From positions 1 through 41,096 of IMG/VR virus record IMGVR_UViG_3300045976_000128: a DNA stretch of 41,096 nt; one strand, given 5' to 3'. The DNA is from a virus. Position 1 is the stretch's first letter. Every line of letters begins with the position of its first letter. Below are positions 1 to 41,096 of this stretch, piece after piece. Position numbers and translations under genes: made by a program. Under the pieces are notes generated by a model. The model was not told the origin of the DNA. It did no database searches and saw only the letters and a program-made list of their open reading frames with translations.

Positions 1-127
1 GCCGGGCAGGTCGCCGGTCGACCGAAGGGCGCCCTGCTCCCTCGAGTAGCGGATCGTGAGATCAGCCGCCATCTACTTCTTCCGGTGCGCCTCGGCGTTG
101 GGGCAGGTCGCGAAGTGCGACGTGTAG
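1..127. repeat. Left copy of 127-bp terminal direct repeat (contig join)
   Basis: Identical to 40970-41096. Bases 1-72 repeat the 5' part of the gene at 40643-41041, and 73-127 repeat the 3' end of the gene at 73-366. A perfect overlap of exactly 127 bases that cuts through genes is typical of a circular or circularly permuted molecule assembled with a 127-mer, rather than of a biological terminal repeat. That origin is inference. Confidence 0.95.
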
Positions 128-366
128 AGCTTCAGCCCGTGCTTCTCGGCTCCGGCGCGAGCCTCGTCCTGGCGCTGCGGGCCGCTGATGTAGATCGCCA
201 CGCCGTTGACGACGACGATGTTGCCCTTCTCCGGGTTCGGCTCGATGTCGAGCGGGATGCGTTTCCCGAAGATCGTCTCGACGAAGACCATGCGAGCGCC
301 GCAGCTGCGGCAGGGCTTCTCTCCGTCGCGGGGCGGGGCGCTCGTTGCTTCTTCCAGTCCAGTCAC
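73..366 (-). CDS. Small putative zinc-binding protein
   Basis: 97 aa, start GTG at 366, preceded by the extended ribosome-binding element at 371-380. The N-terminal part has a C-x-x-C pair (CRSCGARM) and the C-terminus has H-x-x-x-C followed by H, which could complete a zinc site. The middle segment is beta-rich and hydrophobic (GNIVVVNGVAIYISG). The stop TAG is followed directly by the ATG of the next gene, which is at 40643-41041 across the contig join. I do not recognise the family. A role as a small nucleic-acid or protein adaptor is possible but unproven. Confidence 0.8.
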   Translation of the reverse strand: MTGLEEATSAPPRDGEKPCRSCGARMVFVETIFGKRIPLDIEPNPEKGNIVVVNGVAIYISGPQRQDEARAGAEKHGLKLYTSHFATCPNAEAHRKK

Positions 367-370
367 TTCC

Positions 371-380
371 GACTCCTCTC
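371..380 (-). promoter_or_regulatory. Start-associated RBS element (gene 73-366)
   Basis: Minus strand reads AACGAGAGAGGAGTCGGAA before GTG. It is one of eleven copies of the extended Shine-Dalgarno element. Confidence 0.75.
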
Positions 381-387
381 TCGTTGG

Positions 388-1650
388 TCAGGATTCGCCC
401 GGCGTCGGCTTGTCGGGCGGTCGCTTCACTTTCCGCTTGTCGAACTTCGTCCCTTGGCTTCGGCGGACGTGGTCGCGGGGGTTGAAGGGTTTGCCGTACT
501 CGGCGGCCTCGGCGACGGCGGTGAACATCGCCTGCTTGTCGGCGATCTTCTCGACGACCGAGTCGCTGAAGGCGAGTTCGAGGTCGGCCGCGTAGGGGAT
601 CGGCCCGTTGACTTTCGCCCACGCTTTCAGCCGGCGCTTCACGTCGCGGGTGTCCCCGGTGGCGAAGTGCCACCAACGCGCCAGCTGGACGGCGTCCTCG
701 AGCGGGGCGTCGAGCGGCAGCTGCGAGTCGGGGCGAAGGTGACGCGGCAGCGGGCAGGCTCGCGGCGCCGGGCATTCGGAGCAATGCGTCCCCGGCGTCG
801 GCTGCCACTCGCCCGATTCAAGGCTCGCCTCGAGCCGCTGAAGCTGGACTTCGAGGTCGAGCTTGAAGTCGAGCAGCTGCTCCCGGCGCACGACGCATTC
901 CTTCGTCGCAAGTTCGCTCTGCGGTCCCTTCCGGCGCAGCCAGCGCGGGTAGGCGTAGCGGAGGCGGAAGTAGTCGATGTCGTGGCCGAGCGCCAGGCCG
1001 TCCGCGTTGTGGCCGAAGGCGAGCAGCGTCGCGTAGACCTGCGTCTGGAAGTTGCCGCCCCACTTCGCCTTGCCGCTGCGCGGGTCGACGACGAGCTCGC
1101 CGGAGGCCTCGAACTCGACGCTGTCGTCGAGCGCCCAGCTGGTCTTCCAGTCGGTCACGTCGAGGTAGACGTTGGGCTGCTCGATGAGGTCGATGCGGGC
1201 GCGGATCGTCCACCGCCCCAGCTGCAACGTCATCGGCTCCTCGACGCCGACGATCCGCTTCGTCGGGTCCGGCACCCTGACGCCTTCGCACCAATTCCAA
1301 GCCAGTTCTCGGAGGACGTCGCGCTCCCGCGCCGGCACCGCGAGCGTCGGGTTGTCGCGGAGGACGTCGAGCATGATGTCCTTCCCGATTTCGGGCGGCA
1401 GCTGCGGCTCGTCGTTTTCGATCAGGTACCGCAGCCCGCGCTCGGCGAAGACGTGGAAGAGCGTCCCCCGGTTGAGGGCGTGGGCGGGAGCGCCGCCCGA
1501 CCACCGCCGGTAGAGGTAGGCGGCGCGGTCGCAGCGGTCGTGGTAGTTGAGGAACGTCTGCGAGACGAAGCCGTCCTCGAACTCGATGTTCTCCTCGGCC
1601 GGGACCGGCGGCATCTTGCGAACGTCGATGCGGCGGACGGCGTCGCTCAT
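388..1650 (-). CDS. RecB/Cas4-type PD-(D/E)XK nuclease with Fe-S cluster cysteines
   Basis: 420 aa from the ATG at 1650, chosen over an in-frame start 15 bases upstream because it makes an ATGA overlap with the previous gene and has GGAGGAG seven bases upstream. Visible motifs: H66 with E70 (FHVFAERG), D154 (RIDLIE), D167 and K169 (DVTDWKTSW), and QTQVY at 202-206, the order expected of a RecB-family nuclease core. C40 near the N-terminus and C290, C293 and C299 near the C-terminus match the four-cysteine 4Fe-4S arrangement of AddB and Cas4. Such enzymes resect DNA ends. With the RecT/Rad52-like candidate at 3980-5089 it may form the exonuclease half of a phage recombination pair; the pairing is inference. 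The C-terminal 120 residues match nothing I recognise. Confidence 0.88.
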   Translation of the reverse strand: MSDAVRRIDVRKMPPVPAEENIEFEDGFVSQTFLNYHDRCDRAAYLYRRWSGGAPAHALNRGTLFHVFAERGLRYLIENDEPQLPPEIGKDIMLDVLRDNPTLAVPARERDVLRELAWNWCEGVRVPDPTKRIVGVEEPMTLQLGRWTIRARIDLIEQPNVYLDVTDWKTSWALDDSVEFEASGELVVDPRSGKAKWGGNFQTQVYATLLAFGHNADGLALGHDIDYFRLRYAYPRWLRRKGPQSELATKECVVRREQLLDFKLDLEVQLQRLEASLESGEWQPTPGTHCSECPAPRACPLPRHLRPDSQLPLDAPLEDAVQLARWWHFATGDTRDVKRRLKAWAKVNGPIPYAADLELAFSDSVVEKIADKQAMFTAVAEAAEYGKPFNPRDHVRRSQGTKFDKRKVKRPPDKPTPGES

Positions 1651-1874
1651 CGCTCGCTCCTCCAATCTTCATCCGGTTCGTTGCGAGCGTCCAGCTGGTC
1701 GCTGATCGTGTCGCCGTCGATGGTCGCCCCGCAGAGCGGGCAGTCGCCGACCTCGGCCGGGATGCGCTCGTCGCAGGCCGGGCAGTCGATCTCCTCGTCG
1801 CCGCCGTGGAAGTGCGGGTGCGAGTTGTCGACGCCGACCGGGTAGCCGTCCTGCTGTCCGAGTCGCATCCCCAT
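1647..1874 (-). CDS. Small zinc-ribbon protein
   Basis: 75 aa, very acidic. It carries two knuckles, CPAC and CPLC, 13 residues apart, a classic zinc ribbon, plus an N-terminal HPHFH stretch. The start codon overlaps the previous stop (TGATG at 1872-1876) and its stop overlaps the nuclease start (ATGA). It is translationally coupled to the RecB-type nuclease and could assist it, but nothing in the sequence proves this. Confidence 0.75.
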   Translation of the reverse strand: MGMRLGQQDGYPVGVDNSHPHFHGGDEEIDCPACDERIPAEVGDCPLCGATIDGDTISDQLDARNEPDEDWRSER

Positions 1875-2005
1875 CAGACGCCCAGCCTTCCCGGCCAGTC
1901 GGCGCCAGCGATGACCGTCTCGGCGATCTCGGCGTCGAGGTCGACGGCCATGCTGACCTCGAGGTTGAGGGCGCGGAGGAAGTCCTTCCGTCGCAGCGCG
2001 TCCAT
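1874..2005 (-). CDS. Very short hypothetical protein
   Basis: 43 aa, beginning MDALRRKDFL. The start ATG at 2005 overlaps the stop of the previous gene (TGATG) and the stop overlaps the next start in the same way, which is the main evidence that it is real. The N-terminus is basic and the rest is acidic and helical. No family recognised. Confidence 0.6.
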   Translation of the reverse strand: MDALRRKDFLRALNLEVSMAVDLDAEIAETVIAGADWPGRLGV

Positions 2006-2229
2006 CAGGCGCCCTCCTCGACGAGGTATACCTGCCCGACCTCGAACTCGAGGCGGGCGCCCCGCTCGACCTTCATGCCGTTCGTGAAGGTCTTCAGGAA
2101 CCACTCGTCGCCGAAGGTGATGTCAGTCCCGACGCAGGCCCAATTCACGCCGTTGTCGCTCTGGAAGAGGGAGACGGTGATGTAGCCCGGCGAGACGTGG
2201 GTGACGTTGACGCGGAGGCGGCGCGGCAC
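2005..2229 (-). CDS. Hypothetical beta-rich protein
   Basis: 74 aa with a GTG start. Alternating hydrophobic residues (YITVSLFQSDNGVNWACV) suggest a small beta barrel or sandwich. It sits in the coupled chain of tiny genes between the Topo VI-A-like gene and the RecB-type nuclease. Family unknown. Confidence 0.65.
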   Translation of the reverse strand: MPRRLRVNVTHVSPGYITVSLFQSDNGVNWACVGTDITFGDEWFLKTFTNGMKVERGARLEFEVGQVYLVEEGA

Positions 2230-2232
2230 CGC

Positions 2233-2502
2233 TCAGCCCTCCGCTTTCTTCAGGTCGTAGATCATCACGTCCGGCCAGCCCTCGCCGCCGAACGGGCGGT
2301 AGAGGATGCCGCAGCCGTGGCGCTTGCAGACCTCGGCGGCGGCGACCATATCCGCGTGACCGCCGGGAAACACCGTCCAGCCCTGATGCTTCGCCTCGAC
2401 GAAGACTGACTTGCAGCCCGCCTCTTGCAGATCGGTCGCCACGGCGAAGGCCTTCTCGCGGTCGAGGTACTTCGCCCTCTGTAGGCGCTCGGTGCTGTTC
2501 AC
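2233..2502 (-). CDS. Hypothetical protein
   Basis: 89 aa with a GTG start. The N-terminal half is helical, followed by a compact alpha/beta region with two histidines and cysteines (CKRHGCGILYRPFGGEGWPDVMIYDL). The string GEGWPDVMIYDLKK loosely recalls the D-x-K strand of a nuclease fold, but there is no clear catalytic set. Family unknown. Confidence 0.65.
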   Translation of the reverse strand: MNSTERLQRAKYLDREKAFAVATDLQEAGCKSVFVEAKHQGWTVFPGGHADMVAAAEVCKRHGCGILYRPFGGEGWPDVMIYDLKKAEG

Positions 2503-2691
2503 CTAGACCACCGCCCACTTCGACGGGTCGTCACCGCGCAGCTGCTTCTCCCAAGCCGGGATGACGCCGCCGCGAAGGTTCCCGATCCGGCGCCGGAGCT
2601 CGGCGCGGGCGGTCCTTTTCGTCTCCGGGTCCGAGCTCTTCGCCCTGATCCGTAGCTCGATGCCGTTGTAGTCGATCATGCGTTTTGACAC
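2503..2691 (-). CDS. Hypothetical basic protein
   Basis: 62 aa. The GTG start at 2691 is preferred to the internal ATG at 2679 because GAGGAGGAGTCACA, a variant of the phage start-associated element, lies directly upstream. The protein is rich in Arg and Lys and mainly helical. It is a possible nucleic-acid binder, without a recognised family. Confidence 0.65.
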   Translation of the reverse strand: MSKRMIDYNGIELRIRAKSSDPETKRTARAELRRRIGNLRGGVIPAWEKQLRGDDPSKWAVV

Positions 2692-2694
2692 TGT

Positions 2695-2705
2695 GACTCC
2701 TCCTC
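2695..2705 (-). promoter_or_regulatory. Start-associated RBS element, variant (gene 2503-2691)
   Basis: Minus strand reads AACCGAGGAGGAGTCACA before GTG. It differs from the consensus by one base in the GAGAGG core. Confidence 0.7.
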
Positions 2706-2715
2706 GGTTTCGGTA

Positions 2716-3657
2716 CTACTCCCAGCCGCCCTCGTCGATGATCTCGTCGATTGCCTTCGACAGGCGGTCGGCCAAGACCTCGCGCTCGTCGTCGGCCCGT
2801 TCTTCGACCTCTTTGACCAGCTGCATATCGGTGTGGCGCTCGCAGGATTCGGCGACCCACTCGCGCAGCAGGGAGGTCGGCACCGCCTCCAACTGCGCGG
2901 ACTCGATGCGGCCTTCTTCCTCCCACCGCCTCGAGCGGGTGTCGGAGGCCTTCGGCGGCGCCGTCTCGATGTCGTGTTCTTCGATCTGATCCTCGGTCAG
3001 CCCGATCCGCTCGGCGGTGAACTTCTCGAGGGCGGCGGGGCGGCCGATCTCGCCGGCAACGAAGGCGAAGACGTCATCGCGCATCGTGTCGTAGATGGAT
3101 TCGCCGCTCTGGTCGTAGTCGCCAAGGTGCAGGAAGACGGTCGGCAGCGGCTCGGCGATGATCCGCTTCGCCATCCGGTAATTCGACGTGACGCCGGGGA
3201 AGCCGCCGGTCCCGGTGACTTTGACGCCGTAGGGCTCGGCCGCCCTCGCCAGCATCGGCACGATGCCCTCCGTCTCGCACCAAAGCTCGATGCGGACGTC
3301 CTGGCCCTCGCGGGTCGGGCGGGAGTAGTAATCGGCCCGGTCGCGCTGACCGTTCCAGAAGTCGAGCATCGAGTCGTAGCCGTAGTCACCGCCAGCCGAA
3401 GTGCCTTTGTCGTCGCGGATCGACCCGAACGGGAGCATCTGCGCCCGGCGGGCTTTCACCATCAGATTGCAGAGGTTGTTGTACGCCTTCTCGGTCTTCG
3501 GGTAGTCGTGGCGGCCGACCATCATGTAGAAGATTTGCCGGGCCGTCAGCGGGAGCTCGTCGCGCTCTTCGACCAACACCATCTTGACCTGCTCGAGCCG
3601 GTCAAGGCTCTCTTGCTTCGGGTTCCAATTCATGTAGCCCTTCGCCCGCTGCCCCAT
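2716..3657 (-). CDS. Spo11/Topo VI subunit A-like Toprim protein (Mini-A candidate)
   Basis: 313 aa; the start ATG overlaps the previous stop (TGATG). The N-terminal region has a winged-helix-like segment with LTARQIFYMM, where Y44 is in the position of the catalytic tyrosine of Spo11 and Topo VI-A (R-x-I-Y/F-Y). This is followed by KARRAQMLPFGSIRDDKG. A Toprim-like domain follows: E128 and E130 (ELWCETEG), TGGFPGVTSN at about 150-159, and D180/D182 in LHLGDYDQSGE, the D-x-D magnesium site. A third segment, QLEAVPTSLLREWV, fits the family's usual distal element. No B (ATPase) subunit is visible in this phage. That matches the published idea of stand-alone Mini-A proteins on mobile elements, as I recall it. 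Likely role: DNA cleavage or topology in replication or recombination. Catalysis is not proven. Confidence 0.75.
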   Translation of the reverse strand: MGQRAKGYMNWNPKQESLDRLEQVKMVLVEERDELPLTARQIFYMMVGRHDYPKTEKAYNNLCNLMVKARRAQMLPFGSIRDDKGTSAGGDYGYDSMLDFWNGQRDRADYYSRPTREGQDVRIELWCETEGIVPMLARAAEPYGVKVTGTGGFPGVTSNYRMAKRIIAEPLPTVFLHLGDYDQSGESIYDTMRDDVFAFVAGEIGRPAALEKFTAERIGLTEDQIEEHDIETAPPKASDTRSRRWEEEGRIESAQLEAVPTSLLREWVAESCERHTDMQLVKEVEERADDEREVLADRLSKAIDEIIDEGGWE

Positions 3658-3947
3658 CAGGAACGCCCCCCTTCGATGCCGGCGGTGACGATCTCGAGCC
3701 GCCGCTTCTCGACGATCAGCTGCACGGGCGCCGGGTCGCCGCCGATGAAGACGACGACCGTCTGCTCGGGCTGCGCCTGGTCGAAGGCCTCTTTGCGGAC
3801 GAAGCCGACCGCGTCGTCGAGAACGGTGACGCTCTCGCGGTACGTGTCGCCGTGGCAGACGAAGGCCTCTTCGCCGCTCAGGCTGACGAGGTACCCGACC
3901 TCGGCGGCCACCCTCTCAGTCCACCGCTTCGGAACTTCCTGTTGCAT
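3657..3947 (-). CDS. Hypothetical protein
   Basis: 96 aa, preceded by the start-associated element at 3952-3961. Mixed alpha/beta composition with a hydrophobic strand (TVVVFIGG). It is coupled by TGATG to the Topo VI-A-like gene downstream, so the two are probably made together. No family recognised. Confidence 0.7.
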   Translation of the reverse strand: MQQEVPKRWTERVAAEVGYLVSLSGEEAFVCHGDTYRESVTVLDDAVGFVRKEAFDQAQPEQTVVVFIGGDPAPVQLIVEKRRLEIVTAGIEGGRS

Positions 3948-3951
3948 CGCT

Positions 3952-3961
3952 GACTCCTCTC
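3952..3961 (-). promoter_or_regulatory. Start-associated RBS element (gene 3657-3947)
   Basis: Minus strand reads AACCGAGAGGAGTCAGCG before ATG. Confidence 0.78.
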
Positions 3962-3979
3962 GGTTAGTTCGGCCGCGCT

Positions 3980-5089
3980 CTACTCGGCGGCGTTGTTCTC
4001 GTCGATCAGCTTCCGCATCGCATCGAGGCGGGCCGTCTGTGACCGTAGGTCATCGACCGGCGCCATCGCGGCCTCGAAGGCCTCGGCGCCGAGCTTCTGT
4101 CGCAGCTGCGTCCGCAGGTCGTTGATCTCGCGCTCGGTGTCCCTGAAGTCCTCGAGCGTGGCGATGGTCCGGTCGAGCGCGTCGTGGTCGTGCTGCGCCT
4201 GGACGATGAGGCGGTTGAACTGGCCGGGGACCATCGCGAGGCGGTTGATCTGCTTGATTTCGTCGTAGATCGCCTCGCAGCGTTTGATCTGCTCTTTGGC
4301 CCGGTCGTCGGTCAGCGCGGGCGTGACCTCGGCGCCGGACGGAGTCGCCTGCGGGATGCGTTTGACGCGCCCCTGGCCGATGTACTGCGCCTTCAGCGCC
4401 TCGACGAGCTCGACCGGCAGCAGCGGCTCGTAGGCGTTGCGCTGCGCCTTGGAGAGGGCGATGGAGCGGACGAAGGGGTTGGGGACCGTCTGGCCGTTCT
4501 CGAGGGTGACGAGGACCGGCTGCACGAACGTCCCGAAGTTGCCGCCGCCGTGGAACTCGTTTTCGGCGTAGACGGTCGCCTGCCAGGCCTCGGCGCCCTT
4601 CTCGTCGCGGACGAGCTCGAACTTCGGCGCGAAGGTCGGGGCGATGCGGATGCGGGTGAAGCCCCGGACGTTGAGGGTCCGCACAACCTCGGCGACGCCT
4701 TTGTAGGAGAGGCCGGTCGTCAACTGGCCGTCCTCGTCGGCGAACGAGTAGACCATCACGTCGAGGGCGCGGCCCTGTATCTCGTCGAGGATTTGAAGCT
4801 CGTCGTGGACGGAGAGGACGCGGTAGACGTCGCGCTCGTTGGCCGGGACGAGCTCGCCGGCACCGGGCCGGAAGTCGTCGGGGTCGAACTTGGCGAGCGG
4901 ATCGGCGTCCGGGTCGAAGTCGGGCGCTTCGGCCGCAGCCTGCGCGGCGTCGACCTTCGCCTTGTCGGGGACCGGCTCGGCGGTGCGCTCGGCGGCGGTC
5001 GCCTCGGTCGCCTCCTCGGCCTTCGCTTTGCTCTTCGCCGTCGACCGGCTCTGCTTCTGGCCGCCTCGTTTCGGTCGCCGCTTAGCCAC
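3980..5089 (-). CDS. Putative phage recombination protein (RecT/Rad52-like annealing candidate)
   Basis: 369 aa with a GTG start after a perfect start-associated element. Residues 1-80 are a basic then acidic disordered leader (KRRPKRGGQKQ, later DFDPDADP). The core at about 85-250 contains LTTGLSYKGVAEVVR, a glycine-rich strand pair and SIALSKAQRNAYEPLLPVEL. That last motif resembles the S-x-A-Q-R-N-A-x-x-x-L-x-P signature I associate with phage proteins annotated as single-strand annealing or recombination proteins. The C-terminal 120 residues are a predicted coiled coil. The neighbouring RecB-type nuclease, Topo VI-A-like protein and RusA support a recombination role. The family assignment rests on motif memory and could be wrong. 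Confidence 0.5.
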   Translation of the reverse strand: MAKRRPKRGGQKQSRSTAKSKAKAEEATEATAAERTAEPVPDKAKVDAAQAAAEAPDFDPDADPLAKFDPDDFRPGAGELVPANERDVYRVLSVHDELQILDEIQGRALDVMVYSFADEDGQLTTGLSYKGVAEVVRTLNVRGFTRIRIAPTFAPKFELVRDEKGAEAWQATVYAENEFHGGGNFGTFVQPVLVTLENGQTVPNPFVRSIALSKAQRNAYEPLLPVELVEALKAQYIGQGRVKRIPQATPSGAEVTPALTDDRAKEQIKRCEAIYDEIKQINRLAMVPGQFNRLIVQAQHDHDALDRTIATLEDFRDTEREINDLRTQLRQKLGAEAFEAAMAPVDDLRSQTARLDAMRKLIDENNAAE

Positions 5090-5276
5090 GCTGACTCCTC
5101 TCGTTGGTCCGTTCGATCCCCAGCACGTCCGCGATCTGCTTCTCCCGGTCCTCCGGCAACGGTTCCTCCTCGCGGAGCCACCGGGACATCGACATCCGCG
5201 AGACGCCGATCTGCCGGGCGAGCCAGGCGCCCGACCGTTCCTGCTCGTCGAGCGCCTTGTGGATGGCTTGGATCAT
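5082..5276 (-). CDS. Helix-turn-helix DNA-binding protein
   Basis: 64 aa from the ATG at 5276; a GTG at 5288 would add four residues, and neither has a strong ribosome-binding site. The segment GAWLARQIGVSRMSMSRWLREEEPLP is a clear XRE-type helix-turn-helix. The upstream in-frame extension to 5369 overlaps the preceding gene and is unlikely to be used. The stop overlaps the start of the next gene by eight bases. As the only obvious HTH regulator in the leftward early operon, it is the best candidate to bind the palindromic operator at 6658-6676. A 7-base match to half of that operator lies at its own start (5288-5294). Regulation is inference. Confidence 0.7.
   Translation of the reverse strand: MIQAIHKALDEQERSGAWLARQIGVSRMSMSRWLREEEPLPEDREKQIADVLGIERTNERSQRG
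5093..5102 (-). promoter_or_regulatory. Start-associated RBS element (gene 3980-5089)
   Basis: Minus strand reads CCAACGAGAGGAGTCAGC before GTG. Confidence 0.78.
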
Positions 5277-5289
5277 CTGCGCGGCCACG

Positions 5290-5487
5290 TTACAGATTGG
5301 CTCGGTCGCCGTTTGGGGCGATCTCGGAATACGCGGACTCTTCGACCACGGCCAGCCGCCAGCGCCCATCTACGGCCCGGCGCTGCCGCGCCCGCAGCAC
5401 CGCGCCGTACTCGTTGACGCTGACGACCGAGCAGCGGAACTCGAGGCCTCGGTCGGGGCGGACCCGGTAGATGCGGTAGGTCGTCAT
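5290..5487 (-). CDS. Hypothetical protein
   Basis: 65 aa, start ATG at 5487 within an ATGA overlap with the previous gene. Beta-rich and basic (YRIYRVRPDRGLEFRC). No family recognised. Confidence 0.65.
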   Translation of the reverse strand: MTTYRIYRVRPDRGLEFRCSVVSVNEYGAVLRARQRRAVDGRWRLAVVEESAYSEIAPNGDRANL

Positions 5488-5660
5488 CCGAGCCTTACCC
5501 CGACGCCCTCGAGCCGCTTCAAGAGGATCAGGCGCCGGAGCTCGTCGGCGGTCGCCGCGACGCGGATGCGCTGCGGGTCGATGTCGATCTTCAGCGCCTC
5601 AGCGACCAGCTGCGGGTAGCGCTTGCGGCCGAGCCGGCGGATTTCGTCGTTGACGTTCAT
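5484..5660 (-). CDS. Short helical hypothetical protein
   Basis: 58 aa, beginning MNVNDEIRRLGRKRYPQLV. The start is set by an ATGA overlap with the previous gene and by GGGAG upstream. A long in-frame extension upstream is out of character and is rejected. The pattern ADELRRLILLKRLEG is amphipathic and could be a small DNA-binding or dimerisation helix. Family unknown. Confidence 0.65.
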   Translation of the reverse strand: MNVNDEIRRLGRKRYPQLVAEALKIDIDPQRIRVAATADELRRLILLKRLEGVGVRLG

Positions 5661-6016
5661 CGACCGCTCCCTTCCGCCTCTTCGACCGCCGCCGGGTCGA
5701 GCAGCCGCAGATCGGATTCGGCCTCCTCGATGCGTTCGGTCGCGATAGCCATCCGGTCGCCGCCGGTTTCCTCGTTGAGCTTGGCGACGTCCTCGCACAG
5801 GTAGGCCGCTTCGCTGCATTCGCGTTCGCCCTGGCGGACCAGCTTCAGGCCTTCGGCGCCGTACCGCTCGTAGTAGGCCTCGCTGGCGAGCAGCTGCCGC
5901 GCCATCCGAACTTCGTCGGCGTGGGCGGACGGGTTGCCTTCGCTGCCGGTGACGAGCAGCAGCACGACGAGCCCGAGGCCGACGAGGGCGGCGGCGATGC
6001 CGATTGCCCGCCGCAT
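5657..6016 (-). CDS. Membrane-anchored or secreted small protein
   Basis: 119 aa from the ATG at 6016 (TGATG overlap). Residues 3-24 form a hydrophobic segment after two arginines (MRRAIGIAAALVGLGLVVLL), a signal anchor or signal peptide. The remainder is acidic and helical with two cysteines. Placement directly after the first gene of the early operon suggests an early envelope function such as host takeover or superinfection exclusion. That is speculation; no family is recognised. Confidence 0.65.
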   Translation of the reverse strand: MRRAIGIAAALVGLGLVVLLLVTGSEGNPSAHADEVRMARQLLASEAYYERYGAEGLKLVRQGERECSEAAYLCEDVAKLNEETGGDRMAIATERIEEAESDLRLLDPAAVEEAEGSGR

Positions 6017-6618
6017 CACTCGACTCCGTTCGGGACGAAGGGGATGCCCGCCTTCGGGGAGCCCTCGATGTCCTGCTCCCGTATCCAGTCGGAGACGGGG
6101 AGCCACCCGCGCTCGTCGGCGATGACGATGACATCGGGGTTGTATTTCGGCGCGTACTCCTCGACGAGCCGCTGCACCGTGAGTTCGATGCCGTCCGCCG
6201 TCAGCGTGACCGGCTGGTCGATCAGGTGCTCGACGTGTTCGTAGTTGCCGGTCCTCGTCTCGACGATTACGACGCGGGCGGTGCAGAGGTCGGGCTTGCA
6301 GCTGTCGCCGCCGCAGACGACGCAGCCCGGCCCTTCCCAGCCCTGCTCCCTCGGCTTCCTCGGCAGGTTCGCCGCCACTTCGGCCAAGACCGACTTCGCC
6401 GTGTCCTCCTCCTCGACGGCGAGCTCGACCTCCTCGACGGTCAGGTCGTGCCGCACGTCGACTTGTGCGATCCGGTCCCTCATCGCCGTCTCGGCGGCGA
6501 GGATGATGTCGTCGTCGTTCCCCGTCATCGCCTCGACGAACGCCCCCGCTTGCGTGAACGGGACGCCGATCTCGACGGAGAAGAAGACGCGGTCGTCGCG
6601 CTCTTCTACAGATGCCAC
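6016..6618 (-). CDS. First gene of the left early operon, cysteine-containing hypothetical protein
   Basis: 200 aa. The GTG at 6618 is chosen because a perfect start-associated element lies four bases upstream; a longer in-frame reading to 6684 would run over the promoter. A central C-x-x-C-x-x-x-x-C-x-x-x-x-C cluster (CVVCGGDSCKPDLC) suggests a zinc site. The flanking regions are acidic and beta-rich. As the leader gene behind a regulated promoter it is probably among the earliest and most strongly made proteins. Function unknown. Confidence 0.7.
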   Translation of the reverse strand: MASVEERDDRVFFSVEIGVPFTQAGAFVEAMTGNDDDIILAAETAMRDRIAQVDVRHDLTVEEVELAVEEEDTAKSVLAEVAANLPRKPREQGWEGPGCVVCGGDSCKPDLCTARVVIVETRTGNYEHVEHLIDQPVTLTADGIELTVQRLVEEYAPKYNPDVIVIADERGWLPVSDWIREQDIEGSPKAGIPFVPNGVE

Positions 6619-6622
6619 GGTT

Positions 6623-6632
6623 GACTCCTCTC
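6623..6632 (-). promoter_or_regulatory. Start-associated RBS element (gene 6016-6618)
   Basis: Minus strand reads CAACCGAGAGGAGTCAACC before GTG. Confidence 0.78.
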
Positions 6633-6655
6633 GGTTGAACTGCGATTGCCTGGCG

Positions 6656-6684
6656 AGTGTAACGGAAGCCGTTACACCTTGCAA
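6656..6684 (-). promoter_or_regulatory. Leftward early promoter
   Basis: On the minus strand TTGCAA (6684-6679) and TACACT (6661-6656) are separated by exactly 17 bases. Each matches four of six consensus bases, and the -10 fits TANNNT. It lies 38 bases upstream of the GTG of the first left-operon gene, in one of the few real intergenic gaps. Confidence 0.65.
6658..6676. promoter_or_regulatory. Palindromic operator overlapping the promoter
   Basis: TGTAACGG-AAG-CCGTTACA is a perfect 8-3-8 inverted repeat covering the -10 box and spacer. A second perfect palindrome, ACCTTGCAAGGT (6676-6687), covers the -35 box. Binding at either site would block RNA polymerase. The regulator is unknown; the HTH protein at 5082-5276 is the obvious candidate. 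Confidence 0.65.
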
Positions 6685-6698
6685 GGTGCCTTAACGCC

Positions 6699-6758
6699 GA
6701 CGACCGCCTCGCGAGAGACGGTCGTCAACGGCAATCGCTCGGGCTTCAACCGGAGCGA
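6699..6758 (-). terminator. Tandem hairpins ending the lysis operon
   Basis: GACGACCG and CGGTCGTC (6699-6706 and 6719-6726) form a perfect 8-bp stem with a 12-base loop. A second stem, TCGCTC and GAGCGA (6735-6740 and 6753-6758), lies next to it. Both sit between the holin-like gene and the early promoter. There is no U-tract, so intrinsic termination is not assured. Confidence 0.45.
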
Positions 6759-6767
6759 AGACGAACT

Positions 6768-6953
6768 CTAGCGGGAGCCGTGCAGCGCGTCGACCACGTT
6801 CGAGACGAGCAACGGGCCGAAGGCGACGATGACGGCGAGGATCGCCGCGACGAGGGTCGGTAGGCCGACCTGCGTCGTGAAGCCGTAGACCGCCAGGCCG
6901 AGCGCGGGTCCGGTCAGCGACTCGGTCGGGCGCTTCGCGAGGGTGTTCATCAC
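6768..6953 (-). CDS. Holin-like small membrane protein
   Basis: 61 aa. A GTG at 6953 and an ATG at 6950 are both possible, and both overlap the lysozyme stop (GTGATG). The region from about residue 15 to 55 is almost entirely hydrophobic, with a central glycine-proline turn, consistent with one or two membrane spans. It is followed by a short charged tail (DALHGSR). Size, topology and position right after the endolysin gene are typical of a holin, which forms membrane lesions that release or activate the endolysin. Two other membrane proteins lie upstream, so assignment of the holin is not unique. Confidence 0.6.
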   Translation of the reverse strand: MMNTLAKRPTESLTGPALGLAVYGFTTQVGLPTLVAAILAVIVAFGPLLVSNVVDALHGSR

Positions 6954-7438
6954 TTCCCCTTCCGGTGCGGGTTGTGCTTAGTGCGCTTCTTCGGATGCAG
7001 GAACATCCACCGCTCGGCCTTGCGCCGGTTGAGAAGCCCCTCGACGACGACGCCCCCGGCGTGGCTCCATTTCAGGAACTCGTCGGCCGCGCCGTGGTAG
7101 TCACCGGCGTTGAGCTTCGCCTGAAGGGTCGAGCCGGCGACCGCCCCGGCGCCGCAGTTGAAGGCGAGGCTGATGAGGGCGATGCGCTGGCGGATGGCGA
7201 GCTTGACGTGGATGTTCGCCTTGACGGCCCGCGCCGCGACCCGGAGGTCGTGGGCGAGCAGCCGCATCGCCTCGGCCTTCGACACGTACATCCCGGCGTG
7301 GACGTCCGGCCCGGTGTGGCCGTAGCCAATCGTCCAGACGGGCGGCGAGGCAATCGTGTCGAGGTAGGCGTGTTGCAGCAGCCCCTCCCACTTCGCGACG
7401 AAGCGGGCCGCCCACAACATGCTCCAACGCTTCCTCAC
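6950..7438 (-). CDS. Endolysin: phage lysozyme (muramidase, GH24-type)
   Basis: 162 aa with a GTG start overlapping the VanY-like stop (GTGA). KWEG at 17-20 supplies the catalytic glutamate E18. YLD gives D27, and VWTIGYGHTG gives T36, matching the E-D-T triad and GYGHT signature of T4/P22-type lysozymes, with three extra residues before the threonine. AFNCGAG and the C-terminal NRRKAERWMFL segment complete the fold. There is no signal peptide, so export through a holin is expected. It cleaves the glycan strand of peptidoglycan. The last 15 residues are strongly basic. Confidence 0.9.
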   Translation of the reverse strand: MRKRWSMLWAARFVAKWEGLLQHAYLDTIASPPVWTIGYGHTGPDVHAGMYVSKAEAMRLLAHDLRVAARAVKANIHVKLAIRQRIALISLAFNCGAGAVAGSTLQAKLNAGDYHGAADEFLKWSHAGGVVVEGLLNRRKAERWMFLHPKKRTKHNPHRKGK

Positions 7439-8085
7439 GATGCCCTCCCTCGAGGCTCGGCTTGGTGGCGGGCGCGGTACTGGCGGTGGAAGACGAAGTC
7501 GATCTTGGCGCCGGTCTTCGGCCCGATCTCGCCGTCGACGTGCAGGCCGTAGTCGCGCTGGAAGGCTTCGACCGCCCGCTTGACCCGGCGGCCGAAGCGA
7601 CCGGGCGCCCGGCGCAGGTAGGCCGGGCCGTCACCGTGGCGGATGAAGGCGAGGCGGCGCGTGTAGTGCTTGACGCGCTTGCCCTTCGAGCCCTTCTTCA
7701 GGACGTGGAAGGTCGGGAAGTGGACGAGGCCGTTGTAGTTGAAGTGCCAAGGCTCCGAGAAGGCTTCGCTCTTGACCCAACCGAACCGGGCGCCGTGTTC
7801 GTGAATCCACGACTGGCCCTCGCCAGTCGGCTCGTCGACGCAGACGCCCATCCCGTGAAGAGAGGTTCCGACCTGCGCCGCCAGCGGCCCGCCTTCGAGG
7901 TAGATGCGCCAGCGCGTTTCCTGCATCGCAATCGTGCGATAGCTCGATTCGGGACCGCCCGGAGCGCACCCTGCTTCGGCCGGGCCGCCCGGCGCGTTCC
8001 ATGCCGCCGCCGCTGGCTTGGCGAGGCGACCGCCGGGGATGTCGGCGAGCGCTGAATCGGGGAAGCGACCGTTCGGGTAGGTCAT
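7435..8085 (-). CDS. Endolysin: VanY-like M15 peptidase with peptidoglycan-binding domain
   Basis: 216 aa. The peptidase core has SLHGMGVCVDE, with H77 and D84 as zinc ligands, and EPWHFNY, with E111 as catalytic base and H114 as third ligand, the M15/VanY motif pair. Residues 128-200 (LKKGSKGKRVK, later AVEAFQRDYGLHVDGEIGPKTG) form a PG_binding_1 repeat. The enzyme would cut peptide stems, by D,D-carboxypeptidase or endopeptidase activity, and complements the muramidase next to it. The first 55 residues are Pro/Ala/Gly-rich and probably disordered; I see no export signal. Confidence 0.88.
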   Translation of the reverse strand: MTYPNGRFPDSALADIPGGRLAKPAAAAWNAPGGPAEAGCAPGGPESSYRTIAMQETRWRIYLEGGPLAAQVGTSLHGMGVCVDEPTGEGQSWIHEHGARFGWVKSEAFSEPWHFNYNGLVHFPTFHVLKKGSKGKRVKHYTRRLAFIRHGDGPAYLRRAPGRFGRRVKRAVEAFQRDYGLHVDGEIGPKTGAKIDFVFHRQYRARHQAEPRGRAS

Positions 8086-8558
8086 CGGCCGAGAGAGTAC
8101 GCCTTGGCGCAGTCGGCAATCGGCGAGCCGGGCTTCTTCGCGACTTCGGCCTGCGAGCGGATGACGCTTTCGATGGCCCGCTGCTTGCGGTCGATGGCGA
8201 AGCTCTTCGCTCGGATCGACGCGGCGTAGGCGCTCGACAGCTGACCGGGCGGACTCGCTTGAAGTACTGCTTGGAGCAGCGCCCGGTCGGAGCGCAGGAC
8301 GAGGATGTCGCCGCGCAGGTCGGAGACTTCCGCCTTCCGCGCCAGGTTGCCGCGTTCGCAGCCGGCGAGGGTGTTGTGCTGCTGTTCGCGGACGAGTTCG
8401 GCGATGTCGGTCGTCTGCTGCGAGTCGGTCCCGGCGTTCGTCCAGAGCAGAGCCGCGCAGGTCAGCACGGCGGCGACGTTGAGGGCGAAGGTCAGGCCGA
8501 GGGCGACCTTCAGCCAGAGCGGGAGCTCGAAGCGGTTGTGCGGGCTGAGCGGCGTCAT
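8082..8558 (-). CDS. Membrane-anchored lysis-module protein
   Basis: 158 aa from the ATG at 8558 (ATGA overlap). An N-terminal transmembrane helix spans about residues 17-39 (LKVALGLTFALNVAAVLTCAALLW). A mostly helical extracytoplasmic region follows, with two cysteines and heptad-like leucines. One membrane span plus a coiled-coil-like ectodomain recalls i-spanins or lysis accessory proteins, but no partner lipoprotein is seen and a monoderm host would not need spanins. Function uncertain. Confidence 0.6.
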   Translation of the reverse strand: MTPLSPHNRFELPLWLKVALGLTFALNVAAVLTCAALLWTNAGTDSQQTTDIAELVREQQHNTLAGCERGNLARKAEVSDLRGDILVLRSDRALLQAVLQASPPGQLSSAYAASIRAKSFAIDRKQRAIESVIRSQAEVAKKPGSPIADCAKAYSLGR

Positions 8559-8710
8559 CGAATCACCGCCACGACGATGATCGACGACCACGCGACGGCG
8601 AGGATCAGCCAGGCCCAAAGCGGGATGAACTGGAAGAGGATGTACCGCGTCCACTCGCCGAGCCCCGGAGGACTTTGGTCGGTGCCGCCATTCGCCCGCT
8701 GCAAGGTCAT
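8555..8710 (-). CDS. 51-aa single-span membrane protein
   Basis: MTLQRANGGTDQSPPGLGEW is followed by a membrane span, about residues 24-50 (ILFQFIPLWAWLILAVAWSS). The start at 8710 and the stop at 8555 both sit in ATGA overlaps with its neighbours. It is another holin or antiholin candidate. Confidence 0.6.
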   Translation of the reverse strand: MTLQRANGGTDQSPPGLGEWTRYILFQFIPLWAWLILAVAWSSIIVVAVIR

Positions 8711-9054
8711 GGCCTCCATCGGTCGCGCTGCACCATAGGGAGATACCCGGTCGTGTCGCGGAAGTGCTTCTCCTCGGAGGTCAGATTGCATTGCCCTCCG
8801 CTGCCGCTCGACGGCGGCGGCTCCGGCGTCTTGGAGGCGACGCTGACGATGTAGCGCCAGGTGGCCGCGAAGCCAGCCGCGCTCGAGCCGGTGAAGGTCA
8901 GCAGGGCGGTCGCGACGGTCGGGTTGGCGCGGCTCGGATCGACGACGCCCGCGATCAGCACGACGAAGAAGGACAGCATCCCGAAGACCGCCATCAGCGC
9001 GAAGAGCGCCGCGACGAGCTCGCCCATCGCCGGCCACCGCCGGTATCGCTTCAT
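8707..9054 (-). CDS. Two-span membrane protein, holin candidate
   Basis: 115 aa with GGGAGGCGGGGGG just upstream. Two hydrophobic helices, about 12-37 (ELVAALFALMAVFGMLSFFV) and 46-70 (TVATALLTFTGSSAAGFAATW), are followed by a soluble Pro/Ser tail. Being first in the lysis block with a strong ribosome-binding site, it may be the main holin. The proteins at 6768-6953 and 8555-8710 are alternatives. Confidence 0.6.
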   Translation of the reverse strand: MKRYRRWPAMGELVAALFALMAVFGMLSFFVVLIAGVVDPSRANPTVATALLTFTGSSAAGFAATWRYIVSVASKTPEPPPSSGSGGQCNLTSEEKHFRDTTGYLPMVQRDRWRP

Positions 9055-9079
9055 CCCCCCGCCTCCCTTCGGTCGTCGA

Positions 9080-9307
9080 TCAGGTCAGAGCCGCCGACTT
9101 CCACGTCCCGCCGGTTCGGACGTAGAGCCGGTTCGCGTTCTTGTCGACGTACTGCGTCCCGTCCTTCACCGCCTGCGACGGGGCGCCTTCCCCGAACTGA
9201 ATCCGGGGCGTCCGCTCAAGGCCGCCGACGCGGCGCTCGAGGTCGGCGAGCCGCTGCGCCTGCCGCTTCTCCGGCGTGTCGGGGATGAGTCGAGGGTCAA
9301 GAGGCAT
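9080..9307 (-). CDS. Small tail-tip associated protein
   Basis: 75 aa, start ATG at 9307 overlapping the end of the Gp37-like gene by 11 bases. An N-terminal helical heptad region (QAQRLADLERRVGGLER) is followed by a short beta motif, GTQYVDKNANRLYVRTGGTWKSA, common in phage fibre or tip proteins. Probably a minor structural component. Exact role unknown. Confidence 0.6.
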   Translation of the reverse strand: MPLDPRLIPDTPEKRQAQRLADLERRVGGLERTPRIQFGEGAPSQAVKDGTQYVDKNANRLYVRTGGTWKSAALT

Positions 9308-10436
9308 CTTCGCTCGGGATCAGCGTAAGGGCGGGCTCGGCTTGACCCTCGTCGTCGATGTCGAAGCTGGCGGCATAGCAGCGGACGGAGCCGTCGAAGC
9401 GGATCGTCTCCTCGTCGGGGACGGTGCTCTTGACCCTGGCGCCGACGATGTCGCCGATGTCGAAGTCGACGCCGATCTCGTACTCGTTGGCGACGGTCGG
9501 GGTGAAGGTGAAGACCTCGCGGGGCTGCTTGCGGATGTCGACGTGTTCCTGCACAAGCTGTTGCCTGAATTCCGGCACGATGAGGTCGCCCGGCACGACG
9601 CCCTCGTAGCGGCCACGGGTGGCGATGCTCGCCGCGTCGAAGGCGCTCAGCACCGATTCGGTCGCGTTTTCGGGGAAGCCGCTCGGCAGCTGGTACCCGT
9701 AGTTGAGCAGCGTCTCGTTCGTCAGCTGCTTCTTGTAGGTGCTGATGTTCTTCTTGCCGCAGCCGTACTCGAAGATGACGTTCGGCCGAGCTTCGCCGAG
9801 GAACGGCGCCGCGATGAATTCGCCCAGCTTCAGGCCGCTCGCGTCCGGGGTCGGCTCGGTGGGGATGACGTCGAAGTCGAAGCCGTCGAGGACGTTCGCC
9901 ATTTCGCTGATCGCCTCGTTGACCGGCTTGTAGTACCACGGCCCGATCCAACCGTTCCTGATCGCCGCCAGCGACCCGATGCGAATGCCGGCGTCGCCCC
10001 CGGCGTCGAACGTGGTCCCTTCGGGCTGCTGGACGCGGGTGATGAGCGTCGCCGCCATCGCGCCGATGTCTTTCTGCGCGAGCGCCGTGCCGTCGCTGTA
10101 GCCGGTGTTCGACTTGCCGATCAGCCGGAAGGCCATGCGCCAGTACACCGAGCCGAAGGTGACGGCGAGCGACCCGTTGCCCTGTTCGTCGCCGTTCTCC
10201 TCGACGGTGATGATCGGCCCGCAGACCTTCAGCTGCTTGGCTCCGGTCGACGTCTCGTAGTAGGCCTTGACGAGCGCGTCCCCGGTGGACAGCACGTCGC
10301 CGAGCGGGTGATTCAGCGGGACCGAGAAGCTGCCGGCGTCAAGCCCTCGGTGGACGAGGTCGACGTGGCGGTTGCTCGCCTGCCGGAGCTCGCCGAGGTT
10401 GACGCCCCCCAGCGTGGCGAGGACGAAGCGCCACAC
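9297..10436 (-). CDS. Minor tail protein, ReqiPepy6 Gp37-like (tail tip)
   Basis: 379 aa, GTG start. It resembles the siphovirus ReqiPepy6 Gp37-like family of actinophage tail-tip proteins, the counterpart of the phage tail hub: a beta-rich N-terminus (MWRFVLATLGGV, NRHVDLVHRGLDAGSFSVPL), a middle part with YYKPVNEAISEMANVLDGFDFDVIP, and a C-terminal barrel with DIGDIVGARV. Position after Dit and the fibre-like protein fits. The assignment is from overall pattern and position, not from a diagnostic motif. Confidence 0.7.
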   Translation of the reverse strand: MWRFVLATLGGVNLGELRQASNRHVDLVHRGLDAGSFSVPLNHPLGDVLSTGDALVKAYYETSTGAKQLKVCGPIITVEENGDEQGNGSLAVTFGSVYWRMAFRLIGKSNTGYSDGTALAQKDIGAMAATLITRVQQPEGTTFDAGGDAGIRIGSLAAIRNGWIGPWYYKPVNEAISEMANVLDGFDFDVIPTEPTPDASGLKLGEFIAAPFLGEARPNVIFEYGCGKKNISTYKKQLTNETLLNYGYQLPSGFPENATESVLSAFDAASIATRGRYEGVVPGDLIVPEFRQQLVQEHVDIRKQPREVFTFTPTVANEYEIGVDFDIGDIVGARVKSTVPDEETIRFDGSVRCYAASFDIDDEGQAEPALTLIPSEDAS

Positions 10437-10439
10437 GGG

Positions 10440-10655
10440 CTATTCCTCGGCCGGGGCGCTGTCCTCTTCGAGCGGCACGACCTCGAAGGTGACGCGCTCG
10501 CCTTCGTGCAGCGGAGGCTCCGGCGGCGCTTCGTGACCGGCGCGGGTGCGCGGGTCTTTGTTGAGGATGCGGCAGAGCTTCTGCGCCTCGGCCTTGGTGC
10601 CTTCGACGATCTGTTCGACCTGGCCCGTTTGCTTGTTGCGGAGGCCGTAATTCAT
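10440..10655 (-). CDS. Hypothetical small tail-region protein
   Basis: 71 aa from the ATG at 10655, which overlaps the previous stop (ATGA); a TTG 12 bases upstream is less likely. MNYGLRNKQTGQVEQIVEGTKAEAQ looks like a small alpha/beta domain, and the tail is acidic and Pro-rich. It lies between two tail-tip genes. Function unknown. Confidence 0.6.
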   Translation of the reverse strand: MNYGLRNKQTGQVEQIVEGTKAEAQKLCRILNKDPRTRAGHEAPPEPPLHEGERVTFEVVPLEEDSAPAEE

Positions 10656-11656
10656 GGTCCCTGCCAAATCATCCTGAGTCCGCCGTTGAAGTTGATCGAC
10701 CCGCCGCTCGTCTGCCAGCCCATCGCCTCGACGTAGTCGCCGTAGCCGAGCCGCAGCTGCGCCGTGGTCGCGCCGCCGTTGTCGCCGGTCAGCCCCTTGA
10801 TCGCTGCCGGGGAGGACGAGGCGCCGTCCGCTTCGCCGCCGTTCTTGCGAATCTCAGCGTGGGTGTTGGTCGCCGCCGACCACAGGAATTCGGCGGTGAC
10901 GATGTAGAAGCCGGGGGTCTTCGCCGTCAGCCGGGACGTGTTGCTGACGAGGTCGTGCATTTCCTCGAGGTCGTACTGCTCGAGGTTGAGCGTCAGCGGC
11001 GTCAGCGTCGCATTGGCACATGCGATCTGCGCCGTCCGGTAGGCGTGGGCGGCCGGGACGTAGGCGAGCGGCCTGCCGAAGGCGTAGTTGGCCGGTGCGC
11101 CTGCGACGGCGAGCGGCGCCGCCGAAGGCGGGTAGCCCGTCTGGCCGAGACGGAAGTCGCGCCAGTTGCCAATCGAGGCGGTTTCGATTTTGGTCGCGGC
11201 GGCCGGGACGAGGATGAAGCCGAGGTTCAAGGACGAGCTCGGCAGGACGGGCGCCCCCGTCAGGTTGGAGAGGGTCGCGCCGGAGGTCGCCGTGCCGCTG
11301 ACGACTTCGATGACGGCCTGGTCTTTTTCGCCGCCGATGACCGTTGAGTCGTAGACGCGGAGCACGACGCGGTCGATCCGGGGGAGGGTCGCGTGGGCGG
11401 CCGGGATCGCGATGTTGACGACCGCGTCGTTGGCGACGTGGTAGAGGCCTTGGCGGGCGGTGTTGTCGCCGACGATCCAAGCGTCCCCAGCTGCGACGTC
11501 GACGGACATATTCGCTCCGGCGCCGCGCTGCGACACTTTGAAGTCGCCGAAGTTGACGATGCCCTCTTGGACGATGCCGACCGAGGCCATCATCGCCCGC
11601 ATTCGCTGAGCGGAGTATTTGGTCGTCTGAAGGAACTCAGGGGCGAGGACCGTCAT
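10652..11656 (-). CDS. Tail fibre/baseplate-like protein with C1q-like C-terminus
   Basis: 334 aa. The N-terminal 180 residues contain QGIVNFGDFKV-type strands and LPRIDRVVLRVYDS, typical of phage minor tail proteins that sit on the tip. Residues about 195-334 (LVSNTSRLTAKTPGFYIVTAEFLWSAATN, then GDYVEAMGWQTSG) have the jelly-roll pattern of C1q/TNF-like receptor-binding domains. It is probably the host-recognition component. Not diagnostic at residue level. Confidence 0.65.
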   Translation of the reverse strand: MTVLAPEFLQTTKYSAQRMRAMMASVGIVQEGIVNFGDFKVSQRGAGANMSVDVAAGDAWIVGDNTARQGLYHVANDAVVNIAIPAAHATLPRIDRVVLRVYDSTVIGGEKDQAVIEVVSGTATSGATLSNLTGAPVLPSSSLNLGFILVPAAATKIETASIGNWRDFRLGQTGYPPSAAPLAVAGAPANYAFGRPLAYVPAAHAYRTAQIACANATLTPLTLNLEQYDLEEMHDLVSNTSRLTAKTPGFYIVTAEFLWSAATNTHAEIRKNGGEADGASSSPAAIKGLTGDNGGATTAQLRLGYGDYVEAMGWQTSGGSINFNGGLRMIWQGP

Positions 11657-11686
11657 CGCGGCGTCACCTTACCCGGCGGGTCGGTC

Positions 11687-12577
11687 CTACGGCCAAGCGT
11701 CGCGCCAGTTGACCGTCAGGGTGGCGGGCGCGGCGACCGCCGTCGCTCGCAGGCGGACATCGTTGACGCCGGGCGCCAATTCCCAAATCTGCGAGTTGAC
11801 GAAGTCGAGGACCGAGTAGCGGTTGGACGATCCATTGAGGAGGACCGAGACGTTGTCGGGGCGCGTGTCGACTTCGAGGTATTCGCCTTCGGCCAGGGTG
11901 TAGATGAGGCGGATTTCCTCGCCGGTCGTGACGTTGGCGATGATCGGGTTCGTGACCGGCCCGCTGACTTTCAGCCGGGGCGGCGTGGCCGCATCCCCTG
12001 CGTTGTCGACGAGCAGCTGCCCGACGACGCCGCCGCCGCCGAACGAGAGATCGAAGCCGAGGTTGAAGCCGAAGCCGTTTTCTTCGCCCGCCGTGCCGAG
12101 GACGGCCAACGAGTGTTCTTCGTCGCTGTAGATGCGATGGTCGGCCGAGACGAGGGCGATCTGAAACTGTTTCGGCAGGCGGCCGGTGATGGAGGGCTTC
12201 TGCTGTCGCCGCCAGACGAGGCGCCGGGCATCCGTCTCGCCGCTCGGCGTCCACTTGACGATGCCGTCCTCGCGCAGGGCGTTGGTGCAGCGGAGCAGGG
12301 CGTCGACGCGGCGGTTGACGGCGATGATGTCCGGCTCCGGCCAGATGAAGCCCTGGAAGACGAACGAGCGGCGCGAGGCGTAGAAGTTGTCATGGACGCC
12401 GCCGTCGCCCTCGACGATGTCGGAGGCGTTCTCGCGCACGTCCGTTCCGTCAAGCCCTGAGACGCCCGACTCCCCGTCGAGGTAGCCGACGAAGTCGGGG
12501 TCGGTCGGATCGTTGACAACGATGCGGGTGCCGTCTGGCCCTATGAATTCGTAGGGGATGCCGACCTCGATACCCAT
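11687..12577 (-). CDS. Distal tail protein (Dit-like)
   Basis: 296 aa. The start ATG follows the tape-measure stop directly (TAGATG), the canonical place for Dit. The N-terminal domain has DGGVHDNFYASRRSFVFQGFIWPEPD and later RLVWRRQQKPSITGRLPKQFQIALVSADHRIYS, a typical siphovirus tail-component pattern. The C-terminal half is a galectin or carbohydrate-binding-like beta domain with SVLLNGSSNRYSVLDF. It links tail tube and tip. Confidence 0.78.
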   Translation of the reverse strand: MGIEVGIPYEFIGPDGTRIVVNDPTDPDFVGYLDGESGVSGLDGTDVRENASDIVEGDGGVHDNFYASRRSFVFQGFIWPEPDIIAVNRRVDALLRCTNALREDGIVKWTPSGETDARRLVWRRQQKPSITGRLPKQFQIALVSADHRIYSDEEHSLAVLGTAGEENGFGFNLGFDLSFGGGGVVGQLLVDNAGDAATPPRLKVSGPVTNPIIANVTTGEEIRLIYTLAEGEYLEVDTRPDNVSVLLNGSSNRYSVLDFVNSQIWELAPGVNDVRLRATAVAAPATLTVNWRDAWP

Positions 12578-15500
12578 CTACAGCTGCGCTCCCAACTCGA
12601 AGAGAACCGACTTCGTCCAAGTATGCGGGTCCGGCGGCGGCGCCTTGAAGTCCTGCTTCAGCTGGAAGAGGACGCCCCCGCCGCCGTGGCGGGCGTCCTT
12701 CTTCGCGGCGGCGATCAGGGCGGGCAGCCCTCCGGCCAGCGGGGCGCCGTTGCCGGCGACGCCGTAGTAGCGCATCCCCGCCGCCTGCTGCATCGCCGTC
12801 TGGAAGGGCACGGTCCCGGCCGGGACGAAGTTCGACCCGAACTCGCCGTAGAGGCTGGCCCGCTGCGCCTGGAACTCGTTCAGCTGTTCGCGGGCCGCCG
12901 TGGCGATCTGCTCCGGGGTCGGCGCCCCTTCGCCGCCTTCGCCGCCCCCTTCGCCTTCGCCACCGCCGAGGCCTTCGCCCCCTTCGCCGAAGTCGGCCAC
13001 CGCTTCTTCGTATTCGGTTTCGACCGAGCCGCCCGGCGCCAGCGCCTTCAGCTGGCCGACGACTTCGTCGCGGTCAAGGATGCGTTCCCGCTTATCGCGC
13101 TGCCAGCCGTCCAGCTGGCCTTTCCAACTCGTCAGCTGGCCGGTGTACTTCTGCAAGGCGTCCCGCCACTTTTCCTTCGCCGTTTTGCTCTGCGCGGCGT
13201 TGAGTCCCTGCTTCAGGGCTTTGATGACGGGGCGCAGTAGCTCGATGGTCCGTTTCGCGAAGGCGATCTCGCGGTTGCGGACGGCGATGATCGCCTTCCT
13301 GATTTCGAGCAGTTTCTTCAACTCCGAGACGCGGCGTTTGATCGCGTCCCGGTTCAGGATCGGTTCCCCGTCTTTGCCTTCGACGATGAATTCCTCTTCC
13401 GACAGGTTGAAGCGCCGCTCCCAATAGCTGTAGTCGGATTCGAGGTCGGCAAGGTGGCCCTCTTGGTGGGCGACGAACTGCCCGCCGTCCTGGCCCAGGT
13501 GCGCTTCGAGCGGACCCATCTCCGCGACGTGGACCGGCCCGGCGGGTTCGGCCGCGCCGATGGACGGGCCGGCGGCTTTTTTGCCTTTCCCGCCTTTGCC
13601 TTTGACGACGCCGCCTTTGGCGAAGGTGAGCAGGTTCCCGCCGCCGCCGACGAGGCCGCCCTCCTCCATGAACTGTTGATAATCGCCGGACGTGTAGGCG
13701 ACCCATGCGCCGAGCCCGGAGGACCGGAGAATGTGCGCAGCCGCCTCGGCATTCGTTTCGGGGTCGAACATCGCGTCGCGACCGCCGAGGCTGGCGATGA
13801 GGCCATCGTTGTAGCCGGTCGTGATTTGCCAGAGGCCGAGGCCTTCGGTCCCGCCGGGGTCGTGGCCGACGATGTCGACGAAGCCGTGCGACTCCTGCAT
13901 CGCGATAGCGCTCATCAGGTGCGCGTCGCCGAGGGCGGGGTTGACCGACCGCCACAGGCGCTCGATCTCCGGCTGCGGCATCTGCCCGCCCGGCAGGTTG
14001 AAGTCGCCGCCGCCGAAGCCCGCGTTCTTCTGGACGTAGGCGTTGGCGCCGTCGACCATGCGGTCGGCCGCGCCCTGCAAGATCGTCTTGTAGGGACCGT
14101 CCGGCCCTTTGATCTTCAGCTTCGGGATCGACCCGGCGTTCGCGGCGGTCGGGTGGCTGACGGTGAAGCCGCCGGTCGGGTAGCCGCCCTCGAGCCAGCC
14201 CGGCCCGCCGCCGGGGTTCGAGCGCGACGTCCCCCAGAACCGGCCGAGCAGTTTCATAAACGTGTGCTCCGGGTTCGCGTAGATCGTCACCGGGCCGGGA
14301 CCGGGAGCGCCGAAGCCCGCCAGCTGACCGCTGACCATCGTCGGATTGCCGTAGCCGCCGACCTGCAAGATGTGAGACACGGCGCTCGAGCAGTCGAAGG
14401 GTCCGTTCATCGGCGTCGGACTCTGGCCGTGGGAGCCGCCCCACACGTAGGGGATATGCAGCTTGTCGATCCGGTCGGCCTCGGAGATCATCGCGCCGAT
14501 GTTGCCGACGACGCCGCCTTCCGCGTAGCCCCTCGTCTGCTGGTGCGGGCGCCACTTGCGGCCGCTGAAGAATTGCGGCAGGGAGACGCCGAAGGTGCGC
14601 CGGAGCGCGTGCTCGACGTAGGGGATTTGGTCGCCGTTGAAGAACGCCTCGCCGTCGCCCGCCAGGACGAGCCGCTTGTCGGCGCCCTTCTGCCCGCGCC
14701 GGCCGATGAAGCCGCCTCGAGCGAAGCCCATCAGGTCGCCCACGTCCTTGACCGCCTGCACGACGAAGTCGAGCGGCTTGGCGCCGAAGCCTTTCAGCGC
14801 TTTGTCGGTCGCTTCCTTGACGAATTCGACCGCCCGGCCGAGGGCGCCTTGGAAGTTGCCGCTGCCCCGGATCAGCCGCTTCAGCCCCTTGGCGAAGGCG
14901 CTCGCCGGAGCCGGATCGCGTACCTCGTTGTGGAAGTCCTTCGTCCGGTCCTTCGTGTTTCGCATCACCGGGAGCAGCTGTTTCAGGGTGCCTTTCCAGC
15001 TGCGGGTCTTGTTGTCGGCCTTGTCGGTCGCGTCGGCGGTCTTCTTCGTCGAATCGGTCAGGTTCCGCTCGGCTTCGCGCAGCGCTTTCTTGTTGCGGCG
15101 CAGTTCGTCGGTCGAGGCGCCGGTCGCCTTGAGCTCGCGCCGTTCCCGCTTCAGCGCGGCGACGTGGTCTTCGGTGCGTTCCTTCGAGGTCTTCTCCTCT
15201 TTGCTGACGCCGCGCAGCGATTCGCGGTAGCCGTCGAGGGAATCGGCGAGGTCGTTGATCTTGTTCGAGGCGTCCTGCGGGTCGGGGATGCCGGGGATGT
15301 CGGGGGAGGCGCCGAGCGCCGTCGCGATGCCGCGCAGGAAGCCGGTGAAGAGGCCGATCAGGTGTTCGAGGCCGTCCTTGAAGATGCCTTCGATGAAGTC
15401 CCACGCGCCGCCGAGACCGTCGATCATCACCTGGCCGACCTTGGAGACGAGTTCGCGCATCGGCGCGGTGACGGCGCGGATGCTGCCGAGGATGAACTCG

Positions 15501-17035
15501 ATGCCGCCGCCGAAGATGTCCTTGACGCCTTCCCACGCCTTCCCGAAGTCGAGGGTCAGCAGCCCGGCGATGACGCGGATGATGCCGCGCACGACGAGGA
15601 AGAAGCCGTGGAACGCCGAGACGATCCCCGGCAGCGCCCGCTTGACCACGGCGTTGAAGACGCGCAGCACCGCTTCGCTGAAGGCCCGCAGCGCCAAGCC
15701 GATCTTCGACAGGTCGCCGCCGATGCCCGACCGGCCGCTGAAGACGTCCTTGAAGGCATCGCCGATCCCGCTGACCAGCCTGCCGACCGTATGCGCGATG
15801 TCGCTCGCCTCGTCGCGGAACGTCGAGAAGTAGTGCCCGATCTGCGAGACGACTTTGCCGACCGCCGCCCCTGCCCGCTGCGCCCCGCCGCCTTTGCCGC
15901 CGGAGCCGCTGAGGGAGTCGAGGAAGTCGGCGACGGCGTTCGCCCAGCTGGACAGCGTCGGCGCGAGCTTGCCGCCGATCTTCTCCTCCAAGTTCTCGGC
16001 CGCGACGCTGAGTTTGTCGAAGCCGCTCGCCCCTTCGCCGGCCGCTTTCGCCGAGCCGCCGAACTCCTTATTGAGCTCGCGGAGGATGATCTTTTGCGCC
16101 GCGAGGGTCTTCCCTTCTTCGACGAGCTTCGTGATTCGTTCTTTGGTCGATTCGGTGAAGGCGACGCCGACCCGCTGCAAGGCGGTCATGCCTTTGATCG
16201 GTTCGTTGAGGGCTTTGCCGAGTTGGATCGCGCTCGATTTCAAGTCCTGGTCGAGCGCCGTCGACATGTTGAGGATCGTCAAGCTGGCCTGGTCGAAGAT
16301 GTTGTTGCCCTTGCCGACCTCGTTGCGGATGTTGGTGAAGGTCAGCAGCATGTTCTCGCCGCTCTGCACCGCCTCGTCGTCGGTCGCGGCCAGGTGCGAG
16401 AACTTCGTCGCCAGCGCTTCGACGTGGCTGCCGGTGACGTTGGCCTCTTCGCCCGTCGACCGCAGCACCGCTTCCGTCTGCTTCTGCACCTTTTCGCTGT
16501 CGCGGTAGGCGGTGAAGAGGGAGCGGACGCCTTCGACCAGCCCGTAGGTGCCGAGGAAGGCGACGGCGGCACCGGCCGCGGACTTGCCGACGCTGACGAA
16601 GCCGTTGCCGGTGCGGATGCCGGCCCGCGTCGTGATGTCGGACTCGTTGCGGGCGCTCCGCAGCGCCCGCTCGTACTCGGTGAAGCCCCGGCGGTCGACG
16701 TCCGCCTTCAGGTCGGTCGTGACGTCTCGAGACGCTTCCTCTCGAGCGCCGCGCAGCGCCCGCGTGAAGAGGCCGAAGCCGCGCTCGTTGTAGTCGGCGC
16801 CGAGGTCCGGCTTGACGTCTTTGGTCGCTTCGCGGTGGGCGCCGCTCAGCGCCCGTTCAAACTGCTCGAAGCCGCGAGCGTTGAAGTCGGCTTCGAGGTC
16901 GGGCTTGACCTCGCGTTTCGCCTCCTCGCGGACATCCTTGACGGCGCGGCGCCATTTGTCGAAGCCGTCATCGTCGAAGAGCGCACCGATGCGGGCGAAG
17001 ACCGACCCGACCTCGAGTCCGTTTCCGCTCAGCAT
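12578..17035 (-). CDS. Tape measure protein with NlpC/P60-like and SLT transglycosylase domains
   Basis: 1485 aa, the largest gene. Residues 24-139 hold about four copies of a 31-residue repeat beginning with GF. Residues 145-370 are the conserved tape-measure core, with hydrophobic membrane-like helices to about 575. Charged coiled coil follows to 710. At 862-930, PYVWGGSHG, FDCSSAVSHIL (C882) and PEHTFMKLLGRFWG (H924) look like an NlpC/P60 cysteine peptidase. At 1025-1120, AIAMQESHGF (E1048) and GLGLWQITTGYN look like a soluble lytic transglycosylase. A coiled coil, a Gly/Glu-rich linker (1350-1370) and a C-terminal tail domain complete it. It sets tail length and would open the cell wall during DNA entry. 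By the usual 0.15 nm per residue, the tail could be up to about 200 nm long. Confidence 0.92.
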   Translation of the reverse strand: MLSGNGLEVGSVFARIGALFDDDGFDKWRRAVKDVREEAKREVKPDLEADFNARGFEQFERALSGAHREATKDVKPDLGADYNERGFGLFTRALRGAREEASRDVTTDLKADVDRRGFTEYERALRSARNESDITTRAGIRTGNGFVSVGKSAAGAAVAFLGTYGLVEGVRSLFTAYRDSEKVQKQTEAVLRSTGEEANVTGSHVEALATKFSHLAATDDEAVQSGENMLLTFTNIRNEVGKGNNIFDQASLTILNMSTALDQDLKSSAIQLGKALNEPIKGMTALQRVGVAFTESTKERITKLVEEGKTLAAQKIILRELNKEFGGSAKAAGEGASGFDKLSVAAENLEEKIGGKLAPTLSSWANAVADFLDSLSGSGGKGGGAQRAGAAVGKVVSQIGHYFSTFRDEASDIAHTVGRLVSGIGDAFKDVFSGRSGIGGDLSKIGLALRAFSEAVLRVFNAVVKRALPGIVSAFHGFFLVVRGIIRVIAGLLTLDFGKAWEGVKDIFGGGIEFILGSIRAVTAPMRELVSKVGQVMIDGLGGAWDFIEGIFKDGLEHLIGLFTGFLRGIATALGASPDIPGIPDPQDASNKINDLADSLDGYRESLRGVSKEEKTSKERTEDHVAALKRERRELKATGASTDELRRNKKALREAERNLTDSTKKTADATDKADNKTRSWKGTLKQLLPVMRNTKDRTKDFHNEVRDPAPASAFAKGLKRLIRGSGNFQGALGRAVEFVKEATDKALKGFGAKPLDFVVQAVKDVGDLMGFARGGFIGRRGQKGADKRLVLAGDGEAFFNGDQIPYVEHALRRTFGVSLPQFFSGRKWRPHQQTRGYAEGGVVGNIGAMISEADRIDKLHIPYVWGGSHGQSPTPMNGPFDCSSAVSHILQVGGYGNPTMVSGQLAGFGAPGPGPVTIYANPEHTFMKLLGRFWGTSRSNPGGGPGWLEGGYPTGGFTVSHPTAANAGSIPKLKIKGPDGPYKTILQGAADRMVDGANAYVQKNAGFGGGDFNLPGGQMPQPEIERLWRSVNPALGDAHLMSAIAMQESHGFVDIVGHDPGGTEGLGLWQITTGYNDGLIASLGGRDAMFDPETNAEAAAHILRSSGLGAWVAYTSGDYQQFMEEGGLVGGGGNLLTFAKGGVVKGKGGKGKKAAGPSIGAAEPAGPVHVAEMGPLEAHLGQDGGQFVAHQEGHLADLESDYSYWERRFNLSEEEFIVEGKDGEPILNRDAIKRRVSELKKLLEIRKAIIAVRNREIAFAKRTIELLRPVIKALKQGLNAAQSKTAKEKWRDALQKYTGQLTSWKGQLDGWQRDKRERILDRDEVVGQLKALAPGGSVETEYEEAVADFGEGGEGLGGGEGEGGGEGGEGAPTPEQIATAAREQLNEFQAQRASLYGEFGSNFVPAGTVPFQTAMQQAAGMRYYGVAGNGAPLAGGLPALIAAAKKDARHGGGGVLFQLKQDFKAPPPDPHTWTKSVLFELGAQL
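16619..16966 (-). repeat. Tandem 93-bp (31-codon) repeats in the tape measure gene
   Basis: Residues 24-54, 55-85 and 86-116 each begin GF, have R-A (A/L/V) near position 8, an E-A-K/T/S-R/K segment and a D-L-x-A-D end. A shortened fourth copy covers 117-139. The period is exactly 31 residues. Confidence 0.85.
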
Positions 17036-17041
17036 CGGTGC

Positions 17042-17919
17042 TCAGTTCTCCCGGCCGTGCAGCTGCGCGAGCAGGTACTTCGTGCGCTGCCAGGCCTCGT
17101 TACCCGACGATTCGGAGCTAGGCGACGTCCCCGGCGTGTTGGTCCCCGTGTCGTCGCGCATCGCTCCCTCTTCTGCCCGCCTTAGCTCGCGGGCTGCGGC
17201 TCGGACCTCTCTGAATGGAGTTCGGAAGAGGACGTCCCGCCGGGACCAGCCGAGCGCTCGGCCGAGGGAGACGACAAGGCGGGCTCGGAAGCGCTCCGCT
17301 CGCTCGGCTCGTCCGGTGCCTTCGTCTTCGTCTTCGGCGCCCGGTGAATCCCGAAGACCTCGAGGAGTTTCCCCAGCTGCCCTCCGTCGATTGCCTTCAG
17401 CTGGTCGCGCAAGACCTCGCCTGCGGCGGCGGCCACTTCGACCAGCTGTTCGAGGGTCGCGTCGTGCAGCAGCTTCCGCCGCTGCTCGGCGAGGGCGCCG
17501 TCCTTGCCGTAGAGCTCGCGGCCGTCCGCGTCGGCCTGCTCGAGCTCGGAGTTGGGCGTGATGAGCAGGGCGAGCAGGTCGATCAGCGACTCGCGGGCGA
17601 CCGTGTAGACCTTCGGCAGGGCGAAGGCGACCTGCTCCTCGAGGCCGGGCGGCTCTGGCACGACGAGCTCGTTGCCCGACGCCTCCCATGCCGCCTCGGA
17701 GACGTTCTTCGCCTGCTGCGGGAACCGCGCTTCGGCAGCTGCTCGCGGCATCCGCTGAGCGTGGTCGGTTTCGTACTGGCGGGTGAACTCGGCGAGGTCT
17801 TGCAGCAGCGTCGGCGTCTGCTCGGTTATCTCGCTGATGATCCCCAACGCCTCCGCAGCCTTGAAGCCGTTGAGCTTCGAGATCGTCGCGGGTGCGTCTC
17901 CGATCTTGACATCGGCCAT
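17042..17919 (-). CDS. Tail assembly chaperone, frameshifted long product (gpGT-like)
   Basis: The reading frame ending at 17042 has no plausible start of its own for most of its length but overlaps the end of the chaperone gene in the -1 frame, directly upstream of the tape measure, as in lambda G/GT. It contains LGRALGWSRRDVLFRTPFREVRAAARELRR, which looks like a real folded segment. In the overlap the minus strand reads CTG-GGG-AAA-CTC (GGGGAAA at 17374-17368), a sub-optimal slip site, because re-pairing of the second tRNA mispairs at the first position. Slippage there would give 292 aa. The alternative is an independent 39-aa gene starting at the ATG at 17161, which has GAGGGAG upstream. 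Confidence 0.55.
17182..17919 (-). CDS. Tail assembly chaperone (gpG-like)
   Basis: 245 aa, ATG at 17919 after a perfect start-associated element. It lies between the major tail protein and the tape measure, the standard chaperone site. Residues 1-190 are helical (KAAEALGIISEITEQTPTLLQDLAEF, later EQVAFALPKVYTVARESLIDLLALLI). The last 50 are Ser/Pro/Glu-rich and may be disordered, with the -1 frame open throughout. It would bind the tape measure during tail assembly. Confidence 0.78.
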   Translation of the reverse strand: MADVKIGDAPATISKLNGFKAAEALGIISEITEQTPTLLQDLAEFTRQYETDHAQRMPRAAAEARFPQQAKNVSEAAWEASGNELVVPEPPGLEEQVAFALPKVYTVARESLIDLLALLITPNSELEQADADGRELYGKDGALAEQRRKLLHDATLEQLVEVAAAAGEVLRDQLKAIDGGQLGKLLEVFGIHRAPKTKTKAPDEPSERSASEPALSSPSAERSAGPGGTSSSELHSERSEPQPAS

Positions 17920-17924
17920 TCTGT

Positions 17925-17934
17925 GACTCCTCTC
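17925..17934 (-). promoter_or_regulatory. Start-associated RBS element (tail chaperone)
   Basis: Minus strand reads TCACAGAGAGGAGTCACAGA before ATG. The part GAGAGGAGTCACA matches the terminator-loop copy over 13 bases. Confidence 0.78.
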
Positions 17935-17945
17935 TGTGACGCCGC

Positions 17946-18953
17946 CTACGAGGTGTAGGCGGCGTCTTCGTTGGTGACTTCGCAGGTGTAGAGCGGTTTG
18001 CCGGTTTTCAGCCGGAGCTCCCCTGCGAGGCTGATCTCGGTCGGCCCGCCGTCCGGTGCCGGCGCCACCGCATCGAACGGCGTCCACTTCACCGCTTCCG
18101 CGTTGAATTTGAAGGCGTCGGTCAGCGGCGAGGCCTTCGCCAGGTTGAACGAGTACGAGCCGTAGGTGGGCTGCGTCTTGATCGGCTTTTTGCCGGCGGC
18201 CGGACTCGCTTCGCCGTAGACGAGCTTGTTGTACTGCGCCATCCCGTCGCTGTCGGCGTAGATCGTCACGCCGAGGGTGACTTTCGCCAGCCCGCGAGCG
18301 AAGTCGTAGACGGTGACATCGTCGCCGTAGACGGGCGTCAGCCCCTCGTCGAAGGTGATGCTGAACTGCGAGTGGCCGCGCATCACGACCGAGTCGATGG
18401 TGAACGTCCCCGATCCCTCGGTGTAGATGAAGACCGGGTTGCTCGAGATCGCTTTCGCCGGGTCGGACGAGAAGATTTCGCCCGCGTCCAGCGACAGCAC
18501 GTTCGGCGTGACCCGGACGGCCTTGTTGGCGGTGGACCCCTCGATGACGAGGCTGCCGATCCGGCAGTCGTTGAACTTCTGGCGCTGGATTTGCGTCTGC
18601 CCGACGCGCTTCCACCACGTAGACCAGAAGAACGAGTTGCCCGGTTCGGTTTTGTGGACTTTCGGCGTGGTCCCCGTCACCGTCTCGGCGCCGTGGAAGA
18701 GCCAGAGCAGGTAGGCGAGCGCGTCCGACTGCGCCTCGATGCCCGGCGAGCCAGCGCCGCCGATGCTGTTGATCCAGTCCGTCGACGAGCCGAACTTCGA
18801 CCCGTCCGACCAGTTCTCGGAGCCGTCATCGCGGTTGACGTTGAGATCGCCCGCGACCTGAAGGAACTTCTTCGTCGCTTCGGCCGCCGGGCTGCCCTTC
18901 GCCGTCTGCTTGGCGCCCCACAGGCTGTAGATGTTCGTCTCGACCATCGACAT
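17946..18953 (-). CDS. Major tail (tube) protein
   Basis: 335 aa from the first ATG, supported by GGAGGA eight bases upstream; an ATG two codons later is an alternative. It contains IYSLWGAKQTAKGSPA near the N-terminus, DALAYLLWLFHG, TWWKRVGQTQIQRQKFNDCRIGSLVIEG, and a repeated beta pattern with QFSITFDEGLTP, all typical of siphovirus tube proteins. It lies between a tail-terminator-type module and the chaperones. It is expected to be one of the most abundant virion proteins. Confidence 0.85.
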   Translation of the reverse strand: MSMVETNIYSLWGAKQTAKGSPAAEATKKFLQVAGDLNVNRDDGSENWSDGSKFGSSTDWINSIGGAGSPGIEAQSDALAYLLWLFHGAETVTGTTPKVHKTEPGNSFFWSTWWKRVGQTQIQRQKFNDCRIGSLVIEGSTANKAVRVTPNVLSLDAGEIFSSDPAKAISSNPVFIYTEGSGTFTIDSVVMRGHSQFSITFDEGLTPVYGDDVTVYDFARGLAKVTLGVTIYADSDGMAQYNKLVYGEASPAAGKKPIKTQPTYGSYSFNLAKASPLTDAFKFNAEAVKWTPFDAVAPAPDGGPTEISLAGELRLKTGKPLYTCEVTNEDAAYTS

Positions 18954-18957
18954 CTGC

Positions 18958-19395
18958 TCAGTCCTCCGTTTCGGTGTCGCCGGAGGCGCCGCCGTCGCCG
19001 CCGCTGTCTACCTCGCCCTCGGCCTGCGCCTGCGCTTCCGCCTCGGCGATGGCCTCTTCGAGCTCGGCCTTGTTCATCGACGAGCGGCCGTCGATGTCGA
19101 GCTCGGAGGCCTTGGCCTTGAGCTCGGTCAGGGTCAGGCCCGCGTCCGCCGGATCGGCGGGCGGGACGAAGTCGTCGGGGAGGGCCGTCTCCTCGACCGC
19201 GCCCCATGCGCGGAGGGAGTCGATCTTGTGCTGGTCCGCCGTGATGATGAGGCCGTCGCCCTCCTCGAGCGCCTTGCCTACCTCGTAGGTCGAACCGTCA
19301 TGGAGCGCGATCTGCACTCCGTAGTCGAAGCCGACCTCCGGGTCGGCGAGCTCGTCGCGGAGCTTGAAAGCCTGGTACTGCGAAGCATCTGACAC
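18958..19395 (-). CDS. Neck-region protein with Rho-N/SAP-like C-terminal helix pair
   Basis: 145 aa. The GTG at 19395 is preferred to the ATG at 19410 because GGAGG lies eight bases upstream of the GTG but inside the longer reading. LTLTELKAKASELDIDGRSSMNKAELEEAIAEAEA resembles the Rho N-terminal or SAP/HeH helix-turn fold found at the ends of many phage structural proteins, and an acidic disordered tail follows (DSGGDGGASGDTETED). It sits between tail terminator and tube protein. Role unknown, perhaps minor structural. Confidence 0.65.
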   Translation of the reverse strand: MSDASQYQAFKLRDELADPEVGFDYGVQIALHDGSTYEVGKALEEGDGLIITADQHKIDSLRAWGAVEETALPDDFVPPADPADAGLTLTELKAKASELDIDGRSSMNKAELEEAIAEAEAQAQAEGEVDSGGDGGASGDTETED

Positions 19396-19572
19396 GGGCG
19401 TGACCTCCATAGGTCGCGTTGCCTATTTCGCCTCCCGCCACCGGGACACGCCGCCAGACGCCCGGAATGGTACCGCCGCCCCGGACGGCAGAAGGGGCGC
19501 CGCGCCCGGCTGCCCCCCAATTGGCGCCGAGCGCGGCATTCCTCCATGCCACCGCGAGCGAAGGCTAGGCGC
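19396..19572. other. 177-bp non-coding gap between tail terminator and downstream gene
   Basis: No open frame with a ribosome-binding site is seen. The minus strand contains GGGCGC-G-GCGCCC nested within GGCAG...CTGCC at about 19480-19510, a strong GC hairpin without a U-tract. It could act as a partial terminator or an mRNA stability element at the head-tail boundary. No convincing promoter is present. Confidence 0.5.
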
Positions 19573-20025
19573 TCAGTCGGCGTAGACCTGGAAGGCGAAG
19601 GCGGCGACGTAAGTCCAGCCGTTCTCGTCGGAGCCGAGGCGCCCCCACGGCCGCCATTCGCGGGATTCGATGACGTCGAGCCCGGCCATCGACCAGCCGA
19701 ACTTCGCGGCCTGGTCGCCACAGAAGGCGTCGGTCACTTCGGCCGACAGCTGCTCGAAGAGCGGCGGCTTGGCGAGCCGCAGCCAGAAGTCGACGGTGCG
19801 GTAGCGCCACGGCGAGTACGCCGCCCTGGCGATGCCGCCCGTGTCGAAGATGGAGAGGACCGCCGAGTCGTCGTTGTAGACGCCGTCGCGCTCGCCGGGT
19901 GCCGGCGCCCCGTCCTGCGGCTCCCGCCAGAGCGGCGGCAGTTCGCCGGCAACGTCCGGTTTGCGGACGATCCCCTCGGCGACGAGGTAGTCGCGGATGT
20001 AGTCGAGCAGCGTCGGGCCGGTCAT
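19573..20025 (-). CDS. Tail terminator-like protein
   Basis: 150 aa. MTGPTLLDYIRDYLVAEGIV at the N-terminus and YNDDSAVLSIFDTGGIARAAYSPWRYRTVDFWLRL in the middle fit the gpU/minor-capsid-type terminator proteins that cap the tail tube. It lies after the gp10-like neck protein and before the tube protein, as in HK97-type gene order. It would stop tube polymerisation and join head to tail. Confidence 0.7.
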   Translation of the reverse strand: MTGPTLLDYIRDYLVAEGIVRKPDVAGELPPLWREPQDGAPAPGERDGVYNDDSAVLSIFDTGGIARAAYSPWRYRTVDFWLRLAKPPLFEQLSAEVTDAFCGDQAAKFGWSMAGLDVIESREWRPWGRLGSDENGWTYVAAFAFQVYAD

Positions 20026-20028
20026 CAG

Positions 20029-20370
20029 CTAGAAGAGTCTGCCGAGTCGAGAGGCCAGAAAGCCCGGCCAGCGCGGCGCGAACGCCTTGATCGCGTTCTC
20101 GAGGTACTTCGCTTCCCCGCCCTTCGGGTGCTCCCACTCCGTCTCCTCATGCTGGCGGGCGGCGTAGGGCGTGTTGAAGCTGATGAGCGTCGTCGCCCCG
20201 TCGCCTTCGACGACAAGCTCGGCCCGGCCGGACCCGCGCAGCGTCCCCTCTTTGACCGGCGCCCGCCGCTGCGCCTCGCCGAGGACGATCTCGCCGAACT
20301 GGCCGAGGGCGGTCGCGGCCTCGGAGCGCAGATGCGCCTCGAACTGCCGGAGGTCGAGATCGTCGGCCAT
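20029..20370 (-). CDS. HK97 gp10-like neck/tail protein
   Basis: 113 aa. The string LGEAQRRAPVKEGTLRGSG followed by SFNTPYAARQHEETEWEHPKGGEAKYLENAI is the recognisable signature of the gp10/minor tail family: an A-P-v-d-t-G-x-L-R-x-S type motif, then Y-A-x-x-x-E, then HP-K/GGxxK-YLE. It is usually a head-tail joining component. Confidence 0.85.
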   Translation of the reverse strand: MADDLDLRQFEAHLRSEAATALGQFGEIVLGEAQRRAPVKEGTLRGSGRAELVVEGDGATTLISFNTPYAARQHEETEWEHPKGGEAKYLENAIKAFAPRWPGFLASRLGRLF

Positions 20371-20380
20371 GACCGCGACT

Positions 20381-21199
20381 CTAGGCGGGCGCGGTGATGG
20401 CGCCGTCCGTCAGCAGGTCGAGGTTCGCCGAGGACGCCGTCGCGACGTGCTCGCAGTTCGGGTGGAAGGGCGGCAGTTCGGGGATCGTCTCGTAGCCCTC
20501 GACGCTGGTCCCCGGCAAGGCGTAGGTGTTGCCGTCGAATTCGGCGCAGATGTCCGGGCAGGGGTTCGCGTGGCTGCTGATGTCGACGAGCGGCAGGCCG
20601 AGCTCGGTCATCCGGTTCGCCGTCCCGGCGCTCGCCGCCTCGCGGGGCGTAGTGCGGGCGACCATCTTCGCGTAATTCCCCAACGTCCAGCGACGTCCAG
20701 CGTTGTCAACGAAGCCGGTCACTCCCTGATGGAGAAGGTCGTCCATGACGCCTTTCGTGATCTCGAGGCGCGTGTTGCCTTCGAGGACGCCGAGCGCCGT
20801 CTGTTTGAGGCCGACCTGCCGGAAGACGTCCTCGACCTGGCGGCCGACCAACTCGGCCGCGTCGTTGAGGCTCGAGGCGATGTTGTCGGCGAGGGTGACG
20901 GCCGCGTCGTTGTGGATGCCGCCGAAGCCGCCCCGGATTCCGAGGTCGGCGTCGACGCGCAGCGCCCGTTCCCGGTAGGCGGTGACGACCGCCTGAGTCG
21001 CCAGCGGGACGCCGCGATCTTGCAGCGCCGAGAGGTAGGCCCGGACGATGGCGATCTGCCGTTCCCGGTAGGCGGCGGTGCCGAGGGCGCCGGAGTCGAT
21101 GGCGGCGCGGATCGAATGCCGCAGGTTCGCCTCGGCGCGGAGGTAGAGGCCTTCGAGCGTCTTGGCGACGCGGTCGGAGGCTAGGCGCTCTCGCGCCAC
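20381..21199 (-). CDS. Minor capsid protein (phage Mcp2/MuF-like)
   Basis: 272 aa, GTG start immediately after a short basic gene. Helical N-terminal two-thirds, then YAKMVARTTPREAASAGTANRM, DISSHANPCPDICAEFDGNTYAL and a C-terminal PPFHPNCEHVATA. Paired Cys and His residues in the last 90 residues match the phage minor capsid protein 2 / head-morphogenesis family. Its location among neck genes rather than next to portal is a little unusual. It is likely incorporated near the portal vertex and may be ejected with DNA. Confidence 0.78.
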   Translation of the reverse strand: MARERLASDRVAKTLEGLYLRAEANLRHSIRAAIDSGALGTAAYRERQIAIVRAYLSALQDRGVPLATQAVVTAYRERALRVDADLGIRGGFGGIHNDAAVTLADNIASSLNDAAELVGRQVEDVFRQVGLKQTALGVLEGNTRLEITKGVMDDLLHQGVTGFVDNAGRRWTLGNYAKMVARTTPREAASAGTANRMTELGLPLVDISSHANPCPDICAEFDGNTYALPGTSVEGYETIPELPPFHPNCEHVATASSANLDLLTDGAITAPA

Positions 21200-21205
21200 G
21201 GCGAC

Positions 21206-21328
21206 CTACGCTTTGCGGGCGCGGGCTTCGGCGCGGCGCTTCGTCTTCGACCAGCCGACCTTCCGGCCGCTTTTGACGATGTTGAAGCCGCCCTTCCGGC
21301 CGCCCGCTTTCTTGACCTTCGCTGCCAT
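21206..21328 (-). CDS. 40-aa highly basic protein
   Basis: MAAKVKKAGGRKGGFNIVKS continues to a total of 40 residues, 17 of them Lys or Arg. The ribosome-binding site is excellent (TAGGAGGAACCG before ATG). It fills exactly the gap between the head-tail stopper candidate and the minor capsid gene, with six bases to the next start. It could bind packaged DNA or RNA. No family recognised. Confidence 0.7.
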   Translation of the reverse strand: MAAKVKKAGGRKGGFNIVKSGRKVGWSKTKRRAEARARKA

Positions 21329-21337
21329 CGGTTCCTC

Positions 21338-21700
21338 CTATTCATCCTCAAGGGTGAGGCGAACCGTACCCGGCAGGCCGGGCGGCGGTTCGCTCCGCTC
21401 GACCAGCTTGACCGCTGGCGGCGTCAGCTGCGAGCCGTCGCGAAGTTCGAGAGTGACCGTGTCGCCGTTCTCCCACTCGACGCCGAGCTCCACCGGCACC
21501 GTCAGCGTCCGGCCGATGACGACATTCGAGTTGCCGCCTTCGCTGCGCCGTTCGCGGCGCTCCCGGTAGAAGACTCCGGCGCCGGAGCCGTTGCCCGCCC
21601 ACTTCGCCGAGCCGTGGCTCGCCGGCACGTCATAGTCGGCGTAGCCGCCCACGGCGTTGACGAGCAAGAGCTCGGCGTTGTAGTTGGGGACGCTCGGCAT
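21338..21700 (-). CDS. Head-tail stopper candidate
   Basis: 120 aa, beta-rich, with NVVIGRTLTVPVELGVEWENGDTVTLELRDG and a C-terminal PGTVRLTLEDE. Size and position between the adaptor and gp10-like genes match head-closure (stopper) proteins. The sequence itself gives no diagnostic motif. Confidence 0.6.
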   Translation of the reverse strand: MPSVPNYNAELLLVNAVGGYADYDVPASHGSAKWAGNGSGAGVFYRERRERRSEGGNSNVVIGRTLTVPVELGVEWENGDTVTLELRDGSQLTPPAVKLVERSEPPPGLPGTVRLTLEDE

Positions 21701-21703
21701 TCC

Positions 21704-22144
21704 TCAGACGAACGAGTCGTGCCAAGGCGGCAGGTCGGCCGGGCGGCGGCGGTCGCCGGTCGCGGTCGTCAGCCGGAGCAGCCGCGAGTAGGTCAACTCC
21801 CGCATCGCGGCCGGGCCGACGATGGGCGCCTGCCCTTCGGTTTCGTAGTCCGGTCCCTTCGTCTTGTTGAACTGCGGGCGCCGGAAGAAGGCCGGACCCA
21901 TCTCGACGCGGTACTCGGCCTGAGCGCAGGTCGCCCGGACGAGCGCAGCTGCGTCGTCGTCTTCCAGTTCGGCGGGGATGAACTTCAGGCCCGTCGCCAT
22001 ATCGACCGGGATCGGCCCGACGACGAGGTCGATGTCGCGCTCGGCCTCGAGCAGGCGCGATTCGATGGTCGGATCGTCGAGCGCCAGGCGGTCGGCGATG
22101 AAGTCCTTGAAGTCCTGCACGGATGCGTAGGTCAGTTCTGCCAC
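21704..22144 (-). CDS. Head-tail adaptor (gp6-like)
   Basis: 146 aa from a GTG at 22144; a TTG at 22150 would add two residues, and neither has a visible ribosome-binding site, unusual for this phage. ASVQDFKDFIADRLALDDPTIESRLLEAERDIDLVVG is the helical start typical of gp6/adaptor proteins. MRELTYSRLLRLTT and an end PPWHDSF follow. It comes right after the capsid gene cluster and the terminator hairpin, so its level may depend on read-through or a separate start. Confidence 0.75.
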   Translation of the reverse strand: MAELTYASVQDFKDFIADRLALDDPTIESRLLEAERDIDLVVGPIPVDMATGLKFIPAELEDDDAAALVRATCAQAEYRVEMGPAFFRRPQFNKTKGPDYETEGQAPIVGPAAMRELTYSRLLRLTTATGDRRRPADLPPWHDSFV

Positions 22145-22197
22145 GGTCAAGAAGGTAGACCGAGCGGCGGTCGCTCAGGCGTGTCCAGACGCAAAAG

Positions 22198-22239
22198 CGG
22201 GGCGGCTGCCGAGAGGAGTCACAATCAGCAGCCGCCCCG
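22198..22239 (-). terminator. Strong hairpin terminator with an anti-RBS loop
   Basis: CGGGGCGGCTGC and GCAGCCGCCCCG form a perfect 12-bp stem. On the minus strand the stem is followed by C-TTTT, so leftward transcripts leaving the capsid region would end here. The 18-base loop reads TGATTGTGACTCCTCTCG on that strand, the exact reverse complement of the phage start-associated element (13 bases of CGAGAGGAGTCAC). A second small hairpin of C and G runs lies just upstream in the transcript (22245-22258). Confidence 0.75.
22211..22220 (+). promoter_or_regulatory. Inverted copy of the start-associated element
   Basis: GAGAGGAGTC on the plus strand, with flanks CC and ACAAT, inside the terminator loop. 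No start codon or open frame follows on the plus strand, so it is not a working ribosome-binding site there. Confidence 0.8.
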
Positions 22240-22263
22240 TTGTCTCCCCCAGGGGGGAAGTTG

Positions 22264-22488
22264 TTAGCCGGCTTCGGCGCCGACCCGCTGGTCGACTTCC
22301 TCGATCTGCGCGACCGAGGAGGGGTCGGGCTTGTCGGGCGAGTCCTTGTAGGTCACGCCCGGCTTGCCGTCGACGCCCTGAGCGCCGTCTGCCGCGCCGG
22401 AGACGTTCTCGATGGGAAGCCCCTTATCCGTCAGGGTGCCTCCGTCCGAGGACGAGCTCCGGCTCCGGCTCGATTTCTTCTTAGCCAT
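22264..22488 (-). CDS. Small disordered protein after the capsid gene
   Basis: 74 aa. Basic Lys/Ser/Arg N-terminus (MAKKKSSRSRSSSS), then Asp/Pro/Gly-rich, without a predicted hydrophobic core. It lies between the major capsid gene and the terminator, so it is probably co-expressed at high level. It could be a capsid accessory or decoration peptide; that is inference from position only. Confidence 0.65.
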   Translation of the reverse strand: MAKKKSSRSRSSSSDGGTLTDKGLPIENVSGAADGAQGVDGKPGVTYKDSPDKPDPSSVAQIEEVDQRVGAEAG

Positions 22489-22550
22489 CGCTGCTCTCCG
22501 TTTCCGGTTGTCGGTTGTCGCCGTTCCCGTCTACCCCGTCAGCTGCTCGC

Positions 22551-23495
22551 TTAGGAGCCGTTGACGATGGCCGCGAAGAGGCCGTCGACCTGATGGACGT
22601 TGAAGCCGACCCGCATCGTCCACTTCACCGCGATCTTGTCCTGCTGCCAGGTCCGGTGATCGGTGCCGCCGACGTTGACCGTGGCCTGGTCGGCGAGCTT
22701 GACCCGGATGTCCTGCCGGAGGATGTACTTCGCGTGGGTGAAGTCGCCGACGATGGCGACGACCTTCGGCGTCCCTTCGCCTGCGCCGACTTTCCCGGCG
22801 GGGAACCCGTCGAGGTTGGTCGTGTAGGCGTGGGGGAGCGTGTAGGTCTCGTTGGCCTCTTTCGAGTAGCCGTCCGTCAGAGCCGGTTCGGTTTTCTCGG
22901 TTTCGCGCCGAGCGTCGCGCAGCTGCTGACGGAGGTCGGTCGCGGCGATGATGCCGTTGGGCGTCCCGCCGTTGCCTTCGACGTAGCCCATCGCCGCCGA
23001 CACCGCCGCCGGCCAGGCGTCGCCCGCCGTGCCGAGCTCGATGCGTTTGGTGGCGATGCCCGCGTTGAACGAGTTGTCGAACTGCGTCGTCAGCGGGACG
23101 CCGGCACCGAGGCCGAGGGCGTGGGCGTCGATCAGCTGCGCGAAGGCTGACTCGACCTGCGAGTTGACGAGCGCCTGCGGGTCCTCGGCGGCGTCTTCGA
23201 GCTCCTCTTCCGTGTAGAGGATCGTCGTGCCGATCTTCTTCACGTTGACCTCGATCTCGCCGAACTCGGCGCCGGTCGCGGGGATGTCGGCACCTTCGCC
23301 GACGAAGCTCGCGGTCGGTCGCCCGACGAGGCGGGTGTACTTGCGCTTGCGGGTGTTGGTCCGCTCGACGCTGACGAATCGACCGAGGGCCGACTCCTGC
23401 GCTACGGCGTCGACGAGAACCGCGCCGTACTCGGGCCGGATCAGGTAGCCGCCGGCCGCGTCGGGCGTACCCATGATGGGGATGTAGTTGGACAT
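22551..23495 (-). CDS. Major capsid protein (HK97 fold)
   Basis: 314 aa, ATG preceded by AGGAGAG. SALGRFVSVERTNTRKRKYTRLVGRPTASFVGEGADIPATGAEFGEIEVNVKKIGTTILYTEEELEDA follows the HK97-fold pattern (N-arm, E-loop, spine helix entry), with AQLIDAHALGLGAG and C-terminal DHRTWQQDKIAVKWTMRVGFNV. No N-terminal delta domain is fused; a separate scaffold lies upstream. Confidence 0.92.
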   Translation of the reverse strand: MSNYIPIMGTPDAAGGYLIRPEYGAVLVDAVAQESALGRFVSVERTNTRKRKYTRLVGRPTASFVGEGADIPATGAEFGEIEVNVKKIGTTILYTEEELEDAAEDPQALVNSQVESAFAQLIDAHALGLGAGVPLTTQFDNSFNAGIATKRIELGTAGDAWPAAVSAAMGYVEGNGGTPNGIIAATDLRQQLRDARRETEKTEPALTDGYSKEANETYTLPHAYTTNLDGFPAGKVGAGEGTPKVVAIVGDFTHAKYILRQDIRVKLADQATVNVGGTDHRTWQQDKIAVKWTMRVGFNVHQVDGLFAAIVNGS

Positions 23496-23541
23496 CCGTC
23501 TCTCCTATTCGGGTTCGCTGTTTGCGTCCGAGGCGGATGCC

Positions 23542-23560
23542 CGTTTTGCGCCCGGCGGCG
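23542..23560 (-). repeat. 19-bp element upstream of capsid gene
   Basis: CGCCGCCGGGCGCAAAACG on the minus strand, 47 bases before the capsid start codon. It is identical to 25704-25722 upstream of the scaffold gene. Both copies are non-coding. Confidence 0.85.
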
Positions 23561-23607
23561 ATGCCTCGCTTCTTCTGGCCGGGAACTGTAGCGCGGCGTC
23601 GGGCGGA

Positions 23608-24108
23608 CTAGACGTCGAAGGGCCGAGCGTGGTCGCCTTCAAGGGCGAGGAAGGTGTTGCGGCCGATCCTCTCCGGGTCGCGTTCCTCAAGCGGGACGCC
23701 GAGTTGCACCACGGCGAAGAGCGGCCCGATGAAGGCGAAGAATTCGCCCCGCTCGCGTTTGGCCTTCAGCGCCGGGCAGCTGCCGGCGGCGAGCCGGGCG
23801 CAGCGTTCGTGCATGATCGCGTCGTCGAGGCAGCGGATCAGCACGTCGCCGGGCCGGGTCGGATCGACGGCCTTCCCCGACTTCGACTCGAGGCCGGTGC
23901 CGACGAAGACGACGACCTCGTCGTGCTTGTCGTGGGCTTCCCCGCAGACCTGGCAGAGCAGATCGCGCTTCGTTGCGATGAACCGGGCGCCGTCCGTCCT
24001 GCCGAGGTTGTCGGGGATCGCTACCCACGGGATCGGGTAGCCATCGCGGCGCGGGCGCGGCCAGCCCGGCGGCGAGAGAGGGACGTTACTCGGCGGCTTC
24101 GCGTCCAC
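23608..24108 (-). CDS. Putative zinc-binding head-module protein
   Basis: 166 aa from a GTG at 24108; an ATG at 24198 would overlap the upstream gene by more than 110 bases and adds a Ser/Pro-rich, shadow-like leader. RDGYPIPWVAIPD, then CQVCGEAH, a variable middle, then MHERCARLAAGSCPAL follows the pattern of a conserved actinobacterial/phage protein that starts with a G-Y-P-x-P-W motif and carries CxxC...H-x-x-C...C. It probably binds zinc. Function unknown; its position between scaffold and capsid genes is odd. Confidence 0.65.
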   Translation of the reverse strand: MDAKPPSNVPLSPPGWPRPRRDGYPIPWVAIPDNLGRTDGARFIATKRDLLCQVCGEAHDKHDEVVVFVGTGLESKSGKAVDPTRPGDVLIRCLDDAIMHERCARLAAGSCPALKAKRERGEFFAFIGPLFAVVQLGVPLEERDPERIGRNTFLALEGDHARPFDV

Positions 24109-24379
24109 GGTCGGCGATGTCGGCGGCCTCGGCGAAGAAGGCTTTCTGAATCCAGACGCGGGCGTCGGAGCAGCGGAAGCGGATCGCCGTCGAGCCAAGG
24201 TGTTCGTTCGCCTCCGAGGGCGGCCACTCTAGCTCGACGACTATCGCCGCCGTCTTGACGACCGGCGCCTCCTCGCCCGGCTCAAGGGCGGCGGCGATCC
24301 CCTCTTCGAGGCTCTGCATCAGCCCAGCCGCAAGCTCGCCGATCAGGGAGAGATCGACCTGCTGCGACTCGTCCGTCAC
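24086..24379 (-). CDS. Hypothetical acidic protein
   Basis: 97 aa, GTG start in a GTGA overlap with the HExxH gene. The helical N-terminal half (LIGELAAGLMQSLEEGIAAAL) is followed by beta strands (AAIVVELEWPPSEANEHLGSTAIRFRC). No family recognised. It may act with the HExxH protein to which it is coupled. Confidence 0.65.
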   Translation of the reverse strand: MTDESQQVDLSLIGELAAGLMQSLEEGIAAALEPGEEAPVVKTAAIVVELEWPPSEANEHLGSTAIRFRCSDARVWIQKAFFAEAADIADRGREAAE

Positions 24380-24801
24380 GCCGGTCCCCAGCCGTTGTAG
24401 AGGGCGCGAGCGATGCGGTCGACCAACGCCTCGCGCTTCCGGTGGAAGGTATCGGTGAAGAGGGCGTGTGCCTCTCGGCCGAGAACACCGTCGAGGTCAT
24501 CCATGACCTGAAAGTCGATGTCGCGCATGTAGACGTGGGCGAGCTCATGCAGCAGCAGTTCGTCGAGGTTGTGGCCGACTTCGCCTATCGGCCCGTCGAG
24601 CGTCCACGTCGACCACTTCGCCGAGAAGCGGATCGTCGCCCGGTCGTAGAACTCGCTGCGGACGATTTCGACGAGCGCGTCCTCCTCTTCGGGGCGCAGA
24701 TCGAACCGGAGCCTGATGTCCCAATGGAGCAGGTCGAGGCGCTGCTGCCAGATGGTCAGCTTGTCCTCGACCTGCTCTCGGGTTATGCGCTTCGCCGCCA
24801 T
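24376..24801 (-). CDS. HExxH putative zinc metalloprotease
   Basis: 141 aa. LLLHELAHVYM gives the H85-E-x-x-H89 zinc site, with E124 in the downstream helix HRKREALVDRIARAL as a candidate third ligand, a gluzincin-like layout. The preceding segment LHWDIRLRFDL fits the small stand-alone phage and actinobacterial zincin-like proteins. Because it lies between scaffold and capsid genes and no serine prohead protease is seen, a role in scaffold or capsid processing is conceivable. That is inference. Confidence 0.7.
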   Translation of the reverse strand: MAAKRITREQVEDKLTIWQQRLDLLHWDIRLRFDLRPEEEDALVEIVRSEFYDRATIRFSAKWSTWTLDGPIGEVGHNLDELLLHELAHVYMRDIDFQVMDDLDGVLGREAHALFTDTFHRKREALVDRIARALYNGWGPA

Positions 24802-24817
24802 CGAGCGCGTCTACTGC

Positions 24818-25684
24818 TCAGTCGTCGTCGTCGTCGGGAGCGCCGCCGAGGCTGCCCTCGGCCTGGCGACCTCGGATCGCTCCGAGCAGGGCGCCGCCGA
24901 GTCCCTTGCGGACCTCGGCCTTGTCGACGGTGCCGTCCGCGCCGATGCCGGGGAGGCCGCCGCCGGGAGTGCCGCCGCCCGGAGGCGAGCCGCCCGCCGG
25001 GGTGCCGAAGCCCGGAGCGCCGCCGCCGCCGGAGCCGCCGCCGTCCTCGCGCTGCCCGAAGAGCTTCGGCTTCTGCGCCGCGAGCTCTTTGACCAGCTGC
25101 TCGGCCGTCTGCGCGTCCTCGGCGTCGTCGAGGTTGACCAGCGCGACGACGACATCGTCGTCGATGGCGCCCGCCTTGCTCGCCGCCTCGCGGACCCACG
25201 CGCCGCGCTCGAGGCGCTTCGCTTTCTCTTCCGCTTCGGCCGCCTTCTGCTCGGCTTTTTTGGCCGCCTGCTGCGCTTTCTCGAGCTCCGAGGCGTCCTT
25301 GCCTTCGAGCTCTTCGACCTTCCGCTGCGCCTCGGCCGCGTCGCGTTCGGCTTTCCTGCGACGGCGTTCCGCCTCGCCGAGCTTGTTCTCTGCCGGCGGG
25401 TCGGTCTTCGGTTTGCCGCCGCCATCACCGCCGTCGCCGCCGCCGGAGGGTGCGCCCCCGCCGTCGCCGCCGGACCCGCCTCCGTCGCCGCCGCCCGATC
25501 CGCCGCCGTCGCCCGGCTCAGGGGCGCCGCCCATGATCGGGCGCATCGTGGCGATGCGGGTGAAGGTGGCCGCCGATTCCTTGGCGGCGATGGTGACGAA
25601 GGTCGCCCGACCTCGAAGCTCTCGGACCTTCCAGACGATTAGGTAGCGAAGTCGCAGCGCTCGCTCGCGCAGTTGCTTCCGCAT
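24818..25684 (-). CDS. Capsid scaffolding protein
   Basis: 288 aa. The ATG at 25684 is supported by AAGAGAGGAGTTCGGG directly upstream, so the Arg-rich N-terminal 50 residues belong to the protein. Next comes a glycine/aspartate-rich linker (52-95), a long coiled coil at about 100-165 (EAERRRRKAERDAAEAQRK and following), a compact region with AIDDDVVVALVNLDD, a second Gly/Pro-rich stretch, and an acidic end DDDDD. Coiled coil plus acidic disorder between portal and capsid genes is typical of GP20-type scaffolds. Confidence 0.82.
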   Translation of the reverse strand: MRKQLRERALRLRYLIVWKVRELRGRATFVTIAAKESAATFTRIATMRPIMGGAPEPGDGGGSGGGDGGGSGGDGGGAPSGGGDGGDGGGKPKTDPPAENKLGEAERRRRKAERDAAEAQRKVEELEGKDASELEKAQQAAKKAEQKAAEAEEKAKRLERGAWVREAASKAGAIDDDVVVALVNLDDAEDAQTAEQLVKELAAQKPKLFGQREDGGGSGGGGAPGFGTPAGGSPPGGGTPGGGLPGIGADGTVDKAEVRKGLGGALLGAIRGRQAEGSLGGAPDDDDD

Positions 25685-25689
25685 CCCGA

Positions 25690-25698
25690 ACTCCTCTC
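25690..25698 (-). promoter_or_regulatory. Start-associated RBS element (scaffold)
   Basis: Minus strand reads GCAAGAGAGGAGTTCGGG before ATG; a divergent copy. Confidence 0.65.
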
Positions 25699-25703
25699 TT
25701 GCT

Positions 25704-25722
25704 CGTTTTGCGCCCGGCGGCG
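25704..25722 (-). repeat. 19-bp element upstream of scaffold gene
   Basis: Identical to 23542-23560. It lies 20 bases before the scaffold start codon on the minus strand. Confidence 0.85.
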
Positions 25723-25760
25723 CGGGATTGGACGAGCGGCAGGCTACGGGGCGGGCCGGA

Positions 25761-27245
25761 CTATTCCCCGGCGCCGCCAGCCGGAGCGGGCGTGGGCGGT
25801 TCCGGGCCGCCGGGCGGCAGGTTGAGGTCGGGCGGCGCGGGCGCGGTGCCGATGGGCGGCGCTTCGGGCTTCTCGCCTTCGATCCGTTCGACCTCGTCTT
25901 CGATCTGTTTGTCCGTCCAGTCGGGGTGCAGGTAACGGACCTTCTCCTCGGTCGAGATCGCTTCGGAGCCGGAGGCGAGGGCGACCCATTGCGCGGCCTC
26001 CATATCGTCCTGCGGCAGGCCGTCGCCCCGGATGACGGTCGGGTCTTCGTCGGGCGCCGTCCATTCGCGGCGCCGCCCGAAGCCGCCGTCGAAGATCGAC
26101 CGCGAGTCGATCAGCGCGGCGTAGCGGAGCAGCCGCTTCAGCCCGGCGTCGGCGTAGCGGCCCTTGCCGGCGGCCTCGATGAGGGAGTGCGCCATCTTCA
26201 GCTTCAGCGCCGTCCCTGAGATCGCCCCGCCGTCGATGCTGCGGCCGACCGCTGCGGGCGCCGTCCCGCCGAGCAAGAGGGTCGTGTCGATCAGGTGGTC
26301 GAGCCATTTGGTCAGCTGCTCGGCCTCGAAGTTGTACTCGAGCATCTGCAACGGTTTCCCGGCGTCGCCGAGCGTCCCCTCGGCCTCGCTGCGGATGAAG
26401 ATGTCGTCGCCAGCGGGCAGCCTGCCGTTCCGCAGGTATTTCGCATCGAGCAGCGCCCGCTTCTTCCCGGCCAGCCGGGCGTTCTCCTCGACGATGGTCG
26501 ACGACTCGTTGAGGGCGAGGAAGCGCTCCTCGAGGCCGCGATAGTCGGCGTAGCCCCGCGTCGGATCGGCGTCGATGCTGTTCGGGATGAAGGCGCAGAG
26601 CGGCCGGTCGATGCCGGTGAGAACGGTCGGCTGCTTGCCCGCCGTCCTGCCGTAGCTGTCGAGGCTGATCTCGTTGCCGATGGAGTTGCGGGTGCCCTGG
26701 TAGAGCCGGGCGTGGACGGCGCCGGCTTCATACGTCTCGAGCAGCCGGAAGACCGTATTCGTCGACTCCTCCCATTCGCTGATGAAGGTCGCGGCGACGA
26801 CGAAGCGGCCTTGGAAGTGCGGGATGACCTGGCGGCGGCTGACGAACTCGATGATCGGCACGTCGAGCAGCGTCGGGTCGACGATGATCCGCCCCCACGC
26901 CTCGCCCTCGCTCGAGGCGATGACCGCCATGCGATGAGCCTCGGCGTCGAGCAGGTTCTCGGTGACGATCCGCTCGAGGGCGTCCTGGTCGGAGTCTTTG
27001 GCGGCGCGGTACTCGGCAGGCTCGCCGTAGAGGAGGTTGGCCGAGCAGCGGGAGACGAGGCGCGGCACGGGCGAGATCAGGTAGCGCCGCCACCAAGGGA
27101 TGTTCGCTTGGAGCTTGATCGCCTCCTCGTTGGACGTGCGGAGGGCGCTGTAGAACTCGATTTCCTCCCACGTCTTGACGTGCCCGACCGGCGGCCAGGT
27201 CGGCGAGAGGCCGAGGCGGTCGCGGAGGGCGCCGAGGACCGTCAC
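25761..27245 (-). CDS. Portal protein (SPP1 gp6-like)
   Basis: 494 aa, GTG start overlapping the previous stop (GTGA). WEEIEFYSALRTSNEEAIKLQANIPWWRRYLISPVPRLVSRCSANLLYGEP begins the fold, followed by LNESSTIVEENARLAGKKRALL and AVGRSIDGGAISGTALKLKMAHSLIEAAGKGRYADAGLKRLLRYAALI. These fit the SPP1-type portal with its clip and stem helices. The Pro-rich acidic C-terminus is probably flexible. It forms the dodecameric DNA channel at one capsid vertex. Confidence 0.9.
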   Translation of the reverse strand: MTVLGALRDRLGLSPTWPPVGHVKTWEEIEFYSALRTSNEEAIKLQANIPWWRRYLISPVPRLVSRCSANLLYGEPAEYRAAKDSDQDALERIVTENLLDAEAHRMAVIASSEGEAWGRIIVDPTLLDVPIIEFVSRRQVIPHFQGRFVVAATFISEWEESTNTVFRLLETYEAGAVHARLYQGTRNSIGNEISLDSYGRTAGKQPTVLTGIDRPLCAFIPNSIDADPTRGYADYRGLEERFLALNESSTIVEENARLAGKKRALLDAKYLRNGRLPAGDDIFIRSEAEGTLGDAGKPLQMLEYNFEAEQLTKWLDHLIDTTLLLGGTAPAAVGRSIDGGAISGTALKLKMAHSLIEAAGKGRYADAGLKRLLRYAALIDSRSIFDGGFGRRREWTAPDEDPTVIRGDGLPQDDMEAAQWVALASGSEAISTEEKVRYLHPDWTDKQIEDEVERIEGEKPEAPPIGTAPAPPDLNLPPGGPEPPTPAPAGGAGE

Positions 27246-27499
27246 GACTTCGATGCCTTCCGGCCAGCGTGGCGCACCGCGACCTCGGCGATGCCCTTCT
27301 TCCCCTCGGCGGGCGCGTCGGGGATCGGGTTGAGCGGCTGAAGGATGACGCCGCCCTTGCCCTCGGTCGCCGCGCAGCTGTTACCGGCGCGGCCGGAGCG
27401 GGCGTTGCCGGCGGCCGTGGTCAGCCAGAAGAAGAAGTCGGGGTCGCCGACGAGAGTGACCTCGCCAGTCTTCGCGTTGCGCTTGATCTCTAGGTGCAT
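27242..27499 (-). CDS. Hypothetical protein between terminase and portal
   Basis: 85 aa from the ATG at 27499 (TGATG overlap with the terminase stop). MHLEIKRNAKTGEVTLVGDPDFFFWLTTAAGN is a plausible small domain, and the C-terminus is basic (KKGIAEVAVRHAGRKASKS). Coupling on both sides suggests a packaging-related accessory. No family recognised. Confidence 0.65.
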   Translation of the reverse strand: MHLEIKRNAKTGEVTLVGDPDFFFWLTTAAGNARSGRAGNSCAATEGKGGVILQPLNPIPDAPAEGKKGIAEVAVRHAGRKASKS

Positions 27500-29235
27500 C
27501 AGCCGTCCTCTCGTCGCTGTCGCAGTAGAGCATTCCACCGCATCGCCCGGTCGGCGCCGAGGGCGACGACTGCGTCCGGGCCGTGGTCGCCTTTCTGCAA
27601 GTTGTTCGGGTCGAGCGCGGGCTTGCGGACCCGGCCGGTGTCAGGATCGCGTTCGAGGTTCGCCATCTGCGCGAGGAGATTCTTGCAGCGCGGGTGAATG
27701 GCAAGGACGCCGTCGAGGTCGTCGAGCCGGTCCTGCCAGCCCTCCTCGGCGGTGAACGTCGCCGCCTTGCCGAGCAGGTACCGGATGTAGCCGACCGTGT
27801 TGACGCCGTCCTTGCGGTCGCCGCCGCCCTGCTTGAAGCGGCCGAATTCGATCTTCCAATGCTTCTCCGGGTAGCGCTGCGGCTCGGCCTCGAACTTCCT
27901 CGCCAAGATCGCCGCGAAGGTCTTGTTGGTCCCGGCCGGGTTGGAGTCGGCGCTCGAGCGGACGAAGCGGGGCGAGGGGATGTCGGCCGGGAGGAAGCCG
28001 ACGATCTCCTCGCTCGCCTGCGTCGGCTCGGTCGCACGTTGCGCGAGCTCGTCGAAGATATACAGGCCGCCGCCGGGCAGCGCCGTCGCGTAGACGGTGA
28101 ACGTCTGGAAGTCGCCCCAATCGGTCCCGAACTCGATGCCTTCGCTGGCGACCATCAGCGGGAAGCGGTCGCCGTCCGCCTCGATGGCCTCGCCGATCAG
28201 CTTCGCGGCGCCAAGGTGCGCGTCGGGGTAGACGCGGACGCTGCGGTCGCCGCCCAACGCCTCCTCGACGCTGTCCGGGTACTCGGCCTTCCATTCCTCC
28301 TCGGTTTCGTAGTCGGCCCGCTTCGACTCGCGCCACTCCTCGGTGCGGCGCGGGTCCGCCCGCCAGCTGAGGAAGACGACCTTGAAGCTGTTTTCGCCCT
28401 TCTGCGCCTTCTCGACCGTGTTCGCGAAGGCTTCGCCGTTGCCGGTGCGGCCGTTGCCGGTGGAGACGGCGACCATCTTGCCGCCGCCCTCGATGGTCGG
28501 CTGAAGCGCGGCCAGGGTCGGCCCGGCGCCCCGGTGCCGGATGAAGGCGAACTCGTCGGCGAGGGCGAAGGTCGCCGTCTCTTGCCGCGCCGCCTCCGGC
28601 GAGCCGGTGAGGCTGATGATCTCGCTGCCGCGCTCGAGGGACATCCGGCGGCGGCTGGCGAGGGAGTCGGTCGTCTCGACGGGCCGCAGGAACGGCGGCA
28701 GAAGCTCGCGGATGCGCCGAGCCCGGACGATCAGCTTCCCGGCGTCCTCGCCGTGCTTGGAGAGGCACAAGACCTTCGCGTTGGGCGTCTCCGGCTCGAG
28801 GGCGGCGTAGTGGAAGCCGATATGCAGACAGAGCCACGTAATCCCGATCTGCCGGCTCTTCGGGCAGATCGTCTTCTCGTTTTCCATGATGACTTCGAGC
28901 GCCGCCAGCTGGTCCGGCCACAGGTCGAAGGGGATCGGCGGACCCTTGCTCGGCTGGACGTGGCCGTAGGCCCGGATGAAGTAGGCGACCGACCGTTCGG
29001 CTCGCCGTCGCTCCCGCTCCCGCCAGGCCGCCGAGAGGTCCGGGTCGGAGGCGAGGGCGAGGCGGGCGTCAAGCTCGAGGGCGCGGACGGCCGCCGGCAG
29101 CCAGAGCTTCCCGGCGTTGTCGCCGCCGTGTTCGGCCTGCCAGGTGTAGAGCTCGCGCTTCTCGCCGACCTTCAGGCCTGCGACTTCGCCTCGGAGCAGG
29201 CCGGTCGGGCTATCGGAGCGGAGCAGCGTCGCCAC
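27499..29235 (-). CDS. Terminase large subunit
   Basis: 578 aa; the GTG start overlaps the upstream gene by 26 bases and has no clear ribosome-binding site. Walker A-like PKSRQIGIT at 125-133, Walker B ALADE at 224-228, and VAVSTGNGRTGN as the coupling motif form the ATPase. The nuclease half has FGTDWGDF (D372), SSADSNPAG (D430) and a distal GDHGPDAVVAL, the three acidic clusters of an RNase H-fold nuclease. It packages DNA into the prohead through the portal and cuts the concatemer. Confidence 0.93.
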   Translation of the reverse strand: MATLLRSDSPTGLLRGEVAGLKVGEKRELYTWQAEHGGDNAGKLWLPAAVRALELDARLALASDPDLSAAWRERERRRAERSVAYFIRAYGHVQPSKGPPIPFDLWPDQLAALEVIMENEKTICPKSRQIGITWLCLHIGFHYAALEPETPNAKVLCLSKHGEDAGKLIVRARRIRELLPPFLRPVETTDSLASRRRMSLERGSEIISLTGSPEAARQETATFALADEFAFIRHRGAGPTLAALQPTIEGGGKMVAVSTGNGRTGNGEAFANTVEKAQKGENSFKVVFLSWRADPRRTEEWRESKRADYETEEEWKAEYPDSVEEALGGDRSVRVYPDAHLGAAKLIGEAIEADGDRFPLMVASEGIEFGTDWGDFQTFTVYATALPGGGLYIFDELAQRATEPTQASEEIVGFLPADIPSPRFVRSSADSNPAGTNKTFAAILARKFEAEPQRYPEKHWKIEFGRFKQGGGDRKDGVNTVGYIRYLLGKAATFTAEEGWQDRLDDLDGVLAIHPRCKNLLAQMANLERDPDTGRVRKPALDPNNLQKGDHGPDAVVALGADRAMRWNALLRQRREDG

Positions 29236-29581
29236 GGGCGGAATCTTCGGCTTCGCGTCGGAGGGTGCCGTCGAGCAGCCGCTCGAACCACTCGTCGCTC
29301 GGCATCCCCCGGCACTCCATCGAACCGTCTGGCCGAGCTACGGCGCCGCAGCCGCACAGGACCGGCGGCCGTCCCTCGGCGGCGCGGTTGCGGCCGTGGC
29401 AGAGCGACAGCTTCAGCGCCCGGATCGTCGTCAGCTTGGCGCCGTCGACGTCGCGGCCCTTCAGGCTCCGCTCGACCGCGCCTTCAAAGTCGTCGAGGCG
29501 CTTCGGCGGCGCGTCCTGCTTCGGCGCCTTGGCGCGGTGCGCTCGGCGCTTCGACTTGCGGCCCACCCTCGACTTGCTCAT
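29210..29581 (-). CDS. Basic cysteine-containing protein upstream of TerL
   Basis: 123 aa from the ATG at 29581 (ATGA overlap). The first 30 residues are strongly basic (MSKSRVGRKSKRRAHRAKAPK). The middle has KLTTIRALKLSLCHGRNRAAEGRPPVLCGCGAV, with a C-G-C pair. It could assist the terminase by binding DNA, but the better terminase small subunit lies at 32238-32756. No family recognised. Confidence 0.65.
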   Translation of the reverse strand: MSKSRVGRKSKRRAHRAKAPKQDAPPKRLDDFEGAVERSLKGRDVDGAKLTTIRALKLSLCHGRNRAAEGRPPVLCGCGAVARPDGSMECRGMPSDEWFERLLDGTLRREAEDSARGDAAPLR

Positions 29582-29796
29582 ACCCCGGCCTCGTACTTCG
29601 CCAAGGCGGCTTCGCCTTCGACGGTGACGAACATCGCCCCACCCTCGAAGTCGTTTTGGACCCAACCGCGCCGACGACAAGCATGTAGGGAGCTCGGGTT
29701 GATCTCGGCCGTGTCGTAGACGAGTGAGAAGTTGTCGTCGTAGACGACCTTGCCTTCGCCCACGGCACGAAGCGCCTTTGCCTGATCGCTCGTCAT
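29578..29796 (-). CDS. Small winged-helix-like protein
   Basis: 72 aa from the ATG at 29796. KALRAVGEGKVVYDDN, SLHACRRRGWVQND and MFVTVEGEAALAKYE follow the helix-helix-wing pattern of small winged-helix domains (the V-T-x-x-G-x-x-A-L ending is typical). It probably binds DNA. Not a confident family match. Confidence 0.6.
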   Translation of the reverse strand: MTSDQAKALRAVGEGKVVYDDNFSLVYDTAEINPSSLHACRRRGWVQNDFEGGAMFVTVEGEAALAKYEAGV

Positions 29797-30089
29797 AGCG
29801 GCCAGAGCTCCCAGCCGCCGCGCAGCGGGAAGGCGAGCGTGTGGTCGAAGAGCCAGACGAGCGCGTGGCCGATGAAGCCAACCCACAGGGCGACGGTGAC
29901 GAGGACGATCAGCACGACGAGGACCGACCGAACCTGCCGCAGCCGCCGCCGGAGGGTCAGCTGCGCTTCCAGAGCAGCCGCTCCGGCGCGAAGCCCGCCG
30001 TTGGCAACGGCGACGGCGCGGGCCGCAGCCTCCAAGTCGTCGGGGTCGATGAACGCCCCGTCATGGCCCGTCTTGCGTTGACTCCTCAT
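29793..30089 (-). CDS. Membrane protein
   Basis: 98 aa from the ATG at 30089, with AAGGA upstream; the gene overlaps its neighbour by 29 bases. After a helical N-terminal half comes a strong hydrophobic stretch (VLVVLIVLVTVALWVGFIGH continuing ALVWLF), one or two membrane spans. Function unknown. Confidence 0.6.
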   Translation of the reverse strand: MRSQRKTGHDGAFIDPDDLEAAARAVAVANGGLRAGAAALEAQLTLRRRLRQVRSVLVVLIVLVTVALWVGFIGHALVWLFDHTLAFPLRGGWELWPL

Positions 30090-30354
30090 CCGCCATCCTT
30101 TCCAACTGCTCTTCGAGCCGCCGGGTCGTGTCCCGGTCGGCGTCCGCCTGGCGAGCTCGGCGCCGGACCCTGATGTCGGCGGTCGAGGCTCGCGGGTCGA
30201 ATCTTGCCGAAGGCGTCGGCTGATCCGCATCGACGAGGAGAGGACAAGCTCGGAAAGTGCTGCGTCCTCGTCGGGTGGTCGGCTTGCCGTCGACGCGGTC
30301 GAAGCGCGGATGCTCGTCGACGGGGCGCCCGCAGCGGGAGCAGATGCGGCCCAC
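30061..30354 (-). CDS. Zinc-ribbon-type small protein
   Basis: 97 aa from a GTG at 30354, just after the previous stop. MGRICSRCGRPVDEHPRFD has a C-x-x-C knuckle with a nearby histidine. The rest is basic and disordered, ending in an acidic helix (LEEQLERMADEES). Family unknown. Confidence 0.6.
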   Translation of the reverse strand: MGRICSRCGRPVDEHPRFDRVDGKPTTRRGRSTFRACPLLVDADQPTPSARFDPRASTADIRVRRRARQADADRDTTRRLEEQLERMADEESTQDGP

Positions 30355-30356
30355 CG

Positions 30357-30602
30357 TCAGCGGTCCTCGAGCGCGGCGTCCCGCTCCCTCTCCTCGGCGT
30401 GGACGCAGTCGACGCAGATCGGCTCGCCCTCGTTGGCGACGGCGATGACCGAGCGCTGCCGATGCTCGCGGCCGGAGAGGTCGGCGCCGCACTTCGCGGT
30501 CGGCCAAGTCGCGACGATATGGAAGAGGTCGAACGGGTCGTCGACCTCGACCTCGCGGTGAGGGTGGAAGCGGACGTCGCCGATGTAGCCCTTGGCCGCC
30601 AT
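30357..30602 (-). CDS. Small zinc-binding-type protein
   Basis: 81 aa (TGATG start overlap). FHIVATWPTAKCGADL and later PICVDCVHAEERER provide Cys and His residues arranged like a small zinc domain (C...C-x-x-C-x-H), a type common in actinophages. Function unknown. Confidence 0.62.
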   Translation of the reverse strand: MAAKGYIGDVRFHPHREVEVDDPFDLFHIVATWPTAKCGADLSGREHRQRSVIAVANEGEPICVDCVHAEERERDAALEDR

Positions 30603-30928
30603 CAGAAGATGCGGTCGAACGCCTGGTCTTCGGCGCCCTCCGGTAGACGACGCCGCAGCAGGTCCGCTCGGTACCGGCGGCGCAGGCCTTCGGTCAGTAG
30701 CCAGCCAGCGATCCGCGCTCGGAGCCGGTCGCGCCAGCCGAAGGCGTCGTTGCCTTCCATGACCCACCGATCCATCTGCTGGCGGTTTTGCCGAATGCAG
30801 AAGGCGAGCCGCAGCCGGTCGCTGAGGCCGAGGAATGAGGCTTCAGGGCTGCGCGGCGCTGGCTGCACGATGGCGGGGATGCTGCGGACCTCGAGGCCCG
30901 GCGGCAGCTTCCGGCGGCGCAGCCTCAT
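30602..30928 (-). CDS. Hypothetical basic protein
   Basis: 108 aa, rich in Arg (MRLRRRKLPPGLEVRSIP). It contains a helical segment with tryptophans (QMDRWVMEGNDAFGWRDRLRARIAGWLLTEG). No family recognised. Confidence 0.62.
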   Translation of the reverse strand: MRLRRRKLPPGLEVRSIPAIVQPAPRSPEASFLGLSDRLRLAFCIRQNRQQMDRWVMEGNDAFGWRDRLRARIAGWLLTEGLRRRYRADLLRRRLPEGAEDQAFDRIF

Positions 30929-31062
30929 CGTCCCTCCCTGATCGACCGCAGCCGCTCGCGGCGGTCCTTCGGCGTCTCGGCGTTGCGTTCGCCCGCCGCA
31001 GCTTGGCTCTTCACCTTGGAATGGTGCTGCCGCTGCTTGCGAGCCAGGTCCGGGCGTTTCAT
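30925..31062 (-). CDS. 45-aa basic protein
   Basis: MKRPDLARKQRQHHSKVKSQ and onward; strongly basic and probably disordered or helical when bound to nucleic acid. It has ATGA overlaps at both ends. Family unknown. Confidence 0.55.
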   Translation of the reverse strand: MKRPDLARKQRQHHSKVKSQAAAGERNAETPKDRRERLRSIREGR

Positions 31063-31274
31063 GGGTTCCCCCGTCGCCGGCAGCTGGCGCAGAGTCGCAG
31101 CGCCGGTTCGTCGCCAGCGCTCAGGATGCGAGCGCGGACCTTTCGACCGCAGGCGGTCGGGAAGACGCCCCTGTCGCCGGGACTCGGCTGCGGGCTGTCC
31201 GGCCGGTAGTTGCCAGCGTGAAGGTGCAGTCGCTTCGCTCGAGGATCGGCCGGTTCGATGTACTGATCGGCCAT
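31059..31274 (-). CDS. Small cysteine-containing protein
   Basis: 71 aa (TGATG start overlap). It has HLHAGNYRPDSP, TACGRKVRAR and a C-terminal LCASCRRRG: three cysteines and histidines suitable for a zinc site. Unknown function. Confidence 0.6.
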   Translation of the reverse strand: MADQYIEPADPRAKRLHLHAGNYRPDSPQPSPGDRGVFPTACGRKVRARILSAGDEPALRLCASCRRRGNP

Positions 31275-31639
31275 CAGTCCGCCCCCGGCAGGTCGGCGAC
31301 GATCTCTTCGCGCTCCGCTTCCTTCGCCACGTCGCCGCCGATCCGGGTCGTGGCAGCGACCGTGGCGCGGCGCTTCTCGGCGGCGTCGAGGTCGGCGACG
31401 AGGGCTTTGTGGACATCGGCCATATGCGAGACGACGCTCGCCAGGTAGCGGCGGCGCAGAAGGCGCCACCAAGGCGTCTGCTGCTCTTCGCTGATCGCCC
31501 ACCGTGCGACGGCGCGGGCTTCGTCGGCCATCTTGCGGACCTGCTCCCAATCGGTCATCAGGTCGGAGACGAAGCCGGAGACGTCCATCGGCCGCTCCCG
31601 GCCGCCGCCCCAGCTGTAGGCGGTGCCGTCAGCAGCCAT
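31274..31639 (-). CDS. Hypothetical helical protein
   Basis: 121 aa. DLMTDWEQVRKMADEARAVARWAISEE and VVSHMADVHKALVADLDAAEKRRATV predict long helices. Its start overlaps the previous gene by 11 bases. No family recognised. Confidence 0.62.
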   Translation of the reverse strand: MAADGTAYSWGGGRERPMDVSGFVSDLMTDWEQVRKMADEARAVARWAISEEQQTPWWRLLRRRYLASVVSHMADVHKALVADLDAAEKRRATVAATTRIGGDVAKEAEREEIVADLPGAD

Positions 31640-31859
31640 CGTCGAACGCCCTCCCCATCAGCCGCCCGGCGTGGCCGCGCTCCGAGGCCTGCTTGACCGC
31701 CGCCCGCAACGCCTCGTTGCCGCGCTCGGTGAGATCGACCTCGACCTCCGCGTCGACCTCGCCGAGAATCTGCGCGGTGCGGCGCAGCTGCTTGTTCGAC
31801 GGGTCGTCGGCGTCGTAGACCGTCACGGCGACCGCGTAGGCGAATCGCTTCTCGGCCAT
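31629..31859 (-). CDS. Hypothetical protein
   Basis: 76 aa. Beta strands at the N-terminus (RFAYAVAVTVYDADD) are followed by a helix. Its end overlaps the next gene. Unknown function. Confidence 0.6.
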   Translation of the reverse strand: MAEKRFAYAVAVTVYDADDPSNKQLRRTAQILGEVDAEVEVDLTERGNEALRAAVKQASERGHAGRLMGRAFDDGC

Positions 31860-31863
31860 CGAC

Positions 31864-32241
31864 CTACGCCTCGACGAAGATGCCGGACTCGGCGATCAGC
31901 TGGCCGATCCGCGTCGGCGACGCGCCGTTCTCGGCCTCGTCCCTGATCCTCGCGAGCAGCTGCTTCTCGGCCGACGAGCCGACCGGCGTGACGCCGCCCG
32001 AGCCTTTGACCTGATCGTGCGCCAGGCGGAAGCGCTCGAGGCCCGCGATCATCCCGACCGCGACGTTGCACCATTGCGTCGCCACGTTGGCGGTGCTGGC
32101 GGCGAGCTCGGCTGACTGCGACGGATCAGCTGGCGCGGCTTCGCCCATCGCCTCGACGTTCGACGCGGCCTCGGCGATGGCGGCCCGCAGCTGCTCTTCG
32201 ACCTGATCGGGCGTCCGGCCCGTTGACCCCTCGGTACTCAC
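31864..32241 (-). CDS. Hypothetical helical protein
   Basis: 125 aa, GTG start in a GTGA overlap with the terminase small subunit and preceded by a perfect start-associated element. Alanine-rich and helical (LRAAIAEAASNVEAMGEAAPA), ending with SPTRIGQLIAESGIFVEA. No family recognised. Confidence 0.65.
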   Translation of the reverse strand: MSTEGSTGRTPDQVEEQLRAAIAEAASNVEAMGEAAPADPSQSAELAASTANVATQWCNVAVGMIAGLERFRLAHDQVKGSGGVTPVGSSAEKQLLARIRDEAENGASPTRIGQLIAESGIFVEA

Positions 32242-32756
32242 GGTGACTCCTCTCCGTTGTCGACGCCGGCCAACCTATCGTCAAGCTCGTCGTCGGACAT
32301 CTGTGCGGCGCGTTCCTTCTCCGCGCCCACGTCGATCTTGCCGGAGAGGTCGGCGGCAATACGCGGCCCGAACTCGCGGCGGCGCAGTCGCTCGAGCAGC
32401 CAGGTAATCGCCTTCGTGTCGCCCGACTCGGCCCGCTGTTTCAGCAGCGCGAGGTTCACGACGACCGCTTGCCCGTCCGCAGCCTCCATCTGCTCTAGAA
32501 ACTCGACGTAGACCCGCTCGCCCGCCGGCACGTCCTCGAGCGTCTGCCCTTCTTCGTAGTCGGGCCGATGCTCTCTCCCTCGCGCCGTCCAGTTGTGCAG
32601 GGTCGCGGGGCTGATCCCTGCCGAGGCGGCGCAGTCGCGGAGAGGGGCGCCGAGGCGACGAGCGCGGACGCAGGCCTCTCCGACCGTGACCTCCTCCTCT
32701 TTGCCGTCGAGGCCTTCGACCTTGATCTTGCGCTCGATGTCGCGGGGTCGAGCCAT
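32238..32756 (-). CDS. Terminase small subunit
   Basis: 172 aa. RLGAPLRDCAASAGISPATLHNWTARGREHRP is a helix-turn-helix DNA-binding domain. It is followed by YVEFLEQMEAADGQAVVVNLALLKQRAESGDTKAITWLLERLRRREFGPR, the usual TerS central helix pattern with A-x-x-G-D-x-x-A-x-x-W-x-L-E-R. It would recognise the packaging site. About 3 kb of tiny genes separate it from the large subunit, which is unusual. Confidence 0.82.
   Translation of the reverse strand: MARPRDIERKIKVEGLDGKEEEVTVGEACVRARRLGAPLRDCAASAGISPATLHNWTARGREHRPDYEEGQTLEDVPAGERVYVEFLEQMEAADGQAVVVNLALLKQRAESGDTKAITWLLERLRRREFGPRIAADLSGKIDVGAEKERAAQMSDDELDDRLAGVDNGEESP
32245..32254 (-). promoter_or_regulatory. Start-associated RBS element (gene 31864-32241)
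   Basis: Minus strand reads AACGGAGAGGAGTCACC before GTG. It lies inside the end of the terminase small subunit gene. Confidence 0.75.
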
Positions 32757-32944
32757 CAGGGCGCCTCGCAGGTCGGGATCGGCCGCCAGAGGGCGCCGGG
32801 ATGCTCGCGGCGCACCGGGTAGACCTTCGACGTCACTCGGTAGGCGAGGACGTTCTCGGTCGTCTCGACCTGCTGGAAGCTCGGCGCCTCGACCGCCATG
32901 CCGAAGGTCGGCGTCAACTCGTAGATCGTGGTCGGAAGCTCCAT
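32756..32944 (-). CDS. Hypothetical protein
   Basis: 62 aa, coupled to the terminase small subunit by TGATG. Beta-rich (MELPTTIYELTPTFGMAVEA, later ENVLAYRVTSKVYPVRR). Unknown function. Confidence 0.6.
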   Translation of the reverse strand: MELPTTIYELTPTFGMAVEAPSFQQVETTENVLAYRVTSKVYPVRREHPGALWRPIPTCEAP

Positions 32945-32959
32945 CGGTGCCTCGGAAGC

Positions 32960-34057
32960 CTAGAGGCCGAGCAGGTTGCCGAGGATCGCCTCGGCGAGCT
33001 TCGGCGGGACGGCGTTGCCGACCTGCTCGAATTGCTTGCTCCGCGACCCGCCGAAGGGGTAGTCCGGCGGGAACGTCTGAAGTGCTGCTGCCTCATGGAG
33101 TTCGATAGGAACGGCGTTGGGTCCGGCCCTCGGGCATTCGGCTTGCTCGTCATCCCAAACCGCGACGCCGGAGGCCAGCCCCGATGCGAGCAGGGTTGGC
33201 GCGGGCTCGTTGATCGAACGCACCGAGGCGCCGTTTTGGCGCGGGTTGTAGACGGTCCCTCGCGGAATTCGCGTCCAGCTTCGCGCCTTTTCGCCGATGG
33301 TGAAGGAAGGCTCGCTCGCCGGCCTCCGGTCGCGCTCCCGGTAGCCCTCGCCGCCCTTGTCGTCGACGCGGGGGAAGCCGACCTCGTCGTCGGGATTCCA
33401 GCCGAGCGTTTCGGCCATGCTGACCCACGGCAAGACCTCGCCCTCCAACGTCACTTCGTGACGCTGCGGCTCGCCCCGGACATACCGCTGATGCGTAGGC
33501 GGCGGCGGGTCGACGGCGCTGTCGCAAGAGGCGACGAGGATCGCCCTCTCGCGAGTCTGCGGGACGCCGTAGCGCTCGGCCTCGACGACGCCCGTCCAGA
33601 CCGACCAGCCGAGCGGGCGCAGAAGCTCGGCGCAGAACTGCCAGAACTCGAGGACATCGGGAACCTGCTCCCATGCGAGGTAGGTCGGCTGAAGCGCGAG
33701 CGCCCAGCGCAGCGGCTCGACGACGAGCTCAGAGCGCGTGTCGCGCCAGGAAAGCTCCCACGGTTCCCCGGCGGCCACGGCGCGGGCAGCCTGCCAGACG
33801 AGCGGCATATCGGCGATGCCGTCCCGCTTCCCGGCGCGGCTGAAGGTCGGACACGGCGGCGAGGCGATCAGCAGGTCGCAGGGCGCGAACTCGAGCGGGT
33901 CGAGCGCGGCGATGTCGGCCTTGCGGGTCCGCAGCCCGGCGGCCTCGCGGGTGCGGCAGGCCGCATCGTCGATCTCGAAGCCGAGCGGGTCGAGGCCGAG
34001 GGACCGGGCGGCGACATCCCAGCCGCCCGGTCCTGCGAAGAGGTCGACGACCTCCAT
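32960..34057 (-). CDS. DNA (cytosine-5) methyltransferase
   Basis: 365 aa. Motif I is DLFAGPGGW at 5-13 (SAM binding). Motif IV is SPPCPTFSRAG with catalytic C69. Motif VI is EQV at 130-132 in place of the usual ENV. Motif VIII is QTRER at 167-171. A variable target-recognition region spans about 185-300, and motif X is QVGNAVPPKLAEAI near the end. All main motifs are in canonical order, so the enzyme is probably active. It would protect phage DNA from host restriction. No cognate restriction gene is nearby, so it is an orphan methyltransferase. Confidence 0.93.
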   Translation of the reverse strand: MEVVDLFAGPGGWDVAARSLGLDPLGFEIDDAACRTREAAGLRTRKADIAALDPLEFAPCDLLIASPPCPTFSRAGKRDGIADMPLVWQAARAVAAGEPWELSWRDTRSELVVEPLRWALALQPTYLAWEQVPDVLEFWQFCAELLRPLGWSVWTGVVEAERYGVPQTRERAILVASCDSAVDPPPPTHQRYVRGEPQRHEVTLEGEVLPWVSMAETLGWNPDDEVGFPRVDDKGGEGYRERDRRPASEPSFTIGEKARSWTRIPRGTVYNPRQNGASVRSINEPAPTLLASGLASGVAVWDDEQAECPRAGPNAVPIELHEAAALQTFPPDYPFGGSRSKQFEQVGNAVPPKLAEAILGNLLGL

Positions 34058-34060
34058 CGA

Positions 34061-34531
34061 CTACTGCTCGTCGACCTTCGGCCGCTCGGCCTCGGCCTGC
34101 TGAGCGATGATCGCCTCGTTCACCGTGATCGCGTAGTTGAGGCGCTGCTCGGCCTCGACGTATGCCTTGGCGAAGCGCTCGGCGTTCTCGTCGGTCGCGT
34201 GGGCGAGGTTCTGCTCGGCGACGTTCATCGAGCGGTAGGCCTGCGCCAGGTCGAGCGCCGCCTGTTTCGGCGACGGCATCGGGTCGGGAAGCTCCGGCCC
34301 GATCTGCGCCTCGAGGACGGTCGGCTCGATGGGATGCTCGGCCGAGACGGCGACGGCGCCGGCCAGCTTGACGGCGTCCATGCCCGCCTCGGCGTCGCCC
34401 TCGTTCTCGTAGCCCTCGCCGCTGTCGGCGAGGATGTTGCCGTTGTGCGGGCTGACGTAGCGCCAGCGCCACTCCCCGGCCTCGTCCTTGTAGGTCGACC
34501 AGCCGGGTTGCAGCTGCGTCTCGTCGGTCAC
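34061..34531 (-). CDS. DUF1508/YegP-like protein
   Basis: 156 aa, GTG start after a perfect start-associated element. Residues 8-55, GWSTYKDEAGEWRWRYVSPHNGNILADSGEGYENEGDAEAGMDAVK, closely follow the DUF1508 (YegP) pattern: F-x-x-Y-x-D-x-x-G-x-[WY]-R-W-R-x-x-x-x-N-G-x-I-x-A-x-S-G-E-G-Y. A helical C-terminal half follows. The biochemical role of this domain is not known. Confidence 0.8.
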   Translation of the reverse strand: MTDETQLQPGWSTYKDEAGEWRWRYVSPHNGNILADSGEGYENEGDAEAGMDAVKLAGAVAVSAEHPIEPTVLEAQIGPELPDPMPSPKQAALDLAQAYRSMNVAEQNLAHATDENAERFAKAYVEAEQRLNYAITVNEAIIAQQAEAERPKVDEQ

Positions 34532-34689
34532 TTTGACTCCTCTCGTTTGGGTTGATCGGCGTCGCCCGGCTTGACGCAGCCGGGGCAGACGGCCTTCTGT
34601 TGTCCGTCCTCGACGATGGGGACGAAGTTGTCGGGCAGGTCGCCGCCGCAGCGCGGGCAGCGCGGCGAGCTCTGCGGCGGGAAGCGCAT
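34528..34689 (-). CDS. 53-aa zinc-ribbon protein
   Basis: CPRCGGDLPDN and CPGCVKPGD provide two C-x-x-C knuckles 21 residues apart, a classic zinc ribbon. The start ATG overlaps the previous stop (TGATG) and the stop overlaps the next GTG (GTGA). Its last codons (KREESK) are encoded by the start-associated element of the following gene. Confidence 0.72.
   Translation of the reverse strand: MRFPPQSSPRCPRCGGDLPDNFVPIVEDGQQKAVCPGCVKPGDADQPKREESK
34535..34544 (-). promoter_or_regulatory. Start-associated RBS element (gene 34061-34531)
   Basis: Minus strand reads CCAAACGAGAGGAGTCAAA before GTG, inside the coding end of the zinc-ribbon gene. Confidence 0.75.
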
Positions 34690-34934
34690 CAGTTCTGAGA
34701 CGGGTCGCCCGGCGGCCGGAGAACCTGCGCGGCCTCCTCGGCGCTCGGCGTGACGATCCGCTTCTCGGTGAATTCGTCCGCGACCCGCTTCGCTGCCTCA
34801 TCGGTGCAGGGGAAGACCAGCACTTCGGTCGGGGTGTGGACGACGAGGTTGCGAATCGGGTCGCCGCCCTCGGGGTTGGGGATCGTGTCGACCGCCATCT
34901 TGAAGGCGGTATACGTGACCTGTTTCTGCGCCAT
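34689..34934 (-). CDS. Hypothetical protein
   Basis: 81 aa, ATG after a perfect start-associated element. Alternating strands and one helix (VTYTAFKMAVDTIPN, NLVVHTPTEVLVFPCTDEAAKRVADEF). It is the first gene after the replication module, downstream of the hairpin at 34957-34988. Unknown function. Confidence 0.68.
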   Translation of the reverse strand: MAQKQVTYTAFKMAVDTIPNPEGGDPIRNLVVHTPTEVLVFPCTDEAAKRVADEFTEKRIVTPSAEEAAQVLRPPGDPSQN

Positions 34935-34937
34935 CGT

Positions 34938-34947
34938 GACTCCTCTC
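34938..34947 (-). promoter_or_regulatory. Start-associated RBS element (gene 34689-34934)
   Basis: Minus strand reads AAATCGAGAGGAGTCACG before ATG. CGAGAGGAGTCAC is identical over 13 bases to the sequence complementary to the terminator loop. Confidence 0.8.
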
Positions 34948-34956
34948 GATTTAGTT

Positions 34957-34988
34957 GCCGGAGGGAGACTGGCGGCGCCCCCTCCGGC
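34957..34988 (-). terminator. Hairpin between replication and accessory genes
   Basis: GCCGGAGGG and CCCTCCGGC form a perfect 9-bp stem with a 14-base loop in an 85-bp non-coding gap. Leftward transcripts read AACTAAATC after it rather than a U-tract, so it may be an attenuator or processing site rather than a full terminator. Confidence 0.45.
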
Positions 34989-35019
34989 CGCGTGGACAGT
35001 ACGCACCGCGCCTGACGAC

Positions 35020-35670
35020 TTAGGCCGCCTCCTCGTCGCCGGCAGGAAGAGCGGGCCGGGCGATCTGCGACCGCACGTCCGCGAAGACCGCCCCGGCGCT
35101 GCGGAGCTCGCGCCGCTGCCGTGGCCGCTCGAGCGCTGGCAATCCGGCCGCCTCGATGCCCTCGAAGCTGCCGCGCCGCGTGGCGACCTGGCGGAAGCCG
35201 TTCCACTTCTCGCGGAGCCGCGCCTCGCTGCTGCCGTCCTGCGGATTCAGGCCCGGCTCGATGGACGAGCCCAGGTGTTCGCGGAAGGCGACGACCATCG
35301 GGTGAGTCCGCGACAGCACGTCATCGCGAGGCCGGACCACGACGCCGATGTCGGCGCCCGTCTCCGAGGCGACAAGCTCGCCCGTGGCCTTGGCCTCCGG
35401 CGTCCGCTGAATCTCGCGCAGCTGCTCGAGGACTTCGCCCCACTCCGGCGGGTCGAGAAGAAGCTCGACGAGCCGCTTGCGGATGATGCCGGAGTGCGGG
35501 GCGAACTCGCGGCCTTCGCGGTAGAGGACGTCGACGGTGGCGGCGACTTGATCGGCGGGCAGGTCGGCGAGGTCGCGCCCCCACTCTTCGAGGGTTGCAG
35601 GCGGGAGCTCGACGCCCGGCCAACGCGCCTGAATCGTCGCTGCGATCTGTAGCCACTCTTGAACGGTCAT
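35020..35670 (-). CDS. Helicase-loader-like replication protein
   Basis: 216 aa from the ATG at 35670 (ATGA overlap with the initiator gene); an upstream in-frame extension is a shadow. LPPATLEEWGRDLADLPADQVAATVDVLYREGREFAPHSGIIRKRL follows the G40P-loader/DnaI-type N-terminal pattern, in which a W-x-x-x-L-x-D segment is followed by a F-x-P element. The C-terminal half is unrecognised. Position directly after the initiator supports loading of the host replicative helicase. No ATPase Walker motif is visible. Confidence 0.55.
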   Translation of the reverse strand: MTVQEWLQIAATIQARWPGVELPPATLEEWGRDLADLPADQVAATVDVLYREGREFAPHSGIIRKRLVELLLDPPEWGEVLEQLREIQRTPEAKATGELVASETGADIGVVVRPRDDVLSRTHPMVVAFREHLGSSIEPGLNPQDGSSEARLREKWNGFRQVATRRGSFEGIEAAGLPALERPRQRRELRSAGAVFADVRSQIARPALPAGDEEAA

Positions 35671-36470
35671 CCTTCGGCTGCCTCCCGCATAGCTTCGATG
35701 TTGCCCTGGACGCGATCCGCCTTGCCGCCCCGGCCGCCGCCGCTGCGGCCTTTCTGCTGCTGCGCCTCGAGGAAGATGCGGTCGAACTGCTCGCGGAGTT
35801 TCGGCACCGCCAAGATGTTCTTGCGCCAGAAGTCGTGCTGGTCGACCCACCGAATCGCCCGCTCGATGAGCTCAGGCGGCCGGCCGTCGATGTCGATCAG
35901 CCGGCGCATTTCGTCCCGCCAGGTCTTCGTCACCGTGTACTTCGGCGACGAGCGGTTGCCCTCCGGGTCGGTCCTGGCATTCGAGAGATCGGCCATCAGC
36001 TGACACAACCGCTCGACCTCCGGTCGGGTGATTTCTTTCCCCTTTTCTTTAGACGTAGTGCCTTTCTTTTGTGGGTCTAGATCGTTGACCGACCCGCCAG
36101 GCACGGCGTCGTCATCCATCGGTCTAGGTGCTTGACCATCGCTCGGTCTACCTTCTCGACTGTCTAGATTCTTGACTTCAAGGCGGTAGAGGAACGAGCG
36201 GCCCTGCTTCCGGCGCTGCACGTAGCCGCGCTCGAGGGCGGCGCCGACACCATCGTTGACCGACTGCCGCGACAGCCCCGTCCGCTCTTCAAGCTGCGTG
36301 AAGCTGAGCTCGTCCTCGTCCTTGTGCCAGCCGAAGGTGGCCCGGATGATCGCGAGCGTCACCTTCAACTCGGCCAGCGTGTCGATCTCGACGACGAGCA
36401 GGTCGAAGAAGGCGTTGGGCGCCTGCGTGTAGTTCGGTGCGTCGAAGGCGCGCTGAGTAGATAGACCCAT
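35667..36470 (-). CDS. Replication initiator (phage O/DnaD-like)
   Basis: 267 aa. Residues 13-100 (NYTQAPNAFFDLLVVEIDTLAELKVTLAIIRATFGWHKDEDELSFTQLEERTGLSRQSVNDGVGAALERGYVQRRKQG) match the N-terminal winged-helix domain of phage replication protein O. Residues 98-150 are a polar linker whose DNA contains the iteron array. The C-terminal part (YTVTKTWRDEMRRLID, AIRWVDQHDFWRKNILAVPKLREQFDRI) resembles DnaD-like replication domains. It would bind the iterons and recruit host helicase, as in lambda. Confidence 0.8.
   Translation of the reverse strand: MGLSTQRAFDAPNYTQAPNAFFDLLVVEIDTLAELKVTLAIIRATFGWHKDEDELSFTQLEERTGLSRQSVNDGVGAALERGYVQRRKQGRSFLYRLEVKNLDSREGRPSDGQAPRPMDDDAVPGGSVNDLDPQKKGTTSKEKGKEITRPEVERLCQLMADLSNARTDPEGNRSSPKYTVTKTWRDEMRRLIDIDGRPPELIERAIRWVDQHDFWRKNILAVPKLREQFDRIFLEAQQQKGRSGGGRGGKADRVQGNIEAMREAAEG
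36030..36177. other. Candidate replication origin: iterons and AT-rich tract
   Basis: Four direct 16-base repeats at 36075-36090, 36122-36137, 36146-36161 and 36162-36177 share GTCTAGATKCTTGACY (GTCTA invariant). A polypyrimidine tract rich in T and poor in G/C lies immediately beside them (36030-36072), in a genome with very few such stretches. An inverted TAGAC occurs at 36050-36054. The arrangement inside an O-like initiator gene copies the lambda ori layout. Confidence 0.7.
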
Positions 36471-36496
36471 AGCCGCCGTCTCCTGGCCGGTGCTGC

Positions 36497-36865
36497 CTAG
36501 CTCTCTTCGACCAGCGGCACCTTCTCGGCGTGGTCGATCTTGAGGATGTGCTTCTTCTTCGACGAGGAAACCTGCGACGTCTTCGGGTCGCGGATGTCCT
36601 TGTCGTGGACCTCGGCGATGTAGCCCTCGACGACGAGCCGGACGCGCTGGCCCTTGTCGAACTGCGTCTTCCCCATCTGAAGCTCGCCGCCCTGCAAGCG
36701 GATCGTCGCTTCGTCCGGCTTGCGACCGCCGACCCGGCTGCTCAGGTCGTTGTCGCCTTGGATCGACAGCTGCACGACCTCGTCGGTGCGGCCCTCGGCG
36801 CCGTTGTCGCCGGGCAAGTCCTCGTCCGGCGCCTTGCCCGTGTGCTGCTTCGTCGCAGCCTCCAT
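36497..36865 (-). CDS. First gene of the replication operon, conserved-type hypothetical
   Basis: 122 aa with a strong ribosome-binding site (TAGGAGGTACGCAA before ATG). The acidic N-terminus is followed by EATIRLQGGELQMGKTQFDKGQRVRLVVEGYIAEVHDKDIRDPKT, a beta-rich segment that could be an OB or small-barrel fold, and a Lys-rich stretch. As the leading gene before the initiator it may be a single-strand DNA-binding accessory. That is inference from position and predicted fold only. Confidence 0.65.
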   Translation of the reverse strand: MEAATKQHTGKAPDEDLPGDNGAEGRTDEVVQLSIQGDNDLSSRVGGRKPDEATIRLQGGELQMGKTQFDKGQRVRLVVEGYIAEVHDKDIRDPKTSQVSSSKKKHILKIDHAEKVPLVEES

Positions 36866-37094
36866 TTGCGTACCTCCTACGAGTCGAATTCGACGTCCAT
36901 CTGACGACCGCTCAGGGAGCGTCGGCCCGCTTCGCAGGCACTTCGACCGGGGAACGCAGGTTCGGAATCCGACCGTGACATTCCCTAGAGTGATCCGCCA
37001 GATAGACCCATTGGCCGCAGTTGTAACGGCCGGCTCGGACGCCTCCCTCGCGGAGGCGTTCGTCTGTCCGGGGTGCTTGGCAGGGTGCCGCCGG
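36866..37094. promoter_or_regulatory. Divergent regulatory region between replication operon and rusA
   Basis: 229 bp without a gene and the longest non-coding stretch of the genome. It holds a 12-base palindrome GTCGAATTCGAC (36883-36894), a copy of the 12 bases at the initiator start (37000-37011), an 8-base half of the early operator, TGTAACGG (37022-37029), and a 10-bp stem hairpin (37037-37061). TAGAGT at 36986-36991 could be a rightward -10, but no clear -35 box is seen, so promoters are inferred from gene orientation. Confidence 0.5.
37037..37061 (+). promoter_or_regulatory. Leader hairpin before rusA
   Basis: GGACGCCTCC-CTCGC-GGAGGCGTTC forms a 10-bp stem with one G-U pair and a 5-base loop, 33 bases before the resolvase start. 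It could be an attenuator or mRNA-stability element of the single rightward transcript. Confidence 0.5.
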
Positions 37095-37688
37095 ATGGAG
37101 CGTGGCGGCGAACTCCTACGGCTGACGATCTACGGGCAGGCGGCCGGGGCGGGCTCCAAGACGGCGGAAGTCGTGACGAAGAAGGGACCGGGTCCGCGAG
37201 GCCGGGTGCCGGTGCTGAAGGACGGGCATTACATCCTCCGCTACCGCCACCAATCGAAGAAGACCGAACCTTGGATGCGGGCGGTCGCCCGCGAGGCGTC
37301 AATCGCGTGGGGCGGCGACGACCTGCTCGAGGGCGCCCTGTGGATCGACATCGTCTGCTACGAGAACCGCCCCGATGGTCACTACCGCAGCGCGGGCGGT
37401 CAGCGGGTGCTTCGGCCGGACGCCCCCGCCCATCCCAGCGTCACCACGACGCACGACTCCGGCAAGCTGCGCCGCGCCATCGAGGACGCGCTGACCGGGA
37501 TCGTCTGGACCGACGACAAGCGCGTCGTCGACGGCCACGACCGCAAGGACTACATCGAGAACATCGGCGAGTCGGAGCCGAAGGCGGTCATCCGCGTCGG
37601 CAGGATGAAGGCGCAGACGGCGGCCGAGCTCGGCGTCGTCTCGCCGCCCCCGACCGACGATCAGCTGAGCCTCAGTCCGGCCAGCTGA
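37095..37688 (+). CDS. rusA: RusA-like Holliday junction resolvase
   Basis: 197 aa from the ATG at 37095; the frame stays open further upstream with a CPGC segment but has no ribosome-binding site there. LRLTIYGQAAGAGSK, KTEPWMRAVAREASIAWGG, HDSGKLRRAIEDALTGIVWTDDKRVV and a final KAVIRVG strand follow the RusA family. D121 precedes the G-K-L, and D140/D141 form the T-D-D site; the usual D-x-D-N is reduced to H-D-S. It would cut branched DNA made during recombination or packaging. It is the only gene on the plus strand, and its end overlaps the convergent gene by 17 bases. Confidence 0.87.
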   Translation: MERGGELLRLTIYGQAAGAGSKTAEVVTKKGPGPRGRVPVLKDGHYILRYRHQSKKTEPWMRAVAREASIAWGGDDLLEGALWIDIVCYENRPDGHYRSAGGQRVLRPDAPAHPSVTTTHDSGKLRRAIEDALTGIVWTDDKRVVDGHDRKDYIENIGESEPKAVIRVGRMKAQTAAELGVVSPPPTDDQLSLSPAS

Positions 37689-38097
37689 CCTTGAAGCCGG
37701 GGATGCCGTTGACGACCGGGATGTCGTAGACCCGCGTCAGGGAGACGATCCCCTTCTTCGGCCGGCGGCGCCGGACCTTCAACTCGTCGGAGGCGGGGAA
37801 CTCGGCGGCGATCTCCCGAAGCTCGTCGATCAGCTTCGCCCAATCCGCCGGGTGCAGCGTGACCTCGCGGAGCCGGTCGGCCCGTTCGACCTCGCAGGCC
37901 TTGACGGGGATGAGGCCGCGCTCGGCCAGCCACACGGCCCGCTTCTGCGTCAGCGGCGTCGCCAGGACGAAGCCCTCCGGCGTGTGGCGGTCGATCCGCA
38001 GGGCGACGATCTCCAAGTCCTCGACCTTCGACCACGCGATCTCCTCGAAGAGCGCGTTGCGGATCGACTCGCCGCGATAGGTGGACTTCTCCGTCAT
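37672..38097 (-). CDS. Hypothetical protein, last gene of the left operon
   Basis: 141 aa from the ATG at 38097 (ATGA overlap). Alpha/beta pattern: LEIVALRIDRHTPEGFVLA, ADWAKLIDELREIAAEFP, VYDIPVVNGIPGFKVSW. No family recognised. The 3' end overlaps the rusA coding end tail to tail. Confidence 0.68.
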   Translation of the reverse strand: MTEKSTYRGESIRNALFEEIAWSKVEDLEIVALRIDRHTPEGFVLATPLTQKRAVWLAERGLIPVKACEVERADRLREVTLHPADWAKLIDELREIAAEFPASDELKVRRRRPKKGIVSLTRVYDIPVVNGIPGFKVSWPD

Positions 38098-38405
38098 CGC
38101 CGCTGCTGCGCCTCGAGGTCGACGCCCTCGCAGACGAACAGGCGTACCGGCGCCGCGTCGAAGCAGAGCCGCCACTTTTTGAGGACATACTCGACGGTGC
38201 GAGGTTCCAACGCTTCGACCGGGATCGGGCCGTCCTCGGGGACGTACCTGATCTCCGGCGGCGGGCTGAGGAACCTGATGACGCGGTCGCGGATGGCGAT
38301 GACCTCCCCGTCGCGAGGTCCGCCGACCAGCTGCGCCGCCGCCTGCGACGGCAGCGGGCGGCCCGCCGGTCCCCACTCGACCAGCAGGCGATCCCAGCCG
38401 GTCAC
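38094..38405 (-). CDS. Small phage-type hypothetical (GGPRDGE motif)
   Basis: 103 aa, GTG start (GTGA overlap). AQLVGGPRDGEVIAI is a short motif seen in many small actinophage proteins, followed by strands and a C-terminal YVLKKWRLCFD. Function unknown. Confidence 0.66.
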   Translation of the reverse strand: MTGWDRLLVEWGPAGRPLPSQAAAQLVGGPRDGEVIAIRDRVIRFLSPPPEIRYVPEDGPIPVEALEPRTVEYVLKKWRLCFDAAPVRLFVCEGVDLEAQQRR

Positions 38406-38794
38406 GACTCCGGGGCGACGAGTCCGAGGAAGTCGTCGAGGTCGAGCGTCCCGGCCCGCAGTTCGCCGATGGCCGTCTCGAGGGAGGCCAGGCGGTCGAG
38501 CGCTGCGCGGTCTTGGAATTTCCGCGCCACGACGCCGACCTGTAGCGCGTGGCAGGCGGCGCCGAAGGCGGTCAACGTCGCGTTGCCCTCGACGCGGCGC
38601 TGACAGATGGAGGCGAAGGCCTTCATCGCCTCGAGGTCGATCTCCTCCTCCTCGCACCACTCCTCCGGGCCGATGCCGGAGTCGAGGACGAGGCGCAGGG
38701 CGCGGCCGAGGACCGGGTCGGCCATGACCTCCTCGAAGAGCTCGTCGTCGGTCTTCTTCGGCTGCTTCTGCTCGTCGGGGGTCGGGTCGGCCAT
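38402..38794 (-). CDS. Hypothetical protein
   Basis: 130 aa (TGATG start overlap plus an upstream start-associated element). Acidic N-terminus; helices with KAFASICQRRVEGNATLTAFGAACHALQVGVVARKF; ends in LDLDDFLGLVAPES. No family recognised. Confidence 0.66.
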   Translation of the reverse strand: MADPTPDEQKQPKKTDDELFEEVMADPVLGRALRLVLDSGIGPEEWCEEEEIDLEAMKAFASICQRRVEGNATLTAFGAACHALQVGVVARKFQDRAALDRLASLETAIGELRAGTLDLDDFLGLVAPES

Positions 38795-39168
38795 CAGGAC
38801 TCCTCTCCCGGCGCTGCGACGAGTTCGTCGAGCCGATCCGGCGTCATCATCGCCGCGAGGCGGATGCCGGCGGCGAGGCCCATCGTGAACGTGCCGCCCA
38901 CCGTCGACCGGATGACCACGCCCGCCGCCGTATCGGCGTCGAACGGAGCGCCCGCGTCGAGCAGGGCTTTCTTCGCCTCCTCGACGTTGGCCGGGTCGGT
39001 CCCGTACTTGATCTGCGCGTCGACGATCTGATCGGTTCGGGTCCACAGCGCCGTCTCGCAGAGGCCGAGGAAGGGCGCCGTATGCGTCTCGGCCCAATCG
39101 AGGGCTTCGTCGATTTCCGGGCCGTGCAGCTTGCCGTCATCGGGGACATCGCGCTTCGCGTCGCTCAT
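38794..39168 (-). CDS. Hypothetical protein
   Basis: 124 aa (ATGA start overlap). It contains DEALDWAETHTAPFLGLCETALWTRTD and a glycine/alanine-rich segment, VGGTFTMGLAAGIRLAAMM, which is hydrophobic but short for a membrane helix. Unknown function. Confidence 0.66.
   Translation of the reverse strand: MSDAKRDVPDDGKLHGPEIDEALDWAETHTAPFLGLCETALWTRTDQIVDAQIKYGTDPANVEEAKKALLDAGAPFDADTAAGVVIRSTVGGTFTMGLAAGIRLAAMMTPDRLDELVAAPGEES
38798..38807 (-). promoter_or_regulatory. Start-associated RBS element (gene 38402-38794)
   Basis: Minus strand reads CGGGAGAGGAGTCCTG before ATG. It lies inside the end of the previous gene. Confidence 0.72.
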
Positions 39169-39443
39169 CGCTTCTTCCTACCTTTCGTTCGTTCCGCCAG
39201 TTGCGCCCGCAGCCGCGCTATCTCTTCCTCGGCCGCGAGGTACTTCTTCTTCCAGTTGGTCCGGGGTTTGGACGGGCCGCTCGGTTTCCTACGGACGCGG
39301 ACCCGCCGAAGCTCGACGTGATTCTCCCGTTCCCATTGCTCGAGCCGGCATTTGTCGGAGTGGAAGCGCTTGCGCGAGTTCGTCGTCTCGAAGACGACTT
39401 CACACGTCTCGTTCGCGCATTCGATAGACCGGGCATCCGCCAT
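39165..39443 (-). CDS. Zinc-finger-like protein with coiled-coil tail
   Basis: 92 aa. CANETCEVVFETTNSRKRFHSDKCRLEQWERE gives C-x4-C and H-x3-C, like the FCS/CGNR-type zinc fingers of actinobacteria. A basic segment and a helix follow (YLAAEEEIARLRAQLAERTK). It has no ribosome-binding site and follows a 58-bp gap, so it may start a separate transcript. Probably DNA-binding. Confidence 0.7.
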   Translation of the reverse strand: MADARSIECANETCEVVFETTNSRKRFHSDKCRLEQWERENHVELRRVRVRRKPSGPSKPRTNWKKKYLAAEEEIARLRAQLAERTKGRKKR

Positions 39444-39501
39444 ATGCCGCTGAGCATCGTTGACAACGCTGCGGACGGAACGGATTGCATCGCCGGGCGT
39501 C

Positions 39502-39909
39502 CTACCCTTGGAGAGGGGTCGCGGCGCCGAGAGGCGGCCCTACGAAGTGCCGCTCGAGGCGCCCCTGCATCAGCGTCTCGGCCGCGAACTCCTCGACCGA
39601 GGGCGGCAGCCAGGCCCGGACGATCCTGATCTTCGACTCGGCCTTCAAGCGGTTGTGATGGCCGCAGAGCAGCCAGCCGTTCCGACCATCGGCGAGCAGG
39701 TCGTCGAGCGTCTTGCCGAGCGCCGCTTCGACCTCGGCGCGGCGAGGGTGGGATTTGATCCACCGCTGCTCGAGGACGTGGTCGCTCTCGAGGTCGCCGG
39801 GGAAGCGTTCGTCGCAGCCGCCAAGGTGGGCGAGCTCGCAGACGGGGCGCGGGAGCCGGAGGCTGGCGAGGTAGATGACCTCTTCGCGGTGGCGCTGCTG
39901 CGGCGTCAC
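39502..39909 (-). CDS. HNH endonuclease
   Basis: 135 aa from a GTG at 39909 (GTGA overlap). CELAHLGGCDERFPGDLESDHVLEQRWI supplies the first Cys/His part and the D-H pair. NGWLLCGHHNRLKAESKI is the distal H-H-N core, together forming the beta-beta-alpha-metal site. In many phages an HNH protein helps the terminase cut DNA; here it lies about 7 kb upstream of the terminase small subunit on the circle. It could alternatively be a homing-type enzyme. Confidence 0.82.
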   Translation of the reverse strand: MTPQQRHREEVIYLASLRLPRPVCELAHLGGCDERFPGDLESDHVLEQRWIKSHPRRAEVEAALGKTLDDLLADGRNGWLLCGHHNRLKAESKIRIVRAWLPPSVEEFAAETLMQGRLERHFVGPPLGAATPLQG

Positions 39910-40115
39910 CGCTCGCCCACGATCCACACGAAGGCGTCGTTGCGGAGCTCCCACGTCCGCGCCCGTCCTCGGTAGGAGGTCGTGACCGTCTGCGAACCGC
40001 CCTCCTCTTCGGGATCGCCGACGATGTCGATGACCTCGCGCTCGCCTTCGCCGCGTTCGCGTTCGATGAGGTCGCCGACGCGGACCTCGAAGCCTTTGAC
40101 TCGCACCGGCTCCAC
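39906..40115 (-). CDS. Hypothetical small-barrel protein
   Basis: 69 aa, GTG start. VKGFEVRVGDLIERERGEGEREVIDIVGDPE then TVTTSYRGRARTWELRNDAFVWIV suggests a compact beta barrel. It is coupled to the HNH gene by GTGA. Unknown function. Confidence 0.64.
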   Translation of the reverse strand: MEPVRVKGFEVRVGDLIERERGEGEREVIDIVGDPEEEGGSQTVTTSYRGRARTWELRNDAFVWIVGER

Positions 40116-40118
40116 GGG

Positions 40119-40535
40119 TCAGCTGCCCTTACCGATGAAGCCGTTGACGGCCATCTGATCGCGGACTTCTCTCGCCAGCTGCGCGGCCGACTGCACTCGC
40201 TCGATGTCGAAGCTGCCGAGGGCGTCGCGCACCATCGCTTCGCAGTTGCCGAGGACGGCGCGATAGAGCATCGCGACGGTGCGGGTGCAATGCACCGAGG
40301 CCTCGACGACCTCCTCGGCGGTGAGGTAGACGCCCCCCCCCTCGACCGGGTCTTGCGTCAACCGCTGGACCGACATCATCCCGCTCGGCGCTGCCTTGAC
40401 CTCGACCTTCGGATGCACGACGAAGCGGCACTCGTCGGCGTCGTAGTTGCTGATGCCGAGGATGCCGTTGGGCGCGTCCCCGACCGAGCGGATGGCGCCG
40501 CTCTTCGCGTAGTGCTTGATCTTCAGTCCCGCCAT
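40119..40535 (-). CDS. Paralogue A of a duplicated hypothetical family
   Basis: 138 aa. LKIKHYAKSGAIRSVGDAPNGILGI at the start, then YLTAEEVVEASVHCTRTVAMLYRAVLGNCEAMVRDALGSFDIERVQSAAQLAREV. Both segments align by eye with the protein at 40643-41041, one gene away. It is separated from the cysteine-rich gene upstream by a directly abutting TAG-ATG. The family is unknown. Confidence 0.7.
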   Translation of the reverse strand: MAGLKIKHYAKSGAIRSVGDAPNGILGISNYDADECRFVVHPKVEVKAAPSGMMSVQRLTQDPVEGGGVYLTAEEVVEASVHCTRTVAMLYRAVLGNCEAMVRDALGSFDIERVQSAAQLAREVRDQMAVNGFIGKGS

Positions 40536-40646
40536 CTAGACGTACTCCTCCTCGTCAGGTTCGTAATACCAGCAGCCGCAGCCCTCGACCTGGCACTCGC
40601 CCATCTGATCGTGCTCGTCGTCGGCGTGGCCGCAGACGCAGGTCAT
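40536..40646 (-). CDS. 36-aa cysteine-rich mini-protein
   Basis: MTCVCGHADDEHDQMGECQV and onward has five cysteines and two histidines in 36 residues (CVCGH, H, C, CGC), enough for one zinc site; the C-terminus is acidic. It is inserted between two paralogous genes with ATGA and TAGATG junctions. Confidence 0.65.
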   Translation of the reverse strand: MTCVCGHADDEHDQMGECQVEGCGCWYYEPDEEEYV

Positions 40647-41041
40647 CGCGGCCCGTAGCCCGCTTCGCCGAGCGCGGCGGCGACGCGCAGGGCGAGTTCG
40701 TAGTAGGCGGCGAACTCCTCGAGCCGGAAGCTGGCGAGCGCTCGGCGCACCGCCTCCTCCATCGTCGCCATCATCGCCTTCCACAGGACGTTCGCCTCTT
40801 CGGCGCCGGCCAGCCCGTCGACGACCTCCTCGACGCCGACCCAATCCGCGCCGGAGAGGTCCGCGTCGAAGCGGGCTTTCAGGTCGCGGCCGGGGATGTC
40901 CGGCTCGATGGTCGGGTCGATGGCGAAGCCGGGCGGGTGGTCGGGCGGCATCGCGGCGATGACCAACATGCCGGGCAGGTCGCCGGTCGACCGAAGGGCG
41001 CCCTGCTCCCTCGAGTAGCGGATCGTGAGATCAGCCGCCAT
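40643..41041 (-). CDS. Paralogue B of a duplicated hypothetical family
   Basis: 132 aa. LTIRYSREQGALRSTGDLPGMLVIAA and WVGVEEVVDGLAGAEEANVLWKAMMATMEEAVRRALASFRLEEFAAYYELALRV parallel paralogue A. Its first 72 bases are repeated at the left end of the contig because the molecule is circular. It starts immediately after the stop of the gene at 73-366. Confidence 0.72.
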   Translation of the reverse strand: MAADLTIRYSREQGALRSTGDLPGMLVIAAMPPDHPPGFAIDPTIEPDIPGRDLKARFDADLSGADWVGVEEVVDGLAGAEEANVLWKAMMATMEEAVRRALASFRLEEFAAYYELALRVAAALGEAGYGPR

Positions 41042-41096
41042 CTACTTCTTCCGGTGCGCCTCGGCGTTGGGGCAGGTCGCGAAGTGCGACGTGTAG
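40970..41096. repeat. Right copy of 127-bp terminal direct repeat
   Basis: Identical to 1-127. Removing one copy closes the genome to a 40,969-bp circle and restores continuous gene order across the join. Confidence 0.95.

Follow-up and report, generated by a model that had tools for sequence, protein, structure and literature searches.

A hairpin behind a phage capsid gene whose loop is antisense to the phage's own start-associated sequence: a candidate regulatory RNA with a parallel in cluster K mycobacteriophages

Background

Within the window analyzed here (the whole of a 41-kb viral contig, 41,096 nucleotides long and 68% G+C), the loop of a strong hairpin behind the capsid gene contains GTGACTCCTCTCG, an exact reverse complement over all 13 bases of CGAGAGGAGTCAC, the start-associated sequence (SAS) that this phage places in front of many of its genes. 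A tentative reading, somewhat short of probable, is that the loop of a late RNA base-pairs with SAS leaders and dampens their translation. An arrangement of the same design, built upon a different SAS, occurs in cluster K1 mycobacteriophages.

The SAS was named by Pope et al. in cluster K, where conservation beyond the Shine-Dalgarno (SD) core is its hallmark, where the sites occupy the non-structural right arm of the genome, and where a single oppositely oriented SAS, not obviously at a gene start, is present in each of four phages (PMC3203893). Whether the partner of the SAS is an RNA or a protein was left open in that study, a phage-encoded RNA being among the possibilities listed (PMC3203893), and an RNA-seq study of the cluster K phage Adephagia calls the role of the SAS ill-defined (PMC11373665).

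Results and discussion

The hairpin and its genomic setting

The recognizable genes of the window all point leftward and, along the direction of transcription, run from a replication-type gene through the small and large terminase, portal, scaffold and capsid genes to the neck and tail genes, the tape measure, lysis and further genes. The hairpin (Table 1) sits in the intergenic space that separates a 74-aa ORF, itself following the capsid gene, from a weakly matched head-tail adaptor gene whose leader lacks an SAS. The tblastn matches of the capsid protein are major capsid proteins of Microbacterium and Arthrobacter phages. Searches of phage records, of viral contigs and of prokaryote genomes found no close kin of the phage: megablast and tblastn searches against phages returned capsid, portal and terminase relatives at only about 25-30% identity, and a scan of viral contigs with the capsid, terminase, portal, tape-measure and topoisomerase proteins and with two hairpin patterns gave nothing usable. 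Rejected as relatives were the viral contig L053, which has only a tape-measure domain in common and in which the SAS is absent, and contigs bearing the RBS motif, each of which holds one or two chance copies. Between its genes, L053 has long hairpins that recur with similar arms (CCTCCCCCATTTACGC...), at 7622-7658, 7674-7710 and 9014-9052.

Table 1. Coordinates of the hairpin, its neighboring genes and the SAS sites in the window
Feature	Position	Strand	Remarks
Hairpin	22198-22239	minus	perfect 12-bp stem, arms 22198-22209 / 22228-22239; extendable to 15 pairs
Hairpin loop	22210-22227	minus	18 nt, RNA 5'-UGAUUGUGACUCCUCUCG-3'
Anti-SAS GTGACTCCTCTCG in loop	22210-22222	minus	exact complement of CGAGAGGAGTCAC
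UUUU tail	22193-22196	minus	one base past stem; weak terminator candidate
Small hairpin CUUCCCCCCUGGGGGAG	22244-22260	minus	upstream, in the same gap; from RNA fold
74-aa ORF	22264-22488	minus	upstream of hairpin; no family match
Major capsid protein gene	22551-23495	minus	phrog_10 major head protein, E 8.7e-26
Head-tail adaptor gene	21704-22150	minus	downstream of hairpin; phrog_541, E 5e-4 (weak)
SAS, exact	34936-34948	minus	before ORF 34689-34934
SAS, 1 mismatch	34533-34545	minus	before ORF 34061-34531
SAS, 1 mismatch	32243-32255	minus	before ORF 31864-32241
SAS, 1 mismatch	17923-17935	minus	before ORF 17182-17919 (late cluster)
SAS, 1 mismatch	6621-6633	minus	before ORF 6016-6618
SAS, 1 mismatch	5091-5103	minus	before ORF 3980-5089
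SAS, 1 mismatch	3950-3962	minus	before ORF 3657-3947
SAS-like, 3 mismatches	38796-38808	minus	before ORF 38402-38794
SAS-like, 3 mismatches	2693-2705	minus	before ORF 2503-2691
SAS-like, 3 mismatches	369-381	minus	before ORF 73-366
SAS-like, 4 mismatches	25687-25699	minus	before scaffold gene 24818-25684
SAS-like, 4 mismatches	at 6032	minus	before a further gene

The perfect 12-bp stem and 18-base loop described in an earlier note on this DNA were recovered at 22198-22239. The minus-strand RNA forms 15 pairs when folded, because UGA/UCG closes too, and an 81-nt minus-strand piece containing the hairpin has an MFE of -44.5 kcal/mol (z = -5.2). Hairpins of at least 12 bp with a loop of at most 18 are over-represented in the window (3 observed versus 0.32 expected in first-order Markov simulations). 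On the 3' side of the stem come one C, UUUU (22196-22193) and then GCG, that is, a short, interrupted U-tract. With this stem and tail an intrinsic terminator is possible; the earlier note's description of the hairpin as a transcript end is nonetheless unsupported as stated, the U-tract being weak. The terminator scan considers loops of 3-8 nt only, and the hairpin with its 18-nt loop is absent from its list.

It is conceivable, though on the whole unlikely, that the hairpin is simply an ordinary terminator or mRNA-stabilizing element after the capsid gene, with a loop that happens to derive from the SAS by inversion or recombination and is itself functionless. Its post-capsid position is typical of a partial terminator, the UUUU follows, and other strong hairpins are present, such as the one at 17938-17966 at the end of another late gene; yet the match comprises the whole SAS core without flanking homology, there being neither the A-rich box that lies upstream of genuine SAS sites nor a start codon, which argues against a displaced copy.

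Two further features of the region may be recorded. The hairpin at 17938-17966, likewise a perfect 12-bp stem but with a loop of 5, lies at the end of gene 17946-18953 and directly adjoins the SAS of ORF 17182-17919. A 23-bp repeat of 91% identity (AGAAGGTAGACCGAGCG...) occurs at 22150-22172 and 36134-36156 on opposite strands, one copy being immediately before the head-tail adaptor gene.

The start-associated sequence of the window phage

The SAS precedes seven genes at one mismatch or fewer, ten at three or fewer and, loosely, about 10-12. The 'at least eleven' genes credited with the element by the earlier note are therefore found only in its loose form, the strict count being seven, and a 13-base match, which had been attributed to several genes, is exact before one (at 34948) and before no others. 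Apart from the copy in the hairpin, every site is on the coding strand, with a start codon only a few nucleotides away; as in an SAS system, the result is a 13-bp motif at the RBS position of many genes with conservation extending beyond the SD. Judged by sequence, pairing with the actinobacterial 16S tail, taken here to be CUCCUUUCU, is possible for the SAS part GAGAGGAG; the part TCA(C) falls outside this pairing, yet is kept. Function is mostly unassigned for the SAS genes, and the view that early or replication genes are targeted is unsupported as stated, inasmuch as at least one gene with a strong SAS (ORF 17182-17919) sits in the late cluster.

Uniqueness of the antisense copy

The copy in the hairpin is the sole antisense (plus-strand) SAS in the window at two mismatches or fewer, the seven other copies being on the minus strand at gene starts; the complementarity of the loop to the phage's own SAS, as originally noted, is thus both exact and unique within the window. 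For the strand of the hairpin copy, first-order Markov simulations put the expected number of exact 13-mers at 0.0025, and the probability of the 13-mer and a strong hairpin loop together is far below that of either alone. A blind scan of hairpin loops for sequences antisense to start-associated 9-mers, which covered 12 phage sequences, returned the window hairpin as the only match to a dominant motif, its two other matches being weak k-mers that resemble coding sequence. Of the control actinophages Koji, Eileen, TinyDot and SoJo, none has a strong SAS, at most a single weak 9-mer being present, and none has an antisense loop.

Pure sequence coincidence is very improbable. It gains something from the fact that the feature was chosen post hoc from the whole window, but it has to contend with the low expectation for the 13-mer on the strand (0.0025), which is lower still within a strong hairpin loop, and with a blind scan that picks out this same hairpin. 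That the antisense loop is non-random is borne out both by the Markov statistics and by the unrelated K1 parallel described below.

Calculated pairing of the loop with leaders

An RNA-RNA interaction prediction, which the earlier note had proposed as a check, gives strong and specific loop-SAS pairing: the calculated duplex energies, which disregard loop geometry and target structure, average -23.7 kcal/mol for the loop with SAS leaders versus -9.6 with other leaders, a difference of about 14 kcal/mol. When 300 shuffled loops were paired with the SAS leaders, the energies were -10.9 +/- 1.9 and none of the 300 did as well as the real loop. The actinobacterial 16S anti-SD tail reaches -12.8, so that the loop could, on paper, outcompete it.

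These energies also bear on whether the pyrimidine-rich, 16S-tail-like loop CUCCUCUC is a general anti-SD mimic, which would bind any strong SD, of host or phage, instead of singling out the SAS genes, or would protect the RNA. Such a mimic would act as the CCUCCUCCC-loop sRNAs do. CcsR1 (RF02791) and the 'cuckoo' RNAs resemble the window hairpin in having a loop that exposes an anti-SD motif, but they are bacterial and their CCUCCUCCC motif is generic; against the CcsR1 model the window hairpin scores 16.8 bits versus a cut-off of 65.3, a faint, sub-threshold resemblance at chance level. The loops of cluster K phages outside K1, which drift yet remain pyrimidine-rich (CUUCCCUUCC, CUCCUUCCC), would fit a mimic as well. 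This explanation is nevertheless distinctly unlikely, given that the complementarity of the window loop extends to the part of the SAS outside the SD (GTGA opposite TCAC) and that leaders without an SAS pair with it so weakly.

A parallel in cluster K mycobacteriophages

In cluster K1 the SAS is GGGATAGGAGCCC, which differs from that of the window. Adephagia and Anaya each have a single antisense SAS on the transcribed strand, in the loop of a long hairpin whose inner stem, GCGCGG/CCGCGC, encloses the loop CCTCCTATCC. Because this inner stem is only 6 bp long, the blind hairpin scan missed it; a scan proceeding from antisense copies found it. The hairpin belongs to a conserved noncoding RNA element of about 300 nt, which in Adephagia falls between genes 92 and 93 (JF704105 58572-58859, equivalent to 38573-38860 of L027); according to the Adephagia RNA-seq study, late transcription begins between these two genes (PMC11373665). 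The element starts with an invariant, promoter-like TAGACT, and has a match in 164 cluster K records, in many of which it is unannotated. Its alignment supports a multi-stem RNA fold with two-sided changes at 14 pairs, and for the hairpin alone such changes occur in 6 of 14 pairs. In five K1 phages the loop is invariant at 13 of 13 positions, as against 194 of 314 other columns; a functionless 13-mer would be expected to drift, whereas the K1 loop is constrained.

No Rfam family matches the cluster K RNA above threshold, no mention of it was found in the accessible part of PMC11373665, and no prior description of the K1 RNA was found in the literature searched (mostly without subscription papers, the ZoeJ study included among the latter). 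The window hairpin scores 0 bits, with filters off, against R1, a covariance model of the cluster K RNA built here. The two RNAs are thus not homologous, and their common design is either convergent or coincidental. They differ in setting as well as in SAS sequence: the cluster K hairpin is part of a long, leader-type RNA near the right end of the genome, whereas the window hairpin is confined to a short gap behind the capsid gene. What they share is a 13-bp SAS before many genes (the SAS/ESAS system of cluster K) and a single antisense copy in a hairpin loop.

This shared feature weighs upon a further explanation, namely that a DNA- or RNA-binding protein recognizes the SAS and that the hairpin copy is its decoy or operator. 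Pope et al. left the choice between an RNA and a protein partner open (PMC3203893), but such a protein would have no need of an antisense copy in the loop of a transcribed RNA, and yet both lineages have one; this explanation is accordingly quite improbable.

Limits of the parallel

Elsewhere in cluster K the SAS is kept without the antisense loop, namely in K2, in K3 and in Yuna (the phages concerned being TM4, ZoeJ, Pixie and Yuna). In TM4 and ZoeJ only the 5' part of the K RNA remains; Pixie (K3) has 16 SAS sites, and the RNA copies of Keshu and TBond007 (also K3) lack an anti-SAS loop; Yuna (L037 / L052) retains about 17 SAS sites with the anti-SAS loop deleted, and so constitutes a natural loop-minus comparison. 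Unicorn and Amgine have the canonical SAS before about 14-16 genes and loops that have drifted to CUCCCUUCC and CUUCCCUUCC; these still prefer SAS leaders, 8 of 300 shuffled loops being as good. Boilgate has a diverged version of the RNA without an anti-SAS loop, and no SAS on the stretch examined. A search for strict loop-SAS covariation within cluster K gave a negative result; what occurs there is the converse of the refuting case named in the earlier note, the loop being altered or lost while the SAS persists. Since there are K phages with the SAS and without the loop, SAS use does not require the loop, which is at best an accessory regulator retained in K1. Microbacterium cluster EF is a similar case, in that AnnaSerena has an SAS-type extended RBS (PMC7302621) while no antisense SAS was found in its genome.

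Relation to known antisense systems

The earlier note regarded an anti-RBS loop as being without precedent, but the c4 RNA of phages P1 and P7 is one: its complementary sequences, which are probably located in loops, anneal to the region around the RBS in a phage mRNA and block translation (PMC12197685). In the window, too, a loop is complementary to phage RBSs, the pairing here being calculated; c4, however, has one target (ant) and serves immunity control, whereas the window loop fits about 7-12 dispersed genes. No Rfam family, c4 included, matches the window at the gathering threshold. The best reading, by analogy, is that the window hairpin works like c4, while by sequence it is not of the c4 family. 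What is new relative to c4 is that many genes are addressed through a common start motif.

Proposed mechanism

The preferred reading, that of a loop pairing with SAS leaders, can be set out as follows. A leftward late transcript of the capsid region would fold into a stable hairpin whose loop exposes the antisense SAS; as this RNA accumulates, the loop would pair in trans with the SAS that each target leader contains; and this pairing would compete with the ribosome, thereby lowering translation of the whole set of SAS genes. The hairpin may double as a partial terminator or as a stabilizer of the mRNA 3' end. We infer late synthesis and abundance of this RNA, its pairing in trans, and repression as the outcome. 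Indirect support for a late RNA acting on SAS genes comes by analogy from the K1 element, located at the reported start of late transcription, and by likeness to Adephagia it is plausible that early genes would be shut off late. The SAS-bearing ORF 17182-17919 belongs to the late cluster and is located downstream of the hairpin on the same strand, which makes feedback within late expression equally possible. The loopless K2, K3 and Yuna genomes, the partial loop matches elsewhere and the late SAS genes of the window together suggest that this is not a universal switch.

A broader proposal, advanced with rather more reserve, is that phages marking their genes with an SAS have evolved, at least twice independently, a late hairpin RNA with an anti-SAS loop, that is, a translational switch through which one RNA addresses many genes.

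Conclusions

The role of the SAS has been open since 2011, and the hairpin loop provides a concrete candidate for an RNA partner in two unrelated phage lineages. The idea is testable, inasmuch as one of these lineages includes Adephagia, a laboratory phage that is readily handled in Mycobacterium smegmatis mc2 155 and for which RNA-seq has been published. Should the idea hold, a single hairpin loop would carry a regulon-wide antisense switch.
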